From: Rubrivivax sp.
GTDB taxonomy: Bacteria > Pseudomonadota > Gammaproteobacteria > Burkholderiales > Burkholderiaceae_C
Direction: 5' to 3'
DNA length: 64,000 bases
Assembly (NCBI GenBank): GCA_030680415.1
Contig: JAUXVE010000063.1
Span: forward strand, 1 to 64,000
Of the stretch, positions 1 to 64,000 are shown piece after piece. Position 1 is the stretch's first letter. The number at the start of each line of letters is the position of its first letter. The position numbers and the translations under genes are program-made. The notes below the pieces were generated by a model, which made no database searches, had not been told where the DNA came from, and saw only the letters and a program-made list of their open reading frames with translations.

Positions 1-985
1 CCGCCGCCAGCCGCGCGCGCAGGCCGGGGTCGGCCATCAGCTGCGCCAGCGCCGTGCGCAGTGCGATGGCGTCGCCGGGCGGCACGTGCAACCCCGCATC
101 AGCCGGCAACGTCTGCGCCAGGGCGCCGGCGCTGCTGGCCAGCACCGGCAGGCCGAACGCCAGCGCTTCGGCCACCGCCATGCCGTAGCCCTCGTGCAGC
201 GACGGCAACACGAAGACGTCGGCCGCCGCGTACTGAGCCCGCAATGCGGCAGCGTCGACCGCGCCATGCCAGAACACGCGTCCGGCCAGCTCGGCGGCCA
301 TGCTCATGGCGTGCAGCCGTGCGGCCGTCTGCGCATCACGCGTTGCGCTGCCGACGTTGTGCAGCACCCAGTCCTGCCCCGCCAGCCCGGCCAGTGCCTG
401 CAACAGCACGGCGTGGCCCTTGCGCGGTATCAGCGCGGCCACGCACAACAAGCGCACGCGGCCCGTGCCGCCGGTACCGCCGTCGCCACGCGGGGGCAGC
501 ATCGGGTCGGTGCCCGGTTCGACGACGGCGATGCGATCCGGCGGCACTGCCATGGCGGCCACATCCTGCGCCGTGCTGCGGCTGGTCACCACCACCTGCC
601 GCGCGCCCTGAAGGGCCTGTTCTTCACTGCGATGCAAATCGTGGCGCATGGTCTCGTCGAGCCCGGTTTCCATGTGCAGCGGGTGGTGCACCAGCGCCAC
701 CCAGCGCAGCCGTTCGGCGTGGCGCTGCACGAAGCCGGGCAGGGCGCCGAAGGCCAGGCCATCGGCCACCACCAGGCTGCCCGCGGTCAGCGCTTCGACG
801 CAGGTGCGCGTTACGGCCAGCGCCGCTGCGTCGGGCCAGGGCCAGTCGCCGTCCAGCCGGTGGGTCTGGACCGCCCAGCCGGCAGCGCGCAACGCCTGCA
901 CCAGCCGCCGGTCATAGGTGTAGCCGCCGGTGGGCGTATGCCAGTCGCCGGGGACGAGGAAGCAGCAGGCGCGGCGGCCGGGCAT
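1..985 (-). CDS. Glycosyltransferase family 4 (GT-B), partial, runs off the left edge
   Basis: Minus-strand reading from CAT 983-985 gives MPGRRACCFLVPGDWHTPTGGYTYDRRLV...VFVLPSLHEGYGMAVAEALAFGLPVLAS, a typical GT4 C-terminal signature; no stop within window. Confidence 0.85.
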   Translation of the reverse strand, partial: MPGRRACCFLVPGDWHTPTGGYTYDRRLVQALRAAGWAVQTHRLDGDWPWPDAAALAVTRTCVEALTAGSLVVADGLAFGALPGFVQRHAERLRWVALVHHPLHMETGLDETMRHDLHRSEEQALQGARQVVVTSRSTAQDVAAMAVPPDRIAVVEPGTDPMLPPRGDGGTGGTGRVRLLCVAALIPRKGHAVLLQALAGLAGQDWVLHNVGSATRDAQTAARLHAMSMAAELAGRVFWHGAVDAAALRAQYAAADVFVLPSLHEGYGMAVAEALAFGLPVLASSAGALAQTLPADAGLHVPPGDAIALRTALAQLMADPGLRARLAA

Positions 986-1001
986 GTCGGTCGACCGATG
1001 A

Positions 1002-1436
1002 TCAGGGCCGGGGCTGCACCGGCAAAGCCCCTTCGTAGGCGGCCCAGGCCACGTGCGACTCGTTCAGCGTCACCCGCATCTGTGTCAGCCCGGGTGACGC
1101 GGCCCCCGGCAGCGCATGCGGACCCATGGCGCCGGCGGCAATGCGTGTGGCCACGCGGTCGAAGATCGCGCGCGCCAGGAACTCTGTGGTGGTGTTGTGG
1201 CCGGCGAATTCCGGCACCTCGTCGAGGTTGCGGAAGTTGAGCCTGGCCAGTTCATCGCGCAACACCTGGGTGGCCAGGCCGATGTCGACCACGATGCCGT
1301 CGGCGTCGAGCTCGTCGCGGCGCAACTCGAGGTCGACGACGTAGGTGGCGCCATGCAGACGCTGCGCGGGCCCGAACACCGTGCCGCGCAAGCTGTGGGC
1401 GATCATGACGTGGTCTCTGACGTTGACGGCGTACAT
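1002..1436 (-). CDS. 6-pyruvoyl-tetrahydropterin synthase / 6-carboxytetrahydropterin synthase-like protein (variant)
   Basis: 144 aa ORF with PTPS-like layout ([25 protein letters not shown]); catalytic motifs diverge. Confidence 0.75.
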
Positions 1437-1505
1437 CGGTGTCGTTTCCTTCGACGCTGGGGATGCGGGATCCGGTTTCCGGCGATGCCGCGCTGCGCAC
1501 GGCGC

Positions 1506-2570
<1,065 letters not shown>

Positions 2571-2689
2571 GGTGAGGCCAGTGGAGCACACGATGCAAGG
2601 GCCGGTGCCAGGCGCGACGAGCGCATGGCGGGGCGCAGGGTGAGCGCAATGCAATGCAGCGCTCGCGCAACGATGTTACGGTGCCGCCG

Positions 2690-3505
2690 ATGACGCCACC
2701 GGGCCGCCGCCAGTCCACCCTGTCGGCCACACGGCAACACCTGGCCGGCGCTGGCGCCGGGTCGGCGCTGAGGCGTGATGCGGCGCGAGACCTGTCCGCC
2801 GCGGCTGGCCTGGCCGGGTCGACGGCGGTGGCATTCGCGGCCGCCGGCGGTCTGGGCGCGGACTACGTGCTGAAGGCCCTGCTGCTCTACGCGGCCGGGG
2901 CCTGGCTGGTGTGGCGCGGCCTGGACGACATTGCCGCGCACCCGCACGCGCGCTTCGGTGCCGCCAACCGCGTCACGCTGGCCCGCCTGGTGCTGGCGGC
3001 GTTGCTGGCCGCCGGGGTGGGCGAGCCCGCGCTGCAGCCGCCAGCGTCCGCCGCGGCGGCAGGCTGGTTCGTCGTGGCGGCGGCCGCGCTGGCGGCGCTG
3101 CTCGATGCCGTCGACGGCCCGCTGGCCCGCCGCAGCGGCCTGGCCAGCGTCTTCGGCGCCCGTTTCGACATGGAGACCGACGCCGCCTTGACGCTGGTGC
3201 TGTGCGCGCTGGTGCTGCAGGCGGGCCAGGCCGGCCCCTGGGTGCTGGCATCGGGACTGATGCGCTACGCCTTCGTCGCCGCCGCGCGCCCCTGGCCCTG
3301 GTTGGCCGCTGCGCTGCCGCCAAGTCGGCGCCGCCGGGCCGTGTGCGTGGTGCAGATCAGCACGCTGGTCGTCTGCCTGGCCCCGATCGTCCCGCCGCCG
3401 CTGGCCACGGCGCTGGCTGCGGCCAGCCTGGCCTTGCTGGCCACCTCCTTCGCCATCGACGTGCGCACACTGGCGCGTGCGCGTCGGCCCACCCTGGAGA
3501 CCTGA
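2690..3505 (+). CDS. CDP-alcohol phosphatidyltransferase family membrane protein
   Basis: Exact match to D-x2-DG-x2-AR-x8-G-x3-D-x3-[27 protein letters not shown]; hydrophobic segments; start could be 2654 or 2690. Confidence 0.85.
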
Positions 3506-3507
3506 GC

Positions 3508-4185
3508 ATGCACACCTCACCCTCGTCAACACCACGGATCCGCCTCGACCCGCGCCCGCTGCGGGCCGCACGCCGGCAGGCCGGCGCCGCGCTCGCCAGC
3601 CTGGCCTGCTGCGTCGGCCTGCTGGCGGCCGGGCCGGCGCAGGCGCAGCCGGCCCGCTACGAGATCGACCCGGACCACCTGTCGGTCGGTTTCCTGGTCG
3701 ACCACATCGGCTATGCCAAGGTGCTGGGGATGTTCCGCACCGCGAGCGGCAGCTACCGCTTCGACGAAGACCGCGCCGAGCTGTCCGAGGTGCGCATCGA
3801 GGTCGAGACCGCCAGCGTCTTCAGCAACCACCGCCAACGCGACGAGCACCTGAAGGGGTCCGACTTCCTCAACAGCGCCAAATTCCCGCGCCTGGTGTTC
3901 ACGGCCGCCGCCGCCCGCCGCACGGGCGAGCGCGGCTTCGAGATCAGCGGCCAGCTCGAACTGCTGGGCAAGACGCAGCCGCTGACCTTGCAGGCGACCT
4001 GGAACAAGAGCGCCCAGTCGCCGCTCGGCAGTCTGGGCGGCTTCGGCCGCAAGCCCTACGTGATGGGCGTTTCGGCGCGCGGCAGCTTCAAGCGCAGCGC
4101 CCACGGCATGAGCTACGCGGTGGCCAACGGCTGGGTCGGCGACGAGGTGGCGCTGATCATCGAGTTCGAAGCCGTTCGGCAGTGA
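3508..4185 (+). CDS. YceI family periplasmic protein
   Basis: Signal peptide then [38 protein letters not shown]...KFPRLVFTA, YceI pattern. Confidence 0.88.
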
Positions 4186-4189
4186 GGCC

Positions 4190-5261
4190 GGCGCTGGCGC
4201 ACCTTGCTGCGCAGCGCGTGGATCGCCCCCCCGTTCTGGCAGTCGCGCTTCGTCATCGACAGCGCGGCGGACCTCAAGCGCCTGCACGAATGCGCGATCG
4301 CCGAATGCTGGATCGACACCCGGTTGGGGCTGGACCTGGTCGCCGTCAGCGAGCCGATGCCGACGCCTGCGCCTGTGCTGGCGGAGCCACTGCCTGCCGC
4401 GGCGCCGCCAGCTGCATGCAGCGGGTGGAGGACATTGCGCGCTCGGTGTGGCGCAATCCCGACACGCTGGTGAGCCTGGCGCGCCTGAAGACCAAGGACA
4501 ACTACACCTACATGCACTCGGTGGCGGTGTGCGCGCTGATGGTGGCGCTCGGGCGCACGCTGGGCCTGGACGAGGCAGCCTGCCGCCAGGCCGGCCTGGC
4601 CGGGCTGATGCACGACCTGGGCAAGGCGGTGATGCCGCTGGCGGTGCTGAACAAGCCCGGCCGGCTGACCGACGAGGAATTCCAGGTCATCCGCAGCCAC
4701 CCGGTGCGCGGCCATGAGCTGCTGCTGGAAGGCCGTGGCGCCATGGCCGAGATGCTCGACGTGGTGTTGCACCACCACGAGCGCGTCGACGGCACCGGCT
4801 ATCCGCAGCGGCGCTGCGGCGAGGCCCTCACGACGCTGGCGCGCATGGGCGCCATCTGCGACGTCTACGACGCCGTTACCTCCAACCGCCCTTACAAGGC
4901 GGGCTGGAACCCGGCGCAGGCGATCGCGCAGATGGCGGGCTGGAAGGGCCACTTCGACGCCACGCTGTTCAGCGCCTTCGTGCAGAGCGTGGGCATCTAC
5001 CCCACCGGCTCGGTGGTGCGGCTGGAGTCGGGGCGGCTCGCAGTCGTCGTCGAGCAGAACGCCGGCAAGCTGGTGGCACCGACGGTCAAGGTGTTCTATT
5101 CGACGCGTTCCGAACTGCCGATCACGCCGACGCGGCTGGAGCTGTCGCGGCCCGGCTGCAACGACCGCATCGTCGGCCGTGAGGTCGACGCTGCGACCAA
5201 GTTCCCGCACCTGGAAGCGCTCTGGGTCGACGCCGACGTGCTGCCCATGCTGAGCGGCTGA
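4190..5261 (+). pseudogene. HD-GYP phosphodiesterase with DUF3391-like N-terminus, apparently frameshifted and N-terminally truncated
   Basis: DUF3391-like text [37 protein letters not shown] in one frame (from about 4204); HD/HD-GYP domain [10 protein letters not shown]...[12 protein letters not shown] in another frame (internal ATG 4416 to 5261). Confidence 0.7.
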
Positions 5262-5346
5262 GCGGCACAGGACCTCGCTTCCCGCCGCCACGGCCGGCTC
5301 TGCCGCTTGCCTACACTCGCGCCCACCCTTGCCGATTGGAGCCGCG

Positions 5347-6924
5347 ATGAAGTTCCTGATCACAGCCGCCGCGCTGGCCGCCTTGCTGGCTGCGAGCGCC
5401 GCGGCGCAGGCCCAGACCCTGCGCTGGGCCAGCCAGGGCGACCCGCAGACGATGGACCCGCATGCGCAGAACGAGGGTCTCACCAACCAGATCAACGGCC
5501 AGGTCTACGAAGGCCTGGTCAGCCGCGATCGCCAGCTCAACATCGTGCCGGCGCTGGCGACGAGCTGGCAGCAGACCGCCCCGCTGATCTGGCACTTCAA
5601 GCTGCGGCCCCAGGTCAGGTTCCACGACGGCACGCCGTTCACGGCCGACGACGTGGTGTTCTCCATCAACCGCGCCAAGGAGCCGACCTCGCAGCTGAGC
5701 GTCTACGCCAACGCGCTGGGCACGCCGGTGGCGGTGGATGCGCTGACGGTGGAGTTCCGGCTCGACAAGGCCAACCCGATCTTCCCGCAGCACATCGGCA
5801 CCCAGGTGATGATGAGCCGCGCCTGGGCGGAAAGGCACAAGGTCACCAGACCGCTGGACTACAAGAACAAGGAGGAAAGCCATGCCTCCTTCAACGCCAA
5901 CGGCACCGGAGCGTTCGTGCTGGCGAGCCGCCAGCCCGCCATCAAGACCACCTTCAAGCGCCACCCCGGCTGGTGGGGCCGCTTCGACGGCAATGTGCAG
6001 GAGATCGTCTACACGCCGATCGCCAACGACGCCACCCGGCTGGCGGCGCTGGTGTCGGGCGAGATCGACTTCGTGCTCGACCCGGCGCCGCGCGACATCG
6101 CGCGGCTGCGCAACACCGCCGGCGTGAAGGTCATCGACGGGCCCGAGAACCGCATCGTCTTCATCGCCATGGACCAGTCGCGCGACAAGCTGCTTTACGC
6201 CAGGGTGCCCGGCGACAGCAACCCGTTCAAGGACCTGCGCGTGCGCCAGGCGCTGTACCACGCGATCGACATCGAGACGCTGAAGAACAAGCTGATGAAC
6301 GGCCAGAGCTTCCCCACCGGCGGCATCACGCCGTCGCCGCTGGGCGCCTACGGCGACCCGCAGCTCGAGGCGCGGCTGCCCTTCGACCTGGCCCGTGCGC
6401 GCGCGCTGATGGCCGCGGCCGGGCATGGCGAGGGTTTCGAGGTCACACTCGACTGCCCCAACAACCGCTACATCAACGACGAGGAGATCTGCATCGCGCT
6501 GGCCGGCATGTGGGCGCAGCTCAAGGTGCGCGTGAAGGTCAACGCGATGCCGCGCGCGACCTACTTTCCCAAGCTGGAGAAGATGGACACCAGCCTGTAC
6601 CTGTACGGCTGGGGCGGTTCGATCACCGACGCCGAAACCATCATCACCCCGGTGCTGCGCGGCCGTGGCGACAAGGGCGTGGGCCTGTACAACTACGGCG
6701 GCTGGCGCAACGAGCGCTTCGACGCGCTGGCGGCCCGCTCCAGCGCCGAGCCAGACCCGGTCAAACGCGAGGCGCTGGTGAAGGCCGCGCTGCGCGAATT
6801 CAAGGACCAGGTGCACCTGCTGCCGCTGCACCGCCAGCTCATCCCCTGGGCCGCGCGCAGCAACGTGGATGCGGTGCACCGCGCCGACAACTGGCTCGAG
6901 GTGCCCTGGATCACGATCCGCTGA
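5347..6924 (+). CDS. ABC transporter substrate-binding protein, family 5 (peptide/nickel type)
   Basis: Signal peptide [26 protein letters not shown]_bac_5 style sequence [34 protein letters not shown]. Confidence 0.88.
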
Positions 6925-6931
6925 GGCGCTC

Positions 6932-7363
6932 TCAGCGTGTCGCCCGGCGCCGCACGGCCTCGATGTAGGCCAGGCCGTCGGGCGGCAGCCCGCTGCGCTG
7001 CGAGGCCCAGATCATCTCGCCCAGGCACTCCATCACCTCGTGGTGCGCTTCGTGCATCGAGCCGCGCCGCGCCGCCAGCAACTGCACCGCCTGGCGGATG
7101 CCGGTGGGCTGGTCGATGGCCACCTGTTCTTCGATCGTGAGGTGCATGGACAGGTGCAGGAAGGGGTTCGTGCGGCCGTCCTCCACCGTGTAGACGGCCT
7201 GCAGCGCCGCCGTCTCGTCGGCCAGCTCGGCGTGGTATTCGGGGTGCTCGACGATCCAGCGCGCGGCGAGCGTGGCCATCGGGTCCAGCGGCACTCCGGT
7301 GCGCTGCCCGGCGTAGGCGGCGCAGAAGAATCGCCTCACGTCCGACTGGTTGGGCTGGAACAT
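6932..7363 (-). CDS. DUF1841 family protein
   Basis: [47 protein letters not shown]..., 143 aa. Confidence 0.75.
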
Positions 7364-7399
7364 CCGAGAATTGTCGCTTTCGCCGCCTCTGCCCACCCG

Positions 7400-7975
7400 A
7401 TGAACGTCACCACCGCACAGCTCTTCACCGCAGCCCGCACGCAGAATGGCTACCTCGACCAGCCGCTTCCCGACGCCAAGCTGCACGAGCTCTATGAACT
7501 GCTGAAGTGGGGTCCGACATCGGCCAACAGCAGCCCGGCGCGATTCGTCTTCGTGCGCAGCGCCCAGGCCAAGGACCAGTTGCTGGCCTGCATGAGCCCG
7601 GGCAACCAGCAGAAGGTGCGCGAGGCACCGGTGACGGTGATCATCGGCATGGACATGGCCTTCCATGAACAACTGCCCAAGCTGTTTCCGCACACCGACG
7701 CGCGCTCGTGGTTTGCCGGCAAGGCCGAGCTCATCGCCAGCACGGCGATGCGCAATTCCAGCCTGCAGGGCGCCTACCTGATGCTGGCGGCGCGCGCGCT
7801 GGGGCTGGACTGCGGCCCGATGAGCGGTTTCGACGCCGCGAAGATGGACGCCGCCTTCTGGGCCGGCACCACGGTGCGCACCAACTTTGTCTGCACGCTG
7901 GGTACCGGCGACCCGGCCAAGGTGTTGCCGCGCAACCCGCGCCTGGCCTTCGACGAGGCCTGCCGGCTTGCCTGA
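7400..7975 (+). CDS. Malonic semialdehyde reductase / RutE-HadB type nitroreductase-fold protein
   Basis: [46 protein letters not shown]...[12 protein letters not shown]. Confidence 0.82.
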
Positions 7976-8017
7976 AGAGCGCGCCCGCCACGGTGGCCGG
8001 CGGCGGCGCGGTGCGGC

Positions 8018-8770
8018 ATGATCCCGTTCGTCAGCGACCCCTGGTTCTACGTCGTCGCCGTGCCGGCGGTGCTGCTGACGGGTCTGGCCAAGAGCGGATT
8101 CGCCAGCGGCTTCGGTGCCCTGGCCACGCCGATGATCGCGCTCACGATGCCGGTGCCGCAGGCGGCGGCGATCATGCTGCCGTTGCTGATGGTCATGGAC
8201 GCCGCCGGGCTGCAGCAGTTGTGGCGCGAACGTGACCCGGCGCTGGTCAGGCTGCTGCTGCCCTTCGGGCTGCTCGGCGTGGTCATCGGCGCGCTGATGT
8301 TCGGCGTTCTTTCGACGCAGGCGGTGGCCGGCCTGGTGGGCGCGCTGACGCTGGCCTTCGTGGCCCAGCGGCTGCTGTTCCCGCCGCGCCGCGGCGCGGC
8401 GCCGGCATCGCCCTGGGTCGGCCGCGCCTGCGCCACGGTGTCGGGCTTTACCAGCTTCGTGGCGCACGCCGGCGGGCCGCCTATCAGCGCCTACACGCTG
8501 CCGCTGAGGCTGCAGCCGCAGGTGCTCAGCGGCACGATGGCGGTGTTCTTCGCCGCCGTGAACCTGGCCAAGTGGATCCCCTACGCGGCGCTCGGCCTCA
8601 TCGACCTGCGCAACATGGCCACCGCGCTGGTGCTGCTGCCGCTGGCGCCGCTGGGGGTGTGGGCCGGTGTCTGGCTGGTGCGCCGTGTCGATTCGACCTG
8701 GTTCTACCGCCTCGCCTACACCGGCATGGGGCTGACCGGTGTCAAGCTGCTGTGGGACGGGCTGAAGTGA
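8018..8770 (+). CDS. TauE/SafE family sulfite exporter-type membrane protein
   Basis: Multiple hydrophobic helices; FASGFGALATPMIALTMP, TSFVAHAGGPPISAYTLPLRL. Confidence 0.82.
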   Translation: MIPFVSDPWFYVVAVPAVLLTGLAKSGFASGFGALATPMIALTMPVPQAAAIMLPLLMVMDAAGLQQLWRERDPALVRLLLPFGLLGVVIGALMFGVLSTQAVAGLVGALTLAFVAQRLLFPPRRGAAPASPWVGRACATVSGFTSFVAHAGGPPISAYTLPLRLQPQVLSGTMAVFFAAVNLAKWIPYAALGLIDLRNMATALVLLPLAPLGVWAGVWLVRRVDSTWFYRLAYTGMGLTGVKLLWDGLK

Positions 8771-8893
8771 CGCCGCGGCACCGCTGCAGCTTGCGGTCTT
8801 CGCGTTCGCTGTGCGCTGGCGCGACTCTGCAGCCCGCAGCGCTACCATAGCCACAGCCGCGAGCCGTGCTGAAGCGGCGGTGAGAGGAGCCCC

Positions 8894-9511
8894 ATGCCCG
8901 TGATCGTGGTTGCCAACCCCAAGGGCGGCGTCGGCAAGAGCACGCTGGCCACCAATATCGCCGGCTGCCTGGCTGCCGCCGGCCACGCGGTGATGCTGGG
9001 CGACGTCGACCGGCAGCAGTCGGCGCGCCAGTGGCTGGCCTTGCGGCCGCCGCAGCTGCCCGCCATCAGCAGCTGGGAAGTCGCCGGCGACCACATCGTG
9101 CGCCCGCCCAAGGGTACCACGCATGTCGTGCTGGACACCCCGGCCGGCCTGCACGGCAAGCGGCTGGAGGCAGTGATGCGCATCGCCGATCGCATGCTGA
9201 TCCCGCTGCAGCCCAGCCTGTTCGACATCCAGGCCACGCACACCTTCGTGCAGGCGCTGCGCCAGCACCGCCGCGCCGGCGAGGTGCGGCTGGGTCTGGT
9301 GGGCATGCGCGTGCGCGAGCACACGCGTGCCAACGAGCAGCTGCACCATTACTTGTCGACGCTGCCGGTGCCGGTGCTCGGCTGGCTGCGCGACACCCAG
9401 AACTACGTGCAACTGGCGGCACGCGGGCTGACGCTGTGGGACGTGGCACCCAGCCGCGTCGAACGCGACCTCGAGCAATGGCAGCCCTTGAGCGCCTGGA
9501 TCGGCCAATGA
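8894..9511 (+). CDS. ParA/MinD-family ATPase (orphan)
   Basis: Deviant Walker A at N-terminus VVANPKGGVGKSTLATNIAGCLA; DTPAG. Confidence 0.85.
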   Translation: MPVIVVANPKGGVGKSTLATNIAGCLAAAGHAVMLGDVDRQQSARQWLALRPPQLPAISSWEVAGDHIVRPPKGTTHVVLDTPAGLHGKRLEAVMRIADRMLIPLQPSLFDIQATHTFVQALRQHRRAGEVRLGLVGMRVREHTRANEQLHHYLSTLPVPVLGWLRDTQNYVQLAARGLTLWDVAPSRVERDLEQWQPLSAWIGQ

Positions 9512-9960
9512 AGCACTATGCGCATCTGGCCGACCTGCAGGCGCTGGTGGGGCAGGAGCTGGGCCACAGCGACTGGCTGCTCGTCGACCAGGCACGCATC
9601 GACCTCTTTGCCCAGGCCACCGGCGATCACCAGTGGATCCACACCGACCCGCTGCGTGCCTCCGGCGGGCCGTTTGGCGCCACGGTGGCGCATGGCTTCC
9701 TGACATTGAGCCTGCTGCCGGCGCTGTTCGAAACCGGTTTCGCCATCGACGACGTCCGCATGGGCGTCAATTACGGCCTCAACCGCGTGCGTTTCCCGGC
9801 GCCGGTGCGCTCGGGCAGCCGCCTGCGCGGGCGCTTCAGGCTGCTGTCCTACGAGCCCCTGGCCGGCGGCGCCCAGCTCACCGTGGAATCGACGATCGAA
9901 GTCGAAGGCTCGGCCAAACCGGCCTGCGTGGCCGAGTCGGTGTCGCGGCGTTTCGTCTAG
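9508..9960 (+). CDS. MaoC-like (R)-specific enoyl-CoA hydratase family protein
   Basis: FAQATGDHQWIHTDPLRA...VAHGFLTLSLLP motif; ATGA overlap with parA-like gene. Confidence 0.88.
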   Translation: MKHYAHLADLQALVGQELGHSDWLLVDQARIDLFAQATGDHQWIHTDPLRASGGPFGATVAHGFLTLSLLPALFETGFAIDDVRMGVNYGLNRVRFPAPVRSGSRLRGRFRLLSYEPLAGGAQLTVESTIEVEGSAKPACVAESVSRRFV

Positions 9961-10050
9961 GACGCCGGCACCGCCGATGTGGATTGCCGGCAGCGGGGTC
10001 GCTGCCCCACAATGACCGGGCCTACCCGCGACGCGGGGCAAGGAGACGAC

Positions 10051-10818
10051 ATGAAGGTGCTGCTGGTCGACGACCACCCGCTCATCCTGGCCGCGCTGCA
10101 GGCCGTGATCCACAGCATCGGCAGCGACGTCACCGTGACCGGCGTCGACAGCGCCGCCGGCGCCCGCGCCACCTTGCGCGAAGACCCCGACCACGACCTG
10201 GTGCTGCTCGACCTGGCGCTGGGCGACGCCGACGGCTTCGACGTGCTGGCCGAGTTTCGCAGCAGCTACCCCGCGGTGCCGGTGGTCGTGGTCTCGGCGT
10301 CGGACCGCGCCAGCGACGTCATCCGTGCCATCGACCTGGGCGCCATGGGCTTCGTGCCCAAGCGCTCCTCGAACGGCGAGTTGCACGAGGCGCTGCGCAT
10401 GGTGATGTCGGGTTCGATGTACGTGCCGCCATCGATGCTGGGGCTCGACTTCGCCGCCGCGGGGCGCAGTGCCGGCGACACCGTGCCCGACGTGATGCGG
10501 CCTGCGGCTCCGTCGCCCGCCGTGGCCGGCGCCCCGCTGCTGGGCGCAGCGGCGCGGCCCGAGCCGCACCAGAAGCAGCGATCGATCGACGACGTCGGCC
10601 TCACGCCGCGCCAGGCCGAGGTGCTGTCGCTGCTGCTGCAAGGCCTGCCCAACAAGCTCATCGCGCGCCAGCTCAACCTGTCGGTGGAAACCGTCAAGGA
10701 CCACGTGGCCGCGGTGCTGCGCGCGCTGAATGTCAGCTCGCGCACGCAGGCCGTGCTGGCGGTGAGCCAGATGACGCAGGGCCAGGGCGGCTTCTTTGCG
10801 CGGCGGCCGCCCGAATAG
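10051..10818 (+). CDS. LuxR/NarL-family response regulator
   Basis: REC domain MKVLLVDDHPLI...DLVLLDLALGDADG; C-terminal HTH LTPRQAEVLSLLLQGLPNKLIARQLNLSVETVKDHVAAVLRALN. Confidence 0.93.
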   Translation: MKVLLVDDHPLILAALQAVIHSIGSDVTVTGVDSAAGARATLREDPDHDLVLLDLALGDADGFDVLAEFRSSYPAVPVVVVSASDRASDVIRAIDLGAMGFVPKRSSNGELHEALRMVMSGSMYVPPSMLGLDFAAAGRSAGDTVPDVMRPAAPSPAVAGAPLLGAAARPEPHQKQRSIDDVGLTPRQAEVLSLLLQGLPNKLIARQLNLSVETVKDHVAAVLRALNVSSRTQAVLAVSQMTQGQGGFFARRPPE

Positions 10819-10923
10819 GCGGCGGGCGTCGGGGTTGCCGCCACCACGCTGCGCCGCAGCCACATGAGTCCGCCGGGCCGTCCCGAGGGCGAGAGCCGGA
10901 GTGCGCAGCACGAAGGTGGACCG

Positions 10924-12813
10924 ATGAACGCCGACGCCGACCGGCTGCGCCTGACGGGCGCGCATGGACGCAGGTCGGCTGGCAGCGATGTCGACCACAT
11001 GCGCGCGCTGTACGTGCAGACACCGGCCACGCTGATCGGCTACCTGCTGGGCATGGCGGTGGTCATCGTGCTGTACGCACCGCTGGCCGAGACCTGGCGT
11101 CTGTGGGGCTGGGTCGGCGCGCTGATGTCGCTGTGGCTGCTGCGGCTGCTGCATTACCTGCGCTACCTGCGCCAGAGCGCCGCTGACGAGGCCACCCTGC
11201 TGGCCTGGCGCCGCGGCTGGCGTGTGCTGGTGCTGCTGCAGGGCAGCCTGTGGGGCATCGCGGTGTGGCTGTTCTGGTCGCTCGGCACGCCGTACGACAA
11301 GCTGGCACTGATCCTCGTCGTCTACACGTACTGCGTGAGCTCGGTGCAGTTGCTGGCCACCCAGGCCTGGGTCTTCCTGTCCTTCATCGGCGTCGTGCTG
11401 CTGCCGACCATCGCGCGCATTGCCAGCGATACCGGCGAAAGCGGCCACCTCATGCTGGCGGGCATCGTGACGATCCAGTTCTTCGCCACGGTGCTGATGG
11501 CGCGCACCTATGGCAGCGCGCTGGGCCAGGCGATCTCGCTCAAGGCACGCACCGACGAGCTGGCGGTGCAGTTGCGCAGCGAAGTGGCCGCCACCGAAGA
11601 CGCGCGCCGCGGCGCCGACGAAGCACGCCGCGCCGCCGAGGCCGCCAACCGCGCCAAGACGCAGTTCTTCGCCGCCGCCAGCCACGACCTGCGCCAGCCG
11701 CTGCACGCCATGGGCCTGTTCGCCGAGGCGCTGCGCCAGCGCAGCCACGACCCCGAGGTGGCCTCGCTGGTGAACAGCATCAACGAATCGGTCGATGCCC
11801 TGGAAGGCCTGTTCGGCGAACTGCTCGACATCACGCGCATCGACACCGGTGGCGTCGACGTCAATCCGGCGCCGCTGCGCCTGCGCGAGTTGTTCGCCCG
11901 CCTGCGCCTGCATTTCGAGCCCACCGCTTTCGAGAAGGGGCTGATGCTGTCCTTCCGCGGCGAGCAGCACGTGGCGTTTGCCGACCCTGTGCTGCTGGAG
12001 CGGGTGTTGCGCAACCTCGTCAGCAACGCCATCCGCTACACCGACGACGGCGGTGTTCTGGTGAGCTGCCGCCCGCGCGGTGGCAAGCTGCTGCTGCAGG
12101 TCTGGGACACCGGCATCGGCATCGCCGAAGCCAGCCTGCCGCGCATCTGGGAGGAGTTCTTCCAGGCGCAGAGCAACCGGCCGCTGCAGGCGCATCACCG
12201 CAAGGGGCTGGGGCTGGGGCTGGCCATCGTCAAGCGACTGGCCGGCCTGATGGACGCGCCGATCGGCGTGCGCTCGCGGGTCGGCCACGGCACCGTGTTC
12301 TCGATCGAGGTGCCGGTGGGCAAGGCGCCGCGCAGCATCGAGCCGGCACCCGGCGGCGGGCGCGTGCCCATCGGCCTGACGCTGCAAGGCCGCTTCTTCG
12401 TCGTCGTCGAAGACGAAGCTGCCGTGCGCGAAGGGCTGGTGGTGCTGCTGCAGGCCTGGGGTGGGCGTGTGCTGGCCTTCGACGGCGTCGAGGCGGTGCG
12501 CGCCTGGGGCGTCGGCGCAGCCGGCGGCCTGGCCAGCGTGGGCGACGGGACGGTCGAGAAACCCGACCTGCTGCTGGTGGACTACCGCCTGCCGCACGGG
12601 CTGACCGGCATCGACGCGCTCAGCGCGCTGCGCGCGCGCTGGCCCGGGCAGCGGCTGCCCGCGATCATGATCACCGGCAGCAGCTTCGGCGGCCACGAAG
12701 ACGAGGCGCTGAACCACGACTACCACCTGCTGATCAAGCCCGTGCTGCCGAACAAGCTGCGCGCCATGATCGCCTTCAAGCTGGGCGTGCGCGGTACGCA
12801 GGCCCGGGTTTGA
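10924..12813 (+). CDS. Membrane hybrid histidine kinase with C-terminal receiver domain
   Basis: N-terminal TM helices; H-box [25 protein letters not shown]; HATPase N/G boxes; receiver [13 protein letters not shown]...[10 protein letters not shown]. Confidence 0.93.
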
Positions 12814-12886
12814 AACGCGGCAGCGACGCCGCCGCCTGCAGCGGCAGCGGCCGGCCGCTACACTGGCAGCGATCGAAGGACGCCCC

Positions 12887-13666
12887 ATGTTCAACCGCCT
12901 GCGCGAAGACATCGCCTGCATCCTCGAACGCGACCCTGCGGCGCGTTCGACGTGGGAGGTGCTGACCTGCTACCCCGGCCTGCACGCACTGGTGCTGCAC
13001 CGCCGTGCCCACGGGTGCTGGCAGCGCGGCTGGCGCTGGCTGGCGCGTTTCATCTCGCACCTGGGGCGCTTCTTCACCGGCATCGAGATCCACCCCGGCG
13101 CCAGCATCGGACGGCGTGTCTTCATCGACCACGGCATGGGCGTGGTCATCGGCGAGACGGCCGAGATCGGCGACGGCTGCACCATCTATCAGGGCGTGAC
13201 GCTGGGCGGCACCTCGCTGGCCAAGGGCGCCAAGCGGCACCCGACGCTGGGCCGCGACGTCATCGTCGGCGCCAACTCGCAGGTGCTCGGCGGCTTCACG
13301 GTCGGTGACGGTGCACGCATCGGCTCCAGCGCCGTGGTCGTCAAGCCGGTGCCGCCGGGGTCCACCGCGGTGGGCAACCCGGCGCGCATCATCCACGCCG
13401 AAGTCGACGCGGCGCGCGAGGCCGCGGCGGCGAAGATGGGCTTCTCGGCCTACGGCGTGACGCAGGGCGACGATCCCGTGTCGCAGGCCATGAAGGGCTT
13501 GATCGACAACGCCTCGGGCCACGAGCACCAGATCGCGCTGCTCTGGCAGGCGATCGAGAAGCTCTCGGCGCGCTCGCGTGAACTGCCGGCCGAGGAATGC
13601 GTGCCGCAGGACGCCCACACCACCGAGACCTTCGACGCCGAGCGGCTGAGCCGGCTCGTCAAGTAG
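12887..13666 (+). CDS. cysE: Serine O-acetyltransferase
   Basis: [58 protein letters not shown]. Confidence 0.95.
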
Positions 13667-13694
13667 CCGCTTGCTCCGGGTGTCGACCGGCTCG

Positions 13695-14303
13695 TCAAGG
13701 GGCCGCGGCGCGCACGCGCACGGCCGACTTGGGCCGGAAGGCCTTGCACAGCGCGTCGTTGGTTTCCAGGTAGGGGCCGCCGATGAGGTCGATGCAGTAG
13801 GGCACCGCAGCGAAGATGCCGTGCACGGGCGGCGACGCCTTCGGCAGCCCTTCCAGCGTCTCGGCGATCGCCTTCGGCTGCCCCGGCAGGTTGATGACCA
13901 GCGAGCGGCCGCGGATCACCGCCACCTGGCGCGACAGGATCGCGGTGGGCACGAAGGCCAGCGAGATCTGCCGCATCTGCTCGCCGAAACCCGGCATCAC
14001 CTTGTGCGCCACCGCCAGCGTGGCTTCGGGGGTGACGTCGCGCGGCGCCGGTCCGGTGCCGCCGGTGGTGAGGACGAGATCGCAGCGCATGTCGTCGACC
14101 AGCTCGCACAGCGTGGCACTGATGCGCGGCGCCTCGTCGGGGATCAGGCGTTCGTGCCACTCGACGGGGTTGAGCAGTGCACGCGCCAGCCAGTCGCGCA
14201 GCGCCGGGATGCCCTGGTCGGCGTAGACGCCGGTGGACGCCCGGTCGCTCACCGACACCAGGCCGATGCGCACGCGTTCAGGCAGCGGTGGCAGCTCGTT
14301 CAT
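13695..14303 (-). CDS. mogA: Molybdopterin adenylyltransferase
   Basis: IGLVSVSDRASTGVYADQGIPAL...LVLTTGGTGPAPRDVTPEAT. Confidence 0.92.
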   Translation of the reverse strand: MNELPPLPERVRIGLVSVSDRASTGVYADQGIPALRDWLARALLNPVEWHERLIPDEAPRISATLCELVDDMRCDLVLTTGGTGPAPRDVTPEATLAVAHKVMPGFGEQMRQISLAFVPTAILSRQVAVIRGRSLVINLPGQPKAIAETLEGLPKASPPVHGIFAAVPYCIDLIGGPYLETNDALCKAFRPKSAVRVRAAAP

Positions 14304-14337
14304 AGGGTACCTTCGTCGCCGTCGTGGCCCGGCGGGC

Positions 14338-14895
14338 TCATGGCTGGATCATGGGTTTGATGAACTGGAACAGCTCGCGGAAGCTCTTCGGCTGCCGCGC
14401 CTCGGGCGCCAGCGCGGCGGCGTCGCGCCGCGCCGCGCGCACCAGGCTGCGCAGCTGCTGGGAGTCGGTGTCGGGGTGGGCGCTCTGCCAGAGCGTCATG
14501 GCGTCGTCGTCGGCGATCAGCTCGGCGCGCCAGCGCTCGGCTTCGTGCAGCGCCAGCGTTTCCTTGGCACTGCCCACGGTGGCTGCGGCCACCGCTTCGC
14601 GCAGGGCGTCCTCGTCGGCCTTGCGCATCAGCTTGCCCACGTACTGCAGCTGGCGCCGGCGGCCCTCGTGCGACTTCGTGCGGCGGAACTCCTCGATGGC
14701 GCTGCGCAGCGCGTCGGGCATCTCGGTGGCGGCCAGGCGCTCGGCCGACAGCTCGGCAAGCGCCAGCCCAAGCGTCTGCAACTCATGCGACTGCTGCTTG
14801 AGCTGCGTCTTGCTCGGCCGCGCCTCGGCTTCGGCTTCTTGGGCTTCGCCGTAGTGGATGTCGATGCCGCGGTGCGGCGCCGCGCGTCGGGCCAT
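14338..14895 (-). CDS. darP: Ribosome-associated protein YjgA/DarP
   Basis: PSKTQLKQQSHELQTLGLALAEL...EALREAVAA; divergent from pmbA. Confidence 0.85.
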   Translation of the reverse strand: MARRAAPHRGIDIHYGEAQEAEAEARPSKTQLKQQSHELQTLGLALAELSAERLAATEMPDALRSAIEEFRRTKSHEGRRRQLQYVGKLMRKADEDALREAVAAATVGSAKETLALHEAERWRAELIADDDAMTLWQSAHPDTDSQQLRSLVRAARRDAAALAPEARQPKSFRELFQFIKPMIQP

Positions 14896-14966
14896 GGGGT
14901 CGAGGAGTGTGGAGGGTGGGCCGGTATCATAAGTGCCGCCTCCAGACGTGCATTGAACCGCCTCCG

Positions 14967-16340
14967 ATGACCCCCACCCGCCCCGAATCCGGATTTGCCT
15001 ATCGCACCGAACAGTTCCAGCAGGTCGTCGAGGACAGCCTGGCGCTGGCGCGCCAGCTCGGCGCCAGCGACGCCGGCGCCGAAGCCTCCGAAGGCGTGGG
15101 TCTGTCGGTGTCGGTGCGCATGGGCGAGCTCGAGAATGTCGAGCGCAACCGCGACAAGTCGCTGGGCGTCAGCGTCTACCTCGGCCAGCGCCGCGGCAAC
15201 GCCAGCACGTCCGACTTCTCGCCCGCCGCCATCCGTCAGACGGTGCAGGCGGCCTACGACATCGCGCGCTTCACCGCCGAGGACCCGGCGGCCGGCCCGC
15301 CCGACGCGAGCGATCTGGCCAGCGCCGACGAAGCCACACGCGACCTCGATCTCTTCCACCCCTGGGACATCGACGCCGCCGACGCGGCCGAGATCGCGGG
15401 CCGCTGCGAAGCCGCGGCGCTGACGGTCGACAAGCGCATCACCAACTCGGAAGGCGCCGGCGTCTCGGCGCAGCAGGCGCACTTCTGGGCCGGCAACAGC
15501 CGCGGCTTCCGCGGTGGCTATGCCAGTTCCAGGCACTACGTGTCGGTGTCGCCGATTGCCGGCCGCGGCAAGGCCATGCAGCGCGACGCCTGGTACAGCT
15601 CGATGCGCGACGCCGCCGACCTCGCCGCCCCCGAGGCCGTGGGCCGCTACGCCGCCGAGCGTGCGCTGGCGCGGCTGCAGTCGCGCCGTGTCGCCACCGC
15701 CGAGGTGCCGGTGCTGTTCGAGTCGACGGTGGCCGCCGGCCTGCTGGGTGCCTACGTGCAGGCGACCTCGGGCGGGGCGTTGTACCGCAAGGCCAGTTTC
15801 CTGGTCGGCTGCCTGGGCGAACCCGTGCTGGCCGATCACGTGGACATCGTCGAAGACCCGCACCAGCCCAAGGGCAAGGGCAGCGCACCCTTCGACGACG
15901 AGGGCGTGCACACGCGGCCGCGCACGGTGATCGCAGGCGGTGTCGTGCAGGGCTATTTCCTGTCCAGCTATTCGGCGCGCAAGCTCGGCATGAAGACCAC
16001 CGGCCACGCCGGCGGCTCGCAGAACCTGGCCATGACGAGCCGCCTCACGCGGCCCGGCGACGACCTCGACGCCATGCTGCGCAAGCTCGGCCGCGGCCTC
16101 TTCGTCACCGAACTGATGGGGCAGGGCGTCAACGTCGTCACCGGCGACTATTCACGTGGCGCGGCCGGCTTCTGGGTCGAGGGCGGACGCCTCGTCCACC
16201 CGGTGCACGAGGTCACCATCGCCGGCCATCTGGGCACGATGTTCAAGGACATCGTGGCCATCGGCGCCGATGTCTACACGCAGGGCAGCAAGAGCATCGG
16301 CTCGGTGCTGGTGCAGCGCATGAAGCTGGCCGGCGGCTGA
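14967..16340 (+). CDS. pmbA: Metalloprotease PmbA/TldE
   Basis: MGELENVERNRDKSLGVSVYLGQRRGNASTSDFSPAAI...GGSQNLAM...GVNVVTGDYSRGAAGFWVEGG. Confidence 0.94.
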   Translation: MTPTRPESGFAYRTEQFQQVVEDSLALARQLGASDAGAEASEGVGLSVSVRMGELENVERNRDKSLGVSVYLGQRRGNASTSDFSPAAIRQTVQAAYDIARFTAEDPAAGPPDASDLASADEATRDLDLFHPWDIDAADAAEIAGRCEAAALTVDKRITNSEGAGVSAQQAHFWAGNSRGFRGGYASSRHYVSVSPIAGRGKAMQRDAWYSSMRDAADLAAPEAVGRYAAERALARLQSRRVATAEVPVLFESTVAAGLLGAYVQATSGGALYRKASFLVGCLGEPVLADHVDIVEDPHQPKGKGSAPFDDEGVHTRPRTVIAGGVVQGYFLSSYSARKLGMKTTGHAGGSQNLAMTSRLTRPGDDLDAMLRKLGRGLFVTELMGQGVNVVTGDYSRGAAGFWVEGGRLVHPVHEVTIAGHLGTMFKDIVAIGADVYTQGSKSIGSVLVQRMKLAGG

Positions 16341-16495
16341 CGTGCTTGCCCGTTCGTCTTGCGGACCCTCCCGAGGCCGGCGTTGGTCTCGGTCTAGAAT
16401 CCGCCCGTAGCGATAGGGCCCTGTCACATCGCGGCAGCCAGGCGAACATGCCCGCTGGCGGGTCGCCAACGAATTGACCTCAAGGAGACAACACG

Positions 16496-17593
16496 ATGGA
16501 TCGCCGTTCCGTACTGAAGAAGACCTTGACTGCAGGCGCCGCCGCGGGTGCCGCTACGCTGGCCGCGCCGGCCTTCGCGCAATCCAAGATCGAATGGCGG
16601 ATGGTCACGACCTGGCCCAAGAACTTCCCGGGCCTCGGCGTCGGGGCGGAGAACCTGGCCAAGCGGATCAACACGATGTCGGGTGGCCGGCTCACGATCA
16701 AGGTGTATTCGGGCGGCGAACTGGTGCCGCCGCTGCAGGCCCTGGATGCGGTCATCAGCGGCGCCGCCGAGATGAGCCACGGTGCCGCCTACTACTGGCA
16801 GAACAAGAACGTCGGCCTGTCGTTCTTCACCGGGGTGCCGTACGGCATGACCTCGCGCGAGCACGCGGCCTGGGTGCGCTACCTCGGCGGCCAGGAGATC
16901 TGGGACGAGATCTACGACCAGTTCGGCGTCCAGGGCTTCCTGTCGGGCGACACCGGCACGCAGGCCGGCGGCTGGTTCCGCAAGGAGCTCAAGTCGCTGG
17001 ACGACATCAAGGGCCTGCGCTTCCGTACGCCGGGGCTCGGCGGCCAGGTCTGGCAGAAGCTGGGCGCGTCGGTGACCAACCTCCCGGCCGGTCAGATCTT
17101 CCAGGCGCTGCAGGCCGGCACGCTCGACGCGGCCGAGTTCGTCGGCCCGTACAACGATCTGGCGCTGGGCTTCTATCAGATCGCCAAGAACTACTACTTC
17201 CCGAGCTTCATCGAGCCGGGGCTGGCCACCGAAGCAGTCGTCAGCAAGTCGAAGTTCAAGGCGCTGCCGGCGGACCTGCAGGAAATCGTCCGCACCGCCT
17301 GCCAGGCCGAGTACGACCAGGTGGCCTCCGACATGTATGCCAACGATCCGCGCGCGCTGCAGACGCTCGTCGACAAGCATGGTGTCAAGGTACACCAGTT
17401 CCCCGACGTGATCCTCGAGGCCGGTGCGAAGGCCTCCGTCGAGGTCCTGACCGCCGTTCGCAACAGCGACAACGCGCTGGCCAAGAAGACGGCCGAGAGC
17501 TTCATTGCGGCCTTGAACCTGCTGCGCACCCGCGCCGAGAGCACCGATACACCATACCTGCGCGCGCGCGAGAAGTTCTTCACGCTGAAGTAG
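16496..17593 (+). CDS. TRAP transporter substrate-binding protein (DctP family) with Tat-like signal
   Basis: MDRRSVLKKTLTAGAAAGAATLAAPAFAQSKIEWRMVTTWPKNFPGLGVGAENLAKRIN. Confidence 0.92.
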   Translation: MDRRSVLKKTLTAGAAAGAATLAAPAFAQSKIEWRMVTTWPKNFPGLGVGAENLAKRINTMSGGRLTIKVYSGGELVPPLQALDAVISGAAEMSHGAAYYWQNKNVGLSFFTGVPYGMTSREHAAWVRYLGGQEIWDEIYDQFGVQGFLSGDTGTQAGGWFRKELKSLDDIKGLRFRTPGLGGQVWQKLGASVTNLPAGQIFQALQAGTLDAAEFVGPYNDLALGFYQIAKNYYFPSFIEPGLATEAVVSKSKFKALPADLQEIVRTACQAEYDQVASDMYANDPRALQTLVDKHGVKVHQFPDVILEAGAKASVEVLTAVRNSDNALAKKTAESFIAALNLLRTRAESTDTPYLRAREKFFTLK

Positions 17594-17727
17594 GGCGCAG
17601 GGCCGATGCCGCTGTCCGCAGGGGCTCGGCACCGGGGGCCGCCGGGCAGCGCGGCGCGCGACGCGGCGCGCCGGCGTTCCGCGCGGCACCACGGTTTCCC
17701 GCCCGTCCGACCGGAGTCCCATCGATC

Positions 17728-18273
17728 ATGCGTGCTCTCGCCCTCATCGTGATCGCCATCGGGCGCCTGAACACGCTCATCGGACGCAGCTTTGCCTGGC
17801 TGACGCTCGCCGCGGCGGTGCTGTGCTTCGTCGTCGTGGTCCAGCGCTACGTGCTGTCGACGACCTACCTGTGGCTGCAGGATCTGTACGTGTGGCTGAA
17901 CGGCGCGATGTTCATGGCGGTGGCCGGCTACACGCTGCTCATCGAAGGGCATGTCCGCGTCGACATCCTGTACCGCCCGGCCAGCGTACGGCGCAAGGCC
18001 GTCCTCGACCTGATCGGCGTGCTGTTGTTCCTGGTTCCGTTCTGCGTCGTGATCTGGCTCTGGGGCTACGAGTACGTGCAGCGCTCCTGGAGTCTCCTTG
18101 AAGCGTCGGAAAACCCGGGCGGCATGCAGGGGTTGTTCGTGCTCAAGACCTTCACCCTCGTCTTCGTCGTGCTGGTCGGGCTGCAGGGTATGGCGATGGC
18201 CTTGCGCAGCGTCCTGGTGCTGGCGGGCCGCGAGTCGCTGCTCCCCTTGCGCTACCGCTACTTGCAGGGGTGA
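17728..18273 (+). CDS. TRAP transporter small permease (DctQ)
   Basis: Four hydrophobic segments, VVVVQRYVLSTTYLWLQDLYVWLNGAMFM; followed by DctM. Confidence 0.9.
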   Translation: MRALALIVIAIGRLNTLIGRSFAWLTLAAAVLCFVVVVQRYVLSTTYLWLQDLYVWLNGAMFMAVAGYTLLIEGHVRVDILYRPASVRRKAVLDLIGVLLFLVPFCVVIWLWGYEYVQRSWSLLEASENPGGMQGLFVLKTFTLVFVVLVGLQGMAMALRSVLVLAGRESLLPLRYRYLQG

Positions 18274-18280
18274 CCCGACG

Positions 18281-19672
18281 ATGGACCCGGTACTGATCGG
18301 CGAGATCCTCGCCGTCCTGATGTTCGTCGGCGTCATCGGCACGCTGCTGATCGGGTTTCCGGTCGCGTTCTCGCTCGCCGGCACCTCGCTGATCTTCGGG
18401 CTGATCGGCTGGCAGCTCAACACCTTCGACCCGACCAACCTGGGTGCGCTGGCTTCGCGCTACGTCGGCTTCATGACCAACGAAGTGCTGGTCGCGGTGC
18501 CGCTGTTCATCTTCATGGGCGTCATGCTCGAGCGCTCGAAGATCGCCGAGGAACTGCTCACGACGATGGGCCGGGTGTTCGGCAAGCTGCGCGGCGGGCT
18601 CGGCCTGTCGGTGATCCTGGTCGGCGCGCTGCTCGCCGCTTCGACGGGTGTCGTCGGAGCCACCGTCGTCACGATGGGCCTGATCAGCCTGCCGGCGATG
18701 CTGCGTGCCGGCTACGACCCCAAGCTCGCCTGCGGTGTGATCTGCGCCTCGGGCACGCTGGGGCAGATCGTGCCGCCTTCCACGGTGCTCATCTTCATGG
18801 GCGACATGCTGGCCGGCATCAACGCCCAGGTGCAGATGGCCAAGGGCAATTTCGCGCCGGCACCGGTATCGGTCGGTGACCTGTTCGCTGGCGCGATGCT
18901 GCCCAGTCTGGTGCTGGTCGGCCTCTATACGCTGTTCGTCATCGGCAAGGCGATCTTCGATCCGAAGAGCTGCCCGGCCGTGCCGACCACGGTCGATGAG
19001 CGCGCGGCGCTCGGCCGCGACGTGCTGACCACGCTGCTGCCGCCGCTGCTGCTGATCGTCACCGTGCTCGGCTCGATCCTCGGCGGCATCGCCACGCCGA
19101 CCGAGTCGGCCTCGGTCGGCGCGATGGGGGCCATCGTGCTGGCGGCGGCGAAGCGGCGCCTGAGCTTCGCGACGCTGCGCGACGTCACCGTGAGCACCGC
19201 GACCATCACTTCGATGGTTTTCGTGATCCTGCTCGGCGCGGCGGTGTTCTCGATCGTGTTCCGGATGATGGGCGGCGACAACCTCGTGCACGAGATGCTG
19301 ACCCGGCTGCCGGGGGGCGAGATCGGGGCGCTGATCGCGGTGATGGCCGTGATGTTCGTGCTCGGTTTCATCCTCGACACTTTCGAGATCATCTTCATCG
19401 TGATCCCGATCACCGCGCCGGTGCTGCTGAACCTGGGCGTCGATCCGGTCTGGCTGGGCGTGCTGGTCGGCGTGAACCTGCAGACGAGCTTCCTGACGCC
19501 GCCGTTCGGCTTCTCGCTCTTCTACCTGCGCGGCGTGGCGCCGGCGTCGGTGCGCACCGCGCAGATCTACCGCGGCGCGCTGCCCTTCGTCGTGCTGCAA
19601 CTGATCGCGATCGCGCTCCTGCTGGCCTTCCCGGCGCTGGCGACCTGGCTGCCGCGGGTGATCTTCAGCTGA
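18281..19672 (+). CDS. TRAP transporter large permease (DctM)
   Basis: GASTGVVGATVVTMGLISLPAMLRAGYDPKLACGVICASGTLGQIVPPSTVLIFMGD-type DctM signature. Confidence 0.93.
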   Translation: MDPVLIGEILAVLMFVGVIGTLLIGFPVAFSLAGTSLIFGLIGWQLNTFDPTNLGALASRYVGFMTNEVLVAVPLFIFMGVMLERSKIAEELLTTMGRVFGKLRGGLGLSVILVGALLAASTGVVGATVVTMGLISLPAMLRAGYDPKLACGVICASGTLGQIVPPSTVLIFMGDMLAGINAQVQMAKGNFAPAPVSVGDLFAGAMLPSLVLVGLYTLFVIGKAIFDPKSCPAVPTTVDERAALGRDVLTTLLPPLLLIVTVLGSILGGIATPTESASVGAMGAIVLAAAKRRLSFATLRDVTVSTATITSMVFVILLGAAVFSIVFRMMGGDNLVHEMLTRLPGGEIGALIAVMAVMFVLGFILDTFEIIFIVIPITAPVLLNLGVDPVWLGVLVGVNLQTSFLTPPFGFSLFYLRGVAPASVRTAQIYRGALPFVVLQLIAIALLLAFPALATWLPRVIFS

Positions 19673-19772
19673 GCGGATCGCCAGCGCAGGTCACAGCGGC
19701 GCGGCGTGTCTGAGCCACCTGACTTGCCCAGGGCCGTCGAGCCGGCTCGCCGGATGGCGACCGATCTGACGG

Positions 19773-20120
19773 TCAGGCCGATTGAGCCAGTGCGAACAGC
19801 CGCGTCGAGCGTGCGCCCGAGCGGCAGAACATCAGCAATGGCCGCGGCAGTTCAGCCAGCAGGCGCGCCATCGCGGCAGCGTCTTCAGGCGACTGGTAGG
19901 CGCCACTGACCGGCAGGAAGCGGTAGACCAGGCCGGCCGCTTGCGCCGCAGCCTCGATCTGAGCGTTGGTCGGCTGCATCGCGCCTTCCTCGAAGTCGGG
20001 CCGGTTGTTGACGACGGCGCGGAAGCCTGCGCGGGCCGCTTCGGCCATGGCCGCCGGCGTGAGCTGCGGGGCGACGCACACGCCGTCTGCGATAACGCGC
20101 ACGGGCAGTGAGGTGTTCAC
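19773..20120 (-). CDS. TIGR01244-type sulfurtransferase/phosphatase (beta-lactamase hydrolase-like)
   Basis: ISLxPQLTPAAMAEAARAGFRAVVNNRPDFEE...PLLMFCRSGARSTRLFAL, CX5R loop. Confidence 0.82.
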   Translation of the reverse strand: MNTSLPVRVIADGVCVAPQLTPAAMAEAARAGFRAVVNNRPDFEEGAMQPTNAQIEAAAQAAGLVYRFLPVSGAYQSPEDAAAMARLLAELPRPLLMFCRSGARSTRLFALAQSA

Positions 20121-20130
20121 GGCGCGCCGC

Positions 20131-20580
20131 CTATTTCGACAGCGCCTGCTTGACGGCCGCCGACACCAGTGCCATCTCGGCCTTGCCCGCGAGTTGCGCC
20201 TTGGCAGCCGCCATCACCCGGCCCATGTCACCGGGACCGCCGGCACCGAGGCCGGCGACGATGGCTGCCACCGCGGCGGCAATCTCGTCGGCGCCCAGCC
20301 GCTGCGGCAGGTAGGCTTCGAGGACGCGGATTTCGGCGCCTTCCTTGTCCGCCAGGTCGGTGCGGCCGCCTTGCAGGAAGGCTGCGATCGAGTCCCTGCG
20401 CTGCTTGATGAGTTTGTCCACCAGGCCGACCACGGCGCTGTCGTCGAGCACGATGCGCTCGTCCACCTCGCGCTGCTTGCATGCCGCGAGCAGCATGCGG
20501 ATCGTCGACAGCCGTTCGCTGTCGCGGGCGCGCATGGCGGTCTTCATGTCTTCGGTGATGCGGTCCTTGAGGGTGCTCAT
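20131..20580 (-). CDS. GatB/YqeY domain-containing protein
   Basis: MSTLKDRITEDMKTAMRARDSERLSTIRMLLAACKQREVDERIVLDD; next to rpsU. Confidence 0.92.
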   Translation of the reverse strand: MSTLKDRITEDMKTAMRARDSERLSTIRMLLAACKQREVDERIVLDDSAVVGLVDKLIKQRRDSIAAFLQGGRTDLADKEGAEIRVLEAYLPQRLGADEIAAAVAAIVAGLGAGGPGDMGRVMAAAKAQLAGKAEMALVSAAVKQALSK

Positions 20581-20656
20581 TTCGCTGCCTGAGTCCAATG
20601 AAAGAAGCCCGCTGCGGCGCGCCGCGCGGGCTTGAAGTGTCCGGGACTGCCGCCTG

Positions 20657-20869
20657 TCAGTAGAGCTTCTTGGGCAATTGCATGCTGCGCACACGCTTGA
20701 AGTGGCGCTTGACCGCGGCCGCCTTCTTGCGCTTGCGCTCGGCAGTGGGCTTTTCGTAGAACTCGCGCGCGCGCAGATCGGTCAGCAGGCCGATCTTTTC
20801 AATGGTGCGCTTGAAGCGGCGCAGTGCGACATCGAAAGGCTCGTTCTCTTTGACGCGGATGGTGGTCAT
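20657..20869 (-). CDS. rpsU: 30S ribosomal protein S21
   Basis: [59 protein letters not shown]. Confidence 0.97.
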
Positions 20870-21295
20870 GTACTCAGGAATCCTGCAAGGTTTGCGCTCG
20901 GTGTCCGGCCGTGGCTGGCGCCATCGCCATCGTCATTGGTGAGCGCTATGGGTGAACGCCATTGATGGGCGCGCTCGAGGCCGGCAAGGCGGATCGAAAC
21001 GGTGTGTTGTCCAGCAAAGCCCGGCATTATATGCCGCCTTCGACGGCGCCCGCCGGAGTTCTTGCACGCGAGTCTCACGCTGCCTGCATCCGCCCTTGCG
21101 CTCGGCTGGTGCGCCTGCGGTGCCGGGCCGGTCAGGGCTGCTGCACGCGCGGGCCGTCTGCGGCGGCTGCGCGGGTGAAACTAGGGACGAGAATACGGAA
21201 GGCACTTGAACTGCCGGTAGCGCGGCACCAAGATAGGGCTGCCGTCGCAGCTTGGTGCGGCGTCGTGCCTGCATACGCTCCTACCCCTGCTGGAC

Positions 21296-22312
21296 ATGAC
21301 CCCTCAACCCGATTCGTCGTCAGGGCTGCCACTGGCTGCCGCGGAACTGCAGCATCTGCTCGGTGGCCTGTTGCCGGAACTGCTGGCGCGCCGGGGTGAC
21401 CTGCTGGCGATCAAGAACGTCGCCAGCGGCCGCTATGCGTACGTCAACGCTGCCATGGCGGCCTTCGTGGGCCGTCCGGTGGCCGAGGTCGCGGGGCGCA
21501 GCGACGCCGAGCTGTTCGACGCCGCCATGGCCACCGCACTGCGCGCCGCCGAGCAAACCGCCCTTGCCCACGGTGCGCCGCTGGCCAGCGAACACGGCTT
21601 TGAACGGGCCGGCGTGAGGCGTGAGTTCTCGGTGCTGCGCACCGTGAGTCAGGTCGACCCGCAAGGGCGGCGCTGGCTGTGCAGCCTGTGGACGGACCTG
21701 GCTGCAGTGCGCCAGCGCGAGTCGCAGTTGCGCACCGCGCTCGAGCAGATCGAGCAGCAGCAGCGGGCCAACGAGTTGTTGCGCCGGGAGATTTCCGACC
21801 AGGCGCTGCGCGATCCGGCCTCGGGCCTGTACAAGCGGTCGCATTTCGAGGACCAGCTGCGCCGCGAGGTCGATCTGTCGACGCGAGAGCATCGCGAATT
21901 CGCGATCGTCTTCATCGAGCTCGACCCTCCCGGCGAGAAGCTGCTGGCCCTGGGCGCAGCGGGCCAGCGGTGTCTGATGGAGGCCATGGGTCGGCTGCTG
22001 CGCAGCGGCACTCGCGCCATGGACGCGTCCTGTCGCTACGACGAGCGCCGTTTCGCGGTGCTGCTGTCGGGGGTCGGCCTGGCCACGGCGCATGCGCGCA
22101 TGGAGGGCGTGCGCCGCAAGTGCGCGACGCAGATCGTCGTGCACGAGGGTCAGGAACTCGGCTTCACCGTGGCCATGGGGGTGGCCAGCTTCCCGCACAC
22201 CGCGCACACGCAGGAAGGCCTGGTGCAGGCCTGTGAAGCTGCACTGGCCGAGGCGCAGCGCCGCGGCGGCAACCAGGTCACGCTGGCAGCGATCCGCTTC
22301 GAGTCCGCCTGA
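21296..22312 (+). CDS. PAS domain protein with degenerate GGDEF domain
   Basis: PAS-like AIKNVASGRYAYVNAAMAAFVGRPVAEVAGRSDAELF; GGDEF fold LRDPASGLYKRSHFEDQL...CRYDERRFAVLLSGV with motif lost. Confidence 0.82.
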   Translation: MTPQPDSSSGLPLAAAELQHLLGGLLPELLARRGDLLAIKNVASGRYAYVNAAMAAFVGRPVAEVAGRSDAELFDAAMATALRAAEQTALAHGAPLASEHGFERAGVRREFSVLRTVSQVDPQGRRWLCSLWTDLAAVRQRESQLRTALEQIEQQQRANELLRREISDQALRDPASGLYKRSHFEDQLRREVDLSTREHREFAIVFIELDPPGEKLLALGAAGQRCLMEAMGRLLRSGTRAMDASCRYDERRFAVLLSGVGLATAHARMEGVRRKCATQIVVHEGQELGFTVAMGVASFPHTAHTQEGLVQACEAALAEAQRRGGNQVTLAAIRFESA

Positions 22313-22330
22313 GCCGCGATCCGACAGGCC

Positions 22331-23146
22331 TCACCCGGCCCAGGCCTTGTGCAGCATGGTGGCGGCCAGGCCGAGCAGCATCACCGCGAACAGCCGCTTG
22401 AGCCAGCGCACGTCGATGCGTTGCGCCGTGCGCGCGCCCAGCGGTGCCAGGCTGATGCTGGCCAGCGACACCACGAGCAGCGCCGGCAGGTAGAAGTAGC
22501 CCACGGCGCCCGGCAAGGCGCTTGGCAGGCGCCAGCCGCTGATGGCGTAGCCCAGCGTGCTGGCCGCCGCGATCGGGAAGCCCAATGCTGCGCTGGTGCC
22601 CACCGCCTGGCGCACCGGCACGTTGCACCAGGTCATGAAGGGCACCGACAGGAAGGCGCCGCCGGCACCCAGCAGGCCCGACACGAAGCCGATGGCGGCG
22701 CCCACGGCGGTCTGGCCGGTTCGTCCGGGCAGTTGCCGTCCGGGCCGCGGCTTGCGGTCGCGCAGCATGCGCAGCGCCGACCAGCCGATGAAGATGGCGA
22801 AGAACAAGGCCAGGCCCTGGCCCTTGAGCACCGCGAAGGCACCTGCGCCGGCGGCCAGGCCGCCGAGCACGATGCCGGGCGACAGCGTGGCGGCAAGTTC
22901 CCAGCGCACGGCGCCCAGCCGGTGATGGACCCGCACGCTGGACAGCGACGTGAACAGGATCGTGGCCATCGAGGTGGCGATGGCCATCTTCACCGCATGG
23001 CCGGACTCCACACCGCGCTGCGACAGCAGCAGCGTCATCACCGGCACCATCATCATGCCGCCGCCGATGCCCAGCAAGCCGGCCAGGAAACCCACCGTGG
23101 CGCCCAGTGCCAGCAGTTCGGCGATCAGCACCCAGCCGATGTCCAT
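22331..23146 (-). CDS. TauE/SafE family membrane protein
   Basis: GFLAGLLGIGGGMMMVPVMTLLLS...SGLLGAGGAFLSVPFMTWCNVPVRQAVGTSAALGFPIA. Confidence 0.9.
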   Translation of the reverse strand: MDIGWVLIAELLALGATVGFLAGLLGIGGGMMMVPVMTLLLSQRGVESGHAVKMAIATSMATILFTSLSSVRVHHRLGAVRWELAATLSPGIVLGGLAAGAGAFAVLKGQGLALFFAIFIGWSALRMLRDRKPRPGRQLPGRTGQTAVGAAIGFVSGLLGAGGAFLSVPFMTWCNVPVRQAVGTSAALGFPIAAASTLGYAISGWRLPSALPGAVGYFYLPALLVVSLASISLAPLGARTAQRIDVRWLKRLFAVMLLGLAATMLHKAWAG

Positions 23147-23153
23147 CGCTGGC

Positions 23154-23618
<465 letters not shown>

Positions 23619-23630
23619 GGGGTGTAAGGT

Positions 23631-23808
23631 GTCCGCCGTGAACCGTGAGCCACATTCCTGAACCCAAGGGGAAGTTCAGGTGGGCGAGGGCAGCCGGGCT
23701 TCGGGTTCATCTGACGCGAGACGCTCACACCAACCCGGCGATGTTCCAAGCCCTTGGTCATAGACCATCGGTTCAAGGAAATTAAAAACTCACGCGTTCA
23801 CAACGGAC
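23631..23808 (-). ncRNA. ssrS: 6S RNA
   Basis: Minus-strand transcript GUCCGUUGUGAACGCGUGAG...CUCACGGUUCACGGCGGAC closes a long terminal stem; CUUGAACCGAUGG element and central region; located directly downstream of zapA; TAGAAT -10-like box at 23815-23820. Confidence 0.85.
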
Positions 23809-23865
23809 GAAACCATTCTAGACGCCTGTGCCTGCCTTGCGGGTGACCCCGATTTGCGCCGGACT

Positions 23866-24192
23866 TCACAGCAGCTGGCCGTCTTCGGCGATGGCCGCGT
23901 CGATACGGCGGATCAGGGCGTCGAGGTCGGCGTCGCTCGGTGCTGCCGCAACCCTGGCGGGTGAACCGGCGCTGGCCGCAGCGGGTGCCGCAGCGCGCTC
24001 GGCCAACTGGTAGGCGAGGTTCAGCGCCGCCAGCACGGCGATGCGTTCGCGCGCCTTGACCTTGCCGGCACCGCGGATCGCGGACATCTCGTGGTCGACG
24101 CTGGCCACTGCCGCCGCCAGCAGCGTCTCGCCGCCCTCGGGGCAGGCCAGCACGTAGACCTGGCCGAGGATCGTGACCTCGAGCTGCTTCAA
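23866..24192 (-). CDS. zapA: Cell division protein ZapA
   Basis: MKQLEVTILGQVYVLACPEGGETLLAAAVASVDHEMSAIRGAGKVKARERIAVLAALNLAYQL. Confidence 0.92.
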   Translation of the reverse strand: MKQLEVTILGQVYVLACPEGGETLLAAAVASVDHEMSAIRGAGKVKARERIAVLAALNLAYQLAERAAAPAAASAGSPARVAAAPSDADLDALIRRIDAAIAEDGQLL

Positions 24193-24428
24193 AGGGGGCT
24201 CGCTTTCTGGGTGGCGTCCACGGCGGGGGCGCCGTCGGCAGGCAGCCGCTCGAGCAAGGCATCGATGCGCGCGCGCGCCGCACCCAGGCGTGAACGCAGG
24301 CTGTCGCGCTCGGCGGTGACGGTCTGCAGTTGCTGCTCGATGAGCGCGCTGGTGCGCTTGAGTTCCTGGTGCCGCAGCACCAGCCTGTCCACCCGTTCGG
24401 CGAGGTCTTCGAGCTTGGCCATCTGCAT
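24189..24428 (-). CDS. Short coiled-coil protein, ZapB-like / TIGR02449 type
   Basis: 79 aa coiled-coil LEDLAERVDRLVLRHQELKRTSALIEQQLQTVTAERDSLRSRL overlapping zapA. Confidence 0.75.
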   Translation of the reverse strand: MQMAKLEDLAERVDRLVLRHQELKRTSALIEQQLQTVTAERDSLRSRLGAARARIDALLERLPADGAPAVDATQKASPL

Positions 24429-24444
24429 GCGTCTCCCCGGCTCC

Positions 24445-25086
24445 TTAGCCCGCGGGCATTGTAGAAGCGCCCAGGTCGCACCAGCGGCGCACCGCGCATG
24501 CGTCGCAGCGCGGCGCGCGTGCCAGACACACGTAGCGGCCGTGCAGGATCAGCCAGTGGTGGGCGTCGACCCGCCAGCGCTCGGGCACCCGCTGCAGCAG
24601 CAACGTTTCCACTTCCAGCGGGTTGCGCCCGGGCGCCAGCCCGGTGCGGTTGGCGACGCGGAAGATGTGCGTGTCGACGGCCATCGTCGGCTCGCCGAAG
24701 GCGACGTTGAGCACCACGTTGGCGGTCTTGCGGCCGACGCCGGGCAGGGCCTGCAGCGCCTCGCGCCTGCGCGGCACCTCGCCGTCGTGCCGCTGCAACA
24801 GGATGCGGCAGGTCTCGACCAGGTTCTTCGCCTTGGTGCGGAACAGGCCGATGGTGCGTATGAGTTCGGTGACACGCTCGACGCCCAGGTCGGCCATCTT
24901 CTGCGGCGTCGGCGCCAGCGCGAAGAGGGCCTTCGTCGCCTTGTTGACGCTCACGTCGGTGGCCTGCGCCGACAGCAGCACGGCGACCAGCAACTCGAAC
25001 ACGCTGGTGTATTCGAGTTCGGACTGCGGCCGCGGGTTGGCCGCGGCGAGGGTGGCGAAGAAGGCCTCGACGGCTTCAGGCTTCAT
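24445..25086 (-). CDS. nth: Endonuclease III
   Basis: Hh[35 protein letters not shown] and [4Fe-4S] Cys pattern. Confidence 0.96.
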
Positions 25087-25786
25087 CGGTGCTGCCGGCG
25101 CGGGGTGATGGAGGTGGGGCCTGGCGGGCGCCGGCGCGTTGCCGCGCGGCTTCGATGACCGCCTGCTTGGCGGCCAGAGCGGCGGGGTCGGCGATCGTGC
25201 CGTGGCTGGCCAGGTCGGCGAGCTTGGCCTCGGCCCTGGCGGCCAGCTGCTCGTCGCCCTCGCGTTGCTCGCGCTCGATGCGCCACTGGTGGAAGGCATA
25301 GCGCGCGCGCGCCTCGTCGGCCTGCGCCGCGCTCCAGGCCTGCCAGCCGCTGCGCGTGCCGGTCACCGGCACCATCGCGATGCAGTCCACGGGGCACACC
25401 GGCACGCACAACTCGCAGCCGGTGCACAGCGGGTCGATCACCGTGTGCATGAGCTTGGACGCGCCGACGATGCAGTCCACCGGGCAGGCCTTGATGCACA
25501 GCGTGCAGCCGATGCACCAGGCTTCGTCGATGACCGCCAGCGCGCGCGGCCCCTCGCTGCCGCGTGCCGGGTCCAGCGGCAGCACGGGGCGGCCGGTGAG
25601 GGCTGCGAGGCGCACGATGCCCTCGGCGCCGCCGGGCGGGCAGCGGTTGATGTCGGCGCTGCCTTCGGCCATCGCCGTCGCGTAAGCGCGGCAGTCGGGG
25701 TAGCCGCAGCGCGTGCATTGCGTCTGTGGCAGTGCCGCGTCCACCCGGTCGGCGAGGCTTGCTGCGGGCTGGTCGGGCGGCGTCAC
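25076..25786 (-). CDS. rsxB: RnfB/RsxB-type ferredoxin
   Basis: [30 protein letters not shown]...[19 protein letters not shown]...[16 protein letters not shown]. Confidence 0.9.
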
Positions 25787-25793
25787 CGCCCGA

Positions 25794-27086
25794 TTATCGG
25801 GCGCGTGCCCTCTTCATCGGCGCCGCGGCGTTCTGGGCCACGGTCTCGTTGCCGAAGCGCGATATGAAACCGCGCACTTCGGGGTACACCTTCTCGCGCC
25901 AGCGGCGGCCCGAGAAGATGCCGTAGTGGCCGGCGCCCAGGGCGTCGTAGTGGAACGCGCGGCCCCTGGGGATGCCTTCGCACAGCTCGTGCGCGGCGTG
26001 CGTCTGGCCGGCACCCGAGATGTCGTCGAGCTCGCCTTCGATGGTCAGCAGCGCGGTCGTGATGATGTCCTGCGGCCGCACCGGCTCGCCACGCACGACC
26101 CAGGTGCCGTTGACCAGCGCGAAGTCCTGGAACACGGTCTTGATGGTGTCCAGGTAGTACTCGGCCGGCATGTCGAGCACGGCGTTGTACTCGTCGTAGA
26201 ACTGCCGGTGCGCTTCGGCGCTGTCGCCGTCGCCGCGGATCAGATCCTGGAAGTAATCGTAGTGGCTGGAGACGTGGCGGTCCGGGTTCATGGCCACGAA
26301 GCCGGTGTGCTGCAGGAAGCCGGGGTAGACGCGCCGGCCCGCGCCCGGGAAGTTGGCCGGCACGCGCTGGATGACGTTGGCCTCGAACCAGGCGTGGCTC
26401 TTGTTGACGGCCAGGTTGTTGACGGCCGTGGGGCTCTTGCGGGCATCGATGGGGCCGCCCATCATGACCATCGTGCGCGGCGTGGCCTCGCCGCGGCTGG
26501 CCATCAGCGATACCGCGGCCAGCACCGGCACCGTCGGCTGGCAGACCGAGATCACGTGCGCCTCGGGGCCGATGTGGCGGATGAATTCCTGCACGTATTC
26601 GACGTAGTCGTCGAGGTGGAAGGGCCCGGCCTTCGCTGGCACCATGCGCGCGTCGGTCCAGTCGGTGATGAACACCTTGTGGTCGCGCAGCAGGGCTTTG
26701 ACGGTGTCGCGCAGCAGCGTCGAGTGGTGACCCGACAGCGGCGCCACCACCAGCACGGTGGGCTGGCTCTTCATCTGCGTCAGCGCCACCGGGTTGTCGG
26801 TGAAGCGCTTGAAGCGCAGCAGGCGGCAGAAGGGCTTGACGATCGCCACCTGTTCCTGCACCGCGATCTCGACACCGCCGACGGTGGCCGCAGTGATCTT
26901 GAATTCGGGCTTCTCGTATTCCTTGGCCAATCGATGCATGAGGTCGAAGCCGGCCGACCACCGGTCGGCCATGGGGACCTGTGCAAACGGCGACAGTGGG
27001 TGGCTGTAGAGCTTGGCCGTGGCGCTGGCGAACTCCGAGAAAGGCGCCATCAAGGCGCGCTGGGTTTCATACAGCTGATACAGCAT
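25794..27086 (-). CDS. phaZ: Intracellular polyhydroxyalkanoate depolymerase
   Basis: [38 protein letters not shown]...[17 protein letters not shown]...[19 protein letters not shown]. Confidence 0.92.
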
Positions 27087-27168
27087 GGGGTGTCTCCGAT
27101 CGTTGTGACCATGGCATCCGCATGCACGCTGTGCGAACGGACTGACGGCCAAGTTGACTGTACTGCAG

Positions 27169-27191
27169 ATTTTGTTGCAGCGCAGCAAAAT
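27169..27191. promoter_or_regulatory. Candidate operator upstream of phaZ (inverted repeat ATTTTGTTGC-AGC-GCAGCAAAAT)
   Basis: 9/10 matched inverted repeat arms 27169-27178 / 27182-27191 in the phaZ upstream region. Confidence 0.45.
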
Positions 27192-27278
27192 TGAGGCAGA
27201 CACCCAGATGGTGCGGCCGGACGCACCATTTCAATAGCTCGAAAACACTGGGTCGGACGGTCGATATCGGTGCCGCTG

Positions 27279-28508
27279 TCACCTCGGCGACAGCGCTTCG
27301 CCTTCCTGCATCACGCGCGCGAGTGCCGCCACCACGGCGTCGATGTTGCGGCTGTTGATGGCCGCTACGCAGATGCGCCCTGAATCGAGGCCGTAGACGC
27401 CGAATTCGCTGCGCAGGCGCTGCATCTGTTCCTTGCTCAGGCCCGAGTAGCTGAACATGCCCTTCTGGCGCTTGATGTAGTCCAGCTCCCCCGCCACGCC
27501 GGCGGCGCGCAGCCTGGCCACGAGCTGCTCGCGCGTGGCGCGGATGCGCTGGCGCATGCCGGCAAGTTCTTCCTCCCACATCGCCCGCAGCGCCGGCGTG
27601 GTCAGCACCGTGGCCACGAGCTGGGCGCCGAAGGTCGGCGGGGTGGAATAGTTGCTGCGGATGACGATCTTCAGCTGCGACAGCACGCGCGCCATTTCCT
27701 CGGCGCTGGCGCAGACGACGCTGAGCGCGCCGACGCGTTCGCCGTAGAGCGAGAAGCTCTTGGAGTAGGAGCTCGAGACGAAGAACGGCATGCCCTGCGC
27801 CAGGAAGGTCCGCACGGCAGCGCCATCCTCGGCAATGCCGTCGCCGAAACCCTGGTAGGCCAGGTCCAGGAAGGGCACCAGCCCACGTGCGGCACACGCC
27901 GCGGCCACCTGCTCCCACTGCGCCGGCAGCAGGTCGCATCCGGTGGGGTTGTGGCAGCAGGCATGCAGCACGACGACGGTACCGGGCGCGGCGGCCTGCA
28001 GCGCGCCGAGCATGGCGTCGAAGCGCACGCCACGCGTGGCAGCGTCGTAGTACGGGTAGCTGTCGACCTCGAAGCCTGCATTGGTGAAGAGTGCGCGATG
28101 GTTTTCCCAGCTCGGGTCGCTGATCAGCACGCGAGCGCCGGGTGCCAGCCGCTTCAGGAAGTCGGCGCCCACCTTCAGACCGCCGGTGCCGCCCAGCGCC
28201 TGCACCGTGGCCACGCGACCGCCTTTCACGGCGTCGCTGTCGGCACCGAACACCAGGCCCTGCACCGCCTTGTCGTAGGCGGCGATGCCGTCGATGGGCA
28301 GGTAGCCCTTGGCCTTGGGCGACTCGAGCAGCTGCTTCTCGGCGGCGGCCACGCAGGCCAGCACCGGCAGCTTGCCCTGGTCGTCGAAGTACACACCGAC
28401 GCCGAGGTTGACTTTGGCCGGGTTGGGGTCGGCATTGAACTGTTCGGTGAGACCCAGGATCGGGTCGCGGGGGGCCATGTCGACGGTGGAGAAGAGGGTT
28501 GCGGTCAT
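27279..28508 (-). CDS. Aromatic amino acid / aspartate aminotransferase
   Basis: FSTVDMAPRDPILGLTEQFNADPNPAKVNLGVGVYFDDQGKLP...SSYSKSFSLYGERVGAL. Confidence 0.92.
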   Translation of the reverse strand: MTATLFSTVDMAPRDPILGLTEQFNADPNPAKVNLGVGVYFDDQGKLPVLACVAAAEKQLLESPKAKGYLPIDGIAAYDKAVQGLVFGADSDAVKGGRVATVQALGGTGGLKVGADFLKRLAPGARVLISDPSWENHRALFTNAGFEVDSYPYYDAATRGVRFDAMLGALQAAAPGTVVVLHACCHNPTGCDLLPAQWEQVAAACAARGLVPFLDLAYQGFGDGIAEDGAAVRTFLAQGMPFFVSSSYSKSFSLYGERVGALSVVCASAEEMARVLSQLKIVIRSNYSTPPTFGAQLVATVLTTPALRAMWEEELAGMRQRIRATREQLVARLRAAGVAGELDYIKRQKGMFSYSGLSKEQMQRLRSEFGVYGLDSGRICVAAINSRNIDAVVAALARVMQEGEALSPR

Positions 28509-28663
28509 GAAGGGGGTTCCTGAACGGGCGGGATCGGCAGCGCGGGCGGTGTCCTGTGCGTCGGCAGGCGGCATGCGCTACGCTGCAGGGTTGCTCGCCG
28601 CGCCCAGGGGCGCAGCGCGCTGATTCTAATTCCCAGCCGTCACCTTACTCAGGGATTTCCCGC

Positions 28664-30798
<2,135 letters not shown>

Positions 30799-30799
<1 letters not shown>

Positions 30800-31362
30800 T
30801 GCGCCGGCTGCGCGAACTGCTGCGCAAGGCGCCGGCCGAAGAGTCGGCCTTGCCCGACGCGACGCGCGTGCTGATGGTCTGCATGGGCAACATCTGCCGT
30901 TCTCCCGTGGCCGAAGGCGTGCTGCGTGCCAAGTTGCGCCAGGCCGGTCTGCAAACGCGGGTGGTGGTGGATTCGGCGGGTACCCACGGTTACCACACCG
31001 GCGAGCCGCCGGATCCGCGGGCGATCCGCAGCGCGGCACAGCGCGGCTACGAACTCGCCGATCTGCGCGCGCGCCCGGTGCAGACCGAGGACTTCACGCG
31101 TTTCGACTGGCTGCTGGCCATGGACGAGGCCAACCTGGCCTGGCTGCAAAGCCGCCTGCCTGAAGGCACCGCGCCACGATTGGGCCTGCTGATGGCGCAT
31201 GCACGGCGCCACACCGACGTGATCGAGGTGCCCGACCCCTACTACGGCGCGGCGGCAGGCTTCGAGAGGGTGCTCGACCTGGTGGAAGACGCCTGCGACG
31301 GCCTGGTCGCAGGCCTCGCTGAGTCACTGCCCGGCCGGCCGCGCGAGGGCGGCCACGCTTGA
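30799..31362 (+). CDS. Low-molecular-weight protein tyrosine phosphatase
   Basis: VLMVCMGNICRSPVAEGVLR...DVIEVPDPYYG. Confidence 0.94.
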
Positions 31363-31383
31363 ACGCTAGCGTCAACTTCGGCT

Positions 31384-31408
31384 ATACTTGACAGAATTAG
31401 TCGGAAAC
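31384..31408 (+). promoter_or_regulatory. Type 1 IscR-like operator upstream of iscR
   Basis: ATACTTGACAGAATTAGTCGGAAAC closely matches the known type 1 IscR consensus (ATA..TGAC..AAT.AGTC). Confidence 0.78.
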
Positions 31409-31521
31409 GAATCTGGCTGGCAGGGAACAGGGAGATCGAGTCTTTCGGTCACCGTTTCGACCCCTGACAGCGGCGCGGCTTCCAACGTTCCCCCGGGCGC
31501 CGCAGGCGCATGGAGAAGTTC

Positions 31522-32055
31522 ATGAGACTCACCACGAAGGGCCGCTTTGCCGTCACGGCGATGATCGACCTCGCACTGCGCTCCAACTCGGGCCCGGTGG
31601 CGCTGGCCGCCATCAGCCAGCGGCAGCAGATTTCGCTGTCCTACCTGGAGCAGCTGTTCGGCAAGCTGCGCCGGCACGAACTGGTGGAGAGCACACGCGG
31701 CCCAGGCGGCGGTTACTCACTGGGCCGCGGCGCGGGCGAGATCACGGTGGCGGACATCATCGTCGCCGTCGACGAGCCCATCGACGCCACCGGCTGTGGC
31801 GGCAAGGAAGACTGCATGGGGCAGGACACCGGCAAGTGCATGACACACGACCTGTGGACGAGCTTGAATTCCAAGATGATCGAGTACCTCGACTCGATCT
31901 CGCTCAAGAAGCTGGTCGACGAACAGCTCGCCAAGGGCATTTCCATAGATGAGGCGCCGGTCAAGCGTGCGATCTCCAGCACGCCGGTGGTCAAGCCGAT
32001 CAAGGTGACGGCGCCGAATTCGGTGTTCGCCCTCGGGACCACGTTCACGAAGTAG
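31522..32055 (+). CDS. iscR: Fe-S cluster assembly transcriptional regulator IscR
   Basis: [21 protein letters not shown]...[21 protein letters not shown] with three-Cys ligand region. Confidence 0.96.
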
Positions 32056-32077
32056 TCGAGACGAAGCCATCAAGATC

Positions 32078-33292
32078 ATGACCCCGCACTTCCCCATCTA
32101 CCTGGACTACGGCGCCACCACGCCGTGCGACCCGCGCGTCGTCGACGCCATGATTCCCTGGTTGCGCGAACACTTCGGCAACCCGGCTTCACGCAGCCAC
32201 GCCTGGGGCTGGGAGGCCGAGGCGGCGGTGGAGAAGGCGCGCGGCCAGGTCGCCGCGCTGGTCAACGCCGACCCGCGCGAGATCGTCTGGACCAGCGGTG
32301 CCACCGAATCGATCAACCTGGCGCTCAAGGGCGCGGCGCATTTCTACAGCGCTCGCGGCAAGCACCTCGTCACCCTGAAGACCGAGCACAAGGCGGTGCT
32401 CGACACCATGCGCGAACTCGAGCGCCAGGGCTTCGAGGTGAGCTACCTCGACGTGCAGGAAAACGGCCTGCTCGACCTCGACAAGTTCAAGGCCGCGCTG
32501 CGCAAGGACACCATCCTGGTCTCGGTGCTGCTGGTCAACAACGAGATCGGCGTCATCCAGGACATTCCGGCCATCGGCGCGCTGTGCCGCGAGCGCGGCA
32601 TCCTCCTGCACGTCGACGCCGCGCAGGCCACCGGCAAGGTGGCCATCGACATCGACGCGCTGCCGGTCGACCTGATGAGCCTGGCCTCGCACAAGACCTA
32701 CGGCCCCAAGGGCATCGGCGCACTGTACGTGCGGCGCAAGCCGCGCGTGCGCATCGAGGCGCAGATGCACGGCGGCGGACACGAGCGCGGCATGCGCAGC
32801 GGCACGCTGCCCACGCACCAGTGCGTCGGCATGGGCGAGGCCTACGCCATCGCCAAGGTCGAGATGGGCACCGAGATCGAGCGCATCCGCATGCTGCAGA
32901 AGCGGTTGCTCGACGGCATCGGCAAGATCGACCAGGTGTTCATCAACGGCGACCTCGAGCGCCGCGTGCCGCACAACGTCAACGCCAGTTTCAGCTACGT
33001 CGAAGGCGAATCGCTGATCATGGGCGTGAAGGGCATTGCCGTGTCTTCCGGTTCGGCCTGCACCAGCGCCAGCCTGGAGCCCAGCTACGTGCTGCGCGCC
33101 CTGGGCCGCAGCGACGAACTGGCGCATTCCAGCCTGCGCATGACGATCGGTCGCTTCACCACCGAAGCCGAGATCGACTACGCGGTGAACACGCTGCAGG
33201 ACCGCGTGGCCAAGCTGCGCGAGTTGTCGCCGCTGTGGGAAATGTTCAAGGACGGGATCGACATCAACTCGATCCAGTGGTCCGCACACTGA
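32078..33292 (+). CDS. iscS: Cysteine desulfurase IscS
   Basis: [20 protein letters not shown]...[20 protein letters not shown]...[21 protein letters not shown]. Confidence 0.98.
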
Positions 33293-33310
33293 ACCCTTAG
33301 GAGCAAACAA

Positions 33311-33712
33311 ATGGCATACAGCGAAAAAGTCGTCGAGCACTACGAAAACCCGCGCAACGTCGGCTCCTTCGACAAGGGCGACGACAGCGTGGGCACCGGC
33401 ATGGTCGGCGCGCCGGCCTGCGGTGACGTGATGAAGCTGCAGATCAAGGTCAACCCCAGCACCGGGCTGATCGAGGACGCACGCTTCAAGACCTATGGCT
33501 GCGGCTCGGCCATCGCGTCGAGCTCGCTGGTCACCGAATGGGTCAAAGGCAAGTCGCTCGACGAGGCGATGACGATCAAGAACACGCAGATCGCCGAAGA
33601 GCTGGCCTTGCCGCCGGTCAAGATCCATTGCTCGATCCTGGCCGAAGATGCGATCAAGGCCGCGGTGCAGGACTACAAGGCCAAGCACGGGGCCGCGGCA
33701 CAAACGCACTGA
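33311..33712 (+). CDS. iscU: Fe-S scaffold protein IscU
   Basis: [21 protein letters not shown]...[15 protein letters not shown]...[22 protein letters not shown]...[16 protein letters not shown]. Confidence 0.98.
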
Positions 33713-33720
33713 GGCAGGTC

Positions 33721-34044
33721 ATGGCGGTCACTATGAGCGAGGCGGCGGCGCGGCATGTGTCGCGCTACATCGCGCGGCGCGGCAAGGGCGTGGGCGTGCG
33801 GCTGGGTGTCAAGACTACGGGCTGCTCGGGCCTGGCCTACAAGCTCGAGTATGCCGACGAGATCGCACCCGAGGACGTGGTCTTCGAGGACCATGGTGTC
33901 AAGGTGCTGGTCGACCCCAAGAGCCTGCCCTACATCGACGGCACCGAGCTCGACTTCGTTCGCGAGGGCCTCAACGAGGGCTTCAAGTTCCACAATCCGC
34001 GTGAGAAGGATCGCTGTGGCTGTGGAGAGTCCTTCCGCGTCTGA
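33721..34044 (+). CDS. iscA: Fe-S assembly protein IscA
   Basis: [22 protein letters not shown]...[14 protein letters not shown]. Confidence 0.97.
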
Positions 34045-34102
34045 ACGTCACGCCGCGACGCCAGGCGCGGCTTGCACGTCGCGCCTTTTTCTTGACCAAC
34101 CC

Positions 34103-34585
34103 ATGTCTGCCGAGATCGTCATCCGCCGCGAAAGCCCCGACCAGCCCGAGGTGGCGGCCCTGCTCGGCGCGCTCGACGGCTACCTGGCATCGCTGTACCC
34201 GCCCGAGGCCAACCACATCCTCGATGTGCAGGCACTGCTGGCGCCAGACGTGGGCTTCTTCGTGGCGCGCGAAGGCGGCCAGCTCGTCGGTACCGGCGCC
34301 GTGCGCCGCATGGCGGGCGAGCCGGCCAGTGGCGGCGTTTCCTACGGCGAGGTCAAACGCATGATGGTCGACCCGGCGCGGCGCGGCCGCGGCATCGGCG
34401 CGCGGCTGCTGCAGGCGCTGGAGGACTCGCTGCGTGCCGAGGGCATCACGCTGGCACTGCTGGAGACCGGCCGTGACCAGGCCGAAGCGGTGCGCCTGTA
34501 CGAACGCTGCGGCTACAGTCGGCGCACCGCCTTCGGCGGCTACCCCGACAACGGCCTGTCGGTCTTCTACGGCAAGCGTTTATGA
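34103..34585 (+). CDS. GNAT family N-acetyltransferase inside isc operon
   Basis: YGEVKRMMVDPARRGRGIGARLLQALEDSLRAEGITLALLETG...LYERCGYSRR. Confidence 0.9.
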   Translation: MSAEIVIRRESPDQPEVAALLGALDGYLASLYPPEANHILDVQALLAPDVGFFVAREGGQLVGTGAVRRMAGEPASGGVSYGEVKRMMVDPARRGRGIGARLLQALEDSLRAEGITLALLETGRDQAEAVRLYERCGYSRRTAFGGYPDNGLSVFYGKRL

Positions 34586-35112
34586 AGCTCGACGACGACG
34601 ACTTCACCCTCTTCGGGCTGCCCGAGCAGCACGCGCTGGACCGTGCCGACCTCGACGCCCGCTGGCGCCAGCTGCAGGCCGAGGTGCACCCCGACCGCTT
34701 TGCCGGCGACGGCGCCGCGGCGCAGCGCATCGCCATGCAGTGGGCGGTGCGCGTGAACGAGGCCTACCAGCGTCTGAAGGATCCGCTCAAGCGCGCGGCC
34801 TACCTGTGCGAACGCCGCGGTGCGGCGATCGAGGCCGAGAACAACACCGCCATGCCGACGGCCTTCCTGATGCAGCAGATGCAGTGGCGCGAGGCGCTCG
34901 AAGAAGCCGCCGGTGCCGCCGCCGTCGAGCGCCTGGAAGCCGAAGTGGCCGCCACCGAGCGCGGGATGCTGGCCGAAGTGGCCCGCCTGCTCGACGTGGC
35001 GGGCGACGCGCCGGCCGCTGCCGCCGAGGTGCGCGCCCTCATGTTCGTGAACCGTTTTCGCCAGGACATCGAGCGCCGCCTGGACGCGCTCGACCCGGCC
35101 CTTCCGCGATAG
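34582..35112 (+). CDS. hscB: Co-chaperone HscB
   Basis: [44 protein letters not shown] overlap with the GNAT gene. Confidence 0.95.
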
Positions 35113-35122
35113 AACCCCAGCC

Positions 35123-36979
<1,857 letters not shown>

Positions 36980-36995
36980 CCCCGGAAGCCACACC

Positions 36996-37334
36996 ATGCC
37001 CATCATCCGCATCCTCCCGCACGCCGAGTACTGCCCCCAGGGCGACACCATCGAGGCACCCGCCGGCACGTCCATCTGCGAGGCGCTGCTCGAGAACGGC
37101 ATCGCCATCGAACACGCCTGCGAAATGAGCTGCGCCTGCACCACCTGCCACGTCGTGGTGAAGGAGGGCTACGACTCGCTGGGGGAAATGGACGAGTCCG
37201 AAGAAGACCTGCTCGACCGCGCCTGGGGTCTGACGCCGACCTCGCGGCTGAGCTGCCAGGCGATCCTGTCGAACCAGGATGTGACGATCGAGATTCCCAA
37301 GTACACGATCAACTACGCCCGCGAGAATCACTGA
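36996..37334 (+). CDS. fdx: ISC-type [2Fe-2S] ferredoxin
   Basis: [65 protein letters not shown]. Confidence 0.96.
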
Positions 37335-37353
37335 ACCGGTGCGCGGTGCACCA

Positions 37354-37390
37354 AGAAAAAAGACCCCCCGGCCTTGCGGCCGAGGGGCCG
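37354..37390 (-). terminator. Intrinsic-terminator-like hairpin, minus strand
   Basis: Minus strand CGGCCCCUCGGCCGCAAGGCCGGGGGGUCUUUUUUCUU: GC-rich hairpin followed by six U. Confidence 0.65.
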
Positions 37391-37470
37391 GACCAGCGCG
37401 CTTGCCCTGCCGAGGAGACAGACAGACACCGGTCGAAGGTGTCGCTCCGGCTTACGCAAGCGCTGTGCCA
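37354..37470 (-). ncRNA. Candidate structured small RNA in fdx-tsaD intergenic region
   Basis: Perfect 8-bp outer stem (GCGCTTGC 37398-37405 / GCAAGCGC 37456-37463), inner GACACC/GGTGTC hairpin (37425-37430/37438-37443), then terminator hairpin plus U-tract; boundaries approximate. Confidence 0.45.
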
Positions 37471-37503
37471 AGCTTGAACACCCCGCCGCTACACTGCCTG
37501 CCG

Positions 37504-38598
37504 ATGAAGGTCCTGGGTTTCGAATCGTCGTGCGACGAGACCGGTGTCGCACTGGTCGAAACGCGTGCGGACGGCCCGCCGCGCCTGCTGGCCGAAGCGC
37601 TTCACAGCCAGGCCGCCATGCATGCCGACTATGGTGGCGTGGTGCCCGAACTGGCCTCGCGCGACCACATCCGGCGCGTACTGCCGCTGGCACGCCAGGT
37701 GCTCGCCGATGCCGGCTGCGGCCTGCATCAGGTCGACCTCGTGGCCTACACGCGGGGGCCGGGCCTGGCCGGCGCGTTGCTCGTCGGCGCCGGGGTGGCG
37801 GTGGCGCTGGCTGCCGCGCTGGGCAAGCCGGCGCTGGGCGTGCACCACCTGGAAGGCCACCTGCTGTCGCCTTTCCTGGGCGATGAAGCGCCGGATTTCC
37901 CCTTCATCGCGCTGCTCGTTTCGGGCGGCCATACGCAGCTGATGCAGGTCGACGGCGTCGGCCGCTACACGCTGCTGGGCGAGACCATCGACGACGCCGC
38001 CGGCGAAGCCTTCGACAAGAGCGCCAAGCTGCTGGGCCTGGGCTACCCGGGCGGGCCGGCGCTGGCGCGGCTGGCCGATTTCGGCAACCCGGAAGCCTTT
38101 GCGCTGCCGCGGCCGCTGCTGCACAGCGGCAACCTCGACTTCTCGTTTGCCGGCCTCAAGACGGCGGTGATGACGCAGGCGCGCAAGCTGGGCCCCAACA
38201 TCTGCGAGCAGGGACGCGCCGACCTGGCCGCGTCGACCCAGGCGGCCATCGTCGACGTGCTGGTGGCCAAGTCCCTGCGTGCCCTCCAGGACAGCGACAA
38301 CTGCCGCCTCGTGGTGGCCGGCGGCGTCGGCGCCAACCTGCAGTTGCGCGAAAAACTCGATGCCGGCGCGAAACGCCTGGGTGCACATGTCTACTACCCG
38401 CCGCTTGCGCTGTGCACCGACAACGGCGCGATGATTGCCCTGGCCGCCGCGCTGCGCCTGCAACACGGCCTGGCCGACCTGCGCCGCGACGGCGCCTTCG
38501 ACGTGCGGCCACGCTGGCCGCTCGACGAGATCACCGCGCCGGCAACCGCGGGCATCGGCCAGGCAGCCGATGCCACGCAGCCAGCGCACCCCCTTTGA
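37504..38598 (+). CDS. tsaD: tRNA N6-threonylcarbamoyladenosine transferase TsaD
   Basis: [24 protein letters not shown]...[10 protein letters not shown]...[13 protein letters not shown]. Confidence 0.97.
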
Positions 38599-38666
38599 CG
38601 CCCATCAAAGCCGACGCAACCTGTCGGCCCTTTGCCGCATGAAGCGGCCCGACTGAAAGTCCATCG

Positions 38667-39839
38667 ATGCGCGACGCCATCCGGGCCCTGCCGGGCTCCA
38701 AGATCCGTGAAGTGGCCAACGCCGGCATCGGGCGCGACGATGTCCTCGCTTTCTGGTTCGGCGAGAGCGACGAAGTCACGCCCGAGCCCATCCGGCAGGC
38801 CGCTGCCGACTCGCTGGCGCGCGGCGAGACCTTCTATTCGCACAACCTCGGCCTGCCCGAACTGCGCGAGGCCATCGCCGCCTACGCCAGCGCGCTGCAC
38901 GGGCCGCTGGACGCCGGGCGCATTGCCGTCACCTCGTCGGGCGTGAGCGCGCTGATGCTGGCGATGCAGCTGCTGGTGGGCAGCGGTGACGAGGTCGTTG
39001 CGGTGGTCCCGGTGTGGCCCAACCTGACCGCGCAGCCGCTGATCCTGGGCGCCAGCGTCACGCGCGTGTCGCTGCGGCCGCATGCCGGTGCGTGGCAGCT
39101 CGATCTGCAGAAACTGCTGGCTGCGGTGACGCCGCGCACGCGCGTGCTGCTCGTCAACGCGCCCAACAATCCCACCGGCTGGACGCTCACGCGGTCCGAG
39201 CAGCAGGCCCTGCTGGCGCACTGCCGCCGCACCGGCACCTGGATCGTGGCCGACGAGGTGTACGAGAGGATCCACTTCGGCGCCGCCGCAGGCGCCCTGG
39301 GGGTCGCACCCCCGGCAGCACCCTCGTTCCTCGACGTCGCAGCGCCCGACGACCGGTTGGTCGTCGTGCACAGCTTCAGCAAGACCTTCCTGATGACAGG
39401 CTGGCGCCTGGGCTGGCTGGTGCTGCCGACCAGCGCGATGGAAGCCGCCGGCAAGCTGCTGGAATTCAACAGCTCCTGCGCGCCTGTGTTCGTGCAGCGT
39501 GGCGGGCTGGCGGCGCTGGCGCTGGCCGACCACTTCGCGCCCGGGCTCGTCGCGCGCCTGCAGGCCTGCCGCGACCGCCTGGTAACGGGATTGCAGGTCT
39601 TGCCCGGCGTCACTGTGGCCAGCCCTGCGGGTGGCTTGTACGCCTTCTTCAGCGTCGAAGGCGAGGATGACTCGCTGGCCTTCGCCAAGCGGCTGGTGTC
39701 CGACCACGGGCTGGGGCTGGCACCGGGCGTGGCCTTTGGACCCGAGGGCGAGGGCTGGCTGCGCTGGTGCTTCGCCTCGCGCGACCCGGCGCGGCTGGAC
39801 CAGGGGCTGCAGCGGCTGGCGGCCGCGATGCGGCTATAA
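38667..39839 (+). CDS. Class I/II pyridoxal-phosphate aminotransferase
   Basis: [18 protein letters not shown]...[20 protein letters not shown]...[17 protein letters not shown]. Confidence 0.93.
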
Positions 39840-39905
39840 TCAAAAGCTCCCTTTGCGGGGAGAGCACGGCGTCGGTTGGTTTCACTGGCGGCCGCAAGTC
39901 AACCC

Positions 39906-39950
39906 GGAAACCGTGGCCAGGCGCTCTTTCGCGCTGGCACGGCGGTTTCC
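39906..39950 (+). promoter_or_regulatory. Leader hairpin upstream of rpsO
   Basis: GGAAACCG (39906-39913) pairs with CGGTTTCC (39943-39950); inner GCCAG/CTGGC stem. Confidence 0.5.
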
Positions 39951-39972
39951 AAGAGCAACCCAAGGAAATCGC

Positions 39973-40242
39973 ATGACCATGGCCACCGCCGCCAAGGCCG
40001 AGATCGTCCAGGCCCACGCCCGTGGCGCTGCGGACACCGGCTCCCCCGAAGTGCAGGTTGCGCTGCTCACCGCACGCATCAACGAACTGACGCCGCACTT
40101 CAAGCAGCACCTGAAGGACCACCATGGCCGCCGTGGCCTGGTACGCATGGTCAACCAGCGCAAGCGCCTGCTCTCCTACCTCAAGGAAAAGGACGCCCAG
40201 CGCTACACGGCGCTGATCGCCAAGCTCGGCCTGCGCAAGTAG
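39973..40242 (+). CDS. rpsO: 30S ribosomal protein S15
   Basis: [51 protein letters not shown]. Confidence 0.98.
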
Positions 40243-40252
40243 AGCCCTCAAT

Positions 40253-40274
40253 GGGGTCGCACTGGTGCGGCCCC
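40253..40274 (+). promoter_or_regulatory. Strong hairpin between rpsO and pnp (processing/attenuation candidate)
   Basis: GGGGTCGCAC-TG-GTGCGGCCCC inverted repeat just after the rpsO stop; no T-tract. Confidence 0.5.
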
Positions 40275-40381
40275 GGCAAGTTCATTCACCCGGGCCGCAT
40301 TGCTGTGTCATTCCACCGAAGCCTCGTTTACGGGCCGCCATGGAATGGCATTGCGCTGCCCCCTGTCCAGGAGACCTCCGC

Positions 40382-42685
40382 ATGAGCATGTTCAACAAGA
40401 TCACCAAGACCTTCCCCTGGGGCCCGCACCAGGTCACGCTGGAAACCGGCGAGATCGCGCGCCAGGCCAGCGGCGCCGTCATCGTCAACATCGACGACAC
40501 CGTGGTGCTCGCCACCGTGGTGGCCCGGACCGACTCCAAGCCAGGGCAGGACTTCCTGCCGCTGACGGTGGACTACACCGAAAAGAGCTACGCCGCCGGC
40601 AGGATCCCCGGCAGCTTCTTCAAGCGTGAAGGCCGGCCGAGCGAGGCCGAGACCCTGATCTGCCGCCTCATCGACCGCCCGATCCGCCCGCTTTTCCCGG
40701 ACGGCTTCTACAACGAAGTCCAGGTCATCATCCATGTGCTGAGCCTGAACCCCGAGGTGCCGGCCGACATCGCCGCGATGATCGGCACCAGCGCCGCGCT
40801 GGCCATCAGCGGCATCCCCTTCAACGGCCCCATCGGCGCCGCGCGCGTGGGCTACATCAACGGCGAATACGTGCTCAACCCGGGCAAGACGCAGCTCGCC
40901 GAGAGCGCTCTCGACCTCGTCGTCGCCGGCACCGAAGCTGCCGTGCTGATGGTGGAATCCGATGCCGACCAGCTCACCGAAGAGGTGATGCTGGGCGCCG
41001 TGGTCTTCGGCCACGAGCAGGGCAACATCGCCGTTGCCGCCATCAACGAGCTGGTGCGCGAGGCCGGCAAGCCGGAATGGAACTGGCAGGGTCCGGCCAA
41101 GGACGAGGCCTTCATCGCCAAGGTCGCGGCGCTGGCCGAGGAGCCGCTGCGCGCCGCCTACCAGATCCGCAGCAAGCAGGCGCGCACGCAGGCCTGCCGC
41201 GATGCCTACGCCGGCGTGATGGAAACGCTCAAGGCTGAAGGCGTGGCCTTCGACAGCGTGAAGGTCGAGTCGCTGCTGTTCGACATCGAATCGCGTCTGG
41301 TGCGTGGCCAGATCCTGGCCGGCGAGCCGCGTATCGACGGTCGCGACACCCGCACCGTGCGTCCGATCGAGATCCGCTCCGGCGTGCTGCCGCGCACCCA
41401 CGGTTCGGCGCTGTTCACGCGCGGCGAAACGCAGGCACTGGTGGTGGCCACGCTGGGCACCGAACGCGACGCACAGCGCATCGACGCGCTGTCGGGTGAC
41501 TTCACCGACAACTTCATGCTGCACTACAACATGCCACCGTTCGCCACCGGCGAAGCGGGCCGCTTCGGCACGCCCAAGCGGCGCGAGATCGGCCACGGCC
41601 GGCTCGCCAAGCGCGCCCTGCTGGCCGTGCTGCCGAAGAAGGAAGACTTCCCGTACACGATGCGCATCGTGTCCGAGGTCACCGAAAGCAACGGCTCGTC
41701 TTCGATGGCCAGCGTCTGCGGCGGCTGCCTGAGCCTGCTCGACGCCGGCGTGCCGCTGAAGGCGCACGTGGCCGGCATCGCGATGGGCCTCATCAAGGAA
41801 GGCAACCGCTTCGCGGTGCTGACCGACATCCTGGGCGACGAGGATCACCTCGGCGACATGGACTTCAAGGTCGCCGGCACCAACGGCGGCATCACGGCGC
41901 TGCAGATGGACATCAAGATCCAGGGCATCACCAAGGAGATCATGCAGGTGGCGCTGGCGCAGGCCAAGGAAGCGCGCCTGCACATCCTGGGCAAGATGGT
42001 CGAGGCGGTGGGCGGTGCCAAGGAAGAGGTGAGCCCCTTTGCCCCACGCCTGTACACGATGAAGGTCAACACGGAAAAGATCCGCGACGTCATCGGCAAG
42101 GGCGGCGCCACCATCCGCGCGCTGACCGAGGAAACCGGCTGCACGATCGACATCGCCGAAGACGGCACCATCACGGTGGCCTCCACCGACGCCGACCGCG
42201 CCGCCTTCGCGCTCAAGCGTATCGCCGAGATCACGGCCGAAGCAGAGGTCGGCAAGGTCTACGAAGGCGCGATCACCAAGATCCTGGACTTCGGCGCGCT
42301 GGTCAACATCCTGCCCGGCAAGGACGGGCTGCTGCACATCAGCCAGATCGCGCACCACCGCGTCGAGAACGTCACCGATCTGCTCAAGGAAGGCCAGATC
42401 GTCAAGGTCAAGGTGCTGGAGACCGACGAAAAGGGCCGCATCAAGCTGAGCATGAAGGCGCTGCTCGATCGGCCCGAAGGTTATGTCGAGGAAGAGCGCC
42501 CGCGCCGCGACTTCGGCGACCGCGGCGACCGCGGTGGCCGAGGCGACCGCGGCCCGCGCCGCGAGCCGCGTGAACCCCGTGAGCCGCGCGAGCGCAGCGA
42601 TGCCGCGCCCGAGGCACCGGCCTTCGAGGCGCCGGCCGCCGCCGTGCCCGACGCCGGCGGCAGCACGCCCGAGCGCCAGGAATAA
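40382..42685 (+). CDS. pnp: Polyribonucleotide nucleotidyltransferase
   Basis: [32 protein letters not shown]...KH domain [17 protein letters not shown]...S1 domain; Arg/Asp-rich C-terminus. Confidence 0.98.
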
Positions 42686-42693
42686 GCGGCCCG

Positions 42694-43686
42694 ATGCGAG
42701 CCATCGAGATCACCCGCTTCGGCCCGCCGGAGGTGCTGTGCGAAACGCAGCGCCCCGACCCGGTGCCGGCGCCGGGTGAACTGCTGATCGCCGTGCAGGC
42801 TTCGGGCATCAACCGGCCCGACGTGCTGCAGCGCAAGGGGCTGTACCCGATGCCGCCGGGCGTGACCGACCTGCCCGGGCTCGAGGTCGCCGGCACAGTG
42901 GCCGGCGGTGCGCCGCAGGACCTGGCCGCCGCCGGGCTGGCGCTGGGCGACGCCGTCGTCGCGCTGGTGGCCGGAGGCGGTTATGCCGAGTTGTGCGTGG
43001 CGCCCCTGGGCCAGTGCCTGCCGCTGCCCAGGGGCCTGAACATGGTCGAGGCGGCGAGCCTGCCCGAGACGGTTTTCACGGTGTGGCAGAACGTGTTCAG
43101 CATCGCGCGGCTGCAGCCGGGCGAGACGCTGCTGGTGCAGGGCGGCGCCAGCGGCATCGGCGTCACCGCCATCCAGCTGGCCAAGGCGCTCGGCTCGCGC
43201 GTCATCGTCACCGCCGGCAGCGACGACAAGTGCGCCGCCTGCCTGGCGCTGGGCGCCGACCATGCCATCAACTACCGCACGCAGGATTTCGTCGCCGAAA
43301 CGAAGCGCCTGACCGGCGGCCGCGGCGCCGACGTCGCGCTCGACATGGTGGCCGGCGACTATGTCGGGCGCGAACTGGAGTGCCTGGCCGAAGACGGACG
43401 GCTGGCGATCATCGCCGTGCAGGGCGGTACCGCGGCGCAGATCGACGCGGGCCTGGTACTGCGCAAGCGGCTGACGATCAGCGGCTCGACGCTGCGGCCG
43501 CGGCCGCTGGCCTACAAGGCCGCGCTGGCGCGCGAACTCCACGCGCGTGTCTGGCCGCTGCTCGTGTCCGGCCGTGTCAAGCCCGTGATCCACCAGGTCT
43601 TCCCGGCCGCCAGGGCGGCCGAGGCGCACGCGCTGATGGAATCGAGCACGCACGTCGGCAAGATCGTCCTTTCCTGGTCAGCGTAG
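42694..43686 (+). CDS. NAD(P)H-quinone oxidoreductase, MDR family
   Basis: MRAIEITRFGPPEVLCETQRP...LLVQGGASGIGVTAIQLAKALGSRVIVTAGSDDK. Confidence 0.93.
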   Translation: MRAIEITRFGPPEVLCETQRPDPVPAPGELLIAVQASGINRPDVLQRKGLYPMPPGVTDLPGLEVAGTVAGGAPQDLAAAGLALGDAVVALVAGGGYAELCVAPLGQCLPLPRGLNMVEAASLPETVFTVWQNVFSIARLQPGETLLVQGGASGIGVTAIQLAKALGSRVIVTAGSDDKCAACLALGADHAINYRTQDFVAETKRLTGGRGADVALDMVAGDYVGRELECLAEDGRLAIIAVQGGTAAQIDAGLVLRKRLTISGSTLRPRPLAYKAALARELHARVWPLLVSGRVKPVIHQVFPAARAAEAHALMESSTHVGKIVLSWSA

Positions 43687-43695
43687 GAGCCGCAG

Positions 43696-44436
<741 letters not shown>

Positions 44437-44478
44437 GCCTTCAGAGGCACTGAGCCCCACATTGGAGATTTTTCGATC

Positions 44479-44865
44479 ATGCAAATCTGGATGACCCTGA
44501 TCCTGGCGGTGCAGCTGCTGTCGGCACTGGCCATGATCGGCCTCGTGCTGATCCAGCACGGCAAGGGCGCCGACATGGGGGCGTCTTTCGGCAGCGGCGC
44601 TTCCGGCAGCCTGTTCGGCGCCACCGGCAGCGCGAATTTCCTGTCGCGCTCGACCGCCGCGCTGGCCACCGTCTTCTTCTGCTGCACGCTGGCCCTGGCC
44701 TACCTCGGCAACAACGCCAGCGTGCGCAACACCGTTGAAAGCGGCAGCGTGCTCGACCGCGCCGCGCCGGCGGCCAGTGCGCCAGCCACCGGGGCCATTC
44801 CCGGCACCGCACCGGTCGTCATGCCGGTGCCCGCGCCGGCAGCATCGGAACCCGGCTCGCGCTAG
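44479..44865 (+). CDS. secG: Preprotein translocase subunit SecG
   Basis: LSALAMIGLVLIQHGKGADMGASFGSGASGSLFGATGSANFLSRSTAALATVFF. Confidence 0.95.
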   Translation: MQIWMTLILAVQLLSALAMIGLVLIQHGKGADMGASFGSGASGSLFGATGSANFLSRSTAALATVFFCCTLALAYLGNNASVRNTVESGSVLDRAAPAASAPATGAIPGTAPVVMPVPAPAASEPGSR

Positions 44866-44974
44866 CCCCCTGCACAGGCCGGAAGGGCCATGAATTGAGG
44901 CTAGAATTTGTTGTTGTCCGGGGCGCGGTGTCCCTCATGCAAGCCGGGCTGGATGCAAGCAAGAGTGACGTCGT

Positions 44975-45059
44975 GCCGACGTGGTGAAACTGGTAGACAC
45001 GCTATCTTGAGGGGGTAGTGGCGAAAGCTGTGCGAGTTCGAGTCTCGCCGTCGGCACCA
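44975..45059 (+). tRNA. tRNA-Leu (anticodon GAG), CCA encoded
   Basis: GCCGACGTGGTGAAACTGGTAGACACGCTATCTTGAGGGGGTAGTGGCGAAAGCTGTGCGAGTTCGAGTCTCGCCGTCGGCACCA folds as a class II tRNA; CTATC-TTGAGGG-GGTAG anticodon arm. Confidence 0.96.
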
Positions 45060-45081
45060 GGGATTGTGAAGTGACAGCCGG

Positions 45082-45133
45082 GCGCGCCGGTGCGCCGCCG
45101 CCGCAAGGTGGTGTCCGCAGGGCGCGCTTTTTT
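45082..45133 (+). terminator. Candidate terminator between tRNA-Leu and nuoA
   Basis: GCGCGCC (45082-45088) pairs with GGCGCGC (45121-45127), followed by TTTTTT. Confidence 0.5.
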
Positions 45134-45170
45134 GCGGCCGCGTACGACCTGACGGGAGTCTGACAGAGTC

Positions 45171-45530
45171 ATGGACCTGCAAACCTACCTGCCCGTGATC
45201 CTGTTCATCCTGGTGGGTGTCGCGGTGGGCGTGGTGCCGCAGCTCATCGGCTTCGTCTTCGGGCCGAACCGGCCCGACGTCGAAAAGAACAGCCCCTACG
45301 AGTGCGGCTTCGAGGCCTTCGAGGACGCGCGCATGAAGTTCGACGTGCGCTACTACCTGGTGGCGATCCTGTTCATCCTGTTCGACCTGGAGATCGCCTT
45401 TCTCTTCCCATGGGCAGTGGCACTGCGCGACATCGGCGCGATGGGCTTCTGGGCCATGATGGTCTTCCTTGCCATCCTCGTCGTGGGCTTCGCCTACGAA
45501 TGGAAGAAGGGCGCGCTCGATTGGGAATGA
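45171..45530 (+). CDS. nuoA: NADH-quinone oxidoreductase subunit A
   Basis: [51 protein letters not shown]. Confidence 0.97.
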
Positions 45531-45556
45531 GCTGCGGCTCACCTGGAGTCAAAGAC

Positions 45557-46033
45557 ATGGGCATCGAAGGCGTACTCAAGGAAGGCTTCGTCACGACGAA
45601 GATCGACACCCTGATCAACTGGTCGAAGACCGGGTCCTTGTGGCCGATGACCTTCGGCCTGGCCTGCTGCGCCGTGGAGATGATGCACGCCGGCGCGGCA
45701 CGCTACGACATCGACCGCTTCGGCATGCTGTTCCGCCCCAGCCCGCGCCAGAGCGACCTCATGATCGTCGCCGGTACGCTGTGCAACAAGATGGCGCCGG
45801 CCTTGCGCAAGGTCTACGACCAGATGGCCGAGCCGCGCTGGGTGCTGAGCATGGGCTCGTGCGCCAACGGCGGCGGCTACTACCACTACAGCTATTCGGT
45901 GGTGCGCGGCTGCGACCGCATCGTGCCGGTGGACGTCTACGTGCCGGGCTGTCCGCCCACGGCCGAGGCGCTGCTCTACGGCATCCTGCAGTTGCAGGCC
46001 AAGATCCGGCGCGAGAACACCATCGCGCGTTGA
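45557..46033 (+). CDS. nuoB: NADH-quinone oxidoreductase subunit B
   Basis: [48 protein letters not shown]. Confidence 0.98.
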
Positions 46034-46299
46034 GAGGTTGAGAGGCCATCCCATGCACCCGCGTAAGCCCCCAGAACAGCCGCAATCAAGGCGCAAAGCG
46101 CAGCCGGGGTGGGGCCCCGGCGAGCATTTGCAACGCGGAGTGCGGCTGTTCTGGGGGCTTACCCGTAGGGCAGGGGTACCCAAGGGCCCTGCGCGGCGTT
46201 GCATCGCTTGCCCGCACGTCAGTGCGGGCGGCGCGCTGCGCCTTGCTCAGGGCCCTTGGTCACCCCTGCGCGGGTGCATGGGATGGCCTCTCAACCTCT
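46033..46299. repeat. Nested inverted-repeat element (outer 31-bp perfect arms, two internal stem-loop modules)
   Basis: Outer arms 46033-46063/46269-46299 (31/31); module A arms 46063-46084/46141-46162 (22/22); module B arms 46170-46191/46248-46269 (20/22) with inner GCCCGCAC-GTCA-GTGCGGGC hairpin 46210-46229. Confidence 0.92.
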
Positions 46300-46323
46300 G
46301 AGCCCCGACCCCGGACCGCGACG

Positions 46324-46935
46324 ATGACGCTCAAGCTCGACACGCTGCAAGCGGCCCTGCAGGCCGCACTTCCCGACGCCCTGGGCGAGGGCAGGGGCAA
46401 GTTGGTGCGCGACTTCGGCGAGATCACCGTCACCGTGCCCGCCAGCGCCTACCTCGACGTCGCCCGCGTGTTCCGCGACGACCCCGCGCTGCACTTCGAG
46501 CAACTCGTCGACCTCTGCGGCGTGGACTATTCCGACTATCGCAACCAGCCCTGGGACGGCCCGCGCTACTGCGTCGTGGTGCACCTGTTGTCCGTCAAGC
46601 ACAACTGGCGCGTGCGGCTGAAGGTCTTCGCGCCCGACGACGACGTGCCGTTGGTGGCGTCGGTGAACGAGCTCTGGGCATCGGCCAACTGGTTCGAGCG
46701 CGAGGCCTTCGACCTCTACGGCATCATTTTCGACGGCCACCTCGACCTGCGCCGCATCCTCACCGACTACGGCTTCATCGGCCACCCGATGCGCAAGGAC
46801 TTCCCGACCACAGGCCACGTCGAGATGCGCTACGACCCCGAGAAGAAGCGCGTGATCTACCAGCCGGTGACGATCGAGCCGCGCGAGATCGTGCCGCGCG
46901 TGGTGCGTGAAGAAAACTATGGCGATGTGCCCTGA
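46324..46935 (+). CDS. nuoC: NADH-quinone oxidoreductase subunit C
   Basis: [15 protein letters not shown]...[47 protein letters not shown] 46324 lies after the repeat. Confidence 0.97.
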
Positions 46936-46937
46936 CC

Positions 46938-48187
<1,250 letters not shown>

Positions 48188-48191
<4 letters not shown>

Positions 48192-48703
48192 CGTTTTCCG
48201 AATCCACGCTCGCGCGCTTCGCACGCGAAGTCGCCAAGTACCCTGCCGACCAGAAGCCATCGGCCGTGATGGCCTGCCTGGCCATCGTGCAGCACGAGCA
48301 GGGCCATGTCTCGACCGCCGCCGAGGACGCCATCGCCGCCGTTCTGGGCATGGCGCCGATCGCGGTACACGAGGTCACGACCTTTTACAACATGTACAAC
48401 CAGCAGCCGGTGGGCAAGTTCAAGCTCAACGTCTGCACCAATCTGCCCTGCCAGTTGCGCAACGGCGACAAGGCGCTCGGGCACCTGTGCAGCAAGCTCG
48501 GCGTCGAGCCTTATGGCACCACCATCGACGGGCGTTTCACCGTGCAGCCCAGCGAATGCCTGGGTGCCTGCGCCGATGCGCCGGTGATGCTGGTCAACGA
48601 CCGCGAGATGCTCAGCTTCATGAACGACGAGCGGCTGGACGAACTGATCGACATGCTGCGTGACGCCGACGTCGCGAGCGGCGCATCGCGGGACCGACCA
48701 TGA
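48188..48703 (+). CDS. nuoE: NADH-quinone oxidoreductase subunit E
   Basis: [34 protein letters not shown]...[18 protein letters not shown]-type overlap with nuoD. Confidence 0.97.
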
Positions 48704-50136
48704 TCGATCTCTCCCGCTTCAAGACCACGGGGCAGCAGACCTGCTTTCATGGCCGCCACATCCAGCCGCAGATCTACGCCGGCCTGGACGGCCGCAACTG
48801 GCGGCTGCAGGACTACCTGGCGCGCGGCGGCTACTCGGCGCTGAAGAAGATCCTGGGCGTGGACCAGCCCGAGGGCGAGGCCGGCATGTCCCCCGACCAG
48901 GTCATCGCCGAGGTCAAGCTCAGCGCACTGCGCGGCCGCGGCGGCGCGGGATTCCCCACCGGGCTGAAGTGGAGCTTCATGCCGCGCCAGTACCCGGGGC
49001 CCAAGTACCTGGTCTGCAATTCAGACGAAGGCGAACCCGGCACCTGCAAGGACCGCGACCTGCTGGCCTACAACCCGCACATCGTCATCGAAGGCATGGC
49101 CATCGCCGCCTACGCTATGGGCGTGAAGACGGGCTACAACTACATCCACGGCGAGATCTTCGAGATCTACGAACGCTTCGAGCAGGCGCTGGAAGAGGCG
49201 CGGGCTGCCGGCTGTCTGGGCGAGCGCATCCTGGGCAGCCAATTCAGCTTCGAGTTGCACGCGCACCACGGTTTCGGCGCCTACATCTGCGGCGAGGAAA
49301 CGGCGCTGCTGGAAAGCCTGGAAGGCAAGAAGGGCCAGCCGCGTTTCAAGCCGCCGTTCCCGGCCAGCTTCGGCCTCTACGGCAAGCCGACGACGATCAA
49401 CAACACCGAGACCTTTGCCGCGGTGCCGTGGATCATCAACCACGGCGGCCAGGCCTACCTGGAGTGCGGCAAGCCGAACAACGGCGGCACCAAGATCTTC
49501 AGCGTGGTGGGTGACGTCGAGCGGCCCGGCAACTTCGAGGTCCCGCTCGGCACGCCGTTCGCCACGCTGCTGGAGCTGGCCGGTGGTGTGAAGGGCGGCC
49601 GCGCGCTCAAGGCCGTGATCCCCGGCGGCTCGTCGGCGCCGGTGCTGCCCGCGAAGACGATGATGGACCTGACGATGGACTACGACGCCATCGCCAAGGC
49701 CGGCTCGATGCTTGGTTCGGGCGCCGTCATCGTGATGGACGAGACCCGCTGCATGGTCAGGAGCCTGCTGCGGCTGAGCTACTTCTACCAGCACGAAAGC
49801 TGCGGCCAGTGCACGCCCTGCCGCGAAGGCACGGGCTGGCTGTGGCGGCTGGTCGACCGCATCGAACACGGCAAGGGTCGCGCCGAGGACCTGGACCTGC
49901 TCGATTCGGTGGCCGAAAACATCAAGGGCCGCACCATCTGCGCCTTGGGCGACGCCGCCGCGATGCCGGTGCAGGGCATGCTCAAGCACTTCCGCGACGA
50001 ATTCGCGTACCACGTCGAACACAAGTGCTGCATGGTGGCCGCTCCGGCAACCCTCACCCCGACCCCTCTCCCAGAGGGAGAGGGAGTTGCCCTCACCCCG
50101 ACCCCTCTCCCAGAGGGAGAGGGAGTGAATTCATGA
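48700..50136 (+). CDS. nuoF: NADH-quinone oxidoreductase subunit F with repeat-encoded C-terminal tail
   Basis: [51 protein letters not shown]; tail [29 protein letters not shown]. Confidence 0.97.
50051..50124. repeat. Two tandem copies of a 35-bp palindrome-containing repeat inside nuoF 3' end
   Basis: CCCTCACCCCGACCCCTCTCCCAGAGGGAGAGGGA at 50051-50085 and 50090-50124 (39-bp period); each contains CCTCTCCC-AGA-GGGAGAGG. Confidence 0.95.
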
Positions 50137-52466
50137 TCGAAATCGAACTCGACGGCAAGAGGGTCAGCGTCGCGGAGGGCAGCATGGTGATGCATGCCGC
50201 CGACGCAGCGGGCACCTACATCCCGCACTTCTGCTATCACAAGAAACTCAGCATCGCGGCCAACTGCCGCATGTGCCTGGTCGACATCGAGAAGATGCGC
50301 AAGCCGATGCCGGCCTGCGCCACGCCGGTCACCAACGGCATGGTGGTGCGCAGCAAGAGCGACAAGGCCGTCAAGGCGCAGAAGTCGGTGATGGAGTTCC
50401 TGCTCATCAACCACCCGCTGGACTGCCCCATCTGCGACCAGGGCGGCGAATGCCAGCTGCAGGACCTGGCGGTGGGCTACGGCGCCAGCGCCTCGCGCTA
50501 CACGGAAGAGAAGCGCGTCGTCTTCCACAAGGACGTCGGTCCGCTGATCTCGATGGCGGAGATGAGCCGCTGCATCCACTGCACACGCTGCGTGCGCTTC
50601 GGCCAGGAAGTGGCCGGCGTGATGGAGCTCGGCATGATCCACCGCGGCGAGCACAGCGAGATCACCACCCTCGCCGGCCGCACCATCGACAGCGAACTGT
50701 CGGGCAACATGATCGACATCTGCCCGGTGGGGGCGCTGACCAGCAAGCCCTTCCGCTACAGCGCGCGCACCTGGGAGCTGTCGCGCCGCAAGTCGGTCAG
50801 CCCGCACGACAGCGTCGGCGCCAACCTCATCGTGCAGGTCAAGGCCGGCCGCGTGATGCGCGTGGTGCCACTGGAAAGCGAGGACGTCAACGAGTGCTGG
50901 CTCGCCGACCGCGACCGTTTCAGCTACGAGGCCCTGAACAGCGGGTCGCGGCTGACGCAGCCGATGATCAAGCAGGGCGGGGCCTGGCGGGCGGTGGACT
51001 GGAACACTGCACTGGCTTTCGTGGCCGACGGGCTGAAGCGCGTGCAGGCCGAGTTCGGTGCCGCCGAGCCCGGTGCCGGCATCGGTGCCATCGGCCATGC
51101 TTCTTCGACCACCGAAGAGCTGCACCTGCTGGCCCGGCTGGTGCGCGGTCTCGGCAGCGAGAACATCGACCACCGCACGCGACACGCTGACTTCGCCAAC
51201 GCCGCGCCGGCCGGGCACGCGCGCTGGCTGGGCACCTCGATCGCGTCGCTGGCCAAGCTGGACCGCGCCTTCGTCATCGGCTCCTTCCTGCGCAAGGATC
51301 ACCCGCTGCTGGCCCAGCGCCTGCGCCAGGCCGTACGTCATGGCGCCAGGGTGATGAGCCTGCACGCGGTGCACGACGACTGGGCGATGCCGGTGGCCGC
51401 CACGCTGACCGCCGCGCCGGCGTCATGGCTGGCCCAGCTGGCCGACGTGGCCGCCGCGGTGGCCAGGGCGCGTGGCGCGCCTGCACCGCTGCCGGCCAAC
51501 CCCGGCCCTCATGCGCAGGCCGTTGCCGACGCGCTGTTGTCCGGCGAACGCAAGGCCGTCCTGCTGGGCAACGCGGCGGCGCAGCACCCGCACGCTTCGC
51601 GACTGCTGGCGCTGGCCGCCTGGATCGCCGAACACACCGGCGCCAGCTGCGGCTACCTGGGCGAGGCCGGCAACGGCGTCGGCGCGCAACTCGTCGCTGC
51701 CTTGCCCGGCGCCGGCGGCCTGCACGCCGGCCAGATGCTGAGCCGGCCGATGAAGGCACTGCTGCTGCTGAACACCGAGCCTGTGCTCGACAGCGCCGAC
51801 GCCGCCGCGGCGCGCTCGGCACTGGCCGCGTCGGGCCTGGTCGTGGCGCTGACGCCGTTTAAGGACGCGGCGGCCGACGTCGCCGACGTCATGCTGCCGA
51901 TTGCGCCGTTCACCGAAACCGCCGGCACCTACGTCAACGCCGAAGGGCGTGTGCAGACCTTCCACGGCGTCGTCAGGCCGCTGGGCGAAACACGGCCGGC
52001 GTGGAAGGTGCTGCGTGTGCTGGGCAACCTGCTCGGGCTGGCCGGCTTCGACCACCAGTCTGCGGAAGACGTGCGTGCCGAGGCGCTGGGCGATCTTGCC
52101 GCGCTGGCGTCGCGCCTGGACAACCGTGCCGCTGTGCCGACCGCGGCACCCGCCGCCAGCGTGGGCCTGCAGCGCGTTTCCGACGTGCCGATCTACGCCG
52201 TCGACTCGCTGGTGCGCCGCGCCGCTTCGCTGCAGCTCACCGCCGACGCACGCGATCCCGTGGTCGGCGTGCCTTCGGCGCTGTGGCATCAAATGGGCAT
52301 GGTGCCCGGTGGCAGGGTGCTGGTGACACAGGGCCTGGGCGCCGTCGTGCTGCCGGCACGTGAAGACAGCTCGATGGCCGCAGGTGCCGTGCGCATCGCC
52401 GCCGGCCACCCGGCCACCGCGGCGCTGGGTGCGATGTTCGGCGCCGTCGGCGTCGAGAAGGTCTGA
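50133..52466 (+). CDS. nuoG: NADH-quinone oxidoreductase subunit G
   Basis: [54 protein letters not shown]...[16 protein letters not shown]. Confidence 0.97.
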
Positions 52467-52471
52467 GCGCG

Positions 52472-53533
52472 ATGTTCGACGCCCTCCATCAAGCCGCCAA
52501 CGCCGCCCTCGGCCCCACGCTGTGGCTGGTGCTGTGGACCCTGGTGAAGATCGTCGCGGTGGTGCTGCCGCTGATGATCTGTGTCGCCTACCTCACGCTG
52601 TGGGAACGCAAGGGCATCGGCTACACGCAGATCCGGCTCGGCCCCAACCGCGTCGGCCCAGGCGGGTCGCTGCAGCCCATCGCCGATGCGGTGAAGCTGA
52701 TCTTCAAGGAGATCATCCGTCCGACGGCGGCCAGCAAGGGCCTGTTCTTCCTGGGACCGGTGATGACCATCATGCCGGCGCTGGCGGCCTGGGCGGTGGT
52801 GCCCTTCGGCCCCGAGACGGTACTGGCCGACGTCAACGCCGGCCTGCTGTTCCTGATGGCGATCACCTCGCTGGAGGTCTACGGCGTGATCATCGCCGGC
52901 TGGGCCAGCAACTCCAAGTACGCCTTCCTGGGCGCCTTGCGCGCCAGCGCGCAGATGGTCAGCTACGAGATCGCGATGGGCTTCTGCCTGGTCGTCGTGC
53001 TGATGGTCTCGGCGACCATGAACATGACCGAGATCGTCATGCTGCAGGGCCAGGGCCTGTTCGCCGACCGCGGCGTCGGCATCCTGTCCTGGAACTGGCT
53101 GCCACTGCTGCCGATCTTCGTCGTCTTCTTCATCGCCGGCCTGGCGGAAACCAACCGCCACCCCTTCGACGTCGTCGAAGGCGAATCGGAGATCGTCGCC
53201 GGCCACATGATCGAATACTCGGGCATGTCGTTCGCGATGTTCTTCCTGGCCGAATACGCGAACATGATCCTGGTCAGCACGCTGACCGTGCTGCTGTTCC
53301 TGGGCGGCTGGCTGCCGCCGCTGGGCTTGCTCGACTTCATCCCCGGCTGGATCTGGCTCGCCATCAAGGTCTTCGTGGTGGTCACGATGTTCCTGTGGGT
53401 GCGCGCCACCTTCCCGCGTTTCCGCTACGACCAGATCATGCGACTGGGCTGGAAGATCTTCATCCCGGTGACGCTGGTCTGGCTGGTCGTCGTCGGCCTG
53501 TGGATCCAGTCCCCGTTCAACATCTGGACGTGA
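52472..53533 (+). CDS. nuoH: NADH-quinone oxidoreductase subunit H
   Basis: [37 protein letters not shown]...[23 protein letters not shown]. Confidence 0.98.
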
Positions 53534-53540
53534 GGTGACG

Positions 53541-54038
53541 ATGTCCACCTTCACCGCCATCAAGGATGTCTTCTCCAGCATGCTGCTGGTCGAACTGTTC
53601 AAGGGCATGAGGCTCACGGGCCGCTACTTCCTGGCCAAGAACATCACGATCCAGTTCCCGGAAGAGAAGACGCCGCTGTCGCCGCGCTTCCGCGGCCTGC
53701 ACGCGCTGCGCCGTTACGAGAACGGCGAAGAGCGCTGCATCGCCTGCAAGCTCTGCGAGGCGGTGTGCCCGGCGCTGGCCATCACCATCGAAAGCGAAGT
53801 GCGTGCCGACGGCAGCCGCCGCACCACGCGCTACGACATCGACCTCACGAAGTGCATCTTCTGCGGCTTCTGCGAGGAAAGCTGCCCGGTCGATTCGATC
53901 GTCGAGACGCACCACTTCGAATACCACGGCGAAAAGCGCGGCGACCTCTACTTCACCAAGGACATGCTGCTGGCGGTGGGTGACCGCTACGAGGCCGAGA
54001 TCGCCGCCAACCGCGCGGCCGACGCGAAGTACCGTTGA
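53541..54038 (+). CDS. nuoI: NADH-quinone oxidoreductase subunit I
   Basis: Two 4Fe-4S motifs: [12 protein letters not shown] and [12 protein letters not shown]. Confidence 0.98.
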
Positions 54039-54069
54039 CCGGCCTGCCGCCCCTGCGCGCCCACGACAC

Positions 54070-54696
54070 ATGACCACGATCACCGCTCTGTTCTACGTCT
54101 TCTCGACGGTGCTGCTGTTTGCCGCCTTCCGCGTCATCACGGCGCGCAGCACGGTGCACGCGGTGCTGTTCCTGGTGCTCGCGTTCTTCAGCGCCTCGTG
54201 CCTTTGGATGATGCTGCGCGCCGAGTTCCTGGCCATCACGCTGGTGCTGGTGTACGTGGGCGCGGTGATGGTGCTGTTCCTGTTCGTCGTCATGATGCTC
54301 GACATCAATGCCGACAGCTTCCGCGAGGGCTTCTGGAAGCACCTGCCGCTGGCCGGCCTGGTGGGCGCGGTGATCGCGCTGGAGATGGCGCTGGTGCTGA
54401 TGCGCGGCTTCCAGCTCGAGGCTCCGGCAGCCAGCGCGCGTGCGCTGGAGATGGGCAACACCAGGCTGCTGGGCATCGAGATCTACACCCAGTACCTCTA
54501 CCCGCTGCAACTGGCGGCGGTGCTGCTGCTGGTGGCCATCATCGCGGCCATCGCGCTGACGCTGCGCGGGCGCAAGGACAGCCGGCACATGGATCCGTCG
54601 CAGCAGGTGCGAGTGAAGCGCGCCGATCGCGTGCGCCTGGTGAAGATGGACGCGGTGGTTGAAACACCATCGAAGCAGGAAGGCCCCGCGCCATGA
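54070..54696 (+). CDS. nuoJ: NADH-quinone oxidoreductase subunit J
   Basis: [54 protein letters not shown]. Confidence 0.96.
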
Positions 54697-55022
54697 GCCT
54701 CGGCCCCATCACGCTCGGCCACTACCTGTCGCTGGGCGGCATCCTGTTCGCCTTGTCGGTGATCGGCATCTTCCTGAACCGCCGCAACCTGATCGTGCTG
54801 CTGATGGCCATCGAGCTGATGCTGCTGGCCGTCAACCTGAACTTCGTCGCCTTCTCGCACTACCTGCCGCTGGAGGCCGACCGCATGGCCGGCCAGGTGT
54901 TCGTGTTCTTCATCCTCACCGTGGCCGCGGCCGAGTCGGCGATCGGCCTGGCGATCCTGGTCGTGCTGTTCCGCAGCCGGGCATCGATCAAGGTCGATGA
55001 ACTCGACGAGTTGAAAGGCTAG
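54693..55022 (+). CDS. nuoK: NADH-quinone oxidoreductase subunit K
   Basis: [30 protein letters not shown]...[17 protein letters not shown]. Confidence 0.97.
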
Positions 55023-55029
55023 CCCGGTC

Positions 55030-57051
55030 ATGGCCACCACGATCTCACTCGGGCTGCTGCTCACCGTGCCGCTGGCACCGCTGGCCGGCGCGCTCATCGC
55101 CGGGCTGGCCGGGCGCTGGGTCGGCCGCCGCGGCGCGCACTTCTTCACCATCCTGGGCGTGTTCATCGCCTTCGTCTGCTCTGCCATGGTGCTGTCGCAG
55201 GTGGCGGGGGGCGCGCGCTTCAACGGCACCGTCTACGAATGGATGGTGCTGGGCAAGCTGGTGATGGAGGTCGGCTTCCTCGTCGACGGCCTGACCGCGA
55301 TGATGATGGTGGTGGTGACCTTCGTCTCGCTGATGGTGCACGTCTACACCATCGGCTACATGGACGGCGACCCCGGCTACCAGCGCTTCTTCTCGTACAT
55401 CTCGCTATTCACCTTCAGCATGCTGATGCTGGTGATGAGCAACAACTTCCTGCAGCTGTTCTTCGGCTGGGAAGCGGTGGGGCTGGTGAGCTACCTGCTG
55501 ATCGGCTTCTGGTTCAGGAAGCCGACCGCGATCGCCGCCAACATGAAGGCCTTCATCGTCAACCGGGTCGGCGACTTCGGCTTCATCCTCGGCATCAGCC
55601 TCGTCGTCGCCTACGGCGGCACGCTGAACTACGCCGAGGCCTTCGCCAAGGCGCCCGAGCTGGCCAAGCTGACCTTCCCGGGCACCGACTGGATGCTGAT
55701 CACGGTGGCCTGCATCTGCCTGTTCATCGGCGCCATGGGCAAGAGCGCGCAGTTCCCGCTGCACGTCTGGCTGCCCGATTCGATGGAGGGCCCCACACCC
55801 ATCTCGGCGCTGATCCACGCCGCCACCATGGTCACTGCCGGCATCTTCATGGTGGCGCGCATGTCGCCGCTGTTCGAACTCTCGGACACCGCGCTCAACT
55901 TCGTCATGATCATCGGCGCCATCACCGCCCTTTTCATGGGCTTGCTGGGCATCATCCAGAACGACATCAAGCGCGTGGTGGCCTATTCCACGCTGAGTCA
56001 GCTCGGCTACATGACGGTGGCGCTGGGCGCCAGCGCGTATTCGGTGGCCGTGTTCCACCTCATGACGCACGCCTTCTTCAAGGCGCTGCTGTTCCTGGCA
56101 GCCGGCAGCGTGATCATCGGCATGCACCACGACCAGGACATCCGCAACATGGGCGGTCTGCGCAAGCACATGCCGATCACCTGGATCACGGCGCTGCTGG
56201 GCAGCCTGGCACTCATCGGCACGCCGCTGTTCGCGGGCTTCTACAGCAAGGACAGCATCATCCTGGCGGTCGAGGCGTCGAACCTGCCGGGCACGCCGTT
56301 CGCCGTCTTCGCGGTGGTGGCCGGCGTCTTCGTGACAGCCTTCTATTCCTTCCGCATGTTCTTCCTGGTCTTCCATGGCGAGGAACGTTTCCACCACAAG
56401 CCGCACCCGCCGCAAGACGCGCATGCGCACGACGACAACGGCGACGATCACGACGCCACGCCGCACGAGTCCCCCTGGGTCGTCACCGCGCCGCTGATCC
56501 TGCTCGCCGTGCCTTCGGTGCTGATCGGGTTCCTCGCCATCCAGCCGATGCTGTTCGGCGAATTCATGAAGGACTCGATCTTCGTCGACACGGTCAGGCA
56601 TCCGGCGATGAAGGAACTCGCCGCGCAGTTCCACGGCGCCGCGGCGATGGCGCTGCACGGACTGCAGACGCTGCCGTTCTGGCTGGCGCTGGCGGGCGTG
56701 GTCACGGCCTGGTGGTTCTATCTCAAGCAGCCGGCGATTCCGGCCGCCATCGCGCGCACCTTCAGCCCCGTGGTGCGCGTGCTCGAGAACAAGTACTACC
56801 TCGACTGGTTCAACGAACACGTGCTGGCCGCCGGTGCGCGGCTCGTCGGCACCGGCCTGTGGAAGGGTGGCGACGTGGCGATGATCGACGGCGCCATCAA
56901 CGGCAGCGCCAACGCCGTGGGCGGGCTGGCCGGCGTGCTGCGCCAGTTCCAGAGCGGCCGCCTGTACCAGTACGCGCTGGTCATGCTGCTGGGCATCTTC
57001 GGCCTGCTGACCTGGCGGCTGTGGCCCTACTTCAGCGGCCTCATGCGCTGA
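55030..57051 (+). CDS. nuoL: NADH-quinone oxidoreductase subunit L
   Basis: FFGWEAVGLVSYLLIGFWF, LPDSMEGPTPISALIHAATMVTAGIFMVARMSPLFE. Confidence 0.98.
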   Translation: MATTISLGLLLTVPLAPLAGALIAGLAGRWVGRRGAHFFTILGVFIAFVCSAMVLSQVAGGARFNGTVYEWMVLGKLVMEVGFLVDGLTAMMMVVVTFVSLMVHVYTIGYMDGDPGYQRFFSYISLFTFSMLMLVMSNNFLQLFFGWEAVGLVSYLLIGFWFRKPTAIAANMKAFIVNRVGDFGFILGISLVVAYGGTLNYAEAFAKAPELAKLTFPGTDWMLITVACICLFIGAMGKSAQFPLHVWLPDSMEGPTPISALIHAATMVTAGIFMVARMSPLFELSDTALNFVMIIGAITALFMGLLGIIQNDIKRVVAYSTLSQLGYMTVALGASAYSVAVFHLMTHAFFKALLFLAAGSVIIGMHHDQDIRNMGGLRKHMPITWITALLGSLALIGTPLFAGFYSKDSIILAVEASNLPGTPFAVFAVVAGVFVTAFYSFRMFFLVFHGEERFHHKPHPPQDAHAHDDNGDDHDATPHESPWVVTAPLILLAVPSVLIGFLAIQPMLFGEFMKDSIFVDTVRHPAMKELAAQFHGAAAMALHGLQTLPFWLALAGVVTAWWFYLKQPAIPAAIARTFSPVVRVLENKYYLDWFNEHVLAAGARLVGTGLWKGGDVAMIDGAINGSANAVGGLAGVLRQFQSGRLYQYALVMLLGIFGLLTWRLWPYFSGLMR

Positions 57052-57092
57052 GGGCGGGCGCCGAACATGCAAGAAGAACAAGAGGGAACACG

Positions 57093-58568
57093 ATGGGTCT
57101 GCTGAGCGTCGCGATCTGGCTGCCGATCGCCTTCGGCGTGCTGCTGCTCGCCGTCGGCCGCGACGACCACGCCGCTCCGGTGCGCGCCATCGCCTTGATC
57201 GGCGCGCTGGCGTCGCTGCTCGCCACCTTGCCCCTGGTCACCGGTTTCGACCGCGGCACCGCCAACATGCAGTTCGTCGAGAAGCTGCCGTGGATCGAGC
57301 GCTTCAACCTGCACTACCACCTCGGTGTCGACGGCCTGTCGCTGTGGTTCGTGCCGCTCACCGCCTTCATCACCGTGATCGTGGTCATCGCCGCCTGGGC
57401 AGTGGTGACCGATCGTGTGGCGCAGTACATGGGCGCCTTCCTGATCCTGTCGGGGCTGATGATCGGCGTCTTCTGTGCCCTCGACGGCATGCTGTTCTAC
57501 GTCTTCTTCGAGGCCACGCTGCTGCCGATGTACATCATCATCGGCGTCTGGGGCGGGCCCAAGCGCGTCTACGCCGCGTTCAAATTCTTCCTTTACACGC
57601 TGCTGGGCTCGCTGCTGATGCTGGTGGCGCTGGTCTACCTGTACTTCAAGAGCGGCGGCAGCTTCGACATCCTGACCTGGCACAAGCTGCCGCTGCCGAT
57701 GAACGCGCAGACGCTGCTGTTCTTCGCCTTCTTCGCCGCCTTCTCGGTCAAGGTGCCGATGTGGCCGGTGCACACCTGGCTGCCCGACGCGCACGTCGAG
57801 GCGCCCACCGGCGGCTCGGTGGTGCTGGCGGCCATCATGCTCAAGCTGGGCGCCTACGGCTTCCTGCGCTTCTCGATGCCGATCACGCCCGACGCCGCGC
57901 GTGAATACGACTGGGTCATCATCGGCCTGAGCCTGACCGCGGTGCTCTACATCGGCCTCGTGGCGCTGGTGCAGCGCGACATGAAGAAGCTGGTGGCCTA
58001 CAGCTCGATCGTGCACATGGGCTTCGTGACGCTGGGCTTCTTCATCTTCAACCCGCTCGGCGTGGCCGGCGGCATCGTGCAGATGATCAGCCACGGCTTC
58101 GTCTCGGGCGCCATGTTCCTGTGCATCGGCGTGCTCTACGACCGCGTGCACAGCCGCGAGATCGCGTCGTATGGCGGCGTGGCCAACACGATGCCGCGCT
58201 TCGCCGCCTTCGCGGTGCTGTTCGCGATGGCCAACGCCGGTCTGCCGGGCACCGCCGGTTTCGTCGGCGAATGGATGGTCATCCTGGGCGCCGTGCAATA
58301 CAACTTCTGGATCGCCGCGCTGGCGGCCACGACGCTGGTCTTCGGTGCCGCGTACACGCTGTGGATGGTCAAGCGGGTGTACTTCGGCGCTGTCGCCAAC
58401 GACGATGTGCGGCAGCTCTCCGACATCAACGGGCGCGAGTTCCTGATGCTGTCGCTGCTGGCCGTGGCCGTACTGGCCATGGGCCTGTATCCCAAGCCCT
58501 TCACCGACGTCATGAACGTCTCGGTGACCGAGTTGCTGCGGCACGTGGCCGTGCCCAAGCTGAACTGA
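57093..58568 (+). CDS. nuoM: NADH-quinone oxidoreductase subunit M
   Basis: VDGLSLWFVPLTAFITVIVV...WPVHTWLPDAHVEAPTGGSVVLAAIMLKLGAYGFLRF. Confidence 0.98.
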   Translation: MGLLSVAIWLPIAFGVLLLAVGRDDHAAPVRAIALIGALASLLATLPLVTGFDRGTANMQFVEKLPWIERFNLHYHLGVDGLSLWFVPLTAFITVIVVIAAWAVVTDRVAQYMGAFLILSGLMIGVFCALDGMLFYVFFEATLLPMYIIIGVWGGPKRVYAAFKFFLYTLLGSLLMLVALVYLYFKSGGSFDILTWHKLPLPMNAQTLLFFAFFAAFSVKVPMWPVHTWLPDAHVEAPTGGSVVLAAIMLKLGAYGFLRFSMPITPDAAREYDWVIIGLSLTAVLYIGLVALVQRDMKKLVAYSSIVHMGFVTLGFFIFNPLGVAGGIVQMISHGFVSGAMFLCIGVLYDRVHSREIASYGGVANTMPRFAAFAVLFAMANAGLPGTAGFVGEWMVILGAVQYNFWIAALAATTLVFGAAYTLWMVKRVYFGAVANDDVRQLSDINGREFLMLSLLAVAVLAMGLYPKPFTDVMNVSVTELLRHVAVPKLN

Positions 58569-58592
58569 CGGCCACCCGCGAAGAACAAGATC

Positions 58593-60074
58593 ATGACTGC
58601 TATGAACTGGCCCGTCGTCGTCCCCGAGATCTGGCTGCTGGCCATGGCCTGCGTGGTGCTGCTGGCCGACCTCTTCATCACCGACGCCGAGCGCCGGGCG
58701 ACCTTCTGGCTGACGCAGTTCACGGTGGCCGTGTTCGCCGCCCTGCACCTCGCCTACTACAACGCCGGGGCCACGGCCTACGGCATGAAGGGCCTCGTCG
58801 TCGTCGACCCGATGGGCCACCTGCTGGCCTTCTTCGCCGCACTGGCGGTGCTGGTGACGCTGGCGTACGCGCGCCCGACGCTGGCCGCGCGCGACATGGC
58901 CAAGGGCGAGTTCTACACGCTGACGCTGTTCGTGCTGCTGGGCATCTCGGTGATGTGCTCGGCCAACCACTTCCTCGTCGTCTACCTCGGCCTGGAGCTG
59001 ATGAGCCTGTCGCTGTACGCGCTGACGGCGCTGCGCCGCGACCACGCCGTGGCCACCGAGGCGGCGATGAAGTACTTCGTGCTCGGCGCGCTGGCCAGCG
59101 GCTTCCTGCTCTACGGGCTGAGCATGATGTACGGCGCCACCGGCTCGCTGGAGATCCCGCGCGTCTTCGAGCAGATCGCCACCGGCCGCATCAACAACGA
59201 GGTGCTGGTGTTCGGCCTCGTCTTCGTCGTCGCCGGGCTGGCCTTCAAGCTCGGCGCGGCGCCGTTCCACATGTGGGTGCCCGACGTCTACCAGGGCGCG
59301 CCCACCGCGGTGACGCTGCTCATCGGCGGCGCACCCAAGTTCGCGGCCTTCGCGATCACGATCCGCCTGCTCGTCGAGGGCATGCTGGGCCTGGCGGTGG
59401 ACTGGCAGCAGATGTTCATGGTGCTCGCCGTGGCCTCGCTGGCGGTGGGCAACATCGCGGCCATCGCGCAGCGCAACCTCAAGCGCATGCTGGCCTACAG
59501 CACCATCGCGCAGATGGGCTTCGTCGTGCTGGGGCTGAGCGCCGGGGTCGTCAGCGGCAACACGCTGTCGGCGGCCAACGCCTACAGCTCGGCGATGTTC
59601 TACATGGTGAGCTACGTGTTCACGACGCTGGGCACCTTCGGGCTCGTCATGGTCTTGTCGCGCCAGGGCTTCGAAAGCGAGGAGATCGACGACCTCGCCG
59701 GCCTGTCGCGCCGCAGCCCGTGGGTCGCCGGCGTGATGACCGTCTTCATGTTCTCGCTCGCCGGCGTGCCGCCGATGCTGGGCTTCTTCGCCAAGCTGTC
59801 GGTGATCCAGGCCCTGGTCAGCACCAACGTCACGCTGTACATCGTGCTGGCCGTGGTGGCGGTGCTGTTCTCGCTCGTCGGCGCCTTCTACTACCTGCGC
59901 GTGGTCAAGGTGATGTGGTTCGACGAGCCGGTGCAGACCGCCGCCGTGCAGCGCTCGCAAGGCGTGGCCGCGCTGCTGGCTGCCAACGGGCTGGCGGTGC
60001 TGATCCTGGGGCCATTCTCCGGCGGGCTGATGGCGATGTGCCGCGACGCCATCGTCAGGACGCTGGCGACCTGA
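58593..60074 (+). CDS. nuoN: NADH-quinone oxidoreductase subunit N
   Basis: VYLGLELMSLSLYALTALRR...AAMKYFVLGALASGFLLYGLSMMYG; start may be 58602. Confidence 0.97.
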   Translation: MTAMNWPVVVPEIWLLAMACVVLLADLFITDAERRATFWLTQFTVAVFAALHLAYYNAGATAYGMKGLVVVDPMGHLLAFFAALAVLVTLAYARPTLAARDMAKGEFYTLTLFVLLGISVMCSANHFLVVYLGLELMSLSLYALTALRRDHAVATEAAMKYFVLGALASGFLLYGLSMMYGATGSLEIPRVFEQIATGRINNEVLVFGLVFVVAGLAFKLGAAPFHMWVPDVYQGAPTAVTLLIGGAPKFAAFAITIRLLVEGMLGLAVDWQQMFMVLAVASLAVGNIAAIAQRNLKRMLAYSTIAQMGFVVLGLSAGVVSGNTLSAANAYSSAMFYMVSYVFTTLGTFGLVMVLSRQGFESEEIDDLAGLSRRSPWVAGVMTVFMFSLAGVPPMLGFFAKLSVIQALVSTNVTLYIVLAVVAVLFSLVGAFYYLRVVKVMWFDEPVQTAAVQRSQGVAALLAANGLAVLILGPFSGGLMAMCRDAIVRTLAT

Positions 60075-60079
60075 ACCCC

Positions 60080-60679
60080 GTGAACGAAGAAGCCGAAGTG
60101 CACCTGCTCGAACGCCGCGTCGGCGGCACCACGCTGCTCAGCGGCGGCTTCCTCGAAGTGCGTCGCGACGACGTGCTGCTGCCCGACGGCAGTGCAGCCA
60201 CGCGTGAATACATCCTGCACCCGGGCGCGGTGGCGGTGGTTCCCGTGCTCGACGACGGGCGGCTGGTGCTGGTGCGCCAGTACCGCTACCCGGTGGCCAA
60301 GGTGTTGCTCGAGTGGCCCGCCGGCAAGCGTGACGACGGCGAGGCGACGCTGGCCTGCGCCATGCGCGAGCTGCAGGAGGAAACCGGCTACACGGCGCGC
60401 GAATGGGCCTACGGCGGCGAGATCCACAACGCCGCGGCGTATTCCAGCGAGAGCATCTGGATCTGGTTCGCGCGCGGCCTGGTGGCCGGCCCGCAGCGCC
60501 TGGACAGCGGCGAGTTCGTCGAGATGGTGGTGCTGAGCGAGGCCGAACTCGACGCCGTCGCCAGCCGCGGCGAACTGCCAGACGTGAAGACGATCATCGG
60601 CCTGCAATGGCTGCAGCGCTGGCGCGCCGGCACGCGTGAACTGGCCTGGCACGGTGCGTCGCAGGCCGCCGCTCTATGA
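60080..60679 (+). CDS. NUDIX hydrolase, ADP-ribose pyrophosphatase type (GTG start proposed)
   Basis: Nudix box region LEWPAGKRDDGEATLACAMRELQEETGYTA. Confidence 0.9.
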   Translation: MNEEAEVHLLERRVGGTTLLSGGFLEVRRDDVLLPDGSAATREYILHPGAVAVVPVLDDGRLVLVRQYRYPVAKVLLEWPAGKRDDGEATLACAMRELQEETGYTAREWAYGGEIHNAAAYSSESIWIWFARGLVAGPQRLDSGEFVEMVVLSEAELDAVASRGELPDVKTIIGLQWLQRWRAGTRELAWHGASQAAAL

Positions 60680-60689
60680 TGAGGGCACC

Positions 60690-61151
60690 ATGAAAGTGCT
60701 CAACCTGCGCTGCGCCAACGGCCACGGCTTCGAGGGCTGGTTTGCGTCCGACGAAGACTTTATGGGCCAGAACGGCCGCGGCGCGGTCGAATGCCCGTTG
60801 TGTGCCGACAAGGTGGTCACGCGTTTGCCGGCGGCGCCGCGGCTGAACCTGTCGGGCGCGCGCGAGCCGCAACCGCAGCCCACGCCCGCGCCCACGCCCA
60901 CGCCCACGGTCGATGCGCGGCCGGCCGACCTGCAGGCCGCCTGGCTGCAGACCGTGCGTCACCTGATGGCGAACACCGAAGACGTGGGCGAGCGTTTTGC
61001 CGAAGAGGCGCGCCGCATCCATTACGGCGAACAGCCTCAGCGTGGCATCCGCGGCCAGGCCACGTCAGAGCAACGCCACGCGCTGCTGGAAGAGGGCATC
61101 GAGACGATGTCGATCCCGGTGCCGGCGGCCCTCAAGGGCCCGATTCAGTAG
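60690..61151 (+). CDS. DUF1178 family protein
   Basis: MKVLNLRCANGHGFEGWFASDEDFMGQNGRGAVECPLCADKVVTRLPAAPRLN. Confidence 0.9.
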   Translation: MKVLNLRCANGHGFEGWFASDEDFMGQNGRGAVECPLCADKVVTRLPAAPRLNLSGAREPQPQPTPAPTPTPTVDARPADLQAAWLQTVRHLMANTEDVGERFAEEARRIHYGEQPQRGIRGQATSEQRHALLEEGIETMSIPVPAALKGPIQ

Positions 61152-61187
61152 TCCGGGAACAGCCGCGGCGCCGCTCCTGCAAGCCCG

Positions 61188-62597
61188 CTACAGCACGCGC
61201 CCCGGGTTCATGATCCCCAGCGGGTCGAGCGCGGCCTTGACGGCGCGCATCATCTGCAGCGCCACCGGCGACTTGCGCAGCGCCAGTTCGTCGCGCTTGA
61301 GCGCGCCGATGCCGTGTTCGGCCGAGAACGAGCCGCCGTACGGCGCCAGCGCGTCGAAGACCAAGGTGTTGATGGCGTGTTCGTGCTCGTCCAGGAAACG
61401 CTGGTTGTCGGTACCGGGCGGAGCCTGTACGTTGTAGTGCAGGTTGCCGTCGCCCAGATGGCCGAAGTTGACCAGGCGCACGCCGGGAAAACGCTGCTTC
61501 AACGACGCGTCGGTGCCGGCGACGAAGGCCGGGATGGCCGACACAGGCAGCGAGATGTCGTGCTTGACGTTCAGGCCCTCCTCGGCCTGCGCCAGCGGGA
61601 TAGCCTCACGCAGCTGCCACAGGGCCTGCGACTGCGCCAGGCTCGCGGCGACCACGGCGTCACTGACGACGCCGGCTTCCAGCGCCGCACCCAGGAGCGA
61701 CTCGAAACGCGCGCGGGCCGGCGCTTCGCCTTCGGTGTCGCTGTGCTCCAGCAACACGGTCCAGGGCGCGGCGGGCAGCGGCTGCGGCAGGGCCGGAAAG
61801 TGGCGCGCCACGAGGTCCAGCGCAAGGCGGCCCATGACCTCGAAGCCGGTCAGCCCGGCGCCCAGGCGTGAGCGCGCCAACTTCAGCAGCGCCACGCACT
61901 GCGCCAGGTCGTCGCAGGCCGCCAGCGCCGTGCCGCTGGCTGCCGGCAGCGGCGCCAGCTTCATCGTCGCCGCGGTGATGATGCCCAGCGTGCCTTCGCT
62001 GCCGATCATCAGGTTGCGCAGGTCGTAGCCTGTGTTGTCCTTGCGCAGGCCGCTCAGGCCGTCCCAGACGTCGCCGGCGGCGGTCACGACCTCGAGCCCC
62101 AGGCACAAGTCGCGCGCATTGCCCCAGCGCAGCACCTGCGTGCCGCCGGCGTTGGTGGCCAGGTTGCCGCCGATGGTGCAGCTGCCCTCGGCGGCCAGGC
62201 TCAGTGGCAGCAGCAGGCCGCGCGCGCGTGCCGCCTCCTGCAGCGTTTGCAGCACGCAGCCGGCTTCGGCGCTGAGCGTGAGGTTGGCATCGTCGATGGC
62301 GCGAATGCGGTTCATGCGCTGCAGGCTCAGCAGCACCTGCGTGCCGCTGGCGTCGGGCACGCCGCCGCCCACCAGGCCGGTGTTGCCGCCCTGCGGCACC
62401 ACGGACACACGCGCTGCGGCGCAGCTGCGCACCACTGCGGCCACTTCCGCGGTGCTGCCCGGCCGCACCACGGCCAGCGCCCGGCCGCGCCAGCGGCGGC
62501 GCCAGTCCAGCTCCCAGGCCGAGAGGTCGCCCTCGCTGAGCACGTTCGCCGCACCGACGGCACCGCGCAGCGTTTCCAGCAGGTTCGAAGCCGCCAT
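61188..62597 (-). CDS. FAD-linked oxidase (D-2-hydroxyacid / glycolate dehydrogenase type)
   Basis: VVPQGGNTGLVGGGVPDASGTQVLLSLQRMNRI...GNLATNAGGTQVLRWGNARDLCLGLEVV...FGHLGDGNLHYNV. Confidence 0.92.
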   Translation of the reverse strand: MAASNLLETLRGAVGAANVLSEGDLSAWELDWRRRWRGRALAVVRPGSTAEVAAVVRSCAAARVSVVPQGGNTGLVGGGVPDASGTQVLLSLQRMNRIRAIDDANLTLSAEAGCVLQTLQEAARARGLLLPLSLAAEGSCTIGGNLATNAGGTQVLRWGNARDLCLGLEVVTAAGDVWDGLSGLRKDNTGYDLRNLMIGSEGTLGIITAATMKLAPLPAASGTALAACDDLAQCVALLKLARSRLGAGLTGFEVMGRLALDLVARHFPALPQPLPAAPWTVLLEHSDTEGEAPARARFESLLGAALEAGVVSDAVVAASLAQSQALWQLREAIPLAQAEEGLNVKHDISLPVSAIPAFVAGTDASLKQRFPGVRLVNFGHLGDGNLHYNVQAPPGTDNQRFLDEHEHAINTLVFDALAPYGGSFSAEHGIGALKRDELALRKSPVALQMMRAVKAALDPLGIMNPGRVL

Positions 62598-62607
62598 CCG
62601 CCCGGCC

Positions 62608-63012
62608 TCAGGCGGCGGCCGGCGCCGCATTGCGCAGCCGCCAGCGTATGTACAGCGTACTGGCGGCGAACAGCAGCAGGCACAGCGCGATCTCGGTCAC
62701 GGCCAAGATCCGTGACCAGCCTTGCTCCGTGGTGGCGCGCACCACGCCTTCCATGAAGTACAGCCACACCAGCAGGCTCAGCCAGCGGAAGGTATGCATG
62801 CGGTGGCGCAGCAGGCCCAGCACGCACAGTGCCAGCGGCAGCACCTTGATCGCCAGCGTGCCGCTGCCGGTGGGCGCCAGCCACAGCTCCCAGGCCAGGC
62901 CGAGCGCGATCAGACCCAGCAGGCCGGCCAAGGCCAGGGCGCGGGCCGCGCGCACCACGGCGTCGGGCTGTCGCTGCGGGTCAGGCGCGGCGGAGGCATC
63001 GTGTCCAGGCAT
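62608..63012 (-). CDS. DUF2069 domain membrane protein
   Basis: 134 aa, four TM; LPLALCVLGLLRHRMHTFRWLSLLVWLYFMEGVVRATTE. Confidence 0.85.
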   Translation of the reverse strand: MPGHDASAAPDPQRQPDAVVRAARALALAGLLGLIALGLAWELWLAPTGSGTLAIKVLPLALCVLGLLRHRMHTFRWLSLLVWLYFMEGVVRATTEQGWSRILAVTEIALCLLLFAASTLYIRWRLRNAAPAAA

Positions 63013-63030
63013 GCTGGCATCATAGCCAGC

Positions 63031-64000
63031 ATGAGCACGCTACTCGATCTGGGGGGCAAGGTCGGGCAGCCGGTGGCGGTGCTGCTGGAGACGCTGCGCA
63101 ACTGGCCCTGGTACGAGACGCTGCGCACCTTGTACCAGCGCTTCCGCGAAGACCGCCTGGGTTTGACCGCCGGCAGCCTGACCTTCACGACGCTGATCGC
63201 GCTGGTGCCGCTGTTCACGGTGATGCTGGCGGTGTTCACCGCCTTTCCGATGTTCGCCAGCATCCAGGCCGACCTGGAGCGTTACTTCCTGAACAGCCTG
63301 GTGCCCGACAACATCGCACGGCCGGTGCTGAGCGCGCTGACCGAATTTGCCGGCAAGGCGCGCGGCATGGGCGCAGCGGGCCTGGTGCTGCTGGTCATCA
63401 CGGCGCTGGCCTTGATGATGACCATCGACCGCACGCTCAACGCCATCTGGCGCGTGCGTCAGAGGCGGCCGTTCGCCCAGCGCGTGCTGGTGTACTGGGC
63501 GGCACTCACGCTGGGGCCGGTGGCGCTGGGGTTGAGCCTGTCGCTGACCTCGTATGCGCTGTCGGCGCCGCGCGGGCTGGTCACGGTGTTGCCCGGCGGC
63601 GTGGCCTTCGCGCTCAACGCGCTCCAGTTCCTGCTGCTGGCCGCGGGCATGGCGGGGCTGTACCGCTATGTGCCCAACGTCTCGGTGCGCTGGCGCCATG
63701 CCTGGGCCGGTGGCCTGTTCGTCGCCGTGGCCTTCGAGGGCACGCAAGAGGCGCTGGTCTGGTACGTGGCCTCGGTGCCCACCTACTCGGCGGTGTACGG
63801 TGCCTTCGCCACCGCGCCGATCCTGCTGCTGTGGGTCTACCTCGGCTGGGTCATCGTGCTGCTCGGCGCCGTCATCGCCGCCTACGCCCCCAGCCTGCAG
63901 ATGCGCGTGGCGACCATCGCGCCGACCGCCGGCTGGCGCTTCGAATTGGCGCTGACGGTGCTGATGCGGCTCGACGCGGCGCGGCGCTCCGGGCGGCATG
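63031..64000 (+). CDS. YihY/virulence factor BrkB family membrane protein, partial (runs off the right edge)
   Basis: LYQRFREDRLGLTAGSLTFTTLIALVPLFTVMLAVFTAFPMF...YRYVPNVSVRWRHAWAGG. Confidence 0.9.
   Translation, partial: MSTLLDLGGKVGQPVAVLLETLRNWPWYETLRTLYQRFREDRLGLTAGSLTFTTLIALVPLFTVMLAVFTAFPMFASIQADLERYFLNSLVPDNIARPVLSALTEFAGKARGMGAAGLVLLVITALALMMTIDRTLNAIWRVRQRRPFAQRVLVYWAALTLGPVALGLSLSLTSYALSAPRGLVTVLPGGVAFALNALQFLLLAAGMAGLYRYVPNVSVRWRHAWAGGLFVAVAFEGTQEALVWYVASVPTYSAVYGAFATAPILLLWVYLGWVIVLLGAVIAAYAPSLQMRVATIAPTAGWRFELALTVLMRLDAARRSGRH

Follow-up and report, generated by a model that had tools for sequence, protein, structure and literature searches.

The PTPS-like protein encoded in the window, a 64,000-nucleotide stretch of a Rubrivivax sp. 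contig, is by its sequence a member of the SCO6650 family and cannot be a conventional PTPS or QueD. It is likely to be a zinc-independent T-fold enzyme of this family whose substrate, a 2-amino-4-oxo-pyrimidine or pterin, derives from GTP and whose pathway is as yet uncharacterised. Since the family has been crystallised, the loss of canonical residues is not peculiar to this genome. It was already known, and the gene setting is the new part: The SCO6650 family, whose function has as far as we know been open since the 2008 structure, can now be connected with a conserved gene set in several phyla and on plasmids. Features are compiled in Table 1.

Table 1. Features of the window around the gene for the PTPS-like protein
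Feature	Position	Strand	Basis
PTPS-like protein, SCO6650 family, 144 aa	1002..1436	-	ORF call, Pfam, alignments
Residue H14 of the PTPS-like protein	1395-1397	-	
Residue A24	1365-1367	-	
Residue H28	1353-1355	-	
Residue A30	1347-1349	-	
Residues N67-F68	1233-1238	-	
Residue E126	1059-1061	-	
10-residue signature (residues 23-32), compared with KCGRLHGHSF of QueD	1341..1370	-	alignment
Segment of residues 63-73, Asn67-Phe68 compared with the QueD Asp-His pair	1218..1250	-	alignments
GT4 glycosyltransferase, downstream operon gene, truncated where the contig ends (position 1)	2..985	-	
MDR-type 'zinc-binding' dehydrogenase, upstream operon gene	1506..2654	-	profiles; BchC-like, 46 bits
CDP-alcohol phosphatidyltransferase family protein, transcribed divergently to the operon; conserved cluster gene	2654..3505	+	
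YceI-like protein, often a neighbour in proteobacterial clusters	3508..4185	+	

Pfam PTPS is the one clear domain of the protein (80.5 bits, cut-off 22.4). An earlier note on this DNA had placed Ala at the catalytic Cys and at one zinc His, and had found the segment altered where an LDH...LN relay motif is expected. Both observations are borne out by alignment with E. coli QueD: Ala24 occupies the position of the catalytic Cys27 and Ala30 that of the zinc ligand His33, and Asn67-Phe68 lie opposite Asp70-His71. An aligned canonical QueD paralogue from another carrier genome places all these residues identically. His14 and His28 correspond to the zinc ligands His16 and His31 of QueD, and Glu126 corresponds to Glu110. 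We take Cys27 of QueD to be catalytic, His16, His31 and His33 to bind zinc, Asp70-His71 to form a catalytic pair and Glu110 to anchor the pterin by its 2-amino-4-oxo-pyrimidine edge. The window protein is entirely free of Cys and carries A-x3-HGA, so that the motif C-x3-HGH of QueD/PTPS-I is absent. PTPS-III keeps HGH and has exchanged the catalytic Cys for Glu; here, Ala24 and HGA are found. Two of the three zinc His and the pterin-anchoring Glu are kept, so a ligand site is probably preserved.

The best sequence match in the PDB is 3D7J, SCO6650 of Streptomyces coelicolor (E 1e-47, residues 1-138). An AlphaFold model computed from a 60-row alignment (mean pLDDT 93) has the PTPS fold, and Foldseek again ranks 3D7J first (TM 0.87/0.93, 60% identity), followed by QueD with about 0.69. 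Fold matches from BFVD were limited to ordinary QueD relatives of phages. SCO6650, described in 2008 by Spoonamore, Roberts, Heroux and Bandarian, is reportedly a hexameric T-fold protein that is zinc-free and PTPS-inactive and keeps the pterin-binding residues. The likeness to SCO6650 comprises 60% identity over the full length, the shared fold and a residue-by-residue alignment including AQRLHGAT. The proteins differ in the phylum of the host. Furthermore, the proteobacterial gene clusters often include RibD_C and their RibA, where present, keeps the switch Tyr (see below); otherwise no clear difference was seen. The earlier note had missed both this crystallised family and the conserved multi-gene cluster. 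A literature search on SCO6650, SCO6655 and this kind of cluster yielded nothing useful, and we know of no activity or ligand for any family member.

One scan of genome contigs yielded 80 related loci. A family alignment was built from 60 proteins, the window protein and homologues sharing 62-85% identity with it. Ala24, Ala30, His14, His28 and Glu126 are invariant in this alignment, as are V6, R7, H9, M11, Q25, G29, T31, D35, R40, D51, N70, L71, D72, N81, T82, T84, E85, S127, H128, Y134 and E135. Eight plasmid homologues with identities down to about 41% likewise keep AQ-x2-HGAT including both Ala residues. This means, Ala24 and Ala30 are neither due to chance nor to sequencing errors. In a tree of 40 family proteins and 10 HGH-type PTPS, the two groups split cleanly (100/100) with a long stem; the root is arbitrary, and the program warned of long branches. 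The signature-bearing family was found in Proteobacteria, Actinobacteria, Myxococcota and one Gemmatimonadetes MAG. The invariance among homologues, the separate clade and SCO6650 as best solved relative thus identify the window protein as a new member of a known family, and the loss of the Cys and zinc-His residues is, as read from these alignments, a family trait and no local decay. Strict conservation over several phyla shows that the protein has a function under selection, i.e. that its PTPS fold is neofunctionalised.

The earlier note had offered a neofunctionalised or a non-catalytic PTPS-fold protein as readings. A non-catalytic T-fold protein is the main rival of the enzyme favoured here, but less likely. 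It would bind a ligand, either pterin-like or a pyrimidine, or serve as a structural subunit of another cluster enzyme, e.g. the dehydrogenase or the glycosyltransferase, and would have no chemistry of its own. Such a role would fit the tight adjacency of the PTPS-like gene to the dehydrogenase and glycosyltransferase genes, and also a protein that keeps the pterin Glu but has lost Cys, one zinc His and the Asp-His pair. However, beyond the ligand Glu, the polar residues R7, H9, H14, Q25, H28, D35, R40, D51, N70, D72, E85, H128, Y134 and E135 are invariant, too. They seem excessive for a pure scaffold, although a tight ligand site combined with an interface could account for them.

A working QueD or PTPS with substitute residues is highly improbable. 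The protein does share with QueD/PTPS-I (E. coli QueD, 4NTK, 4NTM, 3QN0) the T-fold, the Pfam PTPS membership, two zinc His, the Glu corresponding to Glu110 and conserved D54 and E86 positions, and public records call relatives 6-carboxytetrahydropterin synthase. In contrast, Cys27, His33, Asp70 and His71 of QueD are missing from it and the identity amounts to 27%. The QueD equivalog model scores 44.1 bits, below its cut-off of 89.25. No queuosine genes were seen near the window gene, which is the sole PTPS gene of its genome, and QueC was not found in this genome (96% complete), so the window protein is not its QueD. In addition, an HGH-type PTPS is present in 9 of the 16 other carrier genomes examined, i.e. 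both types coexist there, and SCO6650 itself is reportedly devoid of zinc and PTPS activity. QueD with substitute residues was hence ruled out by the motif, the profile score, the lack of Cys and the lack of QueC. PTPS-II (biopterin) and PTPS-III (folate, Plasmodium type) belong to the same fold family; they differ from the window protein, which is without the HGH zinc triad and has Ala, neither Cys nor Glu, at the catalytic position. In the solved chains, 4ntk, the Cys-to-Ala variant of E. coli QueD, reads KAGRLHGHSF, and 4ntm reads KCGRLHGHSF. Plasmid relatives are annotated as 6-carboxytetrahydropterin synthase with a queuosine GO term in RefSeq records; their residues do not support this, and the annotation needs correcting.

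That the gene is a functionless, decaying relic of a QueD paralogue deserves hardly any weight: Of 60 sampled genomes related to that of the window, just 2 have it, and its cluster is truncated in this assembly, but the truncation falls at the contig end, the ORF is intact, the gene order is conserved, and the identical, invariant substitutions in homologues from Proteobacteria, Actinobacteria, Myxococcota and the Gemmatimonadetes MAG rule decay out. In the order of a Nocardiopsis carrier, 77 of 201 genomes matched the gene at E <1e-50. The patchy distribution together with the plasmid copies points to horizontal movement of the cluster as a functional unit. The same core set is found on annotated plasmids of Streptomyces, Thiodictyon, Agrobacterium, Microbacterium and Palleronia; on the Palleronia plasmid, the GT4 gene is located several genes away from the PTPS-like gene. 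A search of plasmid DNA with the window gave no match. A homologue with the A24/A30 signature on a Streptomyces anthocyanicus plasmid (8001-8426) is located outside such a cluster, next to MEKHLA and cupin genes.

To define the cluster, neighbouring frames conserved between loci were grouped and converted into profiles, and their identities were checked with Pfam and NCBIfam. Gene order was counted at the 88 loci where the PTPS-like gene is flanked by at least 4 kb on either side; they derive mostly from Proteobacteria, plus Actinobacteria and one myxobacterium, and as many of them are from Variovorax, the counts are not independent. On the same strand, the MDR dehydrogenase gene is directly upstream at 83 of the 88 loci, the GT4 gene directly downstream at 84, and a methyltransferase gene follows next at 83. 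A CDP-alcohol phosphatidyltransferase is encoded nearby at 62 loci, RibD_C at 58, a creatininase homologue at 27 and RibA at 26; at least one of RibA, RibD_C and creatininase occurs at 76 loci. Profile searches of the window's assembly, where the contig ends inside the glycosyltransferase gene, did not reveal a methyltransferase, a Creatininase, a second RibA (GTP_cyclohydro2) or RibD_C belonging to the cluster. Their sole match was a RibD/RibA pair on another contig (C141), which we read as riboflavin genes. The start codon of the window's dehydrogenase gene is uncertain, and similarity to the family begins about 40 residues into the frame. Classical MDR enzymes carry a catalytic Cys at a site where this dehydrogenase family has a conserved SRGTE. 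Two proteins of the cluster, the PTPS-like protein and the MDR dehydrogenase, seem to have lost zinc-site residues.

RibA, the GTP cyclohydrolase II homologue, provides a hint at the chemistry of the pathway. SCO6655, such a homologue from S. coelicolor studied by Spoonamore in 2006, is said to release formylated FAPy since Met replaces Tyr. Wherever the motif is readable, RibA of the actinobacterial clusters has His, Met, Gln, Asn or Leu as its switch residue and never Tyr. In a comparison within 10 actinobacterial genomes, again with a readable motif, the cluster copy carries His, Met or Leu, whereas the housekeeping RibA has Tyr in all 10. This non-Tyr switch predicts that the actinobacterial cluster RibA would make a formyl-retaining GTP product. 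It also offers a testable marker: In actinobacterial clusters, the partner GTP cyclohydrolase always has a residue other than Tyr at the switch, and every housekeeping copy checked has Tyr. A creatininase homologue is nearly always present in the actinobacterial clusters; RibD_C was not found in those sampled from the Nocardiopsis order. In the Proteobacteria, Tyr is retained in the cluster RibA, a creatininase homologue still adjoins, and the clusters often encode a RibD_C reductase as well. BrbF, a member of the creatininase family, deformylates FAPy in Sinorhizobium and Brucella (PMC9478397). The cluster contains genes homologous to those of this FAPy formamidase and of GTP cyclohydrolase II, whose products would be partners in the pathway. 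More distant creatininase homologues did not complement (PMC9478397), which counts against the FAPy idea. Moreover, this idea does not explain the creatininase homologue beside a Tyr-type proteobacterial RibA.

For the zinc-independent enzyme that we favour, we infer substrate class, order of steps and product as follows. The pathway would start with the GTP cyclohydrolase II homologue, which would yield FAPy in Actinobacteria or the diamine in Proteobacteria. The creatininase-family hydrolase, possibly a FAPy formamidase, would act next; Proteobacteria and some others would also employ a RibD_C reductase. Then the PTPS-like protein, the MDR dehydrogenase, the GT4 glycosyltransferase, the methyltransferase and the CDP-alcohol phosphatidyltransferase would act. 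The PTPS-like protein itself has given up the zinc, Cys and Asp-His chemistry of PTPS and QueD and keeps the pterin-anchoring Glu. Other zinc-free T-fold enzymes rely on acid-base residues. By analogy, one might guess at a tautomerisation, an Amadori-type rearrangement or a ring closure, for instance. The presence of GT4, methyltransferase and CDP-alcohol phosphatidyltransferase suggests that the product is glycosylated, methylated and possibly membrane-linked. Tentatively, the family might even mark an undescribed and widespread pathway that leads from GTP to an aminopyrimidine or pteridine which is glycosylated, methylated and possibly anchored to a lipid. The zinc-free PTPS fold would then catalyse a new reaction, and a dedicated GTP cyclohydrolase II of Actinobacteria would have been retuned so that the formyl group is kept.

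Two further variants of the PTPS fold were observed. Several beta-proteobacterial carrier genomes encode a second PTPS subfamily with the motif (S/G)S-x-R-(I/L)HGH(T/S)Y. It keeps the zinc HGH and LDH, has Ser at the Cys position, and its pterin Glu is apparently replaced, mostly by Arg. In a Competibacteraceae MAG (C246:15136-16161) and a Thiohalocapsa genome (C13:12431-13486), three consecutive PTPS domain matches are located in one open frame of about 370-380 aa.
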